Positions 1-64,000 of a stretch of 64,000 bases of DNA are shown here, one piece after another. The stretch spans positions 5,125,501-5,189,500 of the forward strand of contig NZ_CP030117.1 in assembly GCF_001039275.2 (NCBI RefSeq). Direction: 5' to 3'. Numbering within the stretch: position 1 is the stretch's first letter; each line of letters opens with the position of its first letter. The position numbers and the translations under genes were made by a program. The stretch is from Brevibacillus brevis (lineage in GTDB: Bacteria > Bacillota > Bacilli > Brevibacillales > Brevibacillaceae). The notes below the pieces were generated by a model. That model did no database searches. It had not been told where the DNA came from and worked only from the letters and a program-made list of their open reading frames with translations.

Positions 1-584
1 GCTCGCAGTGTGACCTGTTCGAGTAACTGTTTTACATTGAGCTTTGCGTACATGCCACCTTTTACACCTTTGGCAGATACATGAGGGATCGCGACCGTTA
101 CCAGCAGCTTCCCTTCCACTGATCGGACAATGCCTCCGATGTATGGTTTTCCCGATTGGATGGTGGTAAGAAGTTGGTTGTCTCGCTCCATGGGTGTGTC
201 CAGCTTCTGATGTTTCCAGCGATTCAGCAAATACTGCGGCTCTCCATCCTGATTAAAAAGTGCGACTTCCTCCATATAAGGAGAAGTCTTCAATAACGTA
301 TTCAGCAAGAAATAAGCATCCTCATCACTAGGGCGCTCATTGAGAAAACGCTGCTGAACCACCTGCATGGATTGGGACGTATGTAAAAAAAGCATATCTA
401 ACTGCGCTAACGTATTTTCCACGTAGATCTGATTGGCTCTGTCTACCTCTTCTCGAACCTTATCTTTACTGGTATGCAAATTGATATACCCAAGAATCAG
501 AAAAGGGATGATGGACATGCATAGCCCAAACAGGAGCATTTTTGTCTTCAGTCGATTGATACGCGGTAGTCTGCTCCCCCTCAT
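1..584 (-). CDS. Membrane sensor protein, N-terminal part (cut by window edge)
   Basis: The reading frame opens at an ATG at 584 and stays open to the left edge, so only about 194 residues are seen. There is a short basic N-terminus, a hydrophobic segment at about residues 16-33 (LFGLCMSIIPFLILGYI) and then an extracellular-type region resembling a Cache sensor domain. This is the usual front half of a histidine kinase, diguanylate cyclase or chemoreceptor; the output domain is outside the window, so the class is not decided. The start overlaps the stop of the upstream binding-protein gene by four bases (ATGA), which implies translational coupling and a joint role in ligand sensing. Confidence 0.6.
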   Translation of the reverse strand, partial: MRGSRLPRINRLKTKMLLFGLCMSIIPFLILGYINLHTSKDKVREEVDRANQIYVENTLAQLDMLFLHTSQSMQVVQQRFLNERPSDEDAYFLLNTLLKTSPYMEEVALFNQDGEPQYLLNRWKHQKLDTPMERDNQLLTTIQSGKPYIGGIVRSVEGKLLVTVAIPHVSAKGVKGGMYAKLNVKQLLEQVTLR

Positions 585-1591
585 TTGTTCCTCACTCCAT
601 ACCATTCTTGTGCAAGTGACCACTGTTGATCGGTTACAGTAATGGGAAGCTTGGACAGGGAAGTGGCATTGACAGCTAACCGAACGTCATCCGGCCATTC
701 GATTGACAGATCTGTCGGAGGGACTCCATCCAACACCCGAGCCACCATATGAGCAGCCTGCATGCCTTGTGAATGAAAGGAAACGCCGTAAGCGGCATAC
801 AAACCAGCCTTCACCTGCTCGGGGTATGCGCCCATGACAAACAATTGCTTATCGATCAAAAGAGGCAAGCAATCGGTAATCGCGTCTTCCAGAACATAGC
901 TAGGTAAAGGAAGCATGGCGTCGTATTCTCCTGGAGAGAGCCTACTGAGCAATTGCTCCAAGTCTTTAGGGGAAGCAACCTGCTTCACCTGCAAGCGAAC
1001 ACCTAGCAACGAAGCAGCTGACCTTGCTTCTGCGATGGCTTGTTCTGTCGTAGGAGCATGAGAATCGGCAATGATCAGAATACGCTTGGCATCAGGCAAC
1101 AAACGAGTTGTCAGCTCCAATCTTTTCCCTATCACATTCATTTGGCCATTGCTGATTCCACACGTAACCGTCCCCTCGGTCTCAACAAGGGGTAGTTCGA
1201 CCAATGAGGCGACGCCAATAAAAACAATGGGAATCGTCGTTGACTCCTGTTGAATCAAAAAGGTCTCGTGCGCCCCTGTCGTGACGATTACATCAGGCTT
1301 TTTCGAAATTAAGCCCTGGACAAGGGAGCGCTCCTCTTCAAACGTCCGAACCGTATTCAAATAAACGGGCACATACTGAATACGTGCTCCTTCACTGAGA
1401 CCTAGCGATTGCAATCCCGCCTTTAATCCAGCTACTTTATCTTTTCGATCCTCATTGGCAATCACAATTCCGATCGTGTAAAGATCGACTTCCTGTTTTT
1501 GCTGACTACTGGACCAATCGAGCAGAGTTCCTGCCACTAACAAGATGAGAAAAAGGATTTTCCTTTGTTTCTTCATAGGTATCACATCCAA
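581..1591 (-). CDS. ABC-type substrate-binding lipoprotein-like protein (TrpX/ABC_sub_bind family)
   Basis: 336 residues with a basic N-terminus and hydrophobic segment (KKQRKILFLILLVAGTLL) that reads as a signal peptide. The mature part has the two-lobed fold pattern of the ABC_sub_bind family: IGIVIANEDRKDKVAGLKAGL at the start, then PDVIVTTGAHETF and IPIVFIGVA, and later repeats of the same alternating beta-alpha pattern. No permease or ATPase gene is beside it. Instead it overlaps a membrane sensor gene by four bases, so it may present a ligand to that sensor rather than feed a transporter; this is inference. Met6 is an alternative start, and neither start has a strong ribosome binding site. 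Confidence 0.7.
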   Translation of the reverse strand: MDVIPMKKQRKILFLILLVAGTLLDWSSSQQKQEVDLYTIGIVIANEDRKDKVAGLKAGLQSLGLSEGARIQYVPVYLNTVRTFEEERSLVQGLISKKPDVIVTTGAHETFLIQQESTTIPIVFIGVASLVELPLVETEGTVTCGISNGQMNVIGKRLELTTRLLPDAKRILIIADSHAPTTEQAIAEARSAASLLGVRLQVKQVASPKDLEQLLSRLSPGEYDAMLPLPSYVLEDAITDCLPLLIDKQLFVMGAYPEQVKAGLYAAYGVSFHSQGMQAAHMVARVLDGVPPTDLSIEWPDDVRLAVNATSLSKLPITVTDQQWSLAQEWYGVRNK

Positions 1592-1811
1592 CTCTCATAA
1601 TAGCGGCAAATGATGGCAGAGAATGTGAATATTTAACAAACCTTGGTCAATGAATACGGACTTCCCTAAATAATATAGTTTTCATATTAACGGTGATGAT
1701 TATATATTTTTTCATATTTAATTAAACTTGTTAAACTCAGCTTACATTTAGAAGGAGGAAGGAACTCATGGAATATCGGAGACGAGAGCAAAAGCGATTT
1801 TGGGCGAGTCT

Positions 1812-2012
1812 TTAAAGGGGATTCGTCGTGAAAGTATTGAGTTGTGCACGAAGGTTTTTCATCCGACCGGTACCGGAAAAATGATCGGGGTCTTTCCCGT
1901 AAACACATAGTTGAGTCAACGGTGGTTGCGTCATATGCAGTTTTCTCGCAGCGCGATTGAAATGCAGTTCTTCTGCTACTGCAATAAAGTAGCGCAGTTT
2001 TTTCAAGTCCAT
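1812..2012 (-). pseudogene. LysR-family regulator, truncated remnant
   Basis: The first 34 residues (beginning [18 protein letters not shown] and ending [12 protein letters not shown]) match the start of the LysR winged-helix DNA-binding domain. Similarity then stops abruptly: the expected recognition-helix continuation is replaced by unrelated residues and the frame closes at 66 residues, against about 300 for the family. No effector-binding domain is found nearby. It is best read as the 5' stump of a deleted regulator gene. Its former target is unknown. Confidence 0.7.
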
Positions 2013-2090
2013 GATTACGCTATTCCTTCTTTCCTAAAGCCTTATGAAAAAAGCGACAGCAACGCGCTGCCGCTTTTTCCTATTCAACGA

Positions 2091-2816
2091 TTACGGAGTG
2101 CTGTTCGGTGTATCCCCAGGAATCCGCGGCACATCCGGCTTGCCTTCCGGGTTGTTGTACAAATACGTCGGTACATCGCCGATGATCAAGGAGTGGGTGA
2201 TCGGGATTTTCGTCGTGACCGTCTGCTCCTCAGTCGCAAAAGGGATCACGATGCGCAGATCGACCTCCACGAAAATATATACCGTCGCCAGCACCATATT
2301 GATACCTGCTTCCTTCAGCTCTGTCTCCAGCTTGGTCTTGACCGAGCCGATGGGCACGAAAGTCACTGGCAAATTCGGCCCCATGGATGCCAAAAAGGAG
2401 TTCCCGGTAGCCAATCCAAGCGGGATCGTGCGGTCTACTTTTTCTTGCTCGAACTCTTGGAGCTTGTTCTGGACTCTCGCTGTTGTTTCACCCACGATTC
2501 TCGCATATTCCTTGAAGTTGAACTGATACGCCTGAATCTGCCCCTCGTTGTTCTTCTCGATTTTGACAATCTGATTGAAGTCGACGCCTTGCTGCGAAAT
2601 CCGCTTGGTTACGGCATCAGTTATTGCTTCTTTCGCCAGTTGCTCGGCTTTTTGCGTCGCCAGAATCAAGAGAGTAGGCTCCAATCGATTTTGCAAAAAC
2701 ACAAGTGTCTGTATCGTCAAAACAAAAAAGATAACCAACGCGATCAAAAACGCTTTCGTACGTGAAAGCGGGTTTCTCCAACGCCGACGGGGTCGAAATA
2801 CGGCCAATCCCGACAC
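2091..2816 (-). CDS. yunB: Sporulation protein YunB
   Basis: 241 residues with an Arg-rich N-terminus, one membrane segment at about residues 23-41 (AFLIALVIFFVLTIQTLVFL) and a soluble C-terminal part, matching YunB in length and layout. In Bacillus subtilis yunB is transcribed in the mother cell under sigma-E and is needed for efficient spore formation; that is family knowledge, not seen here. The gene stands apart from the yunC-F block about 8 kb further on, whereas the yun genes are closer together in B. subtilis. Start ATG at 2816. The long frames on the opposite strand are shadows. Confidence 0.85.
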   Translation of the reverse strand: MSGLAVFRPRRRWRNPLSRTKAFLIALVIFFVLTIQTLVFLQNRLEPTLLILATQKAEQLAKEAITDAVTKRISQQGVDFNQIVKIEKNNEGQIQAYQFNFKEYARIVGETTARVQNKLQEFEQEKVDRTIPLGLATGNSFLASMGPNLPVTFVPIGSVKTKLETELKEAGINMVLATVYIFVEVDLRIVIPFATEEQTVTTKIPITHSLIIGDVPTYLYNNPEGKPDVPRIPGDTPNSTP

Positions 2817-2882
2817 CTCCCAACTGGTACATCCTATGGTTAGCAGGTGGAAAAAAGACTACGTGTATCGAGAGGCTGTTTT

Positions 2883-4043
2883 CTATTTTTTGGGAGAAAA
2901 AACCAGGTACAAGCCAAATCCGATCAGCCCTGTGACAAATAGCAATTGGGCAAAGACCAGCATTCCAAATAAAGTGGAGGCACCCGCCAGGAATGGAGCC
3001 ATAAGAAAACCAGCGAAATACCCGCTTCGACTCAGAAGCCCCTGCACCCCCATCACCTTGCCGCGCAGCTCATTTTGGGCTTGTTGCAGAAGCGTGCTCT
3101 CATAAACCTGTGCTGCGCCGGAAAATAGACCCGCGAAAATCAAGAGCAAAAGCACAAACACAGCATGGTTTGCCGCGAATGCCCCTACAATTCCCACGGA
3201 AAAAACAGCATAAGCAACGAGCATCCCATTCACCAGCTTCACCCGCAACCGAACGGCCACATAAGAGCCAATCAAGCCTCCGACGCTCATCGCCGTCCAC
3301 ATTAATCCGTGCAAAGTAGCGTCACTATCACGCAATTGATCCGCCAAAAAAGGCAACCCGTAATTATACGCAGACGTACTGAGCGATACGAGAAAAGCTA
3401 ACAGGCTAATCGTCAGAAGCACAGGTGTATCCCGCAAGTACCGAAGGGTGACACGAAAGCTGCTCGCTGCTTTTGACGTAGCAAGCACATTGTCTCCCTG
3501 CTCCTCCCAACGAAGTCTCGTCAGAATCCATGCAGAGAAAAGAAAGCTGGCGCCATCCAAAACGATCACAATCGTATAACCATAGTGATCTGTCAGCCAT
3601 CCTCCCAGCATGAAGCCCATGATGCCTACCAATGACTCCAGCCTGACCTTTAATCCATTGACCTGAACCAGTTGCTCACTCCCAAAAATTTGTGGCAAGG
3701 ATGCCTGAAAGCTAATATGAAACAGCGTATACAGCATGCCATTGAGAAAAGCCGCTGCGATTAATACATACGGCGTCGGATAAAAAGCGATGGCCAAAAC
3801 AGCAAGACCGGCCCCCAAGTCGCTTGCGATCATGGTACGCCTTCTGTTCATTCGATCAGCCAACACGCCTGCCAAGGGACTAAACAGCATCCCCCCTAAT
3901 TGCCTTGCAACGAAAAAAGCGGTCATCCAATAAGCACTATGTTCAAATGTAAAAATCAACGCGCTACACGCGATCAAATTCATCCGTGATCCCAAGGATG
4001 ACAACGCATTGACATACAAGTACCATTTCTTATTCATCTGCAT
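2883..4043 (-). CDS. MFS transporter
   Basis: About 386 residues with roughly twelve hydrophobic segments. The motif GVLADRMNRRRTM at about residue 60 is the loop 2-3 signature of the major facilitator superfamily, and the overall pattern fits MFS_3-type drug or macrolide exporters. The start at 4043 is chosen because GGGAGG lies six bases upstream; ATG 4037 is an alternative, and the longer frame to 4079 lacks a ribosome binding site. It stands alone between yunB and a divergent cysteine dioxygenase gene. The substrate is not predictable from sequence. Confidence 0.8.
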   Translation of the reverse strand: MQMNKKWYLYVNALSSLGSRMNLIACSALIFTFEHSAYWMTAFFVARQLGGMLFSPLAGVLADRMNRRRTMIASDLGAGLAVLAIAFYPTPYVLIAAAFLNGMLYTLFHISFQASLPQIFGSEQLVQVNGLKVRLESLVGIMGFMLGGWLTDHYGYTIVIVLDGASFLFSAWILTRLRWEEQGDNVLATSKAASSFRVTLRYLRDTPVLLTISLLAFLVSLSTSAYNYGLPFLADQLRDSDATLHGLMWTAMSVGGLIGSYVAVRLRVKLVNGMLVAYAVFSVGIVGAFAANHAVFVLLLLIFAGLFSGAAQVYESTLLQQAQNELRGKVMGVQGLLSRSGYFAGFLMAPFLAGASTLFGMLVFAQLLFVTGLIGFGLYLVFSPKK

Positions 4044-4439
4044 CCAAACCTCCCGATCATGACAGGTGGTTTGAATCAACGCCCCCCTCTAGTGGGTGCG
4101 TACACTGATTATGGCAGTTGACATGCGCATGCCTCCTCTTGAATGAAAATCAGGATAAAGCTTTTGTTACTCGAAACATTCTGAAGGGGGACGCTTCCCC
4201 AAATCGTCCTGTTCGGCATTTGTTGCCGTACTTCCATAATAGGTGGTGAGTCGGCTGATTGTCGATAGCACAAAAAGGACGCTTTTTCTTTCAAAGCGCC
4301 CCAATCTCAAGTAATCCTGTTGATTTACAATGCAATAATAATGGTAAATAATTCCCTTTTGGACGAGCTCAGGCTATCACTACTCTTGAAATTCGATCAT
4401 ATGGTATAGGGAGTATGACTTTCGTTTGGGAGGTTATTT

Positions 4440-4919
4440 ATGAATCTGGAACGTCTGGAACAAGCATTTGGGTCCCTCGTTTCGCCTACTCCTGCCCAGC
4501 TTAGACACGCTCTCATTTCCCTGTCTCCCTGCATGGAACAGCTCGGTCCATACATCCCGGAGCCGCTAAATCTGCCTTATGGACGCAAAGTATTATTCTC
4601 CACGCCACATGTAGAAGTTGTCTTGATCCATCTGCCAGCAGATCAGGAATCCATTCCACATAATCACGGTGACTCTTTTGGATGGGAATTGGTAGTCTCA
4701 GGCACGTTAACAAATATGATTTATGTCCAAACGAATATTGAAAATGAAGTTCAACGAGCACAAACAACTCATGTCAGCACGGGTGAATGCTATTTTGTAG
4801 AGCCAGGGGAAATTCACGCCATTCGCAACAATGGACAAAGTCCAGTTGTTTCCGTAAACGTTTACAGTCCTCCATTGCGTAATTGCCGCCAATATTGCTC
4901 CTTTGAACCGACAACGTAA
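4440..4919 (+). CDS. Cysteine dioxygenase-type cupin protein
   Basis: 159 residues of the cysteine dioxygenase family, which oxidises L-cysteine to cysteine sulfinate with a mononuclear iron. The three-histidine iron site is visible: His74 and His76 in IPHNHGDSFG and His126 in EIHAI. Tyr142 in VNVYSPP matches the active-site tyrosine of mammalian enzymes. The position of the cross-linking cysteine is Gly81, as is usual in bacterial members. A GGGAGG ribosome binding site precedes the ATG. The gene is a single unit divergent from the MFS gene; a role in cysteine disposal is likely but substrate is inferred from family. Confidence 0.8.
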   Translation: MNLERLEQAFGSLVSPTPAQLRHALISLSPCMEQLGPYIPEPLNLPYGRKVLFSTPHVEVVLIHLPADQESIPHNHGDSFGWELVVSGTLTNMIYVQTNIENEVQRAQTTHVSTGECYFVEPGEIHAIRNNGQSPVVSVNVYSPPLRNCRQYCSFEPTT

Positions 4920-4925
4920 TACTTT

Positions 4926-6242
4926 TTACAGGTTTTCTGTTATTTCCGATAGCTCATCCGCAGAGCTGGCTACCTGTGCAACCGCTTGGTTCATATCCTC
5001 CATGACTTTGAAGAAGTTTTCCAGCTCCCGCTGAATCCGTGAGCTCTGTTCTTTACTGTCTGAGACAGCGCTCATGATTCCTTCAAAAAAGGCATTCGTC
5101 TCGTTTACTACCGCCGTGCTCGATTGGACCAACGCTTGAATTTCTATCACGACAGACGAGAGGACCACTGTCTGTTGATTCGTCTTCTCGATCAGTTCAC
5201 GCACACCGAAAACCGACTTTTTGGTCTGTTCTGCCAGCTTGCGTACCTCATCGGCTACGACGGCAAATCCACGTCCCTGTTCACCAGCACGTGCTGCTTC
5301 AATCGCAGCATTTAATGCCAAAAGATTTGTCTGCTCAGCAATTGCCGTCACGACCTCTACAATCCCTTGGATTTTTTCTGCGTTTTCCTCCATCGCGTTC
5401 ATTTCTTCCGAGATTTGCTTGACGCTGCTCTGAATCAAGCACATTTGCTCTTGTTGTTTTTCCAGCTTTTCTTTGCCTTCACGGGACAGGTCTTGTGCTT
5501 TCGTGGAAAAGCCCGTGCCATTTTCAGCAAAACGAAGCACTTCTCTCGACTGTTCTGTCAATTGCACAACTGACGCGCTGTTTTCTTCTGAGACCGCTGC
5601 CAGCTCATGTGCAGAATTGGTCAGGAGGATTCGCAGCTCGTCCTTTTTGTCTTGTTCCGCTCGCCGTGCCTTTTCATGCTCGTTTTCATATTCCTCCAGC
5701 ACAATTTGCTGTTCGATGCTTAGAATCTTCGTGACGGCTGTGAGGGCTCGTACGAATTCATCCTTGTCCGCGATGTTTTTTTGCAAGAGATCAATCAAGG
5801 AAACCATCATGTTTTGGAAGGCACTCAAGTACCATTTTGGTTCCAAGCCAATTCGCATATGAATAACCGCAATTCTACTGCGCTGTTCAATATAAGCGCT
5901 GTCGATGCGTCCGCTAAACATTTCGGAGATATGGCGGTTCAACGTTAATTTCAACCGTTCAATCGTGCTGTTTTGGTTTACAATCTTCATTAAAATCGGT
6001 TCATTTTCAATACTGGCATAAAAATAGTCGACAATAGCGTCAATATTTTGAATGATAAGTGGCTGAAGTGCTTTCACAATGGTCAGTTCTTCTTCGGTCA
6101 GGTTGATCATTGCTAGTTGCTTTGCGAGGGTGTTTTTCCCTACAATATGCACTTCCCCCTTTTCCTTCACCCCCTGAAAAAAAGATTCACTTTTTCCTTT
6201 CCCTTTCAACCCAAAAAAGGTGGAAAACGGACATGTGCTCAT
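4926..6242 (-). CDS. hemAT: HemAT-type haem-based aerotactic transducer
   Basis: 438 residues. A globin sensor domain occupies about residues 45-190, with the proximal haem ligand His128 in [19 protein letters not shown]. It is followed by a cytoplasmic methyl-accepting domain whose hairpin tip reads [18 protein letters not shown] and EVRKLAEQT. There is no transmembrane segment, as expected for HemAT, which binds oxygen and signals to CheA/CheW in aerotaxis. The start at 6242 is chosen because GGAG lies eight bases upstream; a longer frame to 6293 lacks a ribosome binding site. A second, shorter globin-coupled protein is encoded at 32971-33939. Confidence 0.88.
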
Positions 6243-6320
6243 AGCCTGAACTCCTTTTATCCGAGTACATATATCTCTGGAATATCCTTTCAATTATATA
6301 CCCCTTTACAAACGGGTGTA

Positions 6321-6347
6321 AACCGCCCACCTTGTCTATGGGCGGTT
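6321..6347 (-). terminator. Hairpin downstream of the secreted-protein gene
   Basis: A perfect 9-bp stem AACCGCCCA / TGGGCGGTT with a 9-base loop lies between the end of the secreted-protein gene and the start of HemAT. The following T-run is weak on both strands, so termination efficiency is uncertain. Confidence 0.55.
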
Positions 6348-6365
6348 GTTTGAGCCTAGCTACGC

Positions 6366-7157
6366 CTACATTTCCGCTTTCCTCACAACTACTCGTTGCA
6401 GCTTCCAGCTTGTCTTGTCCCATTTCCAGTAGGACTCCACATACGCGATCGTATCGGCGTTGGCAACACCACTGACTCTTTGTTCCCCTTTTAATTCACA
6501 GATTCCATCGCGATTCTCATCGATGGGCTTGAGTACGCTGAACGTGTTAGGCATGACCTCTACTGGAGAAACCAGCTTCCCGTTCTTGTATACACCATTT
6601 TCTTCATAGATTTTTTTGCGATCAGACAAATCGAGAACGACAGTCTCCCCCGTCTCCTTGATCGTCAAGGGCACCTTGTAATGATCCTGATAGGAGCCCG
6701 AAATCGTCAAGGGCTGCGGAACTGGCAGAATCGCCGGCTTGTTGTCCTTGTTTGCGAACAAATAAAACTCAGACGTCCCTGCACTGCCCCCAGTCGGCGC
6801 CTGAAGCAAAATTTGTTGCACACCGCCTCCTGTAAAATCACAAAAGAACATCTCCGGCTGATAAGCGCCATACGGTGTTGTAAAAAAGGTTGTTTTTTTC
6901 GCAACGGGGTCTTGAACCATGATTTTTAAGTGCTCGAAGTAAGGGCTGTCTGCCGCAAATCTCTTTCCTAGCAACGTAACGAGATCCGGTCGACCATCGC
7001 CTGTCACATCCTGCTGTTTGATCTGGATTTCCTCGAACACAGTCGGAGGAGGTTGTACGTCTCTCACCTCAAGGGCAAGAGCTGCTTGTCCCCACCCGGC
7101 TCCTGTCAACATCCATACGATACAGCCGATCATACCTACCCTTTTGCTTGTCCACAT
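6366..7157 (-). CDS. Secreted protein with FG-GAP/VCBS-like calcium-type motifs
   Basis: 263 residues with a clear signal peptide (hydrophobic core IGCIVWMLTGAGWGQAALA). Two acidic loops, DVTGDGRPDLV near residue 50 and ENRDGICEL near residue 225, resemble the calcium-binding loops of FG-GAP/VCBS repeats. The pattern recalls secreted proteins annotated only as hypothetical in Brevibacillus and Paenibacillus. No enzymatic motif is recognised. It stands alone, between HemAT and a divergent region leading to corA, and ends in a hairpin. Confidence 0.6.
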   Translation of the reverse strand: MWTSKRVGMIGCIVWMLTGAGWGQAALALEVRDVQPPPTVFEEIQIKQQDVTGDGRPDLVTLLGKRFAADSPYFEHLKIMVQDPVAKKTTFFTTPYGAYQPEMFFCDFTGGGVQQILLQAPTGGSAGTSEFYLFANKDNKPAILPVPQPLTISGSYQDHYKVPLTIKETGETVVLDLSDRKKIYEENGVYKNGKLVSPVEVMPNTFSVLKPIDENRDGICELKGEQRVSGVANADTIAYVESYWKWDKTSWKLQRVVVRKAEM

Positions 7158-7365
7158 GTCGATACATCCACCTTTTCATCTGCTCAGGTTATCTGTAGTA
7201 TGCAAAAAATGGCTTTGGTCAAACCGTCCTAAACGGTAAAATAGAGAAAGGGATCGCAGAAAGTGAGGAACACTATGGCAATATTACCACTAGCCGCAGC
7301 GGGAAAAAGGACGAGTTGACGTTCATACGTATAGGATGAAGGCTATCATCGAGGAGGCTACTTGC

Positions 7366-7542
7366 ATGAAGACTCCCAAGCAACAGCGTGCATCACAGGC
7401 TCCGCCTAGCCGCCGGGCACTTCGTTCTGCATATGAATTGATTCTCACACAGATCTGGCCCCGTCTCCCCGCTGAAAACGAATCTACTTGCAGGAGAATC
7501 GATCATGAAGATAAGGCTCGTACAAAACGGAATCATCACTGA
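7366..7542 (+). CDS. Possible small protein upstream of corA
   Basis: A 58-residue basic frame starts at an ATG placed eight bases after a strong GAGGAGG and overlaps the first 38 bases of corA in another frame. No family is recognised. It could be a leader peptide coupled to corA translation, or chance. Support rests only on the ribosome binding site. Confidence 0.25.
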   Translation: MKTPKQQRASQAPPSRRALRSAYELILTQIWPRLPAENESTCRRIDHEDKARTKRNHH

Positions 7543-8440
7543 GATAGAAGACATCGAAGAGGCTGCTACTCCACCTGTGAACGGGTTTTACTGGATTCAT
7601 GCCGCTCCATTCGATTTGGATATTTTACAGCCGCTGTTCGGACTGCATCATCTGGCTGTCGAGGACTGCATCGACGAGGAAGAACAGCGGCCCAAGCTGC
7701 AAAATTACGATGATCATTACTTTATGGTCATCAATGGCATTACCTTCCACAATCATGATATCTTCTTGCGCGAGATCAATATTTTTTTGGGCAGCAGCAC
7801 CATCATCACCGTAACGAAGCAGGAGGCCCCAGAATTCACTACCATGCTGTCGATCATCCGGGAAAAAGAAGTCAACCGCCCCGATGCGTTTCTGTACTAC
7901 TTGGTAGACCAAATTGTCGATCTCTATTTTGATGTAACCGAAAAAATTGAGGACCTGCTTGAAGATCTGGAAGAACAAATTTTGATGCACACGAAAAAAT
8001 CCCATCTGGATCAAATTATCGGGCTGCGCAGTGAGATCTTGTACGCCCGTAAAATGCTCGTTCCCCAGCGGGATTTGATTGACGCCCTACATAAAAAAGA
8101 ACTCCCGCTGATTCAACCTTATTTGCGGAAGTACTTTGGCGATATTGTAGAGGATGCCAGCAAAATTGTAGAGAGCTTTGAAGCTTTTCGCGAGCTCATT
8201 GGAAACTTGCGCGAAGCGTATCAAGCGGCGCTTGCCGGCAGAGCCAACGATATTATGCGTGTTTTTACCGCCTTGACGACGATTTTTATGCCATTGACGA
8301 TTGTGACGGGGATATACGGGATGAACTTTGATGTGATGCCCGAGCTTCGTTCCCCCTATGGCTACTACATCGTGCTGGGATGTATGGCGGCCATCGGCAC
8401 GACGATGTTTATCATTTTCAAAAAGAAGGACTGGCTCTGA
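7505..8440 (+). CDS. corA: CorA-family divalent cation (magnesium) transporter
   Basis: 311 residues. The family signature YGMNF (Gly272-Met273-Asn274) lies at the end of the first of two C-terminal membrane helices (about 255-275 and 285-305), and the protein ends in the basic tail KKKDWL typical of CorA. The N-terminal two thirds form the cytoplasmic funnel domain with long acidic helices (about 140-240). CorA homopentamers pass Mg2+, and some members Co2+ or Zn2+. AGGAG precedes the ATG. The gene converges directly with the HD-GYP gene, the two stop codons being adjacent. A small frame overlaps its start. Confidence 0.9.
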   Translation: MKIRLVQNGIITEIEDIEEAATPPVNGFYWIHAAPFDLDILQPLFGLHHLAVEDCIDEEEQRPKLQNYDDHYFMVINGITFHNHDIFLREINIFLGSSTIITVTKQEAPEFTTMLSIIREKEVNRPDAFLYYLVDQIVDLYFDVTEKIEDLLEDLEEQILMHTKKSHLDQIIGLRSEILYARKMLVPQRDLIDALHKKELPLIQPYLRKYFGDIVEDASKIVESFEAFRELIGNLREAYQAALAGRANDIMRVFTALTTIFMPLTIVTGIYGMNFDVMPELRSPYGYYIVLGCMAAIGTTMFIIFKKKDWL

Positions 8441-9535
8441 TTATACCAAATCGCCACAAGCAATGATCATCAGCGTCAGCATTTTGGACAAGTCACACTC
8501 ATAAGGATGCTCGATATCCCGACCTTCTTCATCCACCAGGACTCTGACGATCGGACGGCTCGGCATTCCTTTGTTCGAATCGACAACGACACCAGACAGA
8601 CCATTGTTCAGGGTGACGGTCAGACCAACAGGGTAGAGTGCAATCGTATTTCGCAAAGCCTCCACATAGACTTGGTCAAACAGTTTGCCTGAACCGGAGT
8701 AGAGCACCTCCATCGCTTCGTGAGGGAGCATTCCTCGACGGTATACCCGATGCGACGTCAGGGCATCGAATACGTCGGCCACTGCCATCAAGCGACCAAA
8801 CGGATGAATCTCTTCTTGTTTCAGGTGCCGTGGATAACCGGAGCCATCCCAGCGCTCGTGATGCTGAAAAGCGCAGTGGGCTGCAAGCAGAGGGATGTCG
8901 TCTTGCCGACGCAGCATTTCAAAACCGATCTCTGTATGTCTTTTCATGATTTCAAATTCTTCTTGTGTAAGGCGGCCAGGCTTTTTCAGTATATCGTCTG
9001 GGATATGCACTTTTCCGATGTCGTGGAGCATACCGCCAATACTAATCTCCAACACATCTTTTTCCGAACAGCCGGTATTGATGGCAAGAGCTGTGCTATA
9101 CAAGGCAACGTTAAATGAGTGCGTGAATATGTAATTGTCGAAGGCGCAAGCATCTGCCAATAAATTCATGGCTGAATCATTATTGTTCAATTCATCCGCA
9201 ACGGTTTGCATGACATCCCGCAGCTTACGTCCCAAACCCTTGTCCGAAAAAAGCTGCTGCCATTTGTCCGGGACTTGATGAACGGTTCGGAATGTATCGT
9301 GAATCATGGACATTGCTTGTCTGCGAGTATTTTCGGAAATGACTGTCTCCACAATGATATCATCCGTGCGCTTGTCTTGGATGTAGAGACTGTTCACGTT
9401 TTTGTTTTTAAGTCGAGCTATCATTCGTTGGGTTAGTTCTACTCCGGCGCCAACGAGAATCGTTCCATTCTCTGTATAGATGGAACGAGCCAGTTTATCA
9501 CCCGGCTGGCATTTTTGAATGGATTTCAGTCGCAT
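8441..9535 (-). CDS. HD-GYP domain phosphodiesterase
   Basis: 364 residues. The central HD-GYP domain (about 125-310) carries His171-Asp172 in MLHDIGKVHIPD, further histidines at 200, 220, 225 and 226, and the signature GSGYP at 231-235. These are the metal ligands of cyclic-di-GMP phosphodiesterases, so activity is likely. The N-terminal 60 residues resemble the small domain found in front of many Firmicute HD-GYP proteins. No receiver or membrane segment is present. It converges with corA without a gap, and no other c-di-GMP gene is visible nearby. Confidence 0.85.
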   Translation of the reverse strand: MRLKSIQKCQPGDKLARSIYTENGTILVGAGVELTQRMIARLKNKNVNSLYIQDKRTDDIIVETVISENTRRQAMSMIHDTFRTVHQVPDKWQQLFSDKGLGRKLRDVMQTVADELNNNDSAMNLLADACAFDNYIFTHSFNVALYSTALAINTGCSEKDVLEISIGGMLHDIGKVHIPDDILKKPGRLTQEEFEIMKRHTEIGFEMLRRQDDIPLLAAHCAFQHHERWDGSGYPRHLKQEEIHPFGRLMAVADVFDALTSHRVYRRGMLPHEAMEVLYSGSGKLFDQVYVEALRNTIALYPVGLTVTLNNGLSGVVVDSNKGMPSRPIVRVLVDEEGRDIEHPYECDLSKMLTLMIIACGDLV

Positions 9536-9693
9536 TTCCTTCCGTCGCCTTTCCTCAGGGTATCCCTATTATAGCGTGATTCGACTTGATTCTACATGAA
9601 ATTTTTTCTAGATTTGCTTTTCATGTCTACCGAGGAAAGACACGGAAGACGAGTTTGTCTGGAAGAATCCTTGTTTGCAAGGGAGATGATCGT

Positions 9694-10707
9694 ATGTCAC
9701 TGATCGAAAAAGAGTTAACGCAGCCTCTTTCATTATGTGATCAAAAGGGCCGCTTACTTCCCGAAGCAATTGGCTGGTCCCGGTATCCGTTGCATGACTG
9801 CCAATTTAGCGGGCATTGGCTTCGCCGGAAAAAATGGAATTTTTGGTTTATCACCGCGCCTGAATGTGCAATGTCGATTGCGATGGTCAATCTGGATTAC
9901 GCTGGCATTGTCTTTGTCCATTTTATTGATCTAACGACAGGGGAAACGGCGGACAGTGCCGTAACGGTTCCTTTTGGTGCAGGGATTCGACTGGGTGCCA
10001 CTGTAGATGAACCTTGCCATTTTACGAGTCGCAAGCTCTCTGTCTCCTTTCAGCCCGGAGCCAGTGGAACGAGCGTAGAAGCGACTGCTATTTGTCCCGG
10101 CGATAAAACTCTTTCGCTCGACATCGTGATTGATCCGCCATCCGAGTCCTTAAATGTCGTCATTCCGTGGAGTGCGGAGCGCTTTCAGTTCACTTCAAAG
10201 CAAACGGCGCGGCCTGTGCACGGCACCATTGCCTATAACGGGAAAACCTATTTACTCGATCCGCAGAATGCGTTTGCCAGTCTGGATTTTGGACGTGGCG
10301 TTTGGCCGTATCACACTCGCTGGAACTGGACGACCTGCTCTTTCCGTCACGCGGAGGGTGTCGCAGGCTTTAACTTTGGCAGGGGCTGGACGGACGGAAC
10401 GGGTATGACCGAAAATGGCTTGATGATCGATGGTGTCCTCTACAAGCTGAGTGAACAAATTCATTTTTCCTACGATCCTGACAACCGGATGCTCCCTTGG
10501 ACGCTTGCGAGTGAAGAATCGTCTGCGGTACGCCTTACCTTTACGCCGCTTTTTGCTCGAACCGAGCACAAAAATTTTGCATTGGTGCGAACCACTCTGC
10601 ATCAAGTAATCGGCCGATATGACGGGACGCTCTCGACACCTGATGGAAAAACAATTGCGGTGCAAAGCAAGATCGGAATCTGTGAAGAACAATCTGCCCG
10701 TTGGTAA
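9694..10707 (+). CDS. DUF2804 family protein
   Basis: 337 residues matching the DUF2804 family, whose members carry the patterns CDQKGRLLPEAIGWSRYP at the start, ALDFGRG-type motif (SLDFGRGVWPYHTRWNW) and GFNFGRGWTDGTGMTENG in the middle. The function of the family is not established. The start at 9694 is selected for the GGGAG eight bases upstream; the longer frame from 9586 lacks a ribosome binding site. The gene is a single unit closed by a strong two-way terminator. Confidence 0.8.
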   Translation: MSLIEKELTQPLSLCDQKGRLLPEAIGWSRYPLHDCQFSGHWLRRKKWNFWFITAPECAMSIAMVNLDYAGIVFVHFIDLTTGETADSAVTVPFGAGIRLGATVDEPCHFTSRKLSVSFQPGASGTSVEATAICPGDKTLSLDIVIDPPSESLNVVIPWSAERFQFTSKQTARPVHGTIAYNGKTYLLDPQNAFASLDFGRGVWPYHTRWNWTTCSFRHAEGVAGFNFGRGWTDGTGMTENGLMIDGVLYKLSEQIHFSYDPDNRMLPWTLASEESSAVRLTFTPLFARTEHKNFALVRTTLHQVIGRYDGTLSTPDGKTIAVQSKIGICEEQSARW

Positions 10708-10725
10708 ACAAGACCCGAGAAAACG

Positions 10726-10760
10726 AAAAAACCTTTGTCATGATGGGACAAAGGTTTTTT
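10726..10760. terminator. Bidirectional terminator
   Basis: A 14-bp perfect stem, AAAAAACCTTTGTC with GACAAAGGTTTTTT, gives a T-run on both strands. It serves the DUF2804 gene from the left and yunC from the right. Confidence 0.9.
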
Positions 10761-10783
10761 CTATAGGCAAACCATTTGTTTGT

Positions 10784-11086
10784 TTACAGCATTTTTACGA
10801 CAGCATCCCGTCCAATCATGCCAGCCGTAATCCCCTTCTCCTCCGCCGTCGTCGTCACAGACTCCAGCGGCGCATCCAGCAATTCCTGTATGGTCTTGAC
10901 CCCTACTGCACGACCGGCAAGAATTTCCCTCGCTGCCAACCTCTCGTTTAAGAGCCCCACATCCAGTGCTCCACACATGATGTAGCCATGATCGGTCGTT
11001 ACAGCCAATAGCGTCGTCTTGGGCAAACGAACGGTGACAGCAATTGCCGTCCCCTCCGGGAAGTGGATTGGCACTACCTCGACCAT
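10784..11086 (-). CDS. yunC: YunC (DUF1805) family protein
   Basis: 100 residues, the usual size of YunC, with the family pattern LAVTTDHGYIMCGALDVGLL in the first half. The structure of B. subtilis YunC is known but its function is not. The start at 11086 is taken for the AAAGGAGG seven bases upstream. It is the first of the conserved series yunC, small gene, yunD, yunE, yunF, although the series is read from high to low coordinates, so yunF is transcribed first. It ends just before a two-way terminator. Confidence 0.85.
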   Translation of the reverse strand: MVEVVPIHFPEGTAIAVTVRLPKTTLLAVTTDHGYIMCGALDVGLLNERLAAREILAGRAVGVKTIQELLDAPLESVTTTAEEKGITAGMIGRDAVVKML

Positions 11087-11185
11087 CAAGATTCCTCCTT
11101 TTTCTCTCCTGTCTGTTAGCGTTACCATCCTATGACGCTCAGAAGAAAAATGTGAGGTTTCCAAAGGTAGTTCCTAGATTTTAGT

Positions 11186-11425
11186 TTAATGCACGACGCT
11201 TGTCGGAAAGTGCTCATCCTCCATCGCGACTTTTCGTTTCATGACTTCAATCATATACGTCGCGAGCATGTGAAACAGCTCTTCCCCGTCCATTTCCTCG
11301 ACCAAGTCCAGTAAATCATCCCGAGACTGCTCCGCGAGAATGCCGACGACAACCGCTGTAATATCCTCTTCATCGCCATTAAAATGTCCTCTGTACAGCT
11401 CGTATACTTCATCAATGAAGCGCAT
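11186..11425 (-). CDS. Small acidic protein, DUF6154-like
   Basis: 79 residues beginning MRFIDEVYELYRGHFNGDEE and rich in Glu and Asp, predicted all-helical. The length and start resemble the DUF6154 proteins found beside yunD in bacilli; I recall the family but cannot confirm it here. The start at 11425 is chosen for the GGGAGG upstream; the longer frame to 11512 runs into yunD. It lies between yunD and yunC on the same strand and is probably co-transcribed with them. Confidence 0.6.
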   Translation of the reverse strand: MRFIDEVYELYRGHFNGDEEDITAVVVGILAEQSRDDLLDLVEEMDGEELFHMLATYMIEVMKRKVAMEDEHFPTSVVH

Positions 11426-11472
11426 CGCTCGTCTCCTCCCGTTTTTCGATAGCATTCCCGAAAAACCGGTCT

Positions 11473-12927
11473 CTACGATTGGTTTTTTGACGTTGACGAT
11501 ATCTTTTCCCAACGTGGCCGAAACGCGTTTTGTAGCATCTGTTGGTCCTGTATCGTGGTGGCGAGCACTTCCCGCAGCATCTCGGGCAAGAAAAACGTAA
11601 CCTCACTGCCGAGCAGCAAATCGGGAAACATGCGATTGTACATAAACATGTCGATCGTCCCAACTCGATACAGACGCTCGCGATCAAGCGGTTGCCCGTT
11701 GACTTCAATCTGGATAATTTGCGGCTGGTCATCGTCACTGTAGCGGATGTGCAATCCGTCCACACACATCCAGCCTTCTATTTTTCCGCGAAAACCGTAC
11801 CCTCGCAGCTCCCGATGAACCATTTCCGGTTGAATAGCTTGCTCCAGGACAGTAGTGAGCTGCGCGCCTGTAATCGTGACCGCACAGGCATTGATCGGGT
11901 GGGGCATACTGTGCAACAAATCGGCAAAAGACAAGCTGCCTCGAGGCAGATCAGCAAGCAACAGTCCTCCATTTGCCATGCCGATCTCAGCCCCCGTCCA
12001 TTTGCGAATACTTGCTGCAATGAAGGAACCATAGGGGGTCTCCTCCGTCCAGCCGATGTGCATGTCTTGCTCCAATTGAACAATCGGCTGAAACAAACGA
12101 TTCTCTGCCCATACTTTTTCACTCTCAATGAACTGGCTCAATGTTTCGTCTGACTGGTACTGTTCCGTCTGAAAAAGCTCTGCTTGCATATCTATAATCC
12201 TTTTATGCTTCCCGTCCCAGACGAGTTCTACATGACCCACATACTCGCCAAATCGTCCAGCTTGTGTGATCAAGGTGCCTCCCATTCGTTCTCCATGGGG
12301 CAGTGTCCGGTGAGAGTGTCCACCCAAAATGATATCTAGCCCATCGACTTCACTAGCCAGCACACAATCTGTCTGATAACCGAGATGCGATAGCAAAATG
12401 ACAACATCCACAGACGAGCGAAGCGCCGCAATCTGCTCACGCAAAATCGGGATTGGCTCCTTGATCTCCCATCCCATACTTTGATAGGAGGGGCCAAAGG
12501 GAATTGTCATTCCCAAAATCGCTAGCCGCAGCTCGCCTACGGTATGAATGGCGTATGGTACTGCCCAAGACGGGACTGAATGTGTTGTTGGCTCAAACAG
12601 ATTGCCCGTAATGATCGTGGAGTGTGCATCTGTGTACAGTTCATTCAACTTGTCTTTTGGGAGTGTGATGCCTTCGTTGTTTCCAATCGTCGCGTATTGA
12701 ATCCCGCTTCGGTTCATGATCTCGACGTTTGTTTTCCCAAAGCTCGCTTCCGATCGGATATCCATTCGATCCATATGGTCTCCAATATCGACCGTCAGCA
12801 CATGCTCTCCCCTGCCCTCCCACTCTTCTCGGTGCATGCTCAGGCAGGTTGCAATTCGCGGCATCGTATCAAAATGGCTGTGCAAGTCATTCGTGTGCAA
12901 AATGTGTAAGGTACAGGTGTCTGCCAC
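11473..12927 (-). CDS. yunD: YunD-type metallophosphoesterase / 5'-nucleotidase
   Basis: 484 residues with a GTG start behind GGGAGGGG. The N-terminal metallophosphoesterase domain has TNDLHSHF (12-19), GDHMD (49-53), IGNNEG (81-86), LLSHLG and GGHSHR. The C-terminal half is the 5'-nucleotidase C domain that binds the nucleotide. The usual GNHE/D motif reads GNNE, so the catalytic histidine position is asparagine; this may be a subfamily trait. No signal peptide is present, so it acts in the cytoplasm, unlike secreted UshA-type enzymes. It lies between yunE and the small gene. Confidence 0.85.
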   Translation of the reverse strand: MADTCTLHILHTNDLHSHFDTMPRIATCLSMHREEWEGRGEHVLTVDIGDHMDRMDIRSEASFGKTNVEIMNRSGIQYATIGNNEGITLPKDKLNELYTDAHSTIITGNLFEPTTHSVPSWAVPYAIHTVGELRLAILGMTIPFGPSYQSMGWEIKEPIPILREQIAALRSSVDVVILLSHLGYQTDCVLASEVDGLDIILGGHSHRTLPHGERMGGTLITQAGRFGEYVGHVELVWDGKHKRIIDMQAELFQTEQYQSDETLSQFIESEKVWAENRLFQPIVQLEQDMHIGWTEETPYGSFIAASIRKWTGAEIGMANGGLLLADLPRGSLSFADLLHSMPHPINACAVTITGAQLTTVLEQAIQPEMVHRELRGYGFRGKIEGWMCVDGLHIRYSDDDQPQIIQIEVNGQPLDRERLYRVGTIDMFMYNRMFPDLLLGSEVTFFLPEMLREVLATTIQDQQMLQNAFRPRWEKISSTSKNQS

Positions 12928-12951
12928 GACTTTCCCCTCCCTCTCGTCTCA

Positions 12952-13776
12952 TTATCCAAAAATCGCTTCTCCGATCATTTGTATGGCAATTCCCAATATC
13001 AGAACACGCAAGAACAGCACGATAGTGCGCCCCTTCATTTTACTGGCAATAATTGCCCCAAGCTTTCCACCCGCCCAAGCTCCTGGCGCGAGCATCGCTG
13101 CATACAGCCAGTGTACGTTGTCGTGGAAGATATTCGTGATTGATCCAACCACCGCTGATAAAAAGATGACCAGCATGGACGTAGCCGTGGCAATGTGTGG
13201 CGGGAAGCGAAATAATATCATCATGGCTGGAACCATCAGGATTCCGCCTCCCACGCCAAATAGCGACGAGGTTATCCCGACAAAGAAGGCAATCGTAATG
13301 ACGGACCATTTGCTATACCCGTACACATATTCATTTCCTTCGTTGTCGATGAAGTGGCGTTGGACTTCCCACTTAATGCTGCGTGGCTTGATTTTGTCTT
13401 TGACCATCAATACGACGAACATGCAGAGCTGAAACAAGCCAAACAGCAGCGAAAAGCCCTCCACTGCTAGTAATGTATTAAGATACACGCCCACAATAGC
13501 ACCTGGGGCACTCCCGATAAAAAAGAGCAGGGCACTCTGCTTATCTACTTTGTTTTGCTTGAGATAAGAAAGAGAGGAAGAAAGCGCGGTTACCGCAATC
13601 ACGATCAGCGAAGTCGCCGCTGCTACTTGCGGGTTCATCGATCCAGGCATGTACCCGTTCGCAAAATACAGCAGAGCAGGCACGAAGAATATTCCGCCAC
13701 CCAGACCCGCGATGCTGCCAATGACGCCAGCCACGACTCCGATGATGACAAACAAGATGGCAATTGCTACAAGCAT
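12952..13776 (-). CDS. yunE: TauE/SafE-family permease (YunE)
   Basis: 274 residues with about eight hydrophobic segments and the repeated glycine-rich motifs GSIAGLGGGIFFVPALL and SSLFGVGGGILMVPAMM, one per half, that mark the TauE/SafE sulfite or organosulfur exporter family. The ATG follows AGAAGGGG. It sits between yunF and yunD in the same order as in B. subtilis. The substrate is not known. Confidence 0.87.
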   Translation of the reverse strand: MLVAIAILFVIIGVVAGVIGSIAGLGGGIFFVPALLYFANGYMPGSMNPQVAAATSLIVIAVTALSSSLSYLKQNKVDKQSALLFFIGSAPGAIVGVYLNTLLAVEGFSLLFGLFQLCMFVVLMVKDKIKPRSIKWEVQRHFIDNEGNEYVYGYSKWSVITIAFFVGITSSLFGVGGGILMVPAMMILFRFPPHIATATSMLVIFLSAVVGSITNIFHDNVHWLYAAMLAPGAWAGGKLGAIIASKMKGRTIVLFLRVLILGIAIQMIGEAIFG

Positions 13777-13795
13777 GAACTCCCCTTCTTTCTTG

Positions 13796-14653
13796 CTACG
13801 TGGAGAACAGGTCCATCTGACGAGGATTCAGACCAGTAGGTGCAAGGCCAAGCATCTCCGAAAATTGCTTCGCATTCGCTGCTGCATCTCCTCCAGAGTT
13901 ATTGTTGAACAAAATGCAGACTTCATCCGCTTCCCGTTCGAGCAGTCTGATGTGTTCAACCCACTCTGCAAGCTCTGTCTCACTGTATCGATATAAATAA
14001 CGGACATCTCGCCAATTTTGCCCCTCTCCGGGATCACGCCAGCCCGCTTTGTTGCGCCCATGAAAGCGGACCAACGCCAAGGATGGCTTCGTCACGGCAG
14101 GAACAATCGGGACCGAGCCTTTTCCGACTTGTGGTTCATCACATACGACATGTGTCGCTTCTATCTTGTGCAAGAAATCCAGCGTTCGCTCCGAATACCG
14201 TGATTCAAACCAACTTTGATGGCGAAACTCCACCGCAAACGGATACGCCTGCATGGCTTGGCGACAAGCGGTCACATACTGGACATGCTCTCGCGTACAA
14301 TCAAACCACGGCGGAAACTGAAACAGCAATGCTTTGAGCTTGCCAGCCTCTACGACCGGCTGAATGCTCTCTTCGAACTGACGAAACAATTCCCGTCTGC
14401 TTCCCGAACTCTCCCCGCGTTGATGCCCTGTCATCCCCTGATGCGGCTTGACAATAAAACCAAATCGATCAGGTGTATCCTTCACCCACGATTCGTAATT
14501 GCGCTGTGGTAAAATAGCGTAAAAAGAACTATCCACCTCTACAATTGGAAAGTGGCTGGCATATACCGACAGCTTGTCTCGATTGCGTACACCTTGTACG
14601 TACAATTCGTGCTGATCGCCCCAGCCGCAAACTCCCACTTGTATCGTAGTCAT
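13796..14653 (-). CDS. yunF: DUF72 family protein (YunF)
   Basis: 285 residues of the DUF72 TIM-barrel family: the start QVGVCGWGDQHELY, then VEVDSSFYAILPQRNYESW, FIVKPHQGMTGH and near the end VCILFNNNSGGDAAANA are the conserved strands. The activity of the family is unknown. The ATG follows GGAGGTTAGCAATCG. This is the first gene of the yunF-E-D cluster as transcribed; a divergent JAMM protease gene starts 53 bases away, so the two promoters share that gap. Confidence 0.85.
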   Translation of the reverse strand: MTTIQVGVCGWGDQHELYVQGVRNRDKLSVYASHFPIVEVDSSFYAILPQRNYESWVKDTPDRFGFIVKPHQGMTGHQRGESSGSRRELFRQFEESIQPVVEAGKLKALLFQFPPWFDCTREHVQYVTACRQAMQAYPFAVEFRHQSWFESRYSERTLDFLHKIEATHVVCDEPQVGKGSVPIVPAVTKPSLALVRFHGRNKAGWRDPGEGQNWRDVRYLYRYSETELAEWVEHIRLLEREADEVCILFNNNSGGDAAANAKQFSEMLGLAPTGLNPRQMDLFST

Positions 14654-14705
14654 CGATTGCTAACCTCCAAATCATGGCCGAATAGAGTAGAAGGACGGAA
14701 TCGAA

Positions 14706-15212
14706 ATGAAAAATCCCGCTTGGTTAGGTGAACCCTTTGCGATTAAGGATAACAAAATATTCCTGACGAAAAAAGTAGCGAAACGCCTCCTGGCCGAAGC
14801 ACAAGAGGCGTTTCCTTATGAGTATTCAGCGTTGCTCGCAGGTCGTGAAGCAACGATTACAGCCTGTGTACCGATGCCCGTCTCACCCGACAAGCACGTG
14901 TTCGCTTGGGATGGGAAAACGTTTCTTCAAGCCTTGCAGCACATCCGCAAGCACAATCTTCAATGGTTTGGGGTCTTGCATACACACCCCCATACGCCGC
15001 CAATCCCTTCTGCACGAGACATAGCTGGCTGGCATTATCCCACGCTCAGCTATTGGATTGTGGGACTCGCATCCGCACAGCCAGAATGGTGTGTCTATCA
15101 ATGGGTACGGAATGAAAATAACGCCTCATTCGAAGCACGCGACTACATACTGACAGAAGCGGCTTGTGACGATGAGGAAGCTATTGGTTCTTCTGCTCCA
15201 AAAAACTCTTGA
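14706..15212 (+). CDS. JAMM-type metalloprotease (Mov34/MPN/PAD-1)
   Basis: 168 residues with a complete JAMM zinc site: Glu39 in the first strand-helix (PYEYSALLAG), His92 and His94 in LHTHPHTPP, Ser102 and Asp105 in IPSARDIAG, with the canonical H-x-H-x7-S-x2-D spacing. Bacterial relatives (M67 family) remove sulfur-carrier or peptide tails, but no ThiS- or MoaD-like partner is nearby, so the substrate is open. The last 70 bases overlap the 3' end of the aspartokinase gene on the other strand. Confidence 0.8.
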   Translation: MKNPAWLGEPFAIKDNKIFLTKKVAKRLLAEAQEAFPYEYSALLAGREATITACVPMPVSPDKHVFAWDGKTFLQALQHIRKHNLQWFGVLHTHPHTPPIPSARDIAGWHYPTLSYWIVGLASAQPEWCVYQWVRNENNASFEARDYILTEAACDDEEAIGSSAPKNS

Positions 15213-16546
15213 TACAAAGCAATCACAGCACGATCTGCCTCTTCGGCTTTTACACCGAACATCATGCTTACTTCCGATGACCCCTGATTGATCATTTCCA
15301 GATTGATTTTCGCAGCAGCCAACGCAGCAGTGGCTCTCGCTGTTGTCCCCACAGACTGACGCATGCCCTCCCCGACAATCATGACGAGTGCAAGACTATG
15401 CTGAACAGCGACATCATCAGCGCACAGCTCTCGGCGGATGCGTTCCACAATCCGCTCTTCCATCTCTTCCGTGAGATCGCGCTCACGCAGAATGACAGAA
15501 ATGTTATCAATTCCAGATGGAGTATGCTCATACGAAAGCTCTTCCTCCTCCAGAATTTGCAGCAGCTTGCGACCAAAACCAATTTCGCGGTTCATCAAAT
15601 ACTTGCTGACGTAAATGCTGCAAAAGCCGCCGTCACTTGCAATCCCCGACACTCTGTTTGTAGCAGATCCTCTCTCGGCTACAATCATCGTACCAGGCGC
15701 AGACGGATTGTTCGTATTCTTGATGCATACGGGTATATCTGCTTGATACGCGGGAATCAATGCTTCCTCATGGAACACACTAAAACCGGAATAGGACAGC
15801 TCCCTCATCTCCCGGTACGTAATCTCTGTCACCTTTTTCGGATCGGCAATCAGGTTCGGATTGACCACATACACAGAATCGACATCGGTAAAATTCTCGT
15901 AGACCTCTGCCTGAACCGACGCAGCCAAAATCGATCCCGTAATATCCGAGCCACCTCGTGAAAAAGTAACCAGATCACCAGCACGCGAATAGCCGAAGAA
16001 ACCAGGGAAAATCACAATTCCCTCCCGCTCTCGCAATGTCGCCAATTTGGCATACGCTTCAGGGAGGATATGGGCATTGCTTGCTTCATCCGTAACCAGC
16101 ATTCCTGCATCCTTTGGATTGATGTAGGTCGCCACCTCGCCCAAGCTCTGCAAATAACGAGCGACAACTTTGGCGCATGTATCCTCTCCCGCAGCTTTGA
16201 CCGCATCCATGAATCTTTCCTTGGACAAACTTGCCTTGTTTGCGAGAACCTCCCCAAGCTCTGCTTCAATCGCTTGACCAATCTCGGCAGAAAGCCCGAG
16301 ACCTGCCACAATCTCCTGATAGCGCAAAAATATTGCTTGTTTCGCTTCCTCTGTAGGCTCCCCAGCCAAATATCGCTCCGCATATGCGATTAACAAATCA
16401 GTAACCTTCGTGTCTTCCTTGTGCCGTTTCCCAGGTGCTGATACAACAATGAATCGTCTGTCCCGATCCGCCAAAACAATTTGGCATACTTTTTTTATTT
16501 GCTCGGCATTCGCCAGTGATGTTCCCCCAAATTTTGCTACCTTCAT
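15143..16546 (-). CDS. Aspartate kinase
   Basis: 467 residues beginning MKVAKFGGTSLANAEQI, the kinase signature KxGGT at the start. The kinase domain fills about 1-300 (SRGGSDITGSILAA at about 205), followed by two ACT domains at about 310-460 that normally bind lysine or threonine. The length and the FTDVDSVYVVNPNLI segment fit the single-chain aspartokinase III type (YclM of B. subtilis). It makes aspartyl phosphate, the first step to lysine, threonine and methionine. GGAGG precedes the start at 16546. I see no lysine riboswitch in the short upstream gap. Confidence 0.88.
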   Translation of the reverse strand: MKVAKFGGTSLANAEQIKKVCQIVLADRDRRFIVVSAPGKRHKEDTKVTDLLIAYAERYLAGEPTEEAKQAIFLRYQEIVAGLGLSAEIGQAIEAELGEVLANKASLSKERFMDAVKAAGEDTCAKVVARYLQSLGEVATYINPKDAGMLVTDEASNAHILPEAYAKLATLREREGIVIFPGFFGYSRAGDLVTFSRGGSDITGSILAASVQAEVYENFTDVDSVYVVNPNLIADPKKVTEITYREMRELSYSGFSVFHEEALIPAYQADIPVCIKNTNNPSAPGTMIVAERGSATNRVSGIASDGGFCSIYVSKYLMNREIGFGRKLLQILEEEELSYEHTPSGIDNISVILRERDLTEEMEERIVERIRRELCADDVAVQHSLALVMIVGEGMRQSVGTTARATAALAAAKINLEMINQGSSEVSMMFGVKAEEADRAVIALYQEFFGAEEPIASSSSQAASVSM

Positions 16547-16734
16547 GATCGATTCCTCCATCTAACTCTCACGTTTTCTGCTTTTATTAGCTTAATTTAT
16601 CCGCACAAAAAGAACAACTGTCTTTTCCACAAGGACACACAGGAATAATCATCAAGATTTGTCGCATAGTAACGGAGAGTACATCAATAGGTATAGCTAC
16701 CTAGCAGGAAAGTCTCTGGTAACGAGGTGAACGA

Positions 16735-17487
16735 ATGAAAAAACACATCCTCTTTTTCCCACTTTTGCTCGCTGTCATTCTTGCTCCTTCCTTCAGCGAG
16801 ACGGCCAATGCAATAAGGGAAAAAAATCGCGAGTATTACGAAACAAGAGGAGATATCGTTTGGGAAGTGCCGACAGAGAGCAAGGTGATTGCCCTTACCT
16901 TTGACGATGGTCCTGATCAGGTATACACTCCTCAGATCGCAGCGCTGCTGAAGCAATATCAAGCGAAATCTACCTTTTTTGTCGTAGGCAATCGTGTGAC
17001 CCAGTACCCGGGAATCGTCAAATCTCTCGTGAATGATCAACATGAGATTGCCAATCACACTTACAGTCATCCGGATATTCGAAAGCTGTCAGCGAATCGA
17101 CTGTTAGAAGAGGTGCAAAAAACGCAGGAAACGATTTATTCGGCAACAGGGGTTCGTCCCACCCTCTTTCGTCCTCCGGGGGGATATTATAACGAGACCG
17201 TCGTCGATACTGCCAAGAAAGCCGGCTTTTTGGTGATCATGTGGTCGTGGCATCAAGACACACGTGATTGGAGCGATCCCGGTATAAAAAAAATCGTCAA
17301 CAAGGTTTTGAACAACGCGCGGAATGGAGACATTGTGCTATTTCACGATTACGGAGGCAATCGCAGACAGACCGTAAAAGCTCTCGAGCAAATATTGCCT
17401 GAACTGAAAAATAGAGGGTATAAATTCGTAACGGTCAGCGAATTGTTGAGAGGATATGGACGTGCGAAGCAAGTAGACTATCCTTGA
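16735..17487 (+). CDS. Secreted polysaccharide deacetylase (NodB domain)
   Basis: 250 residues with a signal peptide (ILFFPLLLAVILAP). The NodB domain has the metal-binding motif TFDDGPD (55-61), histidines 108 and 112 in NHTYSH, RPPGGYYN (146-153), DTRDW and LFHDYGG, so catalytic residues are complete. The likely substrate is N-acetylated cell-wall glycan; PdaA/PdaB-like enzymes act on spore cortex peptidoglycan, but the specific role is not determined. The ATG follows GAGGTGAACG. A strong terminator closes the unit. A paralogue is encoded at 55027-55728. Confidence 0.85.
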   Translation: MKKHILFFPLLLAVILAPSFSETANAIREKNREYYETRGDIVWEVPTESKVIALTFDDGPDQVYTPQIAALLKQYQAKSTFFVVGNRVTQYPGIVKSLVNDQHEIANHTYSHPDIRKLSANRLLEEVQKTQETIYSATGVRPTLFRPPGGYYNETVVDTAKKAGFLVIMWSWHQDTRDWSDPGIKKIVNKVLNNARNGDIVLFHDYGGNRRQTVKALEQILPELKNRGYKFVTVSELLRGYGRAKQVDYP

Positions 17488-17503
17488 TTTTCTTTCATTA
17501 AAA

Positions 17504-17531
17504 AAGTGCCCCTCGCTAAAAAGGGGCACTT
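17504..17531. terminator. Terminator between deacetylase and flotillin genes
   Basis: A perfect 10-bp stem AAGTGCCCCT / AGGGGCACTT with an 8-base loop lies between two converging genes. Weak T-runs flank it on both sides. Confidence 0.8.
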
Positions 17532-17549
17532 CTCCTCTGAGTGATTTCA

Positions 17550-19094
17550 TTATTTGTTTTCGTTCTCCAAAATAGAATCCGTCTCTACCTGAACTTTTAC
17601 GGGTACAGGCTGTTGCTGTGTGGGTACAGTACCACCCTTTTGCATAAAGTCTGCGATCATCTTATTCATATCCAAACCGGACACGTCTTTCAGCATTTCT
17701 GGCAGTTGGGCCATCAGCTTCGTAACATTCCCGCTCAGACGGTTGACGCCATCTCCCTGACCGCCTCCTGCATCCACGATTGTTACCTTGTCGATCGCCT
17801 TCATTGGCTCAGCAATTTTCTCAGCCAGCTCAGGGAGCATTTTCGCAATAATATCGAGTACAGCCGCATGACCGAATTTTTCAAATGCTTCAGCCAGCTT
17901 CTCTTTCCCTTCTGCCTCGGCTTCGAGCTTGAGTCGCGTGACTTCTGCCTCCGCGCTACCACGAGCTTTTTCAGCTTCGGCAATCGCCAAGCCTTCCAGA
18001 CGCTTCTGCTCAGCATTTGCTTTTGCTTCCGCTTCAATGCGGTACTTGATCGCGTCTGCTTCTCTCAGCTTCTTCGCTTTTTCCGCTTCTGCCGCCTGTT
18101 CCACAGAGTAACGGTCGGCGTCGGCCTTTTTCTTCACTTCCGCATCATATTGCTTTTCGCGGCGAAGAATTTCTTTTTCCTCCAGCTCGATTTCCTTCTG
18201 CTTGCGGACGAGATCGATCTTCATCTCTTCTTCTGTAACCTGCTGCTTGGCGACAGCTTCTTGTAGCTTGTAGGCTTGGTCTGCACTCGCCTTTGCTTTG
18301 TCCTGCTCTTGCTTAAACGCCGCTACCTTCAGCTCTTTTTCCTTTTCTGCTTCGGCAATGTTCGTTTCCTTCAGTAGCTCTGCCTTGCGCGCCTCTTCCT
18401 CTGCCTGCGCCTGCTTGATCCGCGCTTCTTTGTCCGCATCAGCCTGTGAGATGGTCGCATCGCGCTTCACTGCAGCGATTTGCGGTATTCCAAGAGCAGC
18501 TAAATAGCCGTTTTTGTCCCGGACATCCTTGATCGTGAAGCTGACGACGGACAGCCCCATTTTTTTCAAATCCTTCGTCGCTACCGCTTGCACCTCTTGT
18601 GCAAATCGCTCACGGTTCTTGTAAATTTCCTCCACGGTCATACTGCCGAGGATTGCCCGCAAATAGCCTTCGAGTACTTCCTGTGCTTCTCCGCGCAGTG
18701 CCTCGTCACTCTTGCCCATAAATTGCTCGGATGCGGTCGCGATATCTTCAATGGAACCGCCTACCTTGATGATTGCTACGCCATCTGCCATGACAGGAAC
18801 GCCCTGCTCGGTATATACCTCAGGAGTCGATACGTCCAGCTTATGAGACAGAAGACTCAGAAAGTTTGCTTGTTGAAAAATAGGGAGGATAAATGCGCCG
18901 CCTCCGCGGACGATCTTCATCTTGCGTCCGGATTCGTCACTGAGTACGTTTTTCGAGCCAAGATAGCTACCTGTTACGATCATTGCTTCATCTGCACCCA
19001 CTGTTTTGTAACGGGCCCAAAAGGCAATGCCCAAAACGAGAAAGACTGCGACGACCACACCAACTATCGTCAAAATACCGGGTTCTAACATCAT
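17550..19094 (-). CDS. yuaG: Flotillin-like membrane scaffold protein
   Basis: 514 residues. The N-terminal hydrophobic segment (about 7-26) anchors the protein, followed by an SPFH/PHB domain (about 30-210) and a long Glu/Ala/Lys coiled coil (about 215-400) with EAEAKANAEQK-type repeats, then a Gly-rich link and Gln/Pro tail. This is FloT (YuaG), which organises functional membrane microdomains and membrane fluidity. The start overlaps the stop of the upstream NfeD gene by four bases. The pair is controlled by a sigma-W-type promoter upstream of the NfeD gene. Confidence 0.9.
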   Translation of the reverse strand: MMLEPGILTIVGVVVAVFLVLGIAFWARYKTVGADEAMIVTGSYLGSKNVLSDESGRKMKIVRGGGAFILPIFQQANFLSLLSHKLDVSTPEVYTEQGVPVMADGVAIIKVGGSIEDIATASEQFMGKSDEALRGEAQEVLEGYLRAILGSMTVEEIYKNRERFAQEVQAVATKDLKKMGLSVVSFTIKDVRDKNGYLAALGIPQIAAVKRDATISQADADKEARIKQAQAEEEARKAELLKETNIAEAEKEKELKVAAFKQEQDKAKASADQAYKLQEAVAKQQVTEEEMKIDLVRKQKEIELEEKEILRREKQYDAEVKKKADADRYSVEQAAEAEKAKKLREADAIKYRIEAEAKANAEQKRLEGLAIAEAEKARGSAEAEVTRLKLEAEAEGKEKLAEAFEKFGHAAVLDIIAKMLPELAEKIAEPMKAIDKVTIVDAGGGQGDGVNRLSGNVTKLMAQLPEMLKDVSGLDMNKMIADFMQKGGTVPTQQQPVPVKVQVETDSILENENK

Positions 19095-19630
19095 TTCTCA
19101 TCTCCTTCGCCAGTTTCAGTGTAAAAGGGGATTACATACAAGACATGGTCACGCACCTCGACCACGACGACACGGGTTCCTTGCGGGATAATCTCGCCCT
19201 CAAGACTCGCCGCCATATGGTAGGTAGTTCCGCTAATCATCGGCAGCAGCACTTCTCCCAGTCCTTGTGCAGGGATCGTCGTTCCTACTTCCCCCAGCTT
19301 TCCTCCTAGTTGACTCATGGAATAGCTCGTGGAATTTTCCGCATGGCTCATCGGCTTTACCCACAGGAAGTACGAGACAAGACCCAAAGCGATGCCAATG
19401 ACAGCAGCCAGCATCAATACGACAAGCGGACCAAGCGAAGTGTAACGAGATAGCAAATACCCCGCTCCGCCAAAAGCAGTCATACCGCTGACCAACAAAA
19501 TAGGCTGTGCAAAAGGCAGATGCAGATGTCCCAGCCAATCCGAGAGCGTATCGCCAAACAACAGCGAGATGACCGTGTAGAGTAGACCAAGTACAAGGCA
19601 GACCATGTAGACGTTTTCAAGTACGCCCAC
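19091..19630 (-). CDS. yuaF: NfeD-family membrane protein (YuaF)
   Basis: 179 residues with a GTG start behind AAAGGGGGG. Membrane segments lie at about 7-25, 40-60 and 65-90, followed by a soluble OB-fold-like domain (about 105-178: GEVLLPMISGTTYHMAA, IPQGTRVVVVEVRDHVLYV) typical of NfeD proteins, which partner flotillins. It is translationally coupled to yuaG, as in the yuaFGI operon of B. subtilis; no yuaI follows here. Confidence 0.85.
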   Translation of the reverse strand: MGVLENVYMVCLVLGLLYTVISLLFGDTLSDWLGHLHLPFAQPILLVSGMTAFGGAGYLLSRYTSLGPLVVLMLAAVIGIALGLVSYFLWVKPMSHAENSTSYSMSQLGGKLGEVGTTIPAQGLGEVLLPMISGTTYHMAASLEGEIIPQGTRVVVVEVRDHVLYVIPFYTETGEGDEK

Positions 19631-19667
19631 GACTGTCCCCCCTTTCTAAAATTGCCTCTATAGTGCA

Positions 19668-19693
19668 TACGAGTGAGATGGGAATTAGTTTCA
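19668..19693 (-). promoter_or_regulatory. Sigma-W-type promoter of yuaF-yuaG
   Basis: On the minus strand the sequence is TGAAAC, a 16-base spacer, then CGTA, which is the exact consensus and spacing of Bacillus sigma-W promoters. It lies about 40 bases before the GTG of yuaF. The B. subtilis yuaFGI operon belongs to the sigma-W envelope stress regulon. Confidence 0.85.
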
Positions 19694-19717
19694 TAAATAA
19701 GGAAATAATCCCTTTTC

Positions 19718-21154
19718 TTATCGCTTTTTCTGCTGAAGGACTCTTTGGATACGGCGAATTCCTTCCTCGATATTCGCCGGGCACTCCCACGAATAGGTCA
19801 GTCGCAGCCAGCCCGCTTCCGCTCCATAGACGCTGCCAGGCGTAAATACGACACCTTCCCTAATCGCATCATCCAGCAATTCCGTTTCGTCCCTGGGAGT
19901 AAGCAACCGACACCAAATATGATAGCTGCCGCCCGGCTCATTCCATACGGCGTAATCAAAGAGATGATTGTGCATAGCCCTTACCATCGTTTGTTGCTGC
20001 TCCAACAAGTAACGAGACACTCGCTCCTGCTGATTGTTCCAGCTCTCTCGCTCAACAAATTGCCGGGCGAATTGCTGGGAGACACTGCTCGTGCCAAAGT
20101 CCATTTGCTGCTTGGCATCGGCTAGTCTTTCTACGACTGATCTAGGTCCTACGAGCCAGCCAATCCGCAAGCCTGGCGCAATCGTTTTCGAAAGGCTCCC
20201 GACATACAGAACAGCACCTGTCTCGTCGATGGCTTTGATCGGTTTTGGCGGTCTAGGGCTTCCAGCCAGTGTCAGTGCACCGTAAGCGTCGTCCTCCACA
20301 AGTGGCAAGCGCAGCTCCTGACAAATATCGAGCAACTGGGTTCGCCGTGCCTCGCTTAAAATCGTCCCGGTTGGATTATGATAGGTCGGGTTCGCGAAAA
20401 CCATGCGAATACGATGCTCCCGTTGCAAGTCATAGACAGCCTCGGGTATAATACCGTCCTCATCCATCGGCAAGCGAAATAAACGCAGGCCAGCTGAGCT
20501 GAATAAGGGAAGAGAATACGAATAAGAAGGTCCCTCCATTGCGATTGCATCTCCGGGATTCAAGAGACATAGTGTTATGAGATGCAATGCCTGCTGGGCT
20601 CCTGACGTCACCAAAATTTCGTCGGGAGAAGCATGAATGCCGTAGTTTTCGTGCAAATGTACAGCTAATGCCTCCCGCAGACGCGGCTCCCCCTTTGGAT
20701 GCGCGTAGCCCAGCTCAAGCTTGATCTCGTTTTCTTCCCCCGGCGTCGTTGGGATCAATGACGGGATCATCGTCGTGGCCAATTCAGCCTTTGCCAGATT
20801 GATGATCGAGGAATCGAAGCACGCATCCTGTATTCGTTTTGCGAGTGGATAGGCTGGCAAGAATGCCCCACCATTCGTGTAGGCATACCAGTTTGGCATC
20901 TGTTTGACACCCCACAGATCACGACTGACCCAAGTACCGCTCCCTTGCCACGATTGTAAAATACCTTTGGCCCGCAATTCTTCATACGCTGCCGATACCG
21001 TCCCACGATTGACGCCAAAGCGCCGCGCCAACACTCTTTCCGGCGGCAGAGATGTACCAGGGGGCAGCACTCCTAGCACAATCTGTCGTTCCAGCTCTTT
21101 GGCAATTTGCATATAGATCGGAATTCCCGCGTCTTTGTCCGGCTTCCATTCCAT
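19718..21154 (-). CDS. MocR/GntR-type regulator with aminotransferase domain
   Basis: 478 residues. An N-terminal GntR winged helix (about 1-75; PIYMQIAKELERQI, LPPERVLARRFGVNRGTV) is fused to a fold-type-I aminotransferase-like domain, with the PLP lysine in YVGSLSKTIAPGLRIGW. MocR proteins use PLP or an amino compound as effector and usually control the divergent neighbour, here an EamA exporter. The start at 21154 is chosen for the GGAGG upstream; the longer frame to 21223 crosses the intergenic repeats. Confidence 0.87.
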   Translation of the reverse strand: MEWKPDKDAGIPIYMQIAKELERQIVLGVLPPGTSLPPERVLARRFGVNRGTVSAAYEELRAKGILQSWQGSGTWVSRDLWGVKQMPNWYAYTNGGAFLPAYPLAKRIQDACFDSSIINLAKAELATTMIPSLIPTTPGEENEIKLELGYAHPKGEPRLREALAVHLHENYGIHASPDEILVTSGAQQALHLITLCLLNPGDAIAMEGPSYSYSLPLFSSAGLRLFRLPMDEDGIIPEAVYDLQREHRIRMVFANPTYHNPTGTILSEARRTQLLDICQELRLPLVEDDAYGALTLAGSPRPPKPIKAIDETGAVLYVGSLSKTIAPGLRIGWLVGPRSVVERLADAKQQMDFGTSSVSQQFARQFVERESWNNQQERVSRYLLEQQQTMVRAMHNHLFDYAVWNEPGGSYHIWCRLLTPRDETELLDDAIREGVVFTPGSVYGAEAGWLRLTYSWECPANIEEGIRRIQRVLQQKKR

Positions 21155-21197
21155 CCTGATCCTTCCTCCACCCTTGCTGTTTTCCTCCCTTTCGACA

Positions 21198-21229
21198 AAT
21201 TGGCTTACTGCTCCTGCTGCCAATTGGCT
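21198..21229. promoter_or_regulatory. Direct AATTGGCT repeats between mocR-type gene and EamA gene
   Basis: Two copies of AATTGGCT, at 21198-21205 and 21222-21229, stand 24 bases apart in the divergent gap. The second is inside the palindrome GCCAATTGGC (21219-21228). Direct repeats are the usual operators of MocR regulators such as GabR and PdxR, so this is the candidate binding site. Confidence 0.45.
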
Positions 21230-21300
21230 CTACCTTTCATGATCGTTCGCCTCTAAGATGGAACAACAGAAACTTTTATTCGATAAAGGATGGGATTCGG

Positions 21301-22242
21301 ATGAGTGCACAGCTTCCGATCGAAAAGCAGGACGTACAAAAAGAACAGTCAATCACTCTCGAGCAGCAGTATACAGAGAAAATGGGCTTGCTGTATGGCT
21401 TCATCGGGGTGCTTAGCTTCAGCTTGACCTTGCCTGTGACGAAGGTAGTGGTTACCGTGCTCTCTCCCCTTTCAGCAGGGTTGGGACGAGCGTTGATCGC
21501 AGGGGTATTGGCCGCATTGGTGCTCCTGATCAAACGCGTACCGTTTCCTACCTGGCACGATACCAAGAAACTGTTGCTCGTATCTGCTGGCGTAGTAGCG
21601 GGCTTCCCGTTTTTCTCATCGTGGGCGATGGAGAGAGTACCTGCTACGCACGGCGCAGTCATCATTGCACTATTGCCGTTGGCTACGGCAGGCGCAGCGA
21701 TATTTTTTTCAGGAGAGCGCCCCACCCGAAAGTATTGGATTTCTAGTGCGATCGCCTGTGTGACGATAATCGCCTACGCGATCAGCTCTGGCTTTGGTGC
21801 CCTCCAATGGGCGGATCTCGCCTTGCTCGGAGCGGTCATCAGTGCGGCGATCGGATACGCAGTCGGCGGTGAGCTCTCCAAGACAATGGGCGGTTGGCAG
21901 GTCATCAGTTGGTCATTGATCTTCGCCTTTCCTTTACTCGTCGTTCCGCTGGCGGGTCCTCTACTCGCTGAATTAAAACAAGCCACTTGGCCTATCTGGA
22001 TCGGTTTTGGCTATATTAGCGTGGTCAGTATGTTTCTCGGCTTTTTCGCCTGGTATCACGGCCTGGCAATCGGTGGCGTCTCCAAGGTCAGTCAAATTCA
22101 ATACCTTCAACCCTTTTTATCCATCATCGCTGCCTGGCTGCTCCTGTCCGAGCCATTGACACTTGGTGCTGTTCTCTCGGCTGTCATTGTCGTGTTGGCT
22201 GTCGCAAAAGGAAGAAAAGCTTCCGTTCAGCAAAAAGCGTAA
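21301..22242 (+). CDS. EamA/DMT-family exporter
   Basis: 313 residues with about ten hydrophobic segments in two similar halves, the layout of EamA transporters (10 TMS drug/metabolite transporters). Motifs such as RALIAGVLAALVLLIKRVPF and the final GAVLSAVIVVLAVAKGRK fit the family. Members export amino acids or metabolites. It is divergent from a MocR-type regulator whose effector domain binds PLP-like ligands, so an amino acid or vitamin B6 related substrate is plausible but unproven. Confidence 0.85.
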   Translation: MSAQLPIEKQDVQKEQSITLEQQYTEKMGLLYGFIGVLSFSLTLPVTKVVVTVLSPLSAGLGRALIAGVLAALVLLIKRVPFPTWHDTKKLLLVSAGVVAGFPFFSSWAMERVPATHGAVIIALLPLATAGAAIFFSGERPTRKYWISSAIACVTIIAYAISSGFGALQWADLALLGAVISAAIGYAVGGELSKTMGGWQVISWSLIFAFPLLVVPLAGPLLAELKQATWPIWIGFGYISVVSMFLGFFAWYHGLAIGGVSKVSQIQYLQPFLSIIAAWLLLSEPLTLGAVLSAVIVVLAVAKGRKASVQQKA

Positions 22243-22250
22243 AGTAAAAA

Positions 22251-22284
22251 ACACCGCTCCTCTTCACTAGGAAAAGGGCGGTGT
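22251..22284. terminator. Terminator between EamA and NUDIX genes
   Basis: A 7-bp stem ACACCGC / GCGGTGT with an extended imperfect interior (CTCCTCTTC pairing with GAAAAGG) is followed by CTCTTGTTTTT on the plus strand and preceded by a run of A on the same strand, so it can act in both directions between the converging genes. Confidence 0.75.
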
Positions 22285-22293
22285 CTCTTGTTT

Positions 22294-22758
22294 TTATTCT
22301 GCTTTGCTCAGCATATTTCCCAAGTACATCGGTTGATAAGTGGGATCAGACAAGACTTGCTTGACTTGATCCGGGCGTGTTTTGTGGTCGTTCGGCAGTT
22401 GTTTCCACTCTTCTAGCGTGACCCAGCCAGCCCATTCGATTTCTTCATCGACGATACCACCTGGCGTAGGGTTTGTCTCTTCACCGACGAGCTTCGCCAG
22501 AACGCCCACTCCGACTGTATGCTTGCCGTTCCCTTCCTGATCGATCCGATCGTCTATCCAGATCAATCGCTCCATTTCCACGAGGAGCCCCGTCTCTTCC
22601 ATTACTTCTCTTTTCGCCGCATCTGGAATCGCTTCCAAATATTCTACGATTCCCCCTGGCAGGTTGTAAAAGATGCCTCGTTGTGTCTGTTCACGGATGA
22701 GGAGGACTTTCCCTTCGTGTTCCACTACTACGGTGACTCTCAAGCGAATCGCTGACAT
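22294..22758 (-). CDS. NUDIX hydrolase
   Basis: 154 residues with a complete Nudix box: G-x5-E-x7-REVMEETGL starting in the GGIVEYLE segment near residue 36. Nudix enzymes cleave nucleoside diphosphates linked to another group; the substrate is not evident. The start at 22758 is chosen for GGGAG upstream. It follows the SUFU-like gene by 16 bases and is probably co-transcribed with it. Confidence 0.85.
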   Translation of the reverse strand: MSAIRLRVTVVVEHEGKVLLIREQTQRGIFYNLPGGIVEYLEAIPDAAKREVMEETGLLVEMERLIWIDDRIDQEGNGKHTVGVGVLAKLVGEETNPTPGGIVDEEIEWAGWVTLEEWKQLPNDHKTRPDQVKQVLSDPTYQPMYLGNMLSKAE

Positions 22759-22774
22759 TTCGCTCGCTCCCTTC

Positions 22775-23311
22775 TTAGATGGCAGGCGTACGCGTAACAT
22801 TCAGGGAATCGACACCGGAGTGCGCTAACCATTCCTGTAATGCCATAAGTCCATATTGTTCCAAAAACTTTGCTTCAGAATCCGCGATTGCATGAAGCAT
22901 CATGAACCTGATTACGTCCTTGCCGTTTGTATAATATTCAAGTCCAGCCTCTTCATAATAGGCAGGGGTCAGTACCATATGATTCAAAACCGATTTTTCC
23001 ACGATTGTATCCCCAAGCGAAAAGATGCTCCCAGACTCCATACGGGTCGTTTGACGCTCCCACTGACGAATCACCTGGGCCGCTACTCTTGCCAAATGCG
23101 TAATCATTCTCTGCTCAAACTGATAGGAATAGACGAGGTACTCCGTTGCTCCCATCTTGTGCAGCTCAAGCGTGGCATATGTCCACCATCCTCGCTTGCG
23201 TGTTGCCGGATAGACGGCAATCAGGATATCCGCATCCTCGGATTGATACAGCTCTCCTCTACTTCCAAAAAAGCGGTGGCAATGATCCATTAATTGCTTT
23301 ACCACTATCAT
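22775..23311 (-). CDS. Suppressor-of-fused (SUFU)-like domain protein
   Basis: 178 residues. The pattern of the second half (FSLGDTIVEKSVLNHMVLTPAYY, then VIRFMMLHAIADSEAKFLEQYG and ALQEWLAHSGVD) fits bacterial suppressor-of-fused domain proteins, in which a conserved 'Pyy...E' strand is followed by an acidic helix. Bacterial members often act as immunity proteins in polymorphic toxin systems, but no toxin gene is next to it here. It is upstream of and close to the NUDIX gene. Family assignment is from pattern memory and moderate. Confidence 0.55.
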   Translation of the reverse strand: MIVVKQLMDHCHRFFGSRGELYQSEDADILIAVYPATRKRGWWTYATLELHKMGATEYLVYSYQFEQRMITHLARVAAQVIRQWERQTTRMESGSIFSLGDTIVEKSVLNHMVLTPAYYEEAGLEYYTNGKDVIRFMMLHAIADSEAKFLEQYGLMALQEWLAHSGVDSLNVTRTPAI

Positions 23312-23520
23312 ATGTGCAACTCCGCTCCAAAAAGTATGAAAACGTCTACGGCTGCCTGCTCATAGAAGAGCAACTGCATTCTTTGCGAAATGGTTCGTGC
23401 TCGCCCGAAAAAAGCATGCCCGGATTCGTAGGCATACTTCGTTGATGTTGGACAGCGTTATCATGTATATACGAACATTTTATCATTGTGTGGAGCGAAT
23501 GTACATGTTTCAACTCGCGC

Positions 23521-23547
23521 AAAAAAGCCCCCGGTTTTTCCGAGGGC
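23521..23547 (-). terminator. Terminator of the large secreted-protein gene
   Basis: On the minus strand GCCCTCGG, a five-base A loop and CCGGGGGC (one T-G wobble) are followed by TTTTTT. It lies just after the stop of the large secreted-protein gene. Confidence 0.88.
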
Positions 23548-23558
23548 CTTGTTCTTGT

Positions 23559-26500
23559 TTATTTCGTGACTTTCACGAAAACGGTCATGCTTTTACCTTG
23601 GTACTTCACCTTGAGCTTCGTTGTTCCTTTTGCATGTCCTGTAATGACGCCATTTTCTACGGTGGCAATCTCCTCGTCTTCACTGGACCATACCGCATCG
23701 TCTGTTATGTCTTTTTTCGATTGATCCCGGTAGTAAACGGTTGCTGTGACCTCTTCCTCTTCTCCTTCAGCAAGCGTGACAGATCGATTACTGATGGAAA
23801 GTTGACGGATCAGCTCAGCACCCCCAACATAGACTGTCAGCTTGGATGTTTTTCCGGCATATTTGGCTGAAATGACCGTCACACCCGGAGCAATTCCGAT
23901 GATTTCTCCGTCCTCATTGACCGTTGCCACCTCTGGCTCACTGCTATCCCAAAATGCCTGTTCCGTAACATCTTCCGTTTTCCGGTCGGATAACGTAGCG
24001 ACAAGTGTTAGCTGCTCCTCTTCATCCACTTCCAAGCTCAAGCTACTTGGAGTGAGTTTCAATTTGCTTACATATACATCCGAGACAACGACAGGAATGG
24101 TGAGTTCTTCGTCCTGATACGAAATCGTAATCGTTGCTTCGCCTTTCTTTTTGCCAGCTTTGATTACACCTTTTGTGGCAGTCGCTACTTCTTCTTCGCT
24201 TGTTTCATATCGGACATCTTTGTTTTTGGTAATGTCCTCTTTGGTGCCATCGGCGTACATCGCATACAGCTTGATAGAAGAGGATTTCCCTGGCTTCAAC
24301 AGGATGTTTTTATCCGATACGCGCAGTCCGACCAATCTCTTTTCGCCTTCCTGGGCAACTTTTACCCGAATCGTCGCCGTCTTGCCTTGGTCAACGGTCG
24401 TCACGGTAATCGTTGCTTTCCCGGGCGCAAGAGGAGTAACCACACCCTGATCGTCGACGGATGCTACTTCTGAATCGCTGCTGCTCCACTTCACGCTCTG
24501 ATTCGTTGCATACGCAGGGGTTATCGTTGCGCGCAATTCAGCCGTTTCTCCACCTTCCGTTAAGTACAACTCCTCTTGGTCGAGGCTCACGTCTGTTACG
24601 GGATAGTAAGATGGAGGGGGAGGGGGAGGGGGAGGCGGTGGCGTAACAGATTGTCTGGTCACTACAATCGTGTACGTCTTCGTTGTGCCATCTTCTGCTG
24701 TTACCACAATCGTAATCTCGTTCGTACCTGTTTTCAGGGAAATCGCTGCACTTGCTTCCCCGCTTTTGACAAGAGAACCGTTGACGGTTACCGTTGCCTT
24801 TGAATCAGCCACAGTCGGTGTCACTGTCAGGCTCTCTGTGCTGTTCCCGACTCTTTGCGTGTAGTTCGTTTTCGCAGGATGGAATGCTTCATGAAAAGGT
24901 CCGCTGCTCAATGTTACGTTACTTAAATCTGCGTTTGTCGATGTAGAAGCTTTACTCACTTGTACGGTATACGTCTTCGTAACCATGCCATCTTCTGCTG
25001 TCACTATAATGGTAATCATGTTACTTCCTGTAGTCAGTGAAATCTCAGCACTTTCTTGTCCACTCGCTACGGCCGTACCGTTCACTGTGACTGTTGACTT
25101 TGAATCAGCCGTTGTCGGGGTTACTTTCAAACTAGTAGTGCCACTCCCAACATCATGCGTGTAGCTTGTGGTATCTGGATCAAACGCTTCGTTTAAAGAA
25201 CCGCTGCTCACAGTTAAGCCGCTTAAATTGGCGTTCGTCGACACCAAAATCTTATTCACTTGAATGTTGTACGTCTTCGTTGCACCTGTCTGTGCTGTTA
25301 CGATAATGGTAATGGGATTGCTTCCCATCTGTAGAGAAATTGCACCGCTTGCTTGTCCGCTACTGACAGGACTTCCGTTGACCGTTATCGTTGACTTCGA
25401 GTCAGCAGCAGTCGGCGTAACAGTCAAGTTTGTAACGCTTTGACCAACATTTTGCGTGTAGTCCGTCTTCGCCGACTCAAATGTTTCATTCAAAGCCCCC
25501 GAATTCAGACTGATGCTGCTCAAATCCGCGTTATTGGATACGATTTTTACAGATGTATCTACATAACCGGTAGCGCTTACCGTGATCGTATGCCCGACGG
25601 CTGTCAGCTCATTGGCCTGAATTGTAATTTTCCCTGGAGCAGCCGTGTAAGCAAGCTGCTTGTTCATTTCGTCTTTGACTGCCGTAATGTTTTGACGCCA
25701 TGTCGGATCATCTGCAAAGGTGATGTCGATCGCATTGGCTACATCACTACTCGTTGCAGTTGTGGAAAGTACAGGAGGAGGTGTAGATACCATTTTGTAT
25801 ACGGTGGAATCCCCTGAAGAATCAGTTGCAACTACATAGGGAATATCATCTACGATCGTTAACGAAACAGCATTCACACCTGATGGAGTAAAAGCCTCGT
25901 TGCCTACTGTCTCCCATTGGCCAATATACTTCTTCACTGCTACTTTTCCGCTATTGCTGTCTATATACGCTACATAAGGAATATCGTCTTTGACAGTCAT
26001 GGACAATGCATGTGTTCCTTCAACATTTTCAGATGTACCAGGACTGCTTAAGGGTGAACTCTTCTTACCCGGAGTGTCACGGTTCACCACGATGGACTTA
26101 TCATTCTGATCCACTATTGCTATATAAGTTGAGTCATTGTAATCACTAGCAGTAAAAGCTATCGCGTTACGTGATGAAATCGAATAATCCTCCTCGAAAT
26201 TCCACCATGGATTAGAACCATCAGTCCCATTTAAACTCACTACTTGAGTAAAATTTGGCCATACATTCGCTACGTGGAGTTTTCCGTTTTGATTCGCTAA
26301 CGCAATATTCGCTATGGCTTTTCCCGAATTGGAAGCGTTCAATACCAGTTTCCAGTCGTTTCCTTGAAATTCTTTAACCGTTGCATTAACGCTTACCATC
26401 CCTACTTTGACCTTACGTGCATATGCCAAATATATTTTCCCGTTTATGCCAATCAGGGATGGAAGGACATCATTCGATGCATCGGTCTCTGTCCCTACTG

Positions 26501-26903
26501 TTTTCCAGCTACCTCCTTCATGTTTCTTCACCACGACACTCTCATTATGGATATATGCCACATAAGGTTCTCCGTTAGAAACAGCTAAAGACGGATACCG
26601 AATTTGACTTTCGGAAAAACCTTCGCCCCCAACCGAATCCCAGTCCGTTCCGTTGAATTTCTTTACGGTGGCCTTTCCGCCTTGGTTAGAATCCGAATAG
26701 GCGATATACAAAGTTTCATTTGCGTTCAAGAGGATCGCATATTGCGCACCTTCTATTCCCGCCTTGCTTACTTGCGACCAATTGCCTGCACTTGCAGCAT
26801 ACGCTGTGCTTCCTGCGAACAGAGCATGGCCTGACAAGCTGCCAATCAGCAGCAGCATTCCCAGAGCGACCATCATCACTTTTTTATAAAATGAAACCAA
26901 CAA
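23559..26903 (-). CDS. Large secreted modular protein: propeller-like repeats, cadherin-like and Big2 domains
   Basis: 1,114 residues with a TTG start fixed by AAGGAGG and a signal peptide ending near AYA-ASA. Residues about 40-385 carry repeats of the type PYVAYIDSNSGKVAVKKY, as in propeller-like domains. A region near 400-455 resembles DUF1533. Three consecutive cadherin-like beta-sandwich repeats (about 457-545, 553-642, 648-737) share LNEAF...TNYT...VTPT...VTVNG. A run of ten prolines follows, then four Big2-type Ig domains to the C-terminus. No LPXTG or SLH anchor is visible. An adhesive or cell-surface matrix role is inferred. Confidence 0.8.
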   Translation of the reverse strand: MLVSFYKKVMMVALGMLLLIGSLSGHALFAGSTAYAASAGNWSQVSKAGIEGAQYAILLNANETLYIAYSDSNQGGKATVKKFNGTDWDSVGGEGFSESQIRYPSLAVSNGEPYVAYIHNESVVVKKHEGGSWKTVGTETDASNDVLPSLIGINGKIYLAYARKVKVGMVSVNATVKEFQGNDWKLVLNASNSGKAIANIALANQNGKLHVANVWPNFTQVVSLNGTDGSNPWWNFEEDYSISSRNAIAFTASDYNDSTYIAIVDQNDKSIVVNRDTPGKKSSPLSSPGTSENVEGTHALSMTVKDDIPYVAYIDSNSGKVAVKKYIGQWETVGNEAFTPSGVNAVSLTIVDDIPYVVATDSSGDSTVYKMVSTPPPVLSTTATSSDVANAIDITFADDPTWRQNITAVKDEMNKQLAYTAAPGKITIQANELTAVGHTITVSATGYVDTSVKIVSNNADLSSISLNSGALNETFESAKTDYTQNVGQSVTNLTVTPTAADSKSTITVNGSPVSSGQASGAISLQMGSNPITIIVTAQTGATKTYNIQVNKILVSTNANLSGLTVSSGSLNEAFDPDTTSYTHDVGSGTTSLKVTPTTADSKSTVTVNGTAVASGQESAEISLTTGSNMITIIVTAEDGMVTKTYTVQVSKASTSTNADLSNVTLSSGPFHEAFHPAKTNYTQRVGNSTESLTVTPTVADSKATVTVNGSLVKSGEASAAISLKTGTNEITIVVTAEDGTTKTYTIVVTRQSVTPPPPPPPPPPSYYPVTDVSLDQEELYLTEGGETAELRATITPAYATNQSVKWSSSDSEVASVDDQGVVTPLAPGKATITVTTVDQGKTATIRVKVAQEGEKRLVGLRVSDKNILLKPGKSSSIKLYAMYADGTKEDITKNKDVRYETSEEEVATATKGVIKAGKKKGEATITISYQDEELTIPVVVSDVYVSKLKLTPSSLSLEVDEEEQLTLVATLSDRKTEDVTEQAFWDSSEPEVATVNEDGEIIGIAPGVTVISAKYAGKTSKLTVYVGGAELIRQLSISNRSVTLAEGEEEEVTATVYYRDQSKKDITDDAVWSSEDEEIATVENGVITGHAKGTTKLKVKYQGKSMTVFVKVTK

Positions 26904-27008
26904 TTCTCCCTCCTTCTTAAATCTTTGCTACCATCACATAATTAGTACAATTTGATAATTATAGCAGAATGTCTATAAGTTCGTCGTCTAACTAAAGTTA
27001 ATAAGAAG

Positions 27009-27058
27009 CGTGCCTGAGCGACTTAATCACCAAAGTGTGACCAGTCACTACAGGCACG
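27009..27058 (-). terminator. Hairpin after the amidohydrolase gene, resembling an integrase 3' end
   Basis: CGTGCCTG (27009-27016) pairs with CAGGCACG (27051-27058), and an inner GTGAC-CA-GTCAC hairpin (27037-27048) lies in the loop. On the minus strand CTTCTTATT follows. Much of the 58-base stretch aligns with the segment of the integrase pseudogene coding for the SERLGHA...TADTYLH region at 36845-36902. Confidence 0.55.
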
Positions 27059-27076
27059 TATTACGACAGCTCTCTA

Positions 27077-28390
27077 TCAGACTCGCACACCTTGATATCT
27101 CTCCAATTCCTCTCTCATAAAGCGTGTGCTGTCATTCAACAAGTCAATATCAACAGGATCATGCACAACCCTGCCGTCCTTCTTCATCCATCGACCGTCA
27201 CTCATGACATGCGTGATATTGCCAGCATTCACATTCATCAATACATAATTGTAAGGATCGTAGAGTGGCGCTGTTTGGTGCCCCCCGGTGTCAATCATAA
27301 TGAGATCGGCCTTCTTTCCTGGTGTCAGGCTGCCGATTTCCTCTTCCATCCTCAACGCGCGGGCTCCGTCAATCGTGCCCATTTCCAGCACACTCTTCGC
27401 GTTGAAAACGCCCAGACTTGGTTCTTCACCCTTGATGTTGACCCGTTCATTATGCACGCTGTGGGTGTACGCCAAAGCTACCCGCAATTGTGTAATCATA
27501 TCCGCTCCAACCACGGAGGTTGTGTCCACACCGATTGACGGTCTGCCGCCCTTACTCAGAATCTGATAAAATGGCGGGTATCCATGTCCCATCAGCATTT
27601 CAATCTCAGGTGTAATAGAGACAGACATATTTTCTTGCACAAATAGCTCGTAGTCCTTTTCGGACAATTGGTTGCAGTGGGCAAAGTTAATAAAATCGAG
27701 AGGAAGACCCTCCTCGTGCAAATGAGCGATTAGCCCAGCTTCACCAGGCACCCCTCCCACATGGACGGTAGCGAACACATTCAGCTCATGTGCTTCTTTT
27801 ATACTCCGCTTCAACCTTTCCACATCGTTACTGAGCGCCCCAAGAGCAATCTGAGTCAGTGGGTTGCTGTTTGTCTCCCGCAACCGCAGCATATTTTTAA
27901 AGTTCGCATCTTCATCATGGGCTACCACAGAATCTGCAATCGCCACTATGGTACGAATCCCGATTTCTGAATCCGCTCTCAAAATTTCAAGGCCATGCCC
28001 ATAGCTGTTGGTCGAATTCGCCCAGTGCAGTACGGTTGTAACGCCAGAATGAATCGCCTCCAAATAACCGATATAACTGCCTACATAGATGTCCTGCGGG
28101 CGAAGGCGTTGTCCGATATCACCAAGAAACCGTGTAAAGTAGTCCGTCAGCGACCAGTTCGTAAAGGCTTGATTGAACAAATGCTGATAGACGTGGCGGT
28201 GTGTATCCACGAAGCCCGGCATCACAATGTATCCGGAACCGTCGAGTACCTCCATATCTTCCGTCAGCTCGCTGTTCTTTCCGACCTGTTTGATGATGTT
28301 GTTTTCAATCAAAATATCTCCATTTTTGATTTCTTTAATTTGAGAATCCATCGATAAAATATACGCGCCTTGAATCAGGATTGTTGACAT
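27077..28390 (-). CDS. Amidohydrolase-superfamily deaminase
   Basis: 437 residues of the TrzN/SsnA/cytosine-deaminase type of amidohydrolase. The metal site begins with His63 and His65 in VDTHRHVYQHLF, continues with FATVHVGG and FINFAHCNQLS, and ends with the aspartate region SIGVDTTSVVGAD. Small flanking beta domains (VLDGSGYIVMPGFVD and GSLTPGKKADLIMID) are typical. Likely a nucleobase or aminohydrolase acting on an aromatic ring, exact substrate unknown. AGGAGG precedes the ATG. It is divergent from a candidate structured RNA. Confidence 0.8.
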   Translation of the reverse strand: MSTILIQGAYILSMDSQIKEIKNGDILIENNIIKQVGKNSELTEDMEVLDGSGYIVMPGFVDTHRHVYQHLFNQAFTNWSLTDYFTRFLGDIGQRLRPQDIYVGSYIGYLEAIHSGVTTVLHWANSTNSYGHGLEILRADSEIGIRTIVAIADSVVAHDEDANFKNMLRLRETNSNPLTQIALGALSNDVERLKRSIKEAHELNVFATVHVGGVPGEAGLIAHLHEEGLPLDFINFAHCNQLSEKDYELFVQENMSVSITPEIEMLMGHGYPPFYQILSKGGRPSIGVDTTSVVGADMITQLRVALAYTHSVHNERVNIKGEEPSLGVFNAKSVLEMGTIDGARALRMEEEIGSLTPGKKADLIMIDTGGHQTAPLYDPYNYVLMNVNAGNITHVMSDGRWMKKDGRVVHDPVDIDLLNDSTRFMREELERYQGVRV

Positions 28391-28470
28391 CGTTATACCT
28401 CCTAAGCGTCATTTGAGATGGATACTGCCTTTAAAAAACTCCCCCCTTTTTATATGAGCTACTCTATCGT

Positions 28471-28500
28471 TTGCTACCAAGCTTGATCCTCTACTATAAT
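28471..28500 (+). promoter_or_regulatory. Sigma-A-type promoter of the structured RNA / membrane protein unit
   Basis: TTGCTA (28471-28476), 18-base spacer, TATAAT (28495-28500). The -10 is perfect and the -35 matches four of six. It points toward the hairpin-rich region and the 28773 gene. Confidence 0.45.
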
Positions 28501-28506
28501 AAAATC

Positions 28507-28664
28507 TAGCTGTTTGCTTTGTAGTCGCAAAGGAAAGAGCGCGCGTAGAGTCGGTTTCCGGTAGTGCTCGTCAATGCCCTATCTGGAAATCGGCTCTTTG
28601 TCATTGTCACGAGAAAGCTAGAAAGAAGCGTCTAGCCATCTCGCAAACAATCTAAAACTTTAGA
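28507..28664 (+). ncRNA. Candidate structured RNA or leader (four successive hairpins)
   Basis: Four hairpins in a row: CTTTG/CAAAG (28517-28532); a long one pairing 28548-28564 with 28579-28596; CGAGA-AA-GCTAGA with TCTAGC-CA-TCTCG (28610-28643); TCTAAA/TTTAGA (28651-28664). The long stem pairs fully only as plus-strand RNA, where its mismatches become G-U wobbles. AAAGAGC (28534-28540) can alternatively pair with GCTCTTT (28593-28599), so two conformations are possible. No known riboswitch class is recognised. Confidence 0.4.
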
Positions 28665-28772
28665 CGTACAAAAATGTAAAAAGTTTCAAATTTAAGATAA
28701 ATTTTGCTCTTTGAATTTCTATGCAGAAGGGTTGGGATTTTTACTAAATTTGGTCCTCAATACAATACGGTT

Positions 28773-29162
28773 ATGGTTACCTTTTTCCATTTTCTCGCGT
28801 CTTGTTTATTGGCAATTCCATTTTTTGGGAGGAATCAGGCACTTATGAAAAACAAGACAGCTTGTCTCATCCTTACTATTAGTCAAAGCGTTTATGCCAT
28901 TTTCTTATTGGCTTGGATCATTTCTGTTGTTTTTACCATTGTGCTTCTACCTGAAGATGAATATGATACTGGAGCCCCTGAGGTGTTCTATACGATCCTA
29001 TCGTATCCGCTTGTACTACTTGCCTCAACGCTGGGCAGTTGGTACTACTATCACAAGTTGAAATTCAAAACGAGTTACGCGCTCAACGCCATTCCTTTAC
29101 TTTGGGTCATTCCGATGGCGGTATTTATGATCATTTTATGGAAATTCGGTTTGTCCTCGTAA
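28773..29162 (+). CDS. Small polytopic membrane protein, unknown function
   Basis: About 129 residues with three or four hydrophobic segments (TFFHFLASCLLAIPFFG, SQSVYAIFLLAWIISVVFTIVLL, LSYPLVLLASTLGSWYYY, PLLWVIPMAVFMIILW) and an acidic loop EDEYDTGA. No family is recognised. The start is uncertain: ATG 28773 is used, while ATG 28845 has a better but distant GGGAGG. Its terminator (AGCCCTCC at 29167, partner GGAGGGCT at 31563) is split by the insertion element that follows. Confidence 0.5.
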   Translation: MVTFFHFLASCLLAIPFFGRNQALMKNKTACLILTISQSVYAIFLLAWIISVVFTIVLLPEDEYDTGAPEVFYTILSYPLVLLASTLGSWYYYHKLKFKTSYALNAIPLLWVIPMAVFMIILWKFGLSS

Positions 29163-29183
29163 AAACAGCCCTCCCCGGATGAT

Positions 29184-29208
29184 TGGTCTTACCCCTGTCA
29201 AGTAGACA
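29184..29208 (+). repeat. Terminal inverted repeat of the IS, orfB/passenger side
   Basis: Begins TGGTCTTACCCC and ends AAGTAGACA. It pairs with the repeat at 31529-31553 at 19 of 25 positions. Flanked outside by GAT. Confidence 0.82.
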
Positions 29209-29276
29209 TTTTGAAACAAGCCCTCGTTTATGTGTTCATTGAAAATTAAGTTTTAGACAAAGCCTAATACATGAAA

Positions 29277-29322
29277 CAGCGGCGACTTAAGACCTGATAA
29301 TATAGTCTTAAGCTCACCGCTG
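29277..29322. terminator. Terminator inside the IS, behind the methyltransferase
   Basis: CAGCGG and CTTAAGAC pair with GTCTTAAG and CCGCTG around an 11-base loop, followed by TTTTT on the plus strand and TTT on the minus strand. It can end the methyltransferase transcript and also block read-through from outside the element. Confidence 0.75.
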
Positions 29323-29477
29323 TTTTTATTGAACTATCGAACCCGTTAGCGGAACAAAAAAGGTTTGAGTCTCTTTGTCCGGCTGCTTTCGACCAGCTGT
29401 CCCGATGGTCGGATTCACATCGGCAAGTTACTAATCTCCGTACGTCAGCACACACAGCCCCCCTCCCGATGCTGCCA

Positions 29478-30110
29478 TCAGCGGACGCAAGCTGCCATCT
29501 CCCAGCAAATTTTCGGCTTCCGGTAGCGGTGCATGTCCGTTTCCGTCAACACGTTGATCGTCCATCCGTCAAACAACCGACGCATATCTGCTTCGTCAAA
29601 AAAACGTTTCCGCCGCCCCTCATGCTCGTAATAACGGGGTTCCAATTCGATGCCCTGGCCGGCACCGTAATGAACATCGCGCGTGGAATTCAAGCGGGCT
29701 AGCAGCAATCCGCCAGTGCCGACAACTCGCGCGATTTCGCTAACGATAGAAATAGTATCGTCCCAGTGAAAATAATGCAGGGACAAATCCGCGACAACCG
29801 CCCTCGCACTACCATCCGGAAACGGCAATCCTCCTGTCATATCGAATAGGTTTGTTTCAGCGCCTGGCACATATTTGCGTATAATCGCCAACGACTCAGA
29901 GGAGAAGTCGCAGGCGATGACTCGATAACCTCGTTCCGTTAAAAACAAAGAGTCGCTGCCATATCCGCAGCCAAGATCAATGACCGGTCCATCTTGGGCC
30001 GATGCTAGCATCGGCTCGTATTTTTCCAGCCAAAAATCCACTTGCGGCTTGCCGAGATTCACATCGGCAAACACCTCGTTCCAATGTTCAGCTTCTGAAC
30101 GTTTCGTCAT
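29478..30110 (-). CDS. Class I SAM-dependent methyltransferase (IS passenger)
   Basis: 210 residues with a Rossmann methyltransferase core: motif I VIDLGCGYGSDSLFL (about 43-57), acidic motif II VIACDFSSESL, motif III-like VVADLSLHYFHW and RVVGTGGLLLARLN. This is the general TehB/UbiE-like small-molecule type; the substrate is not evident. The gene lies inside the IS, between orfB and the terminal repeat at 29184, on the same strand as the transposase and with its own terminator, so it travels with the element. Whether it protects the host, for example against an inhibitor, is unknown. Confidence 0.82.
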   Translation of the reverse strand: MTKRSEAEHWNEVFADVNLGKPQVDFWLEKYEPMLASAQDGPVIDLGCGYGSDSLFLTERGYRVIACDFSSESLAIIRKYVPGAETNLFDMTGGLPFPDGSARAVVADLSLHYFHWDDTISIVSEIARVVGTGGLLLARLNSTRDVHYGAGQGIELEPRYYEHEGRRKRFFDEADMRRLFDGWTINVLTETDMHRYRKPKICWEMAACVR

Positions 30111-30309
30111 GGTTAGAACCTCACTTTCTGTGGAGAAGAGCGTAATAATTAGATGCTTGCTATCATTTTGACAAAAGGAACTCTTCTTTCTTTCTTTCTT
30201 GATCGCACATACCTGCCTCGTTAGCGTAATGGCTCAAGTTAGTCTAAAGCATTATTTTCTTAATCTACAATTACATTTTCAAAGTCTATTACATTATTTT
30301 CAGTGAATA

Positions 30310-31143
30310 CTAGGCAATTTGAGCTCGGTAAAGAACCGGGCTCAAATTGTTTAGCCGGACTTGAATACGCTCGTAATTATAGAAGTGTATGTATCGTTGT
30401 ATTGCCTTCTTCACCTCGTCTTCCTTAGTAAAAACATTTAAATACAAACATTCTGTTTTGAGGTGGCTGAAAAAGCTTTCGATACAAGCATTATCCAGGC
30501 AATTTCCTTTTCTCGACATACTAACAGTAATGTTAGATGCTTTTAGGAATTCGTTATATTTCCTAGATGTGTATTGGTACCCTTGATCACTGTGTAAAAT
30601 GACGCCATTCGCCTCTTTTATTTTTAGAGCTGCCTTTACGGTATCCATAACGAGCGTAAGGTCGTTCCGTTTGCTGATCTTATAGGCGATGACCTCGTTG
30701 TTGAAGAGATCGTAAATAACCGACAGATACAGGCGTCGTCCGTTAAAAATCACGAATGTAATATCTGTAGCCCATTTCTCCCGAGGATGTGAAGCTGTAA
30801 AATCGCGGTTTAATTTGTTGTCGGAAACGACCACCTGCTCTCTACGGCCAAAAAACTTCCGTTTCCTGCGAATACGCGATTGAATCCCCATCTCCTTCAT
30901 CAGTCGATACACTCGCTTGTGATTGATTTGGATGCCATGTGATTGTCGGAGCCAAGCTTTTATTCGTGGATATCCATAGATACCCTTGGATTTTTGGTAG
31001 CCATCCATAATCAACGACTTTATCTGCTGTTCTTCCTTTTGTTTAGGTGTAAGATGTTCTTGGCATCGTAGCCACTTGTAATAACCACTTTTCGAAACAT
31101 GAGCGATCTTGCAAAGGAGAGAAACAGGATACCGTTTTGCCAT
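30310..31143 (-). CDS. IS3-family transposase OrfB (DDE integrase core)
   Basis: 277 residues. An HTH_21-like region (about 40-95) is followed by an rve integrase core with Asp127 in WATDITF, Asp186 in LHSDQGYQY and Glu222 in CIESFFSHLKTE; the 35-residue spacing of the last two is the DD(35)E signature. It is in the -1 frame relative to orfA. The A-AAA-C run at the end of orfA is a plausible slippage site producing the OrfAB fusion, joining at TVEFQIIAEMAKRYPVS. The frame is intact, so the element may be active. Confidence 0.92.
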   Translation of the reverse strand: MAKRYPVSLLCKIAHVSKSGYYKWLRCQEHLTPKQKEEQQIKSLIMDGYQKSKGIYGYPRIKAWLRQSHGIQINHKRVYRLMKEMGIQSRIRRKRKFFGRREQVVVSDNKLNRDFTASHPREKWATDITFVIFNGRRLYLSVIYDLFNNEVIAYKISKRNDLTLVMDTVKAALKIKEANGVILHSDQGYQYTSRKYNEFLKASNITVSMSRKGNCLDNACIESFFSHLKTECLYLNVFTKEDEVKKAIQRYIHFYNYERIQVRLNNLSPVLYRAQIA

Positions 31144-31163
31144 CTCTGCAATGATCTGAAATT

Positions 31164-31484
31164 CTACCGTTTTCTCCTTTGGCTTCTTTCCCCCTTTCTG
31201 GCTTCTAAGAGCTTTTTTAGAAATTCTATTTCTGCCTCAAGTCGTTGTATTTTTTCTCCTGGGGGTAGCAGCTTTTCAAAAGTATCATCTGTTTTTCGCG
31301 GCCTTCCCCTTCTATCTTCAAGTCCTTTTAACCCATTGTCCCGGTATTTCCTGACCCATCTTCGGAACATCCTCAAATCAAGCCCATGTGCTTCTTTAAT
31401 CTCGTTATATGTAGCCCCTTGTTCAAATTTTTCTACTACATGGTGTTTGAATTCAAGGGAGTAGCTCTTTTTTATTTGGCCCAT
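31164..31484 (-). CDS. IS3-family transposase OrfA (helix-turn-helix)
   Basis: 106 residues. The helix-turn-helix lies at about 10-55 (FKHHVVEKFEQGATYNEI, LRMFRRWVRKY), followed by a Lys/Glu-rich leucine-zipper-like end (IQRLEAEIEFLKKLLEA) used for multimerisation. The ATG is behind GGAGGGG. The stop is 20 bases before the orfB ATG, and a -1 frameshift at an A-rich run would fuse the two, the usual IS3 arrangement. The terminal repeat lies 45 bases upstream. Confidence 0.92.
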   Translation of the reverse strand: MGQIKKSYSLEFKHHVVEKFEQGATYNEIKEAHGLDLRMFRRWVRKYRDNGLKGLEDRRGRPRKTDDTFEKLLPPGEKIQRLEAEIEFLKKLLEARKGERSQRRKR

Positions 31485-31528
31485 AAAAATTCCCCTCCAA
31501 GTTAAACAGTAAAGGGCTTTCTAATTAC

Positions 31529-31553
31529 TGTCTACTTAAAGGGGATAATATCA
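31529..31553 (-). repeat. Terminal inverted repeat of the IS, orfA side
   Basis: Read on the minus strand it begins TGATATTATCCCC and ends AAGTAGACA. It is the upstream end of the transposase operon and is followed outside by the target duplicate GAT (31554-31556). Confidence 0.85.
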
Positions 31554-31602
31554 GATTCCGAAGGAGGGCTACTCTATTATTGCAGAATACCTGCAAATAA
31601 AA

Positions 31603-31635
31603 AAATACGTGTCTGAACGAATCAGACACGTATTT
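31603..31635 (-). terminator. Displaced sufB terminator
   Basis: A perfect 14-bp stem, AAATACGTGTCTGA with TCAGACACGTATTT, loop of five, is followed on the minus strand by seven T bases. It comes right after the stranded sufB tail (31653-31685), so it is the original terminator of the suf operon, now 5.4 kb from sufB. The stem and the adjoining ACACGTT are nearly identical to the 3' part of the integrase gene (36841-36906). Confidence 0.8.
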
Positions 31636-31652
31636 ACACGTTCCATTATCAA

Positions 31653-31685
31653 TTATCCGATAGAGCCTTCCATCTCGAACTTAAT
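31653..31685 (-). pseudogene. Stranded copy of the last sufB codons
   Basis: Read on the minus strand the 33 bases encode [14 protein letters not shown], exactly the C-terminal ten residues of SufB, but with different synonymous codons from the present sufB end at 37025-37057. It is the piece of sufB cut off when an element integrated in the gene's 3' end. Confidence 0.85.
31669..31685. repeat. Left attachment repeat (attL-like)
   Basis: TCCATCTCGAACTTAAT, identical to 37041-37057. It coincides with sufB codons for IKFEME. Confidence 0.82.
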
Positions 31686-31786
31686 TGTTTTTACGTTAAA
31701 TACCTGTAAATGCACATTAAAAAACCTTGAAAAATCGGGCTTTTCTCTTCGTGAGCATCAATTACCGTTAATATCTTGTAATAAGA

Positions 31787-31817
31787 ATGTGGGCAAATAA
31801 CGGGCATTCTGTGGGCA
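31787..31817. promoter_or_regulatory. Integrase arm-type repeats, left end
   Basis: ATGTGGGCAAA (31787-31797) and TGTGGGCA (31810-31817), with the related ACGGGCA between (31800-31806) and after them. They match the pair at the right end of the element. Confidence 0.6.
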
Positions 31818-32174
31818 CATACACGGGCAACATTCACGACCGTAAAAAGGACTAGCTTGCGCTCCGTTCCTCAGTGAATTCGATGGGTACACAGTCAGTA
31901 CCTTCTTTCAGCTCCGGTATTTATATGTCGAGGCTTTTTACATTGGCCAAAAATCTTCATGCTTCTTTTCTTAATCATATTCACTCACAACACTGAGTAT
32001 TTTCTGCAACAGAAGGTCATAGACAATCATACCGCTTCGCATAATGCTAAGCACTTATTGTTTTGGAACAACTCAAAGGTCAGAGCCAAATGAAAAGACG
32101 AATAAAATCGTTCCTTAAAAAGAATTTAACATTCTAGGACGTCATTCTCTAACCTAGCTGCCGCTTTTTTCCCT
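31818..32174. other. Element interior without recognisable gene
   Basis: AT-rich sequence between the left arm repeats and the YolD-like genes. Only very short frames without ribosome binding sites are present, and nothing is recognised. Confidence 0.5.
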
Positions 32175-32420
32175 CTATTCAAAGCTTACCTTCATAATGT
32201 CCATGAAGGGTATTTTCCGTATTGTTCCGTTTTCCTCTACATGAACTAACCTTGTACGCGAGTCAAGTACTGTAATCTTCCCACGCACTTTATCAGGCAT
32301 TCCCCAAACGGTTAACGCTCTTTCGTCACCATCTTCTTTTGCTTCAACGAGTTGACTCCCCAATTCTTCTAATTCAAATTCATCCCGAGTCGGTCTTTTT
32401 GGTGTGGTTGACTTTGCCAT
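32175..32420 (-). CDS. YolD-like small protein (second copy)
   Basis: 81 residues behind AAGGAG. After a basic N-terminus (AKSTTPKRPTRDEFELEEL) the rest, GMPDKVRGKITVLDSRTRLVHV and IRKIPFMDIMKVS, has the three-strand pattern of YolD-like proteins. It starts 10 bases after the stop of a longer YolD-like gene and is co-transcribed with it. YolD proteins usually accompany a Y-family DNA polymerase of the UvrX type, which is missing here. Confidence 0.6.
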   Translation of the reverse strand: MAKSTTPKRPTRDEFELEELGSQLVEAKEDGDERALTVWGMPDKVRGKITVLDSRTRLVHVEENGTIRKIPFMDIMKVSFE

Positions 32421-32430
32421 AGAGATCTCC

Positions 32431-32742
32431 TTAGTCCGCTTTTACGGCCGTTATGTGATCCATAGATATCCACTGGCTATCTTCATCCGTCACAAGCTTA
32501 ATTCTCCTGCCGTTCTGGTCAATCCACTTGACCACTCCCCACATCGTACATGTGGTTCCCAGGTTGCCTTTTATTTGGTTCCACCAAGAAACTGTGACCA
32601 CGTAATCCTCCCGTGCCGCATCCCTTTTGATGTACTGGAACGATTCTAACTCATCTTGTTCAAGGATTGGCATAGAGACAAGCTTTTCGACTTGCTTCGC
32701 TTGTAAATATAGCTCTCGTTGTTCCGGTAATACAAATCTCAT
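32431..32742 (-). CDS. YolD-like protein
   Basis: 103 residues: an N-terminal 'RF.LPEQRELYLQ' region, the acidic 'LEQDELESFQYI' helix, then beta strands YVVTVSWWNQIKGN, WGVVKWIDQNGRRIKLVT and WISMDHITAVKAD, matching the YolD-like family. In bacilli such genes precede UvrX-type error-prone polymerases in phages and plasmids. Here only a second small YolD-like gene follows. No clear ribosome binding site is seen before the ATG. Confidence 0.7.
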   Translation of the reverse strand: MRFVLPEQRELYLQAKQVEKLVSMPILEQDELESFQYIKRDAAREDYVVTVSWWNQIKGNLGTTCTMWGVVKWIDQNGRRIKLVTDEDSQWISMDHITAVKAD

Positions 32743-32970
32743 AGAAAATGGATTTTTCTATCTTACTGGCCCTCTGCTTTGTTCCTTTCTCTCACATACT
32801 TCTAGTACCTTCTTCCATGTTCCTTATTGCAGGGATGCGTGTTTCTTCAATATGTCATATTTAGCATATCAGTATATATTTCATAAATATTTCATTTTTA
32901 TTTAACATTGTATTTTGTTAGAATCTGAAAGAGTTTTACATTACATATAAAGAAAATAGGGGTTGGTATC

Positions 32971-33939
32971 ATGATTGCACTAGATAGTAATTGGAATTCA
33001 CTTAGGGTGTTCTACGGTCTAACAGAAAAAGATTTAGACCTCTTGTATTCATACAAAGAATTCTTCAACACTCACTCAAAAGAAATCGTAGATTGTTTTT
33101 ATAAAGAATTGGAAAAACATCCTAATTTGAATCAAATGATTCGTACAAATGTAACTATGGACCAGTTAAAGAAAATGCAGATTTGGTATATCGAAACGCT
33201 TTCTTCTAATGTTATTGATGAAGAATATGTAAACAGCCGAAAACGAATCGGTACAACCCATGCTAGAATTGGATTGTCGGCTTCTTGGTTTTTAGGTGGA
33301 TACTCACTGTATTTACGTCTTTTTTCTGATAGAATTCAATCGTTAAAAAACTCAACTGTATTTTATCAGGCTCTTATCAAAAGAGTTTTTTTTGATTCTG
33401 CAATTATTCTTGAACAGTATATCGGCGACACGATGCGTGAAAATGTAAGCTACCGCCACAATATGGAGCAAATGGCAGCCGAATTGACAGCTACAACTCA
33501 AGAAGCGCTTAGAATCTCTTCCGTCTTCACCGATTCTGCAACCAAACTATATGAATACAATGGTGAGATCGCTCATTCCATGAATGTGTTAAAGGAGCAG
33601 AATGAGGAGATTGAGAAACTCAGCGGCTTCGTGGCAGATGTTTCTACACAAACAAATCTTCTAGGCCTTAATGCTGCGATTGAAGCTGCTAGAGCTGGAC
33701 AGCACGGACGTGGCTTTACCGTTGTTGCTAATGAAGTACGTAAATTAGCCGATAAATCAAATGCCTCATCTAAAGACATTTATCAATCTCTACAGAACAT
33801 TAACAATCAATTACTTAAAATTGATCAACAGGTCTCATTATCAACTGTTTCCGCTGAGCAATTAGATACTACTTCCGAGCAATTATTTTCTATCATCCAT
33901 AAACTAGATGAAATTTCTAATCGTCTTCATAATCACTAA
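32971..33939 (+). CDS. Short globin-coupled methyl-accepting protein
   Basis: 322 residues. The globin sensor domain (about 10-160) keeps the proximal haem ligand His97 in [16 protein letters not shown] shortened signalling domain follows with the hairpin tip [20 protein letters not shown] and EVRKLADKS, but it is about 110 residues shorter than in HemAT and lacks the outer methylation helices. No membrane segment. It may be a soluble oxygen-sensing adaptor. Codon use is AT-rich, unlike the host HemAT (4926-6242). AGGGG precedes the ATG and a terminator follows. Confidence 0.8.
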
Positions 33940-33949
33940 CTACTACTGA

Positions 33950-33979
33950 ACGGCCAAAGGAGCTTATTTCTTTGGCCGT
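33950..33979 (+). terminator. Terminator of the short globin-coupled gene
   Basis: Perfect 10-bp stem ACGGCCAAAG / CTTTGGCCGT with a 10-base loop, followed by GTTCTATT. It lies directly after the stop codon of the gene. Confidence 0.78.
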
Positions 33980-33996
33980 GTTCTATTATGTAGCTC

Positions 33997-34165
33997 CTAC
34001 CTTTCCCACCCTTCCAGGACCGTCATGGTATCTGGCTTCGACCTCTTCCACTCAATGTATTCCTCTTTCGCCAGAACCTCCAACACCGTCATAATGCCGC
34101 CGCGGGTTCGCCTTGTCTTGATGTATAGTTCGACTACCGTTGGTGTCCTGTGACTGTGCCGACGC
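33997..34165 (-). pseudogene. Unidentified gene remnant
   Basis: On the minus strand a frame without start encodes a GC-richer, protein-like end (RTRGGIMTVLEVLAKEEYI, then KRSKPDTMTVLEGWER-stop). Base composition and codon use are unlike the AT-rich neighbours. It looks like the 3' end of a deleted gene, but no family is recognised and a chance frame cannot be excluded. Confidence 0.3.
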
Positions 34166-34347
34166 TGATAATCCTATCTTATGAAACAGAGTTGATAACT
34201 AAAACATTAGTGGAGAAAACTAAAATATCTTAGAGAGCTTGCTTCTGCCTCTTACACGAAGAAGCATAGGAACAAGATTCCACGAGCAGAATATTTTTTA
34301 TCAGTATATATGTGTTACGATGCTTTATCGAAGGGGAAATGTAATAG

Positions 34348-35823
34348 GTGACTAAATGGATGACCTTTTTGATCGGATCATTTATGGGAGCATTGATTGC
34401 TATTGTATTTTCAGGAGTTCTCATCCTTGCTTTTTCTAGGCCGCTGATACAATGGATCGTTGGTCGTTTCACGAAAAGACTGATGAATGAACGTTACCCC
34501 GAAAATATTTGGGAAATGGTAACTGCTTTGACGCGTGTCCCTCCAAGAACAGTCATAGAAAATAGCTTGAGGTCCTCGGAAGGAGATGTAATTGAAAGAC
34601 CGTTTGGGAGTCCTCGTAAATTTCTTAATTTCGACGGACTTATTTTTTCACCTGCTCAATTGGCAGTCTTACCAGCTCCAGAGTTTGTAGAAGTAGATAT
34701 GCATATTACCATTGGACCTAAGGCTAAAAAACCTTTGTCGTTAGAAATCCCCATCATGGCAGGGGGGATGGGTTATGGAGTTGGAGTCTCAGAAAAAGCG
34801 AAGATAGCTATTGCAAAAGGAACATCTGCGGTCGGCACGTTAACGAACACGGGTGAAGGCGGATTTCTACCTGAAGAGAGACAAAATGCCAAATATTTGA
34901 TCGTTCAATACCACTCGGGGGAATGGTCAAAAGAACCGAATATTCTCAGACAAGCAGATGCCATTGAAATTCGAATGGGACAAGGAGCTACTGCAGGTGC
35001 CGCCAATTTCACGCCTGCTGAGTACATTCAGGGAAGAGCACGTAAAATCATGAAGTTGCAAAACGAAGATTATGTAGTGATCCCTTCAAGACATGAGGAA
35101 ATTCAAAAACCTCAAGATCTTCGCAAGTTAGTCGATAAACTCCGTACCCTCACTGATGGAGTGCCTATTGGAGTTAAAATATGTGCAAGCGCAAAAATGG
35201 AAGCGGATTTGGAGGTTGCCATTTTTTCAGGGGTCGATTTTATCAGCATTGATGGAGGACAGGCAGGGTACAAGGGCAGCCCCCCCATCTTAGAAGATGA
35301 TTTTGGACTTCCCACCATATACGCCTTATCACGAGCTGTGCAATACCTGGAAAAACGTCAAGTGAAGGAACAAATTACCCTTTTAGGTGGTGGAGGATTT
35401 TTCACCCCATCTGATTGCCTGAAAGCACTTGCATTAGGTGCTGACGGTGTTTACATGGGGACGGCCATTCTATGGGCAATGACACATGATCAAGTAACAA
35501 AGGCAGTTCCCTGGGAACCTCCTACAGAACTTCTTTTTTATCCGGGGAGCTTAACGGAAGAATTTAATGAACAAGAAGCAGCAATATATTTAAAGAACTT
35601 CTTTACATCATTTGTGGAAGAAATGAAGGTTGCAATTCTTGCATTAGGAAAAACCTCTCTTTGTCAAGTCGGAGTTGAAGATCTTGCTGCTCTTGATGAC
35701 GAGACAAGTAAAGTAACAAGAATTCCACTCGTATCTGAACCATATATACCAACAAAAGAATTTACAGAATCACTATGGGCCTCCTGTAATGACGAAAGGG
35801 ACGCATCGATCTCTCGTTCCTAA
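34348..35823 (+). CDS. FMN-binding glutamate synthase-like protein
   Basis: 491 residues with a GTG start. An N-terminal membrane segment (about 6-30) precedes the Glu_synthase TIM barrel: IPIMAGGMGYGVGVSEKAKI, GTLTNTGEGGFLPEE, the FMN-site segment FISIDGGQAGYKGSPPILEDD and LGGGGFFTPSDCLKALALGADGVYMGT. It corresponds to B. subtilis YerD-type proteins, which lack the glutaminase domain and have no established reaction. It is cargo of the integrative element and has a terminator directly behind it. Confidence 0.82.
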   Translation: MTKWMTFLIGSFMGALIAIVFSGVLILAFSRPLIQWIVGRFTKRLMNERYPENIWEMVTALTRVPPRTVIENSLRSSEGDVIERPFGSPRKFLNFDGLIFSPAQLAVLPAPEFVEVDMHITIGPKAKKPLSLEIPIMAGGMGYGVGVSEKAKIAIAKGTSAVGTLTNTGEGGFLPEERQNAKYLIVQYHSGEWSKEPNILRQADAIEIRMGQGATAGAANFTPAEYIQGRARKIMKLQNEDYVVIPSRHEEIQKPQDLRKLVDKLRTLTDGVPIGVKICASAKMEADLEVAIFSGVDFISIDGGQAGYKGSPPILEDDFGLPTIYALSRAVQYLEKRQVKEQITLLGGGGFFTPSDCLKALALGADGVYMGTAILWAMTHDQVTKAVPWEPPTELLFYPGSLTEEFNEQEAAIYLKNFFTSFVEEMKVAILALGKTSLCQVGVEDLAALDDETSKVTRIPLVSEPYIPTKEFTESLWASCNDERDASISRS

Positions 35824-35834
35824 GAACAGAAAAT

Positions 35835-35862
35835 GCCCTCCCCCGTTAACCGGAAGGAGGGC
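35835..35862. terminator. Bidirectional terminator after the glutamate synthase-like gene
   Basis: GCCCTCC pairs with GGAGGGC, with an inner CCGTTAACCGG. On the minus strand it is followed by ATTTTCTG. It serves the plus-strand gene and the fragment on the minus strand. Confidence 0.7.
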
Positions 35863-35870
35863 TGTTGTAG

Positions 35871-35953
35871 TTATTGGCTTTTTTCTGACGTCCCGACCGA
35901 ATCTCCTACATCATTCTTGATACGCTCTGCATCCACGAATCCTTCAGCCACCA
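35871..35953 (-). pseudogene. C-terminal fragment of an unidentified gene
   Basis: Reading on the minus strand the end MVAEGFVDAERIKNDVGDSV...KSQ-stop looks like a genuine protein C-terminus with a terminator behind it, but upstream it runs into the antisense of the integrase remnant. It is a junction of two rearranged pieces. The family is not recognised. Confidence 0.35.
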
Positions 35954-36963
35954 TGTACGCGACAACAGAAACCGACAGGCAAACTGGAACATATAAAGAG
36001 AAAACAAAGGGAGGATTTAAAACGAAGAAAGAGGCACAACTTGCAGCAACTAAAGAGGAATCAAAGATCAACCTTTTCGGTTTTGCTGAGAACGGAAGCG
36101 AAAGGGTTGATAACTTTTTCGACGATTGGCTGGAGATATATAAAAGGCCCAATGTGAAACCGATCACCTATACTCTCCAGTAAGGCACAGTCCGACGGAT
36201 TCACAGCATATTCAGTACAGCTATGAATGACGCCGTCCACGAGTTTCGAGTTTTACGGGAAAATCCTGTTCAAAAGATCAAGATCCCAAAGCAAGTGGAC
36301 AAGTCAAGCAAGGTGGCTTACTTTACACGAGATCAACTGGAAAGGTTCTTGGAATGTGTAAATACCCCAATGAAAAATGCGAAATATCAACACTCCATCC
36401 AATACTACGCCTTTTTCACGCTGATGGCACGTACCGGGCTTCGTATCGGTGAAACGCTTGCTCTGACTTGGGATGACCTTGACTTTGATGCAAAAACATT
36501 AACGAAAAGTAAGACTCTTGTATACCCCTTGAATTCGCAGCCCTATCTATCAACGCCAAAATCCAAAAACAGTGAAAGGACCATCAAGTTAGACGAAATC
36601 ACATTAAAACTAATGAAACGGCACAGGATCAACCAAAAAGAGGTTTGCCTGATGTATAAGAACTACAAACCTACCAAAGACAACATTATCTTCCACCAAC
36701 ATGACGGCCGCTGGCTCCGTACCAACGTAGTTCGTGATTACTTTAAAGCGATTTGTAAGCGAGCTGATCTCCCTATACTATCGCCTCACGCCCTTAGACA
36801 TTCCCATGCTGTCCATTTGCTTGAAGCTGGTGTGAATATAAAATACGTGTCTGAGCGACTTGGACACGCAAGCGTGAAAGTCACCGCAGACACGTATTTA
36901 CACGTTACAAAGAAATTTGAAGATGACGCCCTTTCACTTTATGTGAAATACATGCCCAGCTAA
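35953..36963 (+). pseudogene. Tyrosine integrase, broken
   Basis: One frame holds an arm-binding N-terminal piece (GTYKEKTKGGFKTKKEAQ, then FFDDWLEIYKRPNVKPITYT), an in-frame stop TAA at 36181-36183, and then the rest of the core-binding domain and the catalytic domain. About 50-60 residues seem deleted at the junction. The catalytic part is intact: Arg74, His189-x-x-Arg192 (PHALRHSHA), His215 and Tyr225 in TADTYLHV (numbered from ATG 36223). The gene ends about 80 bases before the right attachment repeat. With the N-terminus broken it is unlikely to work. Confidence 0.85.
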
Positions 36964-36964
36964 A

Positions 36965-36986
36965 ATGTGGGCAAATTGTGGGCAAA
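36965..36986. promoter_or_regulatory. Integrase arm-type repeats, right end
   Basis: Two adjacent 11-bp repeats, ATGTGGGCAAA and TTGTGGGCAAA, begin at the integrase stop codon and match those at 31787-31817. Confidence 0.65.
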
Positions 36987-37024
36987 ACCATATTCGGAAG
37001 CTTGCAACCCTTGTGGCGCAAGGG

Positions 37025-38422
37025 TTAACCAATGCTTCCCTCCATCTCGAACTTAATGAGACGGTTCATCTCTACCGCATACTCCATCGGCAATTCTTTT
37101 GTAAATGGCTCGATGAAGCCCATTACGATCATCTCAGTTGCTTCTGCTTCTGACAAGCCGCGGCTCATCAGGTAGAAGAGTTGATCCTCGGATACCTTGG
37201 ATACAGTCGCTTCGTGCTCAAGCGTGATGCTGTCGTTCATGATCTCGTTGTACGGGATCGTGTCGGATGTGGACAGTTTATCCAGAATCAGCGTATCGCA
37301 CTTGATGTTGGACTTGGAGCCTTCCGACTTGCGTCCAAACTGCGACAGACCACGGTAGGTTACTTTTCCGCCATCACGGGAAATCGACTTGGAAATGATC
37401 GTCGATGTGCAATCAGGCGCCAGGTGAATCATTTTCGCACCTGCGTCTTGGTGTTGTCCTTTTCCTGCTACTGCAATGGAAAGAACGGTACCTTTCGCGC
37501 GAGGTCCTTTCATGATAACAGCTGGGTATTTCATCGTCAGCTTGGAACCGATGTTACCATCGATCCATTCCATGTTCGCATCCGCGTAAGCAACCGCACG
37601 TTTGGTAACGAGGTTGTATACGTTGTTGGACCAGTTTTGGATCGTGGTGTAACGGCAACGAGCGCGTTCTTTTACGATGATTTCTACAACAGCGGAGTGC
37701 AAGGAATCCGTGCTGTAGATTGGAGCTGTACAGCCCTCTACATAGTGAACGAAGGAATCTTCATCGGCGATGATCAGCGTACGCTCGAATTGACCCATGT
37801 TCTCGGAGTTGATGCGGAAGTATGCTTGCAGTGGAGTTTCTACTTTTACGCCTTTTGGAACGTAAATGAAGGAACCACCGGACCATACTGCCGAGTTCAG
37901 TGCAGCAAACTTGTTGTCTGCTGGAGGAATCACTGTCGCGAAGTATTCTTTCACGATTTCTGGGTGCAGTTTAACTGCGGAGTCCATGTCGCAGAAGAGA
38001 ACGCCCAGCTTTTCCAGGTCTTCCTGCATGTTGTGGTAAACTACCTCAGACTCATACTGAGCAGATACACCTGCGAGGAACTTCTGCTCTGCTTCTGGAA
38101 TACCCAGCTTGTCAAAGGTTGCCTTGATTTCTTCTGGCACCTCATCCCAGCTACGGCCTTGCTTTTCAGAAGGCTTTACGTAGTAGGTGATGCTGTCAAA
38201 ATCGAGGTCGTCCAGATCGCCGCCCCATTTTGGCATCGGCATGCTGTTGAAGATGTCCAATGCTTTTAGACGGAATTCCAGCATCCATGCTGGCTCATCC
38301 TTGATCTTCGAAATTTCTTCGACGATCTCGCGAGTTAAACCCTTTTTGGTACGGAATACAGAAACGTCCTTATCGTGAAAGCCGTACTGATACTCCTGTA
38401 TTTCTGGGCCTTTAACAGCCAT
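37025..38422 (-). CDS. sufB: Fe-S cluster assembly scaffold SufB
   Basis: 465 residues, complete SufB: the N-terminal helical part and the beta-helix core with [41 protein letters not shown] and the C-terminal [20 protein letters not shown]. SufB works with SufC and SufD as the SufBC2D scaffold on which Fe-S clusters are built from sulfur supplied by SufS and SufU. AAGGAG precedes the ATG. It is the last gene of sufC-D-S-U-B. Its final ten codons are of different origin, supplied by the integrative element, but the protein end is unchanged. Confidence 0.95.
37041..37057. repeat. Right attachment repeat (attR-like), inside sufB
   Basis: TCCATCTCGAACTTAAT, identical to 31669-31685. It lies in the sufB coding sequence for IKFEME, 16 bases before its stop. 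Confidence 0.82.
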
Positions 38423-38461
38423 CGTTGCTCACTCCTTCTTGTTCATGTCCCTTACCCATCA

Positions 38462-41410
<2,949 letters not shown>

Positions 41411-41431
41411 TTCACTGCTGCCTCCTTCATC

Positions 41432-42220
41432 CTACACGTTGGCGTTTACGGTTTCGTCCTCGATGCCGAGCTCTTCCTTGATCCAGTCGTAGCCTTCTGC
41501 CTCCAGGCGTTCAGCCAGCTCAGGACCACCGGACTTCACGATACGACCTTGCATCATGACGTGTACGAAGTCAGGCTTTACATAGTTCAGCAAACGCTGG
41601 TAGTGCGTAATAATCAAGAATCCGCGGTCTGCGGAGCGCATTTCGTTTACACCAGCTGCAACGATTTTCAATGCGTCGATGTCCAAACCGGAGTCGATTT
41701 CATCCAAAATACAGATGCTTGGCTCCAAGAGCATCATTTGCAGAATCTCGTTACGCTTTTTCTCACCGCCGGAGAAACCTTCGTTCAGGTAACGGTGGGA
41801 GAAAGACTCATCCATTTCCAGCGTGTTCATCTTTTTGTCCATCTCACGGATGAATTTCATCAAGGAGATTTCGTTTCCTTCGCCACGGCGTGCGTTGATC
41901 GCGGAACGCAGGAAGTCAGAGTTGGTTACACCGCTGATTTCGGACGGGTATTGCATCGCCAGGAACAGACCTGCACGTGCGCGCTCGTCTACAGCCATTT
42001 CCAACAAGTCTTCGTCATTGATCAGCACTTCGCCATCGGTTACCTCATATTTTGGGTGACCCATCAGCGTGGATGCCAATGTCGATTTACCGGTACCATT
42101 AGGTCCCATGATCGCGTGCACTTCGCCGCCCTTGATCTCCAAATTCAGGCCTTTGAGGATCTCTTTGTCCTCGATCTTGGCGCGAAGGTTTTTTATTTGC
42201 AAATGCGGTACTGCTGTCAT
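41432..42220 (-). CDS. sufC: Fe-S assembly ATPase SufC
   Basis: 262 residues with Walker A GPNGTGKST, signature FSGGEKKRNEILQ and Walker B ICILDEIDSGLD. It is the soluble ABC ATPase of the SufBC2D complex. The start at 42220 is chosen for GGAGGGAATTCAG; the longer frame to 42244 has no ribosome binding site. It is the first gene of the operon, behind a good sigma-A promoter. Confidence 0.94.
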   Translation of the reverse strand: MTAVPHLQIKNLRAKIEDKEILKGLNLEIKGGEVHAIMGPNGTGKSTLASTLMGHPKYEVTDGEVLINDEDLLEMAVDERARAGLFLAMQYPSEISGVTNSDFLRSAINARRGEGNEISLMKFIREMDKKMNTLEMDESFSHRYLNEGFSGGEKKRNEILQMMLLEPSICILDEIDSGLDIDALKIVAAGVNEMRSADRGFLIITHYQRLLNYVKPDFVHVMMQGRIVKSGGPELAERLEAEGYDWIKEELGIEDETVNANV

Positions 42221-42282
42221 CTGAATTCCCTCCATACACGTCAAAAGTGAGTTGGTAAATTCTCAATCCATTCTCAATAACT

Positions 42283-42311
42283 ATCTTATAATAAGAATAA
42301 TTATAAATCAA
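42283..42311 (-). promoter_or_regulatory. Sigma-A promoter of the suf operon with palindromic operator-like element
   Basis: On the minus strand TTGATT (-35), 17-base spacer, TAAGAT (-10). The spacer holds TTATAAT-N7-ATTATAA (42286-42306), in which two overlapping 15-base windows each match the PerR box TTATAATNATTATAA at 13 of the 14 or 15 defined positions. TTGAGAAT is repeated just downstream (42259-42277). A metal- or peroxide-responsive repressor is suggested, not shown. Confidence 0.5.
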
Positions 42312-42503
42312 GGAATGAAACATATCTGTATTTTTTATATCATTATATTTAGAAAGTCCGTTTTTGCGCATGAATCCTTCCTAAATATTCTTGCCTCCGC
42401 TGCATTTTTCCCTTTGTAACTTTTTGACATACATTTCCCGTCTAAACTCCAGGTACTTTTTGTAAAAAAACACCACTGGATAACTGGAGAGGGATGGATC
42501 AGG

Positions 42504-43084
42504 TTGAAAAAGAGTAACAAGAAACTCGCAATTGGACTAGCTACTGTCTTACTACTCGTAGGTGCCACAACAGTCTTCGCAAAAACAGGTACAGAGAAAA
42601 TATCTGCCCGCTTCTCCAACATTAAATTGATAGTCAATGACCAGGTCGTCAAAACGAAAGCAGAACCACTCATATATAATGGAAACGTCTATGCACCTGT
42701 AGCGACTGTTGCCAATGCACTCGGCATTAAGCAGGAATGGGATAACAAAACTGTCCGTTTCTCTGTAATAGCCGTAGCACCGGCGGGACTACTGATGGCA
42801 GCTCCATTCCAGAAGCAATTATCCAACAGGCCAAAGAAACATTACCGCTTCCTTGTGACCCTTCGAACGTAAAAGGTAGCTTGTACGATTGCTCTCCTGA
42901 GAAAGAAGTCGTGTCCAAAGGTTATGTCAATCTGACAGGAACGAGTGAGCAGGAGTCTCTCGTTATGTATCGCTATCACACTATTGAAGGGCTCCCTTCG
43001 GAAGCTTACCTGACTCTTTTCCGTCAGTCAAATGGAAAAGTTGTACCAGTCAATACTTCGAAACTTTTCGATGCCAGCGAGTAA
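42504..43084 (+). pseudogene. Secreted copper-amine-oxidase-type stalk domain protein, frameshifted
   Basis: A signal peptide (KLAIGLATVLLLVGATTVFA) and stalk-domain start (IKLIVNDQVVKTKAEPLIYNGNVYAPVATVANALGIKQEW) are in the first frame (42504-42872). After about 42760 the natural continuation (STGGTTDGSSIPEAI, then LYDCSPEKEVVSKGYVNLTGT) lies in the -1 frame, and it runs to 43084 with the second visible ORF in that frame. The total length, 581 bases, is one short of a multiple of three, consistent with a one-base loss. It may instead be a sequencing error. A terminator follows. Confidence 0.65.
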
Positions 43085-43099
43085 ATGTCCTATCCAAGG

Positions 43100-43126
43100 C
43101 CGTCAGTCACACGCTGACGGTTTTTT
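43100..43126 (+). terminator. Terminator of the stalk-domain gene
   Basis: CCGTCAG / CTGACGG with a 7-base loop, followed by TTTTTT. Confidence 0.85.
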
Positions 43127-43144
43127 ATATTTATCACGAAGAAA

Positions 43145-43173
43145 AAACGGATAGACCCATTGTCTACCCGTTT
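43145..43173 (-). terminator. Terminator of pckA
   Basis: On the minus strand AAACGG-G-TAGAC pairs with GTCTA-T-CCGTTT, followed by TTTTC. Confidence 0.85.
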
Positions 43174-43186
43174 CTTTCGTATACGA

Positions 43187-44770
43187 TTACTTTACTTTTG
43201 GACCCGCAGTTGCAATGTCTGCTGCATTCGGGAATTTCTTCTCGAAGTTCTCAATGAAGCGTGCAGCCAAATCAGACGCTTGCTTGTCATAATCTTCCTT
43301 GTTTGCCCATGTATTGCGTGGTTGCAGAACTTCAGCAGGAACGTTCGGGCAAGAAGTCGGTACTTGTACCCCGAAAATCTCGTCAGCTACATAGTCTACT
43401 TTTTCCAGCTCACCGTTCAATGCTGCTGTTACCATCGCACGTGTGTAGGACAGCTTCATACGTTGCCCAACGCCTACCGGGCCACCAGTCCAACCAGTGT
43501 TCACCAGGTATACTTGAACCTTGCGCTCGTCAATCTTCTTACCGAGCATTTCTGCATATACTACTGGATGCAGTGGCAAGAATGGAGATCCGAAGCAAGT
43601 AGAAAACTCTGTTTGCGGAGCAGTTACGCCACGCTCTGTACCGGCCATTTTGCTGGTGTAGCCAGACAGGAAGTGATACATGGCTTGCTCTTTATTCAGC
43701 TTGGAGATTGGAGGCAATACACCGAACGAATCGGCTGTCAAAAAGACGATGACATTTGGTTGCCCGCCCACGCCCGGAATCACAGCACCCGGAATTGCTT
43801 CCACTGGATACGCAGCGCGTGTATTCTCTGTATATTTGGTGCTATCGTAGTCTGCTACACGAGTCGCTTCGTTTACGTCTACATTTTCAAGTACAGTACC
43901 GAACTGGATTGCTTTCCAGATTTGCGGTTCGCCTTCTTCAGACAGCTTGACGCATTTTGCATAGCATCCGCCTTCGATATTGAACACGCCATTGTCAGAC
44001 CAGCCGTGCTCATCGTCACCGATCAGGAAACGATCCGGGTCAGCAGACAGCGTTGTTTTTCCTGTACCGGACAATCCGAAGAACAGGGCAACGTCTCCGT
44101 CTTTCCCTACGTTCGCAGAGCAGTGCATCGAAAGTACGTTGCGCTCTGGAAGCAGCATGTTCATTACGCTGAAGATCGACTTTTTCATTTCGCCAGCATA
44201 CTCAGTGCCACCGATCAAGACTGTCTTTTGCTCAAAGCTCAATACGATGAATGTCTCGGAGTTCGTGCCGTGTACCGCAGGATTGGCCTTGAAATTAGGG
44301 GCATAAATAACCGTGAATTCTGATTCGTGCGCAGCCAGTTCTTCTTCGGACGGACGGATGAACAACTGACGTGCGAACAGGTTGTGCCAAGCGAATTCGT
44401 TCACTACGCGGATTGGCAGACGATAGGTTGTATCTGCCCCTGCAAAGCCATCAAAGACAAACAGTTCATCTTTTGATTGTAAGTATTGGAGCACGTCTTG
44501 TTGAAGTGCTTGGAATTTTTCGGTACTGATAGGTTGGTTAACCGGACCCCAGTTGATTTTATCGTGTACGGAAGCTTCGTCCACCACAAATTTGTCCTTT
44601 GGCGAACGGCCGGTAAACTTCCCTGTTAGCGCATTGAGCGCCCCCTTATCGGTCAAAATCCCTTCGCCACGCTTCACTGCCATCTCAACAAGATTAGCTA
44701 CAGGCAAGTTATGATACACTTTCGTAGCTCCAAGAATGTCAGTAAGCTTTTGAACCGTATTGGTTTCCAT
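43187..44770 (-). CDS. pckA: Phosphoenolpyruvate carboxykinase (ATP)
   Basis: 527 residues, the usual size of ATP-dependent PEPCK, which turns oxaloacetate into PEP at the start of gluconeogenesis. The kinase motif GLSGTGKTT lies at 232-240, and the metal and substrate regions [25 protein letters not shown] and [18 protein letters not shown] are present. AAGGAGATC precedes the ATG. The promoter region contains a box matching the CcpN consensus over the -10. A terminator follows. Confidence 0.95.
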
Positions 44771-44841
44771 GTGTGAACGATCTCCTTCCCAAAATGTGTA
44801 TCATTTATTGTGACTTTCTAATTGTCGCTCGATTTGTAATT

Positions 44842-44852
44842 AGTATATCACA
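44842..44852 (-). promoter_or_regulatory. CcpN-type operator over the pckA promoter
   Basis: On the minus strand TGTGATATACT matches the CcpN consensus TRTGHYATAYW at every position, and its last six bases TATACT form the likely -10 of pckA. CcpN represses pckA and gapB under glycolytic conditions in B. subtilis. An adjacent TAGCT-N5-AGCTA inverted repeat lies about 5 bases upstream. Confidence 0.6.
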
Positions 44853-45008
44853 TTTAGCTAAATAAGCTACATAATTTTATAATCTCTTATGGATAATGTG
44901 TGAATAACCCTCCTCATGCGTATTATTCCCCAACAGCAGTATTTTGTCCACAAACCAATCAGTCTATCGGCTATCCGTGGGGTACGCAGGGACATTTTCC
45001 CCACAAAA

Positions 45009-45046
45009 AGAGCAACACCAAGAGTTTACTCTCTTAGTGTTGCTCT
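45009..45046 (-). terminator. Terminator of the amidohydrolase gene
   Basis: A 16-bp stem, AGAGCAACACTAAGAG with CTCTTGGTGTTGCTCT on the minus strand with one T-G wobble, followed by TTTTTG. Confidence 0.88.
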
Positions 45047-45062
45047 CACAAGGCATAAAGAT

Positions 45063-46205
45063 TTACGTATTTTCAAACGTTTTTACGACTGTTTGACACA
45101 AAATCGCCACACCTTTTTCCAATGCAGAGCGGTCAAAATGCATCAGCGGATGATGCAGCCCTGGCACCAAATCACATCCAAGAGCCAGCATCGTCGCCTT
45201 GATATGAGGACGCTCCACCGTATAGTAGTGGAAATCCTCCGCTCCCGGACTGACAGGCGCCGCACGCAAATTCTCTTGACCGAGCACATCTACGATCGCA
45301 CCCTCCATAAATGCCTTCGCTTGCTCATCGACCTCTGCCGCTACCATGCGTGACCCGGCCTCTACCTCTATACGTGCCTGAAAAGACTCTGCAACTCCGT
45401 CGATCATTTGACGAACTCGATTCACCAGGTCATCCATCGCCTGATTGGTCTGTGCTCGCAGATCGAGAGCAAAACGCGCCTTGTCCGGAATAATGTTGTA
45501 GCTCTCTCCCCCGGCTTGCAGCATGGTCATTTTGACGGTGGCAGGCACCATTGGATTGATATGTATATGTCCGAGTCCAGAAATAATCGCTCCCGCTACT
45601 TCTATCGCATTGATCCCGAGATGCGGTCTCGCTCCGTGCGCAGCAACTCCTGTGATTTCCCCGTAGAGAAACATGGCCGCTCCGTTGTAGATAGCAGGTC
45701 CAGCCGTTCCATGTGCCATCTCCTGAATCGGTCTTAGGTGAACACCGTACAAATAATCAATGTCATCGACGACACCCTTCTCCACCAGCTTCAATGCTCC
45801 CGTTCCTTTTTCTTCTGCTGGTTGGAACAATACTTTTAATGTTCCCGGGGGTTGATATCCAGCGGCAACCAATGCTTCTACCGTTTCCACGATCAGCGTC
45901 ATATGGGCGTCATGACCGCAGGAATGATTCGCGCGCCATTCCCCGTTGACTTCTTGCCAGAGAGCATCGATATCTGTTCGCAAGCCAACAACTGGCTTCC
46001 CTTCGCCCCATTCAGCTACTAATCCTGTACAATCGTCAAAAGTCGTGACACGCAGTCCCAAGGCACGCATGCGTTCCGCCAAATAGCGAGTCGTTTCTAC
46101 TTCCTTCCAGCTTATCTCCGGATTCTCATGCAGATGACGGAATGTTTCGGCAATAGCATCTTTACGTGCGGCAACCGTCTGTTGCAACGACATTACAGTA
46201 GACAT
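45063..46205 (-). CDS. amhX: M20-family amidohydrolase (AmhX-like)
   Basis: 380 residues of the M20D/AmhX type: LRTDIDALWQEVNGEWRANH with SCGHDAHMT (metal ligands), FQPAEEKGTG with the catalytic Glu-Glu pair, and HPLMHFDRSALEKG near the end. B. subtilis AmhX is an amidohydrolase of uncertain natural substrate, related to aminoacylases and hippurate hydrolases. The start is taken at 46205, after GGAGGAGG, where an ATG follows; the longer frame begins with a TTG. A long terminator follows. Confidence 0.82.
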   Translation of the reverse strand: MSTVMSLQQTVAARKDAIAETFRHLHENPEISWKEVETTRYLAERMRALGLRVTTFDDCTGLVAEWGEGKPVVGLRTDIDALWQEVNGEWRANHSCGHDAHMTLIVETVEALVAAGYQPPGTLKVLFQPAEEKGTGALKLVEKGVVDDIDYLYGVHLRPIQEMAHGTAGPAIYNGAAMFLYGEITGVAAHGARPHLGINAIEVAGAIISGLGHIHINPMVPATVKMTMLQAGGESYNIIPDKARFALDLRAQTNQAMDDLVNRVRQMIDGVAESFQARIEVEAGSRMVAAEVDEQAKAFMEGAIVDVLGQENLRAAPVSPGAEDFHYYTVERPHIKATMLALGCDLVPGLHHPLMHFDRSALEKGVAILCQTVVKTFENT

Positions 46206-46263
46206 CAAAGCGCCTCCTCCAAAACCGTTTCTTCCTATTATATCACACTGCCCAATAGACAGT

Positions 46264-46605
46264 TCACCGACAGGTCAGTCGCAAAATGGCATCGAGCTTC
46301 AATTGGTCGCGCAATGGCCCTACTATTTGCACCTTTTCTTTGGCGAGAGCATAGACGAGCTCATCGCCGCCGAATAGCATGTGCATTTGTTTTTCCTCTC
46401 CCCTGATGATCAGATCGGCAGGCTGCTCTTCTGTCCATACCTCCCAGGATGCAACGCCTTTTGCTATTGTCAATTGCCACTGTGACGGTGAATCATCCAC
46501 TACAATTCTGATTCTGCGCTCCCATCCTGCTGTTATGAATCGCAAGTGTGCTTTTCCTTGCAGTCGCTCGCCCAGTTCAAAAAACAGTCTGCCCATTCCG
46601 ATCAT
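46264..46605 (-). CDS. SCP2 sterol-binding-like domain protein
   Basis: About 113 residues. The pattern LRFITAGWERRIRIVVDDSP, LTIAKGVASWEVWTEEQPADLIIRG and LVYALAKEKVQIVGPLRDQLKL fits the SCP2 fold, small lipid-binding proteins. ATG 46605 with GAGGGG is used; a GTG at 46611 is the alternative. The gene is single, behind a 211-bp region of nested inverted repeats. The lipid ligand is unknown. Confidence 0.65.
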   Translation of the reverse strand: MIGMGRLFFELGERLQGKAHLRFITAGWERRIRIVVDDSPSQWQLTIAKGVASWEVWTEEQPADLIIRGEEKQMHMLFGGDELVYALAKEKVQIVGPLRDQLKLDAILRLTCR

Positions 46606-46754
46606 CTGCACGCCACCCCTCTCTTCCCAATTGGGTTCGTGGCCTGTCAGGTCGAATCCTTTGGCGAGGAATGAGAGGCGCTGTCGGCTGTTGTCAGGGG
46701 GAGCATCTTTTTCTCGACATTGTTAGAAAGGCCGTTTGAGTCAGCATAGTGGAG

Positions 46755-46965
46755 GAGAAGAAAAAGCACAGTTCTCTTCGACTCTGACACGCCAACAAGG
46801 GGGATTGACTGGTCGTCTCCACTTAAAAAAGGGGACCGTCGAGCCAAAGCCACCCTACGGGCGGACGTTTCTCAGGGAAGAAGTGTTCGACAACCGGGTC
46901 CCCTTTTTTACGTTCCGACTGGGAAGGCGTTGTCAAGGTCTACGAGCCCTGTGCTTTTTCTTCTC
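46755..46965. repeat. Nested inverted-repeat structure
   Basis: Outer arms GAGAAGAAAAAGCACAG (46755-46771) and CTGTGCTTTTTCTTCTC (46949-46965) are perfectly complementary over 17 bases and continue imperfectly for about 30 more. An inner 13-bp pair, AAAAAAGGGGACC with GGTCCCCTTTTTT (46825-46837, 46897-46909), forms a two-way terminator. No gene is convincing inside. It could be a miniature transposable element or a rod-shaped RNA. Confidence 0.55.
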
Positions 46966-47056
46966 ACCAGGTTTTGTGTGTTCGTCCCACCTCTTAAAAC
47001 TTAGGAAGATCATCCACAACCTTTTTCAGCACCACAGCAGTAAGATGGCAAAAACA

Positions 47057-47085
47057 AAAAGCATCCGCTTTACGCAGATGCTTTT
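47057..47085 (-). terminator. Terminator of the VOC-domain gene
   Basis: AAAAGCATC / GATGCTTTT with an 11-base loop, followed on the minus strand by TTTTTGTTTTTG. Confidence 0.85.
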
Positions 47086-47093
47086 CGGAAACA

Positions 47094-47486
47094 CTACTCA
47101 TCGAACTCGTCTTTATCGAGTCGCACCTCAAGGTGGTGACCATCGGGTGTCTCAAAATACAAATTATAGCTAGTAGGCTGTGTAATTGGGCCACGATAGC
47201 AAATATTCTCTGCCTCCAGCTTATCGACCAGATAGTCCAGCTCGGCTCGGCTCTGCACAGAGAAGGCGAGATGATCGACCTGCCCTACGCCGCCTTTCCC
47301 AGCTTCCCCGCCATGAGGATGAAGACCGATCCGTGTGTATGTGCCAATTTGAAAGTAGACAGGTGCTCCTTCCGTCATATTCTCTTCCGGGATAGGGACT
47401 TCCAAAATGTCCTTAAAAAAACGAGCTACCTTCACCACATCACTACAGTTCAATGCGATGTGGTGAACGGCTTTCAAATGAAACAT
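47094..47486 (-). CDS. VOC-family (glyoxalase/bleomycin resistance-like) protein
   Basis: 130 residues with one vicinal-oxygen-chelate pair of beta-alpha-beta-beta-beta units: VHHIALNCSDVVKVARFF, IGTYTRIGLHPHGG, VDHLAFSVQSRAELDYLV and SYNLYFETPDGHHLEVR. Candidate metal ligands are His8, His72-type and Glu118-type residues at the usual positions. The enzyme or binding role is not determined. A Cys-rich gene lies upstream on the same strand and a terminator follows. Confidence 0.8.
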   Translation of the reverse strand: MFHLKAVHHIALNCSDVVKVARFFKDILEVPIPEENMTEGAPVYFQIGTYTRIGLHPHGGEAGKGGVGQVDHLAFSVQSRAELDYLVDKLEAENICYRGPITQPTSYNLYFETPDGHHLEVRLDKDEFDE

Positions 47487-47508
47487 TCACACTGCCTCCC
47501 ACGTCAAC

Positions 47509-47949
47509 TCAGGTCATGCGTTCTTGTGCGACATTAGCTTTTCTTTTATTGTACTGCTTCAATCGCTCGCTTAACCGTCTTAAACGAATCATCAATGCTT
47601 CCCGCCAGTCGTCATCCTGTAACTCCTTGGCGACCCCGAGCAGATCAAGTGAAATATCGATCTGCTGCTTTAATACTTCGGCGAAGCTGGCCGCTTCATC
47701 CGTCATGGTACAATTCTCAAACAACTCGGATGTATTGTCAACACTCACAAAGTCAGCAAAATCCACTTCTGGAGCCTGATCTCCCTGAGCATATTCTACT
47801 AAAATTTCGTATTCTCCCTCAATACCGGGATGAACCTCAATTCTGTCACATACAGGACAAAACATGATCGGGACATTGTGTACAAGCGTTTTATAATGAC
47901 GGACTGAGCCTACGGAACCTACCATTCCAGCACCACAACAAAAACTCAT
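47509..47949 (-). CDS. Cys-rich zinc-ribbon-like protein, unknown function
   Basis: 146 residues with a start at 47949 behind GGGAGGGAG. The N-terminus has CCGAG near residue 4 and FCPVCD near residue 30, a possible zinc-binding pair, followed by acidic strands (YEILVEYAQGDQAPEVDFADF) and a helical C-terminus (ALMIRLRRLSERLKQY). I do not recognise the family. It precedes the VOC gene by 22 bases and may be co-transcribed. The longer frame to 48180 has no ribosome binding site. Confidence 0.6.
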   Translation of the reverse strand: MSFCCGAGMVGSVGSVRHYKTLVHNVPIMFCPVCDRIEVHPGIEGEYEILVEYAQGDQAPEVDFADFVSVDNTSELFENCTMTDEAASFAEVLKQQIDISLDLLGVAKELQDDDWREALMIRLRRLSERLKQYNKRKANVAQERMT

Positions 47950-48255
47950 ATAGTCTCCCTCCCTATTCGCCAAATGAAACGTCCATGTCCGTTTTTTGGT
48001 CGAAACTTTGTCTGTATCCGCATTGTAGCCTATTTGCCCACTAACACTCCACCCGCAAATGATACCAATGAAGGAAATCGCATAAAGATTTGGTTTATCC
48101 ATTTTACTCGATTTACTTAGATCCCTGCAACATTTTCTGATTAGTATGAATATTTTCCCTCGTTTGCCTAAATCCATCATACAAGATAGTCTTAATCTAT
48201 CCGATAATAAGGAATAATAATCATTTTAGCAAAACTTCAAAAGGAGAGCGGTTCC

Positions 48256-50310
48256 ATGTTTCGTTTCAAAAGTCTTCGTGCTCGAACACTGACCATTACC
48301 CTGCCTGTCATTATTTTGACTCTTTTGCTCGTCGTGGGTATCGGTTTCTGGTTCTCTGTCGACCAACTCAATCGGGAAATTGAGGACAAAATGAATTATC
48401 AACTAGATATGGTCGGCAGTAATGTGGAAAAGCAACTGGAAGCCCATAGCAAGGTAACGCTGAGTATGGCTCGCTTTATTGAGATGGGTCCTGTTACACA
48501 TTCGCTGGAGCAGTTAAATTCCCTGCTGTCCAAAACTGTTCTTATTAATGATACGACGGTTGGAATGGGAATTTTCATGGAACCTTACGCTTTTGACCCG
48601 AACAAGAAACTCGTTGCTACTTACGGGGCAAAGACCGACGGCAAGGTTACCATTACAGCTGAGTACAGCAGCGATTCCTATAACTATCCAAATCAAGACT
48701 GGTACAAGGTCGGTATTTCGACCAAGAAGGAAACCGATTATTCCGAGCCGTACTTTGACGAGGTTTCCAAGGTCTCCATGGTGACGGTAGTCGCTCCTTT
48801 TTACACGCCGGATAAAAAGCTTCTGGGTGTAGCCACAGACGATATTACACTCACTGACGTGGAAAAGCTCGTCTCCAGTACAAAAGTAGGTGAAACGGGC
48901 TGGGCCTTTTTGGTGGATCAAAAAGGGAGATACCTCGCTCATCCTCAAGCAGACAAGCTGATGAATCATTCCGTTCAATCTGACGATAATGCTTCCTTGG
49001 CAGCAATAGGTCCTTCTCTTCTAGAAGAGAAGTCAGGAATGAAGACGTTTAACGATGAAAACGGGATCAATCGTGTTTACTTTCAAGAGTTAGGTGATAC
49101 AAACTGGACAATCGCTCTCGTGATGCCAGAAAAGGAAATTGCCGATCCACTCTACGACTTGTTCTTTGAGCTTTGTATGGTGAGTCTGATCGGTCTGTTG
49201 ATCATGATTGCTGTCATTTATTACTTCAGCAAATACTTGACCAAACAAATCGATCGCGCCAACCAGCTGGCGCATGCCCTCTCCAATGGCGATTTTACCG
49301 CTTCCATGGATATTCAGACTGCCGACGAGATGGGGGTTATGGCAAATCGCTTCAACTCCATGACGGCAACCTTGTGCGAAACGCTGGGTCAAGTCAGCTT
49401 CAACGCTCAGCAGGTCGCTGCTACGTCTGAGCAATTGATGGCAAGTGCGGAACAGACGAGCAAAGCAACAGAGCAAATCGCACAATCCGTTCAAGAAATT
49501 GCCTACGGTACGGAGCAGCAAGTGGATGCGACTGTTCAAGGCTATGAAGTCATCAACGAGATTGCCGTACACATCGAAGAGATGGAAAAAGGCATTGAGG
49601 ATGTAAATCTCTCTACACAAGAAGCGAACCGCCAAGCCACAGATGGCAATCAGATGGCAGCCAAAACAGTCGAGCACATGAATGTAATCCATAGTCAAAT
49701 GGCCAAGACTTCTACCATTGTCAATACGCTAGGCCAACGCTCCCAAGAGATTGGAGAAATGATCTCACTCATCACGACGATCGCCAATCAAACCAACCTG
49801 CTTGCTCTGAACGCCGCTATTGAAGCGGCTCGCGCCGGAGAACAAGGACGAGGCTTTGCAGTTGTAGCCGACGAGGTGCGCAAACTGGCTGAGCAGTCGA
49901 GCTCAGCCGCCGAGCAGGTCAGTCACATCGTTACCGTGATTCAGCAGGATACAGGCTCAGCGATCGCGGCAATGAATCATGGCTCTTCTATTTTGGGAGA
50001 AGGCATGACTCTCGTTCGCTCAACAGGAAATGCTTTTGAGCAAATTACTGGCTCCACATCGGAGCTGCTCGTCCGCATGAATGAAGTGACAACGGAAATG
50101 AGCAAGATCAGTCAGCAAATGCAAACGATTGTATCCGCCATTACCCATATTACACAAATCGCAGAACAATCAGCCGGCAACTCTCAAACGGTTGCAGCAG
50201 CAGCGGAAGAACAAACCGCTTCCATGGAGGAAATCTCTTCGGCTGCAACAATGCTGGCGAAAATGGCAGAAGAGCTTAATGATGCAGTACGAACATTCAA
50301 GCTGGAGTAG
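48256..50310 (+). CDS. Methyl-accepting chemotaxis protein with dCache sensor
   Basis: 684 residues. Membrane helices at about 12-32 and 298-320 enclose a periplasmic-type dCache_1 sensor ([20 protein letters not shown] and [16 protein letters not shown] are its markers), then HAMP (about 320-372) and the MA signalling domain. The tip reads [18 protein letters not shown] and [11 protein letters not shown]. This is a full-length McpA/TlpA-type chemoreceptor; the ligand is unknown but dCache domains commonly bind amino acids or carboxylates. AAGGAG precedes the ATG, and a terminator follows. Confidence 0.92.
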
Positions 50311-50327
50311 TCCGTCCAGCAATAAAG

Positions 50328-50359
50328 AAAAGCCGGAGCACAAAAGCCCCGGCTTTTTT
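50328..50359. terminator. Terminator between the chemoreceptor and gcvH
   Basis: AAAAGCCGG / CCGGCTTTT stem with a central GC pair, then TTTTTT on the plus strand. It serves both converging genes. Confidence 0.88.
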
Positions 50360-50364
50360 GTTTC

Positions 50365-50745
50365 CTATTCTTTTACCATCGCTTCGTATTTGTCTGCATC
50401 CATCAGCTTGTCCAACTCAGCCGTATCAGACAATTCGACGACGATCATCCATGCTTGCTCGTATGGCGAGGAGTTAACCAGTTCAGGTGCATCTTCCAGT
50501 TCGCCATTTACTTCTACTACTTTACCAGTTACAGGAGCGTACAGTTCAGAAACGGTTTTTACCGATTCCACGCTGCCAAACGGCTCATCCTGTTGGATTG
50601 TCGCGCCTACCTCAGGCAACTCGACAAACACGATGTCACCCAGCTCTGATTGAGCAAAAGAAGTGATTCCGATGTACGCCTTGTTTCCTTCTACTCGCAC
50701 CCACTCATGCTCTTCACTGTAACGTAGATTTTTCGGGAATTCCAT
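50365..50745 (-). CDS. gcvH: Glycine cleavage system H protein
   Basis: 126 residues, the usual length. The lipoyl lysine is Lys63 in [16 protein letters not shown] protein carries the aminomethyl group between P, T and L proteins, and in Bacillus also serves as the relay for lipoate. AGGAGG precedes the ATG. No other gcv genes are nearby. An ArsC-family gene lies about 1.7 kb upstream, with two other genes between, recalling the B. subtilis gcvH-yusI neighbourhood. Confidence 0.93.
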
Positions 50746-50804
50746 CGTTTACATATCCTCCTATCGGGTACAATCCATTACACATACATAATTAGACGAA
50801 CATT

Positions 50805-51257
50805 CTAGGATTCCTCTTCGATCCCCAAAATTCTGAACAAGCGTTTTTTTACCAGTTGGAGCCCCTTCTCTCCTGCCTGAAAATGACGTAACTGAAGAGC
50901 CTCGTCAAACAAATAAAAAGCGGGGACGTATTCATTCTGGAATGCATCGACTGTCTCTCTATCATTATCGATTGCAATAGGGTGTGTCAAATGTTGTTCT
51001 GCAATCGCCTTCTTGATCATCTCGATGTCTGTATCTTTTTCCGATTGAGGGATATGAATTCCAATGACCTTCAAACCGTTAGCAGCGTATTGATCTCGCC
51101 ATTCGTTCATGCTTGGCATTGATTCCTTGCACATGTAACAACTGACGGACCAAATATGCACCAAGACTGGACTTCCAACTAAATCAGCTTTGGTTACCTG
51201 CCCGTTGATCCACTCCGTAATCCCAGGAAAGTCAGGCATTTCTTCGCGCAAACGCAT
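50805..51257 (-). CDS. TlpA-like thioredoxin-fold protein
   Basis: 150 residues with a thioredoxin fold and CxxC at Cys40-Tyr-Met-Cys43 (SVSCYMCKES). The pattern PVLVHIWSVSC and LKVIGIHIPQSEKDTD fits the AhpC/TSA-Redoxin/TlpA class. No signal peptide or lipobox is seen, so it is likely cytosolic. It has a weak ribosome binding site upstream of the ATG. Role as disulfide reductase or peroxidase not determined. Confidence 0.78.
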   Translation of the reverse strand: MRLREEMPDFPGITEWINGQVTKADLVGSPVLVHIWSVSCYMCKESMPSMNEWRDQYAANGLKVIGIHIPQSEKDTDIEMIKKAIAEQHLTHPIAIDNDRETVDAFQNEYVPAFYLFDEALQLRHFQAGEKGLQLVKKRLFRILGIEEES

Positions 51258-51290
51258 GAAAGCTCATCCCCTCTATTTTAACTTCAACCG

Positions 51291-52481
51291 CTACACGCTT
51301 GCTTCCATGTGAAGAATCCCGGATTGATCGATGGCAGCCACAGCCTCTAAAAGGATCTCGGGAGGTTGGACGAGAGCAATTCGAACATACCCTTCTCCTT
51401 CTTCACCGAAGGCACTTCCCGGAACGACCACGACTCCGGCTTTCTCCAGTAAAGCAAAGGCAAACTCTCGTGACGTCCAACCATTCGGTACTGCTGCCCA
51501 GACGAACATGGTCGCCTTTGGAGATGGAATGCTCCACCCTGCCTTTGCCAATGCCCCCAGCAACACATCACGCCGTTCCTGATAGACAGGCGCAACCGTG
51601 TTTTTCCCACCCGATTCCCGATCCTTTCGCAAAGCCTCAATGGCCATTTGCTGTACAGGCAAAAAGACACCGTAATCGATATTGGATTTCACAATCGCAA
51701 GCGGCTTGATGATGTCTGCATTTCCTACAACGTAAGCGATCCGGCAACCTGCCATGTTGAAGCTCTTGGAAAACGAGTTACATTCAATTCCCACTTCCTT
51801 CGCTCCTGGCACTTGCAAAAAGCTCGGCGCTTGGTAGCCGTCAAACACCATCTCCGAATAGGCCAAATCATGAACCACAATAATGTCAAACCGCTTGGCA
51901 AAAACCACGACCTCTTCAAAAAAGGCAAGGGTAGCGACCGCGGAAACCGGATTATTCGGATAGTTCAGAATCATAAACGTTGCACGAGCCGCTATCTCCT
52001 CTGGAATGTCTGTCAGCTTTGGCAAAAATTCATTTTCTGCCCGCAAAGGCATCCGGTAAGGTACCGCTCCCGCCAAATGAACGCTGCCTTCGTAGATCGG
52101 ATACCCAGGATCAGGTACGAGGACGATATCTCCAGGATCGGTCCATGCCAAAGCAAAGTGAGCCAAACCATCCTGGGACCCCATCAAGGAATGTACCTCC
52201 CCATCTGGTGCCAACTCCACCCCAAAACGATATTGATACCAGCGGGCGACCTCTTCCCGGAAGGCCGCCGTTCCATCGCTCAATGGATAGCGAAAAGCAG
52301 TTGGTTGCTGGATGGAATGGATTAACGTTTGCAATAGCTTCTCGTCAGGCTGCTGATCAGGACTGCCGATGCTCAAGTCGTATACCGTTCTTGTTTTGGC
52401 AACCTCCCTTTTGCGAGCCTCCATCTCTGAAAAAATATCGGCGGAAAGATGGTTCAGTCTTTTAGAAGGTTGGCGCATCAT
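51291..52481 (-). CDS. Class I/II aminotransferase (LL-diaminopimelate/alanine type)
   Basis: 396 residues of the fold-type-I aminotransferases, closest in pattern to LL-diaminopimelate aminotransferase and AlaT-like enzymes: NYPNNPVSAVAT, VVHDLAYSEMVFDG and the PLP lysine in NSFSKSFNMAGCRIAY, with FREEVARWYQYRFG near the start. The start at 52481 is selected for GGGAGGGAAGGC and overlaps the stop of the ArsC-family gene by four bases. Exact substrate unknown. Confidence 0.85.
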   Translation of the reverse strand: MMRQPSKRLNHLSADIFSEMEARKREVAKTRTVYDLSIGSPDQQPDEKLLQTLIHSIQQPTAFRYPLSDGTAAFREEVARWYQYRFGVELAPDGEVHSLMGSQDGLAHFALAWTDPGDIVLVPDPGYPIYEGSVHLAGAVPYRMPLRAENEFLPKLTDIPEEIAARATFMILNYPNNPVSAVATLAFFEEVVVFAKRFDIIVVHDLAYSEMVFDGYQAPSFLQVPGAKEVGIECNSFSKSFNMAGCRIAYVVGNADIIKPLAIVKSNIDYGVFLPVQQMAIEALRKDRESGGKNTVAPVYQERRDVLLGALAKAGWSIPSPKATMFVWAAVPNGWTSREFAFALLEKAGVVVVPGSAFGEEGEGYVRIALVQPPEILLEAVAAIDQSGILHMEASV

Positions 52482-52843
52482 GCCTTCCCTCCCCAAGCCT
52501 TCTCCAGTTCTTCTTCTTTGAAACCAAGGGTTACAGTACGATCGCTAGCGATAAGAGGCCGTTTGATCAGTTTGCCATTGGAAGCCAATAGCTCAAGCAT
52601 TTCATCCTCGGTCATCGTAGGAAGCTTGTCCTTCAAGCCAAGCTCGCGGTAATGAACACCACTCACATTGAAAAACTTGCGCAAGTCGAGACCGCTTGTC
52701 TGCCAAATTTGGCGCAGCTCTTCTTTGGACGGCGGGGCATCTACAATCGGAATTTCTTCGAAGCCAATATTTTGATCCGTGAGCCATTTTTTCGCTTTCC
52801 GGCAAGTATCACATTTGTTGTATAGGTAGGCTTTCATCGTCAT
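52478..52843 (-). CDS. yusI: ArsC/Spx-family thioredoxin-like protein (YusI)
   Basis: 121 residues with the CxxC motif Cys11-Asp-Thr-Cys14 in YNKCDTCRKAKKWL, then DAPPSKEELRQIW and KRPLIASDRTVTLGFKEEE, the ArsC-family pattern also seen in B. subtilis YusI. It is not a proven arsenate reductase. GAGG precedes the ATG. It is transcribed before the aminotransferase gene, overlapping it by four bases. Confidence 0.82.
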   Translation of the reverse strand: MTMKAYLYNKCDTCRKAKKWLTDQNIGFEEIPIVDAPPSKEELRQIWQTSGLDLRKFFNVSGVHYRELGLKDKLPTMTEDEMLELLASNGKLIKRPLIASDRTVTLGFKEEELEKAWGGKA

Positions 52844-52901
52844 ATGTATTTCCTCACTTTTGGTTTATGTCGTTGTTTCTTTCATTGTAAAAGAAGTACA
52901 C

Positions 52902-53750
52902 CTAGCGTACAACGGTTACCGTATTGTAAAACGTCACGTCAGATTCTGTAGTTTCCGGCACTTCAATCAGCAAGTAGTTATTAAGTATGGAACGATCTGC
53001 CCCTTCTCCAAATTCATATGTTTGATAATGGACGAGCATTTCTTCCACCCAGATTCTAATTCCCTCAATCTCCACCGAATCTGTTTCGCTCTGGGATGAT
53101 TTGATCAAGAGATAGGTTTTGCCGTTTAGAGCGGTGTGAAATGTATGGCCCTGACTGTTTTGAATAAGCGGCTTCGCCCACGCTCGGATTTGCAAATCGG
53201 CTTCGGCTAGCTCCATCACACGATAGGTTGGATACATATCTTCCGGCAGCAGATCTTGCTCTTGCTCCACATCCGTCCTATATCCAGCCGTCATGTTATA
53301 CCCTTCTACCGTCCACATTTGCCGATGATTACTCCTTTTTTTCATCCTCACCTCGTACAGCATGCCGTCTGTCGTCGCTACAAGAATTCTCCTGGGATTT
53401 AATTGACTGCCTATCGTTTGAAAGCTCTCGATTTCCGTTTTCAACTCACTCTGCACAAAACGGCGGAGAACTTTTTTGTAGTTATGGTTGTCCGGATCGT
53501 TTTGCATTTGTAACAGCTCAGCTTCGTTATACTCGAGGCCTACACCCTTGTCGTCTGTCCACTCAAACGCTTCCACAACGGCGTCACGGTCCACCAACCT
53601 CTGACTCGCCTGTTTGGTAGTAACCGGCGTTTCAAGTGCCGCTTTTTTCGTATTCATATTTCCGATCTGCTTTGCCCCGACTTCGTACATCCCCCACATG
53701 CAACCGATTTGCACCATCGCTACCCAAAAAGAATGCAACCAGACTTGCAT
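52902..53750 (-). CDS. Membrane-anchored protein, unknown function
   Basis: 282 residues with an N-terminal hydrophobic segment (about 3-22) that may be a signal anchor and a soluble extracytoplasmic part. No family is recognised. The mix of acidic and aromatic strands (YKKVLRRFVQSELKTEIESF, VEGYNMTAGYRTDVEQEQ) suggests a beta-rich fold. GGAGGCAGAGGT precedes the ATG. Confidence 0.5.
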   Translation of the reverse strand: MQVWLHSFWVAMVQIGCMWGMYEVGAKQIGNMNTKKAALETPVTTKQASQRLVDRDAVVEAFEWTDDKGVGLEYNEAELLQMQNDPDNHNYKKVLRRFVQSELKTEIESFQTIGSQLNPRRILVATTDGMLYEVRMKKRSNHRQMWTVEGYNMTAGYRTDVEQEQDLLPEDMYPTYRVMELAEADLQIRAWAKPLIQNSQGHTFHTALNGKTYLLIKSSQSETDSVEIEGIRIWVEEMLVHYQTYEFGEGADRSILNNYLLIEVPETTESDVTFYNTVTVVR

Positions 53751-53787
53751 ACCTCTGCCTCCTCACGTATTCACCGTGCTAAACAAA

Positions 53788-53820
53788 AACGACAGCCATC
53801 CTTGTCTTCTGGCTGTCGTT
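53788..53820 (-). terminator. Hairpin terminator downstream of the small gene at 53834
   Basis: AACGACAGCCA / TGGCTGTCGTT, an 11-bp stem, followed by TTTTGTTT on the minus strand. Confidence 0.85.
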
Positions 53821-53833
53821 CATACGTAAGCTG

Positions 53834-54025
53834 CTATTGCGGCATGTTGCTTTCATTGCGCCTGCTTTTCGCAGTCTCTTCTTCATTCGTCCGAGCATCC
53901 GGATCTACCTGCCACATTTGCGAAAGTGGCGAATAGGGCACCCCTAGTTGCTTGGCATTCTGGTCTTCCACAGCCTCAGCCAGTGTCCCGGTTAACGGCA
54001 TGGTGTACTCAATGTGCTCATCCAT
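53834..54025 (-). CDS. Small acidic protein, unknown function
   Basis: 63 residues, start at 54025 fixed by GAAGGAGG seven bases upstream. The sequence (MDEHIEYTMPLTGTLAEAVEDQ and a polar, charged end) belongs to no recognised family. It lies directly after the DUF2797 gene and before a terminator. Confidence 0.55.
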   Translation of the reverse strand: MDEHIEYTMPLTGTLAEAVEDQNAKQLGVPYSPLSQMWQVDPDARTNEEETAKSRRNESNMPQ

Positions 54026-54072
54026 CTGCCCATCCTCCTTCACATGTCCTAGTGTGAGGAGTTTGCACGTCA

Positions 54073-54885
54073 TTATGCAGATGGTTTCGCTTTGATCTCC
54101 ACTTGGTAGCCAGCGTGCTTTCTCGCCTGGAATACACCATTATCAAAGATCAAATACTGTGCTTTCACACCGATCAATCGACCGCCGAGCTGTTCTTCTT
54201 TATCAAGTGACTTGGAATTGATTTTATCCAGTGACTCCAAGATCGGATAGGCAATATCTACCCATTCGTCCTCGCGATATTGGAATGCTTTAAACTGTTC
54301 AGGAAAATGACCGTACACTTCGTCACGCATGGCGAGCAAGTCGATTTCCTTCACATCTCCTTTAAGCATTTTGCGCCAGTTGGTCTTGTCCGGCAAAAAC
54401 TGGCTCAAGTGGAATTCTAACTCCCCAGCCATTCGACGAGTCGGAACCTCCGCAATCGGAATCGCGCGAATTGCGCCTTGATCCACCCAGCGTCTCAATT
54501 CATTATGCTTGCGAGTCAATCCTACCTTTATATCACTTGACACTGCCAGATAGACAAAATGAGGAATCATGCAATATCTCTCGCCGAAGCTCTCGTCCCG
54601 GCAAGTCCCCAAGTCAAAATGACATTCATGCGGCTTGACGATGCATAAGTCATTTTCCGGCAGTTTGGTAAAACAGGGATAGCAATACCCGCTGTTAAAC
54701 GTCTTGTTTGTTTTGCGGCCACAGGCAATGCAATTTTTTTCGCCTAAAAACGAAATCGTCAATTCACTGCCCAGCCATTCATTAAGCGGAAGGCGATCTT
54801 CACCGATATTCAAATAGTAGTCTACCGGCTTGTCCCCTCCATGGTACTCGTGTGTTAGTCCTTGCAAAATACCGCGGAGTTCCAC
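54073..54885 (-). CDS. DUF2797 family protein
   Basis: 270 residues with a GTG start behind AGGAGAGAG. The zinc-finger-like cluster CIACGRKTNKTFNSGYCYPC near residue 52 and CHFDLGTC near residue 88, followed by VYLAVSSDIKVGLTR and RAIPIAEVPTRRMAGELE, is the DUF2797 pattern. The family's function is unknown. It is the first of a two-gene unit. Confidence 0.75.
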   Translation of the reverse strand: MELRGILQGLTHEYHGGDKPVDYYLNIGEDRLPLNEWLGSELTISFLGEKNCIACGRKTNKTFNSGYCYPCFTKLPENDLCIVKPHECHFDLGTCRDESFGERYCMIPHFVYLAVSSDIKVGLTRKHNELRRWVDQGAIRAIPIAEVPTRRMAGELEFHLSQFLPDKTNWRKMLKGDVKEIDLLAMRDEVYGHFPEQFKAFQYREDEWVDIAYPILESLDKINSKSLDKEEQLGGRLIGVKAQYLIFDNGVFQARKHAGYQVEIKAKPSA

Positions 54886-55026
54886 CAAACTCTCTCCTCT
54901 CCTATGTACGGTTCTTCCATTTTAACATAATCGCCACCTACTCTGACCGCTGTTTTCTTTTGGTAGCATGTTTTCCCTGGCAGGAGGTGAACCTAATCAC
55001 ATCCCAGAAGAAGGAGGCGATTGTTC

Positions 55027-55728
55027 ATGCGCAAATGCATACGGTACGCTTTGCTTTTCGCCTGCCTTCTTGGCTACGGCACCCTACCTGCTTTTGCCCA
55101 GCAAACACTGCCTTCGTATGAGCCGATCCACAGAATTGACACAGAGAAAAAGGTCGTCGCTCTCACTTTTGATGATGGGCCGGATGCTATCTATACGCCC
55201 AAAATTCTTGAAGTGCTGCATCAGTACAATGTTCGCGCTACGTTTTTTGTCCTTGGCTCCCAAGTGGACAAGCATCCAAAGGTCATGCAGTGGATTTACA
55301 AGGCTGGGCATGAAATCGGCAACCACGGCTACCACCATTTTGATCTGAACAAGCTGACCGAGCATGAAGTGTACGAAGAAATCAAGCATGCAGAACGCTC
55401 CATTTTGAAAACGACCGGCATTTTGGCGCAATACTACCGTCCTCCCTACGGCATCCTGACACATGACGTCATGAATGCGGTTCAGTCCAGTGGCTACGAC
55501 ATCATTCACTGGTCGATTGATCCTCGTGATTGGTCTTTGGCACGCACGGCTAACGTCATTGCCAAAAGCGTAAAGAGCAATGTCTCCTCCGGGGATATCA
55601 TCCTGTTTCATGATGGGGGTCTAAACCAACGGCAAACAGTCGCTGCACTCCGGGAGCTCATCACAGATTTGCGTTCGCAGGGCTATCGATTTGTCACCGT
55701 CAGTCAACTGTTGGATGCAGCAAAATAA
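55027..55728 (+). CDS. Secreted polysaccharide deacetylase, second copy
   Basis: 233 residues with a signal peptide ending around PAFAQQ. The NodB domain has TFDDGPD (47-53), His100 and His104 in NHGYHH, RPPYG, and IDPRDW and LFHDGG, so all catalytic residues are present. The ATG at 55027 follows GAAGGAGG. It resembles the deacetylase at 16735-17487 (same order of motifs) but is a distinct paralogue. A terminator follows. A cell wall glycan substrate is likely. Confidence 0.85.
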   Translation: MRKCIRYALLFACLLGYGTLPAFAQQTLPSYEPIHRIDTEKKVVALTFDDGPDAIYTPKILEVLHQYNVRATFFVLGSQVDKHPKVMQWIYKAGHEIGNHGYHHFDLNKLTEHEVYEEIKHAERSILKTTGILAQYYRPPYGILTHDVMNAVQSSGYDIIHWSIDPRDWSLARTANVIAKSVKSNVSSGDIILFHDGGLNQRQTVAALRELITDLRSQGYRFVTVSQLLDAAK

Positions 55729-55731
55729 CAC

Positions 55732-55778
55732 GGCACCAGTGCCTCGTTTTCCTGAATCGAAACGAAGCAACTGGTGCC
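55732..55778. terminator. Terminator of the second deacetylase gene
   Basis: GGCACCAGT-GCcTCGTTT pairs with AAACGAaGC-ACTGGTGCC, followed by CTTCTTTTTT. It converges with the GlnQ-type gene. Confidence 0.88.
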
Positions 55779-55786
55779 CTTCTTTT

Positions 55787-56515
55787 TTACGCCAATACCT
55801 TGCCCAAGAACGAACTCAAGCGATCGTTAACGTTATTGCCAAAAACCTCACTGGGATGTCCTTCTGCCATGATGATACCTTGATCCATAAAAATGATTCG
55901 GTCGCCCACTTCCTTGGCAAAATTCATTTCGTGTGTCACGATCACCATTGTCATGCCTTCTTTGGCTAAATTTTTGATGACGGCAAGCACCTCACCTACC
56001 AGCTCCGGATCTAGGGCGGATGTCGGCTCATCAAACAGCATAACCTTTGGATTCATGGCAAGCGCCCTTGCGATTGCGACTCGTTGCATCTGCCCGCCAG
56101 ACAGCCGCTCGGGATACACATCTGCCTTATCCTGAAGCCCAACCTTCTGTAAGAGAGCCAAGCCTTGCTTGCGGGCTTCTTCCTGGGACATTTTCTTCAC
56201 TTTTACAGGGGCCAGCATGACGTTTTCCAGCACTGTTTTATGCGGAAAGAGATTAAAGCGCTGAAAGACCATCCCGACCTCTTCTCTGACTTTATTGATA
56301 TCGGTCTTGGGGTCTGACAAATCATGTCCGTTGATGACAATTTTTCCGCTGCTCATTTCCTCCAACTGATTCAAGCAACGTAAAAACGTGCTCTTGCCCG
56401 AGCCAGACGGACCAATGACACAGACTACTTCCTTTTCTGCTACCTGAGTCGTAATGCCCTTCAACACTTTCAGATCGCCGTAGTTCTTCGTCAAATCCGA
56501 CACCTGTATAATCAT
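55787..56515 (-). CDS. Amino acid ABC transporter ATPase (GlnQ-type), without partners
   Basis: 242 residues with Walker [10 protein letters not shown], signature [16 protein letters not shown] and Walker [16 protein letters not shown], closest in pattern to the PAAT polar amino acid importers (GlnQ/ArtM). GGGGGACAG precedes the ATG. No permease or binding protein gene is adjacent on either side, so it must work with components encoded elsewhere or be a stray copy. Confidence 0.88.
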
Positions 56516-56718
56516 TTGTCTGTCCCCCTATTACGATAAAACAAGCTTGTAGTCCTTGTGATTACATTTTACCGCAATAGTCTAAAGATTGCATGAATTT
56601 ACTGTTCAGCCCTTGGTTTCCTTCCTCGTAGACGGTCGCGTCCATCCCATTTTTTCCAGTGCTCGTTCCATGCGTAACTCTGCCCTCGACGGCTCATGCT
56701 AAGTGCGAGGTGGTTTTC

Positions 56719-57684
56719 ATGCATCGAAAAAAGTGGGTCGCTCTCGTAATTGTACTGGTCGTTTTTCTATTCGGGCTTTTGGTGGAGGGTATTTACGGGA
56801 CTTATACAGATCTCGTCGACCATCCTGGGTTCGCTTGGGAAGAAAATGTGGTATCGGGGTATGGCAACAGCAAAGTTGTACAACTCTTTGTGAACGGCAT
56901 TATTTCGGGGCAACAAAATAGCTCTGGACTGCCTTCGATGACGGAACTATTGACTGAACAGCTCCGCCGAATTGAAGAGGATCAGATGGTGAAAGCCGTG
57001 GTCCTTCGCATTGATAGTCCAGGTGGAGAGGTCGTCGCCACAGATGAACTACACAGACGCTTGCTACGGCTCAAGCAGGTTCGCAATCTTCCCATTGTCG
57101 TCAGCATGGGTTCCACAGCAGCCTCAGGCGGTTATTACTTAGCCACAACAGGCGATGCGATTTTTGCCAATCCCAACACACTGACCGGTAGTCTCGGGGT
57201 CATTTTCAACCTGTTTAACTATAGTGAAGCTGCGAACAAGCTGGGTGTACATCAATACGCGATCAAAAGCGGGCGCTTCAAGGATATTGGCAGTCCAGCC
57301 CGGCCACTGACGGACCCAGAACGGCACATTTTCCAAACACTTGTCAACGAAAGCTACAACAATTTCGTCGACGTCATCGTGAAGGGCCGCAACCTCTCCC
57401 GCCAACGCGTGCTGGAAATCGCTGACGGCCGTGTCTATTCCGGTGAGCAAGCAAAACGACTGGGGCTCATCGATGAATTCGGTGATTTGGAGGAAGCGAC
57501 ACGCTACGCTCTCTCTTTGTCTGGTGAAAAAGAAGCCATGGTCATTCGCTATGCAGACCAGCTCTCCATCAGCAAGCTGTTATTCAGTATGAAGCAGTAC
57601 TGGTCGAATCCTGATCCGCTTGGTCTCAATCGAATATGGGACCGCCAAAGTTCACCTCGCCTCCTGTATCAGTTCATGCCCTAG
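56719..57684 (+). CDS. sppA: Signal peptide peptidase SppA
   Basis: 321 residues with an N-terminal membrane segment (about 6-23). The Ser-Lys dyad is Ser136 (GSTAASGGYY) and Lys188 (GRFKDIGSP), spaced 52 as in B. subtilis SppA (147/199). The protease digests residual signal peptides and acts with the RDD protein YteJ. The start at 56719 is chosen for GCGAGGTGG upstream. A YteJ homologue follows after 29 bases. Confidence 0.9.
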   Translation: MHRKKWVALVIVLVVFLFGLLVEGIYGTYTDLVDHPGFAWEENVVSGYGNSKVVQLFVNGIISGQQNSSGLPSMTELLTEQLRRIEEDQMVKAVVLRIDSPGGEVVATDELHRRLLRLKQVRNLPIVVSMGSTAASGGYYLATTGDAIFANPNTLTGSLGVIFNLFNYSEAANKLGVHQYAIKSGRFKDIGSPARPLTDPERHIFQTLVNESYNNFVDVIVKGRNLSRQRVLEIADGRVYSGEQAKRLGLIDEFGDLEEATRYALSLSGEKEAMVIRYADQLSISKLLFSMKQYWSNPDPLGLNRIWDRQSSPRLLYQFMP

Positions 57685-57713
57685 CCTGTTATTACGGAAA
57701 GGAGTGGCTTATC

Positions 57714-58205
57714 ATGAACCAGCTTCCCGACGATGAAAAAGCACATGATCCTGTATCCCATGAACCCTATCAAGAAGCCCATCCACAGCATTCGTATGCA
57801 GGCTTCTGGATTCGTGTCGTAGCCTCACTCCTTGATTCGATGTTCTTGATCGGGATTAGCTACCTCGTTTTCAATCCGTTACGGCGTGTTTTTGCCGTTC
57901 CTTACGCCTCTTTTCACTTCATCGATTTGGTAGAGGCGTTGTTTGATCTCCTCTATATGATCTTGCTGACCTGGTGGACCGGACAAACCTTGGGAAAGCT
58001 GATCACAGGCATCCGTGTCATCAGTGCAAGACAGACGCGAGGCAATCTGACAGGCGGGCAGGTATTATTGCGCGAAGTCATCGGCAAATTCCTTGCTTCA
58101 CTCGTATTCGGACTGGGCTATCTATGGGTTGCATGGCACCCACGTAAGCAAGGCTGGCATGATCTGATTGCCAAAACGTATGTCATCCGGGATCGTCGAC
58201 CGTAA
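57714..58205 (+). CDS. yteJ: RDD-family membrane protein (YteJ)
   Basis: 163 residues with about three membrane segments and the family marks FWIRVVASLLDS (Arg-Asp region) and WTGQTLGKLITGIRVIS. In bacilli it lies behind sppA and is linked to SppA activity and lantibiotic resistance. The start at 57714 follows GGAAAGGAGTGGC. It is followed closely by a CAP-domain gene. Confidence 0.87.
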   Translation: MNQLPDDEKAHDPVSHEPYQEAHPQHSYAGFWIRVVASLLDSMFLIGISYLVFNPLRRVFAVPYASFHFIDLVEALFDLLYMILLTWWTGQTLGKLITGIRVISARQTRGNLTGGQVLLREVIGKFLASLVFGLGYLWVAWHPRKQGWHDLIAKTYVIRDRRP

Positions 58206-58323
58206 CCTCCGCTCTATAGCGGGGGTTTTTATTTTTGCATCCTTGGTCCCTATTTTTGTAGCGGCTTCCTTCCGATACCATTACCAACAAGGCAGATCCT
58301 ATCCCAACCGAGGAGGAAGATAC

Positions 58324-59334
58324 ATGCGTAAACAGAAAGTAACCAGCATCCTCGCCCTGAGCCTTTCGCTAGCTCTGCTCGGCCACGTTGCCCCTGTCCT
58401 TCCTGTTTCAGCAGCATCTGCTGTCCCTCAAGCAGCAGCCGATAAAACGAATGACGTCTATAACCTTCAGCTAGGAATGAGCACAGCACAGGTCGAACAA
58501 ACATTAGGCAAGCCTGCCCGCATTGATGCTAGTCATACGGGCGTGGAATGGTGGATTTACAATCAAGATTTGAACAACTACATTCAAGTCGGCATGCAAA
58601 ACGGCAAGGTCGTGACGTTGTTTACCAATGGCGCCAAGCTGAATCTGAATGGCATCTCGATTGGTTCCGCTACCAAAGACCTACAAAATAGCTGGGGTGC
58701 ACCGCAAAACACGTTGACGATCACACCAAGTCTGCGTATCCAAAAAAATACCCTTGCTCATCCGACCTATATCCAAAACAATCAGGCGATCACCTTCTCT
58801 ATCGATCAGTTGGGTGGAAATAAGGTCACAGGAGTGCGTATCTCTACTCCAGAGCATTTTGCTACCATCGCGATTGGTTTGATGTATCCCATTTCCTATA
58901 CGAAATTACCGGAACTGCCAAAACTGACAGACGCACAAATAAAGCAAGCAGCGCTTGCATACGAGAAACAAAATTTGGACTTGCTCAACGTGGCAAGGCA
59001 ACGTGCCAAGCTCCCTGTTATCACTTGGGATGAACAAGTTGCAGCAGTAGCCAGAGCACACAGCCAAGACATGGCCCAGAACAACTTTTTCAACCATACC
59101 TCCCCATCTACGGGAAGTCCGTTTGATCGTTTGAAGCAAGCCGGCATTCGTTACAGCTCAGCTGGTGAAAATATTGCCTACGGCCAACTAGACGGAGTCG
59201 AAGCCCATATAAGCTGGATGAACTCCGCAGGTCATCGTCAAAACTTGCTCTCTCCAAAATTCAAGCAGCTTGGCGTTGGTATCGTTATGAAAGATGGCCG
59301 CCCGTATTTCACGCAAAATTTTGTTACTCGCTAA
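58324..59334 (+). CDS. Secreted CAP-domain protein with CAP_assoc_N region
   Basis: 336 residues with a signal peptide (hydrophobic core ILALSLSLALLGHVAPVL). The N-terminal half (about 47-190, QLGMSTAQVEQTLGKPARID) is the CAP-associated domain, and the C-terminal half is a CAP/SCP domain (VARAHSQDMAQNNFFNHTSP, SAGENIAYG, WMNSAGHRQNLLSPKFKQLG). The arrangement matches the YlbC/YkwD-like secreted proteins of bacilli; function unknown. CGAGGAGG precedes the ATG and a strong terminator follows. Confidence 0.85.
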   Translation: MRKQKVTSILALSLSLALLGHVAPVLPVSAASAVPQAAADKTNDVYNLQLGMSTAQVEQTLGKPARIDASHTGVEWWIYNQDLNNYIQVGMQNGKVVTLFTNGAKLNLNGISIGSATKDLQNSWGAPQNTLTITPSLRIQKNTLAHPTYIQNNQAITFSIDQLGGNKVTGVRISTPEHFATIAIGLMYPISYTKLPELPKLTDAQIKQAALAYEKQNLDLLNVARQRAKLPVITWDEQVAAVARAHSQDMAQNNFFNHTSPSTGSPFDRLKQAGIRYSSAGENIAYGQLDGVEAHISWMNSAGHRQNLLSPKFKQLGVGIVMKDGRPYFTQNFVTR

Positions 59335-59340
59335 TACTAC

Positions 59341-59381
59341 AGCAAAAAGACACGCCATCGTCGGTGACGTGTCTTTTTGCT
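59341..59381. terminator. Bidirectional terminator after the CAP-domain gene
   Basis: A 14-bp stem AGCAAAAAGACACG / CGTGTCTTTTTGCT, usable in both directions. Confidence 0.9.
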
Positions 59382-59399
59382 GTGTACACAAGAGCAAAG

Positions 59400-59552
59400 C
59401 TATGGCTGCGAAGTTGCATTTGTAGTGGCAGGTGCAGGTGCAGACGGTGTCGGAGCCTGGCCGTCATCTGAGAAAAACGGGATGATTACCAGACTGAGCA
59501 CGAAAAATAAGATCCAGGCAATGCCTCTTCTGAAAATGCATGGTGTCAGCAT
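59400..59552 (-). CDS. Small membrane protein, 50 residues
   Basis: Reads MLTPCIFRRGIAWILFFV, then LSLVIIPFFSDDGQ, then a Pro/Thr/Ala-rich tail ending ATSQP. One membrane helix at about 10-28. GGAAGGGG is six bases before the ATG. The stop is 19 bases before the shared terminator. No family is recognised. Just upstream, GGAGGGAAGCGT stands before ATG-AAT-AGT-AAG-TAG, a four-codon frame that may act as a leader. Confidence 0.55.
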   Translation of the reverse strand: MLTPCIFRRGIAWILFFVLSLVIIPFFSDDGQAPTPSAPAPATTNATSQP

Positions 59553-59647
59553 CGGGTAACCCCTTCCAATCATGCTGTTCTACTTACTATTCATACGCTT
59601 CCCTCCTTGATGCCCGTTTATGCTTTTTTTGGGCAATAAAAATAAAA

Positions 59648-59672
59648 GCCCCGCCAAAATTCTTGGCGAAGC
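59648..59672 (-). terminator. Terminator of the MFS gene at 59689
   Basis: CGCCAA / TTGGCG stem extended by GC pairs, followed on the minus strand by TTTTATTTTT. Confidence 0.85.
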
Positions 59673-59688
59673 TTATCCATCCTTGTTT

Positions 59689-60873
59689 TTACCCCTGTTT
59701 TTGCAACGGCATCGAATACGTCTGTTCTTGGGTAGCTTTTTGTTTGAAAAACAGACATGCTGCCGCAAAAACAATGAGCAGTGATCCCATCAGCCAAAAG
59801 ATCGTCCACGGCTCCCACACGTCCATCAACAGACCATTCACATTCGGAGCCAAAATACTGGCAACACCAAAATTGACGCCCGCGATAATTCCTGCGGTAG
59901 GAACCATCGATGCTGGTAAAATATCTGCCGAAAAAGCCAAGCCCAGCGAGTAAAAGGAACCGACTGCTGCTCCTGCTATGGCCAACAACAGCATCATCAG
60001 CCATACGTTTTCACCTGCAAACGGGAACAGGAAGAAGGCCAATCCCCCTACAAGGGCACACACGAGCATGACCTGCTTGCGTCCGATGCGGTCACTCAAT
60101 GCCCCCAGCGGCATCTGCAAGATAATGCTTCCCACAACAAACGACGGAAGGATCAAGGAAACCCATTCAACGGACAAGCCGGTACGCAAGGCATAAACGG
60201 GAAAACTACCGTTGAGTGACGTCTCCATGAATCCGTACAAAAACGAAGGAATCAGCGCCAGCCAGGCAAGTCGCAAAACAAATGCATACTTGTTTTGCTT
60301 CTTTTCCGTTTGTTCAATCTGTGCAGGGAACTCATTTTTGATTCGGGATAATAATAAAAAGGCAATCAGATACAGAACGAGCAAGCCGCCAAAAGGTACC
60401 CAAATCCCCAAATGCAGCACGCTTAAGCCTAATGGACCAATACTAAAGCCCACGCCATATGCCAGCCCGTAAATGGAAAGATCGCGTCCACGATTCTCGG
60501 GAGCGGCAATCTTGGTCACCCACATCTGGCTGGCGTAATGTAAACCGCTATCGCCCACACCCATCAGTAAGCGTAGTACGAACCAGACCGCCAAATGGCT
60601 AAACATCGGGATGAGTGCTGTTGCGATTGTCACCAACAGCAACCCCCATAATATCGTGGATCGGTATCCAATCCGCCGCAGTGGGATTTCCAAAAATGGA
60701 TTGACCATGACCATCCCAATATACAAGGCAGCGGCGTTGAGTCCGTTCATCACGGATGATACACCTTGTTTTTCCAATAATACCGTCAGCATCGGGATCG
60801 TCAAGCCTTGGCTTAACCCCGCAATACCAACAACCAAAATCAACACCCAAAAGGTGTAACGTGACTGTGACAT
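59689..60873 (-). CDS. MFS transporter
   Basis: 394 residues with twelve hydrophobic segments and MFS signatures (GLNAAALYIGMVMVNPFLEIPLRRIGYR in the first half; LPLGALSDRIGRKQVM-type loop, MPLGALSDRIGRKQ, in the second). The start at 60873 is taken for GGAAGGAG upstream. It follows the BmrD-like ABC gene by 28 bases on the same strand, and may be part of the same efflux unit. The substrate is unknown. Confidence 0.85.
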   Translation of the reverse strand: MSQSRYTFWVLILVVGIAGLSQGLTIPMLTVLLEKQGVSSVMNGLNAAALYIGMVMVNPFLEIPLRRIGYRSTILWGLLLVTIATALIPMFSHLAVWFVLRLLMGVGDSGLHYASQMWVTKIAAPENRGRDLSIYGLAYGVGFSIGPLGLSVLHLGIWVPFGGLLVLYLIAFLLLSRIKNEFPAQIEQTEKKQNKYAFVLRLAWLALIPSFLYGFMETSLNGSFPVYALRTGLSVEWVSLILPSFVVGSIILQMPLGALSDRIGRKQVMLVCALVGGLAFFLFPFAGENVWLMMLLLAIAGAAVGSFYSLGLAFSADILPASMVPTAGIIAGVNFGVASILAPNVNGLLMDVWEPWTIFWLMGSLLIVFAAACLFFKQKATQEQTYSMPLQKQG

Positions 60874-60901
60874 GGTGTTGTTTCTCCTTCCTAGCTCCCT
60901 A

Positions 60902-62986
60902 CTAAGCACTCTCTACGGAAGCACTCCCCTGTTGAAGCTGATACATTTTTTGATAAAGTCCATTTTGCGCCATGAGTTCATCATGTGTACCTCTCTCCAT
61001 GATTTCTCCCCGGGACAAAACAAGAATCTGGTCGGCATGCTGAATCGTCGACAATCGATGTGCAATGATAAATGTCGTCCTACCTTTTGATAGTACATGC
61101 AACGCTTCCTGAATGGCTAGCTCTGTTTCGCTGTCAATGCTTGCCGTTGCTTCATCCAAGATCAGCATCGCAGGATCAGCAGCCAGTGCCCGAGCAAAAG
61201 AGATCAATTGGCGTTGGCCTGCGGATAACGTCATGCCTCGCTCGACGACTGGTTCGTCATAACCACCCGGGAGCTTGGAAATGAATTCGTCAGCACGTAC
61301 GGCTTTTGCAGCCCGCTTCACTTCTTCATCCGTAATCGTATCCTTGTACATACGAATATTGAATCCAATGCTTCCCGTAAACAAGAACGGGTCCTGCAAA
61401 ACGAGTCCGACATGACTGCGCAATGAGTGCGTATCAATCTGTCTCATATCTTGGCCGTCGATCAAAATGCTCCCTTTCGTCACCGGATAGAACCCGAGCA
61501 GCAAATTCATCAAAGAGCTTTTTCCCGATCCGGTGTGTCCTACCAAGGCAATCGTCTGACCAGGCTGCGCCGTAAAGGAGACGTTTTTCAAGACGTAATC
61601 GTCACCTTGATAAGCAAAAGATACGTTATCAAAAACAACCTCTCCACGCGGGCGCTCGATTTGTGCACCCGTTTCTTTCTTCTCCGTGGTCTCATCCATA
61701 ATTTCGAAGACGCGCCCCGCCGAAATGGTCGCCTGCTGCATTTGTGACAACCGATTCATGATCATGTTGATTGGTTCGAAAAAACGTCCCATGTAATCGA
61801 CAAAAGCAAAAAGCGCACCAAAGGAAATCGCGCTGTGGAAGGAGGTCGAGCCGTAATACCAGACGATCAGGGTCAAGGAAACTTTCCAGATCAAATCTAC
61901 CGCTGGGCGCAAAAGCAAGGATTCCAGATTGATCTCTTTCATCCGCACCTTGAAGTAGTCTTCGTTTACATCAGCGAACTCCTTTTGTACACCCTTCTCC
62001 CGGCGAAAAGCCTGCACGATCGTCATGTTCTGGATCATTTCATTGATCGTTGTGTTCATATCACCGAGCTTCGCGCGAATCACCGCATAGTAGCGAGAAC
62101 TGTACTTTTGATACACGTAGACTAGCAGTACGAGCACTGGCACAGTCAAAAAGCAGAAGAGAGCGAGCTCAGGCTGCAAGATGTAGAGCGCGATCAAGAT
62201 TCCAATCAAATAAAGACCGTTTTGTACAAATGTGGCGAGTACACTTACATACAGCTCACGGATGGCTTCTGTATCATTGCTCACACGGGAGACGAGCGCC
62301 CCTACTGGCGTTTTGTCAAAAAAGGCAACCGGGAGCTTTTGCAAATGGATAAACAGCTTCATCCGCATTTGCTGAATGATGCGCTGAGCGATCTTTTGCA
62401 GCCACAAAATCTGGACGTAATTGAATCCAGCAGAGAGCAAGATCAGTGCTCCATAACCTACGGACAGCCAGACAATGGGCAGGACATCCCCCTGATACAT
62501 CGCCTTGACTTCCTCTGCGGTCAGCCGAATGCCTGTAGAGGTCATCTTTTGACCTGATTGATCCTTCGTTGTTACCTCGAAGCGCTCCCTGCCGTTTTCT
62601 GGCGCAATCGGAGTGAATTGCTTCTGCGTGTTTGGATTCACTTTGCCAGAAACCAAGTAATAGGTCGTGCCTTCTGTCAGCACGCTTACTTCCTTTTGCT
62701 TGATACTGTCCAAAGCAAGACCCATCTTTGCTGCAACATCTTCACGAATATAGTTCGTACCGTTCAGTGAGGCGACTTGCTCCGCTGCTTGTGGTGGCAC
62801 TTCGTCCAGTTGATACCAAGGCTTTTGGATCGCCAGGATGTGATTATCAATCATGACCTTGGCTAAAAAAGGACCTGCCAACTCTGCACTCGTTCCCAGC
62901 AAGAGCAGAAACAACGCGCCTAGTATTTGCTTTTGAAATGGCCTGGCGTACTCGGTCAAACGCCCCCATACATTTTCTTTGCTCAT
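60902..62986 (-). CDS. Multidrug ABC exporter half, BmrD/YheH-like
   Basis: 694 residues. A membrane domain of six helices contains an enlarged extracellular loop (about 70-180) as in BmrD. The ATPase domain has Walker A GHTGSGKSS, signature TLSAGQRQLISFARAL and the intact Walker B with catalytic Glu (MLILDEATASID). It pairs with the preceding gene to form a heterodimeric exporter. Start at 62986 behind GGGGAAGGCG. The stop is close to the MFS gene. Confidence 0.85.
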   Translation of the reverse strand: MSKENVWGRLTEYARPFQKQILGALFLLLLGTSAELAGPFLAKVMIDNHILAIQKPWYQLDEVPPQAAEQVASLNGTNYIREDVAAKMGLALDSIKQKEVSVLTEGTTYYLVSGKVNPNTQKQFTPIAPENGRERFEVTTKDQSGQKMTSTGIRLTAEEVKAMYQGDVLPIVWLSVGYGALILLSAGFNYVQILWLQKIAQRIIQQMRMKLFIHLQKLPVAFFDKTPVGALVSRVSNDTEAIRELYVSVLATFVQNGLYLIGILIALYILQPELALFCFLTVPVLVLLVYVYQKYSSRYYAVIRAKLGDMNTTINEMIQNMTIVQAFRREKGVQKEFADVNEDYFKVRMKEINLESLLLRPAVDLIWKVSLTLIVWYYGSTSFHSAISFGALFAFVDYMGRFFEPINMIMNRLSQMQQATISAGRVFEIMDETTEKKETGAQIERPRGEVVFDNVSFAYQGDDYVLKNVSFTAQPGQTIALVGHTGSGKSSLMNLLLGFYPVTKGSILIDGQDMRQIDTHSLRSHVGLVLQDPFLFTGSIGFNIRMYKDTITDEEVKRAAKAVRADEFISKLPGGYDEPVVERGMTLSAGQRQLISFARALAADPAMLILDEATASIDSETELAIQEALHVLSKGRTTFIIAHRLSTIQHADQILVLSRGEIMERGTHDELMAQNGLYQKMYQLQQGSASVESA

Positions 62987-63005
62987 GAAACGCCTTCCCC
63001 CTCTC

Positions 63006-64000
63006 TCAACCAGCCACATCCTGTTCCATCTGCTGACGACGGTACTGCTCTGCATACCAGCCGTTGCGCTGCATCAGCTCGTCATGTGTCCCCCGTTCGA
63101 CGATCTGCCCCTCATCCAGTACGAGAATCAGTTGGGCATGCTGGACGGCAGACAGACGATGAGCGGTAATAATCGTCGTTTTATCCGCGCGTTCCTGTCT
63201 CAGATGACGAAGGATGCTCTCCTCAGTCCGGGCGTCCACAGCCGATAATGAATCATCGAGAATCAGGATTCCCGCATCCATCAAAAGAGCGCGTGCAATG
63301 GAAATGCGCTGTTTTTGCCCCCCGGAGAGGGTGACCCCCTTCTCTCCAACCATGGTTTGCAATCCATCTCTGAATTGCTCCAGATCTCTCTTCATCTCCG
63401 CAAGCTCCAACGCATGCATCACTTCCTCGGTCGTCGCTTGTGGTTTCCCGAATGCAACATTTTCGACAATCGTCCGTGAGAACAGCAGATGCTCCTGAGG
63501 CACGTAGCCGATTTTTTCCCGCAGCGTATCGAATGCGAGTCCTTCGATCGGGATGCCCCCGATAAACAAAGCTTGTTCCTTCATCTGATATTGATGCAAT
63601 AAGGCACGACATAGCGTCGACTTGCCGCTTCCTGTCCGTCCGACAATCCCAAGCGTCTCTCCTTCACCCAAACGAAACGAGATGTCGGTGAGTGCCGGCT
63701 TGTCAGTGCCCGGATACGTAAAAGAAAAATGGCGTGCTTCTACAGTATTGGCGATTTGGCTCGTGACCGGATTCGCTGCCTCCGTCACATCTGGCTGCTC
63801 CACCATTAGTTCTGTGAAACGCTTGTGGGAAGCACCACCGCGTTGCAACACATTGACAAGCCAACCAAAGGCGAACATCGGCCAAATTAAAAGACCCAAG
63901 TATAAATTGAACGCAACCAAATCCCCTAAGGAGATGGCGCTGGTGAACACCAAATACGTCCCATAGCCCAGCCCGATCAAAAAGCTGAAGCCAATAATAA
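63006..64000 (-). CDS. Multidrug ABC exporter half, BmrC/YheI-like (N-terminus beyond window)
   Basis: The visible 331 codons hold the end of the membrane domain (helix region GLLIWPMFAFGWLVNVLQRGG) and the ATPase domain: Walker A GRTGSGKST, signature TLSGGQKQRISIARAL and Walker B ILILDDSLSAVD. The usual catalytic Glu after Walker B is Asp, so this nucleotide site is degenerate, as in BmrC (YheI). The frame continues beyond 64000. It is transcribed before the BmrD-like gene with a 19-base gap. Confidence 0.85.
   Translation of the reverse strand, partial: IIGFSFLIGLGYGTYLVFTSAISLGDLVAFNLYLGLLIWPMFAFGWLVNVLQRGGASHKRFTELMVEQPDVTEAANPVTSQIANTVEARHFSFTYPGTDKPALTDISFRLGEGETLGIVGRTGSGKSTLCRALLHQYQMKEQALFIGGIPIEGLAFDTLREKIGYVPQEHLLFSRTIVENVAFGKPQATTEEVMHALELAEMKRDLEQFRDGLQTMVGEKGVTLSGGQKQRISIARALLMDAGILILDDSLSAVDARTEESILRHLRQERADKTTIITAHRLSAVQHAQLILVLDEGQIVERGTHDELMQRNGWYAEQYRRQQMEQDVAG

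Follow-up and report, generated by a model that had tools for sequence, protein, structure and literature searches.

A decayed prophage in the 3′ end of sufB in Brevibacillus brevis and a predicted antisense terminator in its integrase gene

Phages and islands at gene 3′ ends

The 3′ end of sufB is a published attachment site of temperate phages, described for Staphylococcus aureus Sa1int (PMC11217367), group IV of Latilactobacillus sakei (PMC9641780), and S. pseudintermedius (PMC8297860), and a phage of Lactococcus lactis was reported to integrate between llmg_1968 and sufB (PMC3757294). The target gene is the same in the window, by which we mean the whole analyzed stretch of 64,000 nt from Brevibacillus brevis (NZ_CP030117.1, positions 5,125,501 to 5,189,500); the novelty that a sequence-only reading of this DNA had implied for sufB as a target is thus lost to the phages of these three genera. 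The att sequence of the L. sakei group, TATCCGACGGAGCCTTCCA, spans the same last sufB codons as the window site, and the excerpts of the four papers do not mention a terminator. Unlike these temperate phages, the window element is a decayed remnant. Brevibacillus phage Emery (KC595516), a free phage, has an integrase of 78% identity and a sufB tail 62 nt past the integrase stop, and its antisense hairpin has another 5′ arm than that of the window.

For the fis PICIs, the block of identity extends into the host terminator (PMC10111431). These PICIs resemble the window element in being located at the 3′ end of a gene and possibly carrying terminator sequence; they copy the host's own terminator, whereas the terminator proposed here shows no sequence relation to that of the host and is contained in the integrase gene. 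Terminators that are shared by convergent genes or overlap them are also known, and the window likewise combines a convergent pair with an intrinsic terminator. The proposed terminator differs from these in that all of it falls within the coding sequence of a mobile gene, with which it would go into new hosts; the intervening region of convergent genes is the concern of the excerpted part of PMC3027695.

The new part is that the insertion severs sufB from its terminator and that the phages appear to supply another one, antisense, inside the integrase coding sequence. Judging from the DNA sequence, we assign a probability of about 80% to the explanation as a whole, i.e., a decayed sufB phage, a predicted antisense replacement terminator, and retention of terminator fossils by the hosts. 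If true, it would explain why an insertion at the 3′ end of an essential operon is harmless, with both the protein end and the transcript end restored, and the locus would clearly illustrate overlapping function, the integrase being encoded on one strand and a host terminator on the other.

The element at the 3′ end of sufB

The 3′ end of sufB is repeated in direct orientation at both ends of the element (31653–31685 and 37025–37057; 33 nt, 79% identical), and the identical 17-bp core of the repeat lies at 31669–31685 and 37041–37057 (minus strand), exactly where the sequence-only reading had placed it. That reading equated the core with the codons of IKFEME, which is correct for IKFEM and fails for the last codon, of which only two bases are covered. 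Both copies translate on the minus strand into the same sufB tail. The right copy ends the working sufB (37025–38422, minus strand; Pfam SUFBD_core, E 1.6e-85), whose 3′ end is supplied by the element on the attR side, and the left copy is the displaced original tail (attL, 31653–31685, minus strand). The repeats and the shared translation thus agree with the earlier claims of an element in the sufB 3′ end, a duplicated core, and a rebuilt gene end. Compared with sufB of other Brevibacillus and of near-genus genomes, the window gene showed an identity of 94–100%. In line with the earlier suggestion to search for the core in other Brevibacillus, a degenerate 20-nt pattern of the sufB tail was matched in all 26 Brevibacillus genomes and at least twice in nine of them, while the backward control gave no match; the second tail lay 40–52 kb away in four of these nine. 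A chance repeat was ruled out by the 33-nt repeat with its core and by the doubling of the pattern with an empty control. A tRNA target was rejected, as the window holds no tRNA.

A stretch at the left end of the element (31593–32005) was 91% identical to the left ends of insertions in two other genomes (G012 and G022), and genes for head, terminase, and tail were recognized in a relative in a third (G009). On the basis of these sequence resemblances, the window element is a decayed prophage; no phage structural genes were recognized among its own listed genes. The prophage left end within this stretch (31686–32005) is followed by two YolD-like genes on the minus strand, one at 32175–32420 (PF08863, E 3.2e-7), matching the left ends of insertions in G019 and G024, and one at 32431–32742 (PF08863, E 4.7e-13; phrog_3352, function unknown), with matches in G019, G022, and G009. 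Two further genes lie between the prophage ends on the plus strand: a HemAT-like gene combining protoglobin and chemotaxis-signaling domains (32971–33939; PF11563 and PF00015) and a gene for an FMN protein with a Glu_synthase domain (34348–35823; PF01645, E 1.1e-58).

A tyrosine integrase gene adjoins attR and is convergent with sufB, as in other sufB-site phages; the window copy is broken. Arm-DNA-bind_4 falls in an ORF at 35833–36183 (N-terminal, arm-binding part at 35953–36183, plus strand; E 1.5e-10), with likeness to relatives beginning at approximately 35971 and an identity of 84–87% to four of them. Phage_integrase falls in an ORF at 36223–36963 (C-terminal part, plus strand; E 4.3e-31; PHROG integrase, E 1.2e-55), which is 91% identical to Brevibacillus fortis. 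The integrase remnant noticed earlier next to the right repeat was thereby confirmed. A 61-bp spacer (36964–37024) extends from the integrase stop to the sufB stop and contains TGTGGGCA-type repeats; repeats of this type occur inside both element ends (31786–31806 and 36964–36984, 86% identical), as had been claimed, and presumably serve as arm sites. A scan of positions 28000–40000 against Rfam gave no family at the gathering threshold.

An antisense hairpin in the integrase coding sequence

A temperate phage would have entered the last codons of sufB by means of its tyrosine integrase. The codons beyond the core and a stop codon are provided by attP, so that the SufB protein is restored, as the sequence of the gene end shows; the sequence also shows that integration has moved the host terminator away to the opposite end of the element. 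The phage is predicted to compensate with an intrinsic terminator of its own, located not in the 61-bp spacer but within the integrase coding sequence, on its antisense strand. Transcription of sufB would then stop approximately 130–190 nt beyond its stop codon, and this early stop would curb antisense transcription through the integrase gene and the prophage.

The candidate is a hairpin at 36844–36896 (minus strand) in the codons of KYVSERLGHASVKVTADTY, followed directly by the T-rich tract TTTTATATT (36835–36843, minus strand). Its folding energy over 36842–36900 was −31.3 kcal/mol, a value matched by none of 200 dinucleotide shuffles; in synonymous-codon nulls, 0 of 300 and 0 of 200 sequences were as good, and 1 of 2000 on fold energy. 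A stable hairpin in the transcript strand and a U-tract directly after it, the features of an intrinsic terminator, are both present, the tract being moderate here and represented by TTTTTTTATTTG at a second, compact hairpin (31603–31635). A consensus terminator scan found the compact hairpin and did not list 36844–36896. The integrase gene of the window seems to carry a replacement sufB terminator on its reverse strand.

The survey comprised a viral scan for loci (at least 80) and a wider set of 61 integrases at 90% redundancy (72 dropped), of which 35 were sufB-site, 18 had other targets, and 8 had an undetermined target. Scores were obtained by dynamic programming, with approximate loop energies and the d of d'Aubenton Carafa; this procedure superseded a first-pass scoring by local folding, which missed nested hairpins, including that of the window. 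The putative antisense terminator had also been overlooked by the sequence-only reading. Antisense d > 0 was obtained for 20 of the 35 sufB-site integrases versus 1 of the 18 with other targets (Fisher p 0.00026), with L314 counted among the latter though the tree places it beside the sufB-site L185. The idea that integrases carry such terminators whatever their target was not supported. Scores matched by at most 2 of 200 synonymous-null sequences were found for 23/35 and 3/18, respectively. The spacer held a terminator in 2/35 versus 6/18, and for coding region and spacer combined, the excess at sufB was not significant (22/35 versus 7/18, p 0.15). Fifteen sufB-site integrases had no d > 0 in the coding region; among these, L333 and L232 reached d > 0 in the spacer, and several more scored better than the null. 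The antisense region at 600–900 nt gave 0/31. For guaA-site phages, d > 0 was found in the spacer in 7/10 and in the coding antisense strand (0–300 nt) in 1/10.

We considered whether this is an ordinary prophage remnant at a known site, with functionless integrase hairpins that arise from conserved amino-acid motifs with codons complementary by chance. KYVSERLGH and ADTYLH are indeed conserved motifs, and sufB is a known attachment site. However, the synonymous-codon nulls retain the protein and lose the hairpin (for 10 of the 13 integrases analyzed, 0–2 of 2000 null sequences were as good; for the remaining three, 7 in L006, 100 in G010, and 1701 in L007), integrases with the same motifs and other targets lack it, and it survives in fossils after the loss of coding. 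The codons that the hairpins occupy also vary between integrase clades, which suggests, from sequence comparison, a repeated evolution of the antisense terminators. Given these observations, the explanation by chance is quite unlikely. Covariation was weak among 19 hairpins, which came from a preselected group of 26 distinct sequences with pairing at 8 or more of the 9 outer positions (10 of 500 shuffles attained the covariation score, and a single pair covaried).

Even less likely are inverted repeats that act as DNA sites for recombination or regulation, bound by integrase, excisionase, or repressor. The repeats adjoin attR near the arm-type repeats, and the window hairpin can form on the sense strand too (−25.5 kcal/mol), which would fit a role as a DNA palindrome. 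Against this, the T-tract lies on the antisense side, and sense-strand d > 0 was found in 0/35 sufB-site, 0/18 other-target, and 0/8 undetermined integrases (0/61 in total). The position and sequence of the hairpin vary between clades, guaA phages place hairpin and T-tract in the spacer, and integrase-less fossils retain both. Among the titles and abstract openings listed by the literature searches, none described antisense terminators in integrase genes.

With somewhat less confidence than in the account of the locus itself, we consider it likely that phages inserting in protein-coding 3′ ends must bring a terminator; that those of sufB phages lie antisense in the integrase gene, where they arose several times, each at other codons, and were later kept by hosts; and that the sufB terminator of Brevibacillus consists largely of dead integrase genes.

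The compact hairpin and terminator fossils

The compact hairpin (31603–31635, minus strand) has a 14-bp perfect stem and a folding energy of −19.3 kcal/mol, with 0 of 200 shuffles as good. It had been taken for the native terminator of sufB, with the prediction that strains without the insertion would show sufB followed directly by this hairpin. The predicted layout was found in 5 of the 26 genomes (G002, G006, G011, G018, and G023), in which no other terminator adjoins sufB, and the hairpin also occurs at three displaced tails; both would fit an ancestral sufB terminator that resembles the integrase gene by chance or by transfer from host to phage. However, 22 of 23 nt are identical to 36887–36909 and 86% over 29 nt to 36840–36868 in the integrase gene, including bases outside the stem, and tblastn with the integrase found the G011 copy at 6.6e-8. 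Longer intermediates exist, and in a second genus (L405), the corresponding place is occupied by a fossil from another integrase family. An ancestral terminator is accordingly improbable, and the compact hairpin, to judge from these matches, is probably a fossil, left by the 3′ end of an earlier integrase gene. Since this fossil lies at the displaced end in the window, the site would record at least two rounds of insertion.

As a prophage decays, the integrase would be lost and the hairpin would tend to persist as the host sufB terminator, gaining a better U-tract once released from coding, as the fossils in relatives suggest. Bacteria may in this way retain an integrase-borne terminator after the loss of the phage; if true, this is a route from phage genes to host regulatory RNA signals, with a series of fossils at one locus. 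Integrase-derived sequence was the best predicted sufB terminator within 300 nt in 11 other Brevibacillus genomes and the best terminator at six displaced tails. The fossil terminators had d values of 8–40 versus 1.7–11.3 in six intact genes (p 0.0007, from rows that are not independent). In another family, relatives that lack the insertion have conventional sufB terminators.

A decayed prophage at the 3' end of sufB

Direct repeats of 33 bp at 31653-31685 and 37025-37057 bound the element; they are 79% identical with an identical core of 17 bp, and both copies encode, on the minus strand, the last ten sufB codons and the stop (the tail). The right copy forms the end of sufB (37025-38422, minus strand), and the left copy is the displaced tail. 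The genes between the repeats encode two YolD-like proteins, a protoglobin-chemotaxis protein, a Glu_synthase-domain protein, and a tyrosine integrase split into two pieces (arm-binding and catalytic), which lacks a stretch between them and contains a stop. No tRNA genes were found in the window. Immediately to the left of the displaced sufB terminator is a pair of IS3-type transposase genes of the rve and HTH families (30310-31484).

The tail pattern was present in all 26 Brevibacillus genomes searched (G-numbers; L-numbers denote loci), and nine had at least two copies. These were 5.4 kb apart in the window's genome, 51.8 kb in G005, 40.4 kb in G009, 41.5 kb in G010, 40.3 kb in G022, 7.6 kb in G017, and 21.0 kb in G019, which has a third distant copy; those of G012 and G024 were on separate contigs. 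An integrase or its remnant adjoined sufB in all nine, and G008 was a tenth genome with an integrase, its tail pattern matching once only. In G017 (L106, 4176), integrases of different families follow the two tails, which form a tandem at one site. The third tail-like copy of G019 (14 protein letters; L103, 4187) is next to integrase-like DNA at a distance of approximately 576 kb and may stem from a rearrangement between att copies.

Among eight ORFs tested in the G009 insertion were matches to phage proteins of the major head, terminase, tape-measure, minor tail, helicase, and primase-helicase kinds. In Brevibacillus phage Emery, the integrase was 78% identical and a sufB tail lay 62 nt behind its stop, so that this free phage carries an attP. 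In viral contigs, 32 of the 81 tail matches listed were followed within 1800 nt by a candidate convergent tyrosine integrase, called by a simple motif; two of these candidates were more than 1 kb away and probably spurious. One record named Halomonas phage YPHTV-1 (L255) carried an integrase of 63% identity with a Firmicutes-type sufB tail at its end, which is odd for the named host. The left end of the window element (31593-32005) shared 91% identity with those of the G012 and G022 insertions. From the G009 phage genes, the Emery attP, the left-end matches, and the broken integrase, the window element is a decayed prophage with an internal deletion. Its protoglobin-chemotaxis and Glu_synthase-domain genes (32971-35823) may be host genes caught in a rearrangement, as related protoglobin DNA (68%) occurs downstream of sufB in G017 and G001.

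The insertion in the 3' end of sufB proposed by the sequence-only reading was thus borne out by the repeat, the integrase, and the insertions of relatives, and is of a known kind. Published reports place prophages at this gene in L. sakei (PMC9641780), whose att sequence covers these codons too, S. pseudintermedius (PMC8297860), L. lactis (PMC3757294), and S. aureus Sa1int (PMC11217367); sufB is an already known attachment site. SufB and NifU are named among the prophage cargo in a survey of Paenibacillus larvae (PMC9341999), which sufB-site prophages with loosely drawn borders would explain.

A predicted antisense terminator in the integrase gene

Read on the antisense strand, the part of the gene that encodes KYVSERLGHASVKVTADTY folds into a hairpin of -31.3 kcal/mol (36842-36900) followed by TTTTATATT, and none of 200 dinucleotide shuffles was as good. 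The hairpin also folds on the sense strand and was not among the matches of a consensus terminator scan. Synonymous-codon shuffling of 13 integrases (2000 shuffles each) abolished the hairpin, with 0-2 as good in ten, 7 in L006, 100 in G010, and 1701 in L007. With a scorer combining hairpin energy, from an approximate energy model, and the T-tract, at most 7 of 300 shuffles were as good in 28 of 32 sufB-site integrases versus 1 of 10 with other targets. The d'Aubenton Carafa score (d > 0 scored as an intrinsic terminator) was positive on the antisense strand in 19/32 versus 0/10, and within the last 300 nt in 17/32 versus 0/10. At 300-600 nt, it was positive in 3/32 (L112, L153, and L186, another integrase family with none in the last 300 nt), at 600-900 nt in 0/31, and on the sense strand in 0/32 in each of two regions.

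The hairpins pair different codons at different positions: the KYVSER/ADTY pair in most Brevibacillus, the window included; a longer hairpin closer to the stop in L185, L141, L110, L255, and L166; the C-terminal tail in L135, L143, L249, and L116; approximately 256-282 nt into the gene in G008 and L155; 386-417 in L112 and L186; and other positions in L236/L328, G010, and L126. These types follow clades on the integrase tree. The sufB-site integrases are not gathered there in a single clade that excludes every other integrase: the G008/L112 group branches at a distance from the remainder, and two integrases with other targets, L239 and L341, lie among the C and G types. The tree carries a long-branch warning and its depth is uncertain; the non-homologous positions are independent of it and suggest that the hairpins arose repeatedly. 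Covariation among them was weak.

Integrase-derived hairpins after sufB

A crossover in the last sufB codons moves the terminator of the host past the element's far end, where the window has the hairpin 31603-31635. The sequence-only reading took this hairpin as native and expected it directly after sufB in uninterrupted strains; it does directly follow sufB in five of the 26 genomes, but it is probably not native, as it matches the integrase gene (22/23 nt with 36887-36909; 86% over 29 nt with 36840-36868) in bases beyond the stem as well. A tblastn search with the window integrase also recovered the compact copy of G011 (E 6.6e-8).

In the sequence after sufB across the 26 genomes, a window-family integrase was found in eight, including the window's broken copy, other integrases in G017 and G008, the compact hairpin in five, and a longer integrase remnant with the hairpin in six (G007, G014, G004, G015, G016, and G021). 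After sufB, G003 carried a remnant of the G017-type family, G013 a weakly matching one (E 0.003), and G001 one called by likeness to these only. In G025, integrase similarity was weak (E 1.3e-4) and the hairpin was a different one from the arm region; G020 showed an integrase-like stretch by eye only, with no usable hairpin (best d -17.7). In six of the eight displaced tails examined (window, G012, G022, G005, G009, and G019), the best terminator was an integrase-derived hairpin; G024 had a remnant of the other family (d -18.9), and G010 an unrelated hairpin, by eye. A second compact hairpin lies approximately 5.8 kb downstream in G023 (L042, ~12656-12691) and G006 (L044, ~12657-12738, with a degenerate sufB tail), a putative scar of another old insertion.

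Such fossils, hairpins remaining after loss of coding, scored d 8.0-40.0 for type A (17 rows, of which 8 are the same compact type and not independent) versus 1.7-11.3 for six intact genes (p 0.0007). Most of the improvement came from lengthening of the T-tract, which is expected when it is freed from encoding protein. To our knowledge, and in the literature searched, a predicted antisense terminator in an integrase gene with putative later use by the host is undescribed; it represents a new variation on the repair of target genes by inserting elements.

Outside Brevibacillus, 10 tails were parsed from 11 genomes of another family, two with an integrase and eight without; seven of these eight had a conventional terminator (d > 0), with CTCCCAAAC...GTTTGGGAG common to several. 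Of five genomes of genus g3 (Brevibacillus family), three had integrases, one was conventional, and one (L405) carried GGAATCCGTATATTTTGCTTGCGGATTCC-TTTTTG, the hairpin of the G008-type integrase, and showed similarity to an integrase (E 2.9e-8). L405 is an independent fossil of another integrase family.

Terminator location at sufB and other targets

The expanded set comprised 61 integrases after 72 were dropped as 90% redundant (35 sufB-site, 18 other-target, and 8 of undetermined target). In this order, coding antisense d > 0 was reached in 20/35, 1/18, and 1/8, no more than 2 of 200 null scores were as good in 23/35, 3/18, and 2/8, sense d > 0 was found in 0/35, 0/18, and 0/8, and spacer d > 0 in 2/35, 6/18, and 1/8. 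Fisher tests of sufB-site versus other-target integrases gave 0.00026 for coding antisense, 0.014 for the spacer, and 0.15 for either location, so that it is the predicted location of the terminator that sets the sufB phages apart. Fifteen of the 35 sufB-site integrases fell short of d > 0 in the gene; the spacer of L333 is longer (103 nt) and holds its terminator, with none in the coding region. For guaA, 42 stretches yielded 10 convergent integrases, with d > 0 in the spacer in 7/10 and in the coding antisense last 300 nt in 1/10.
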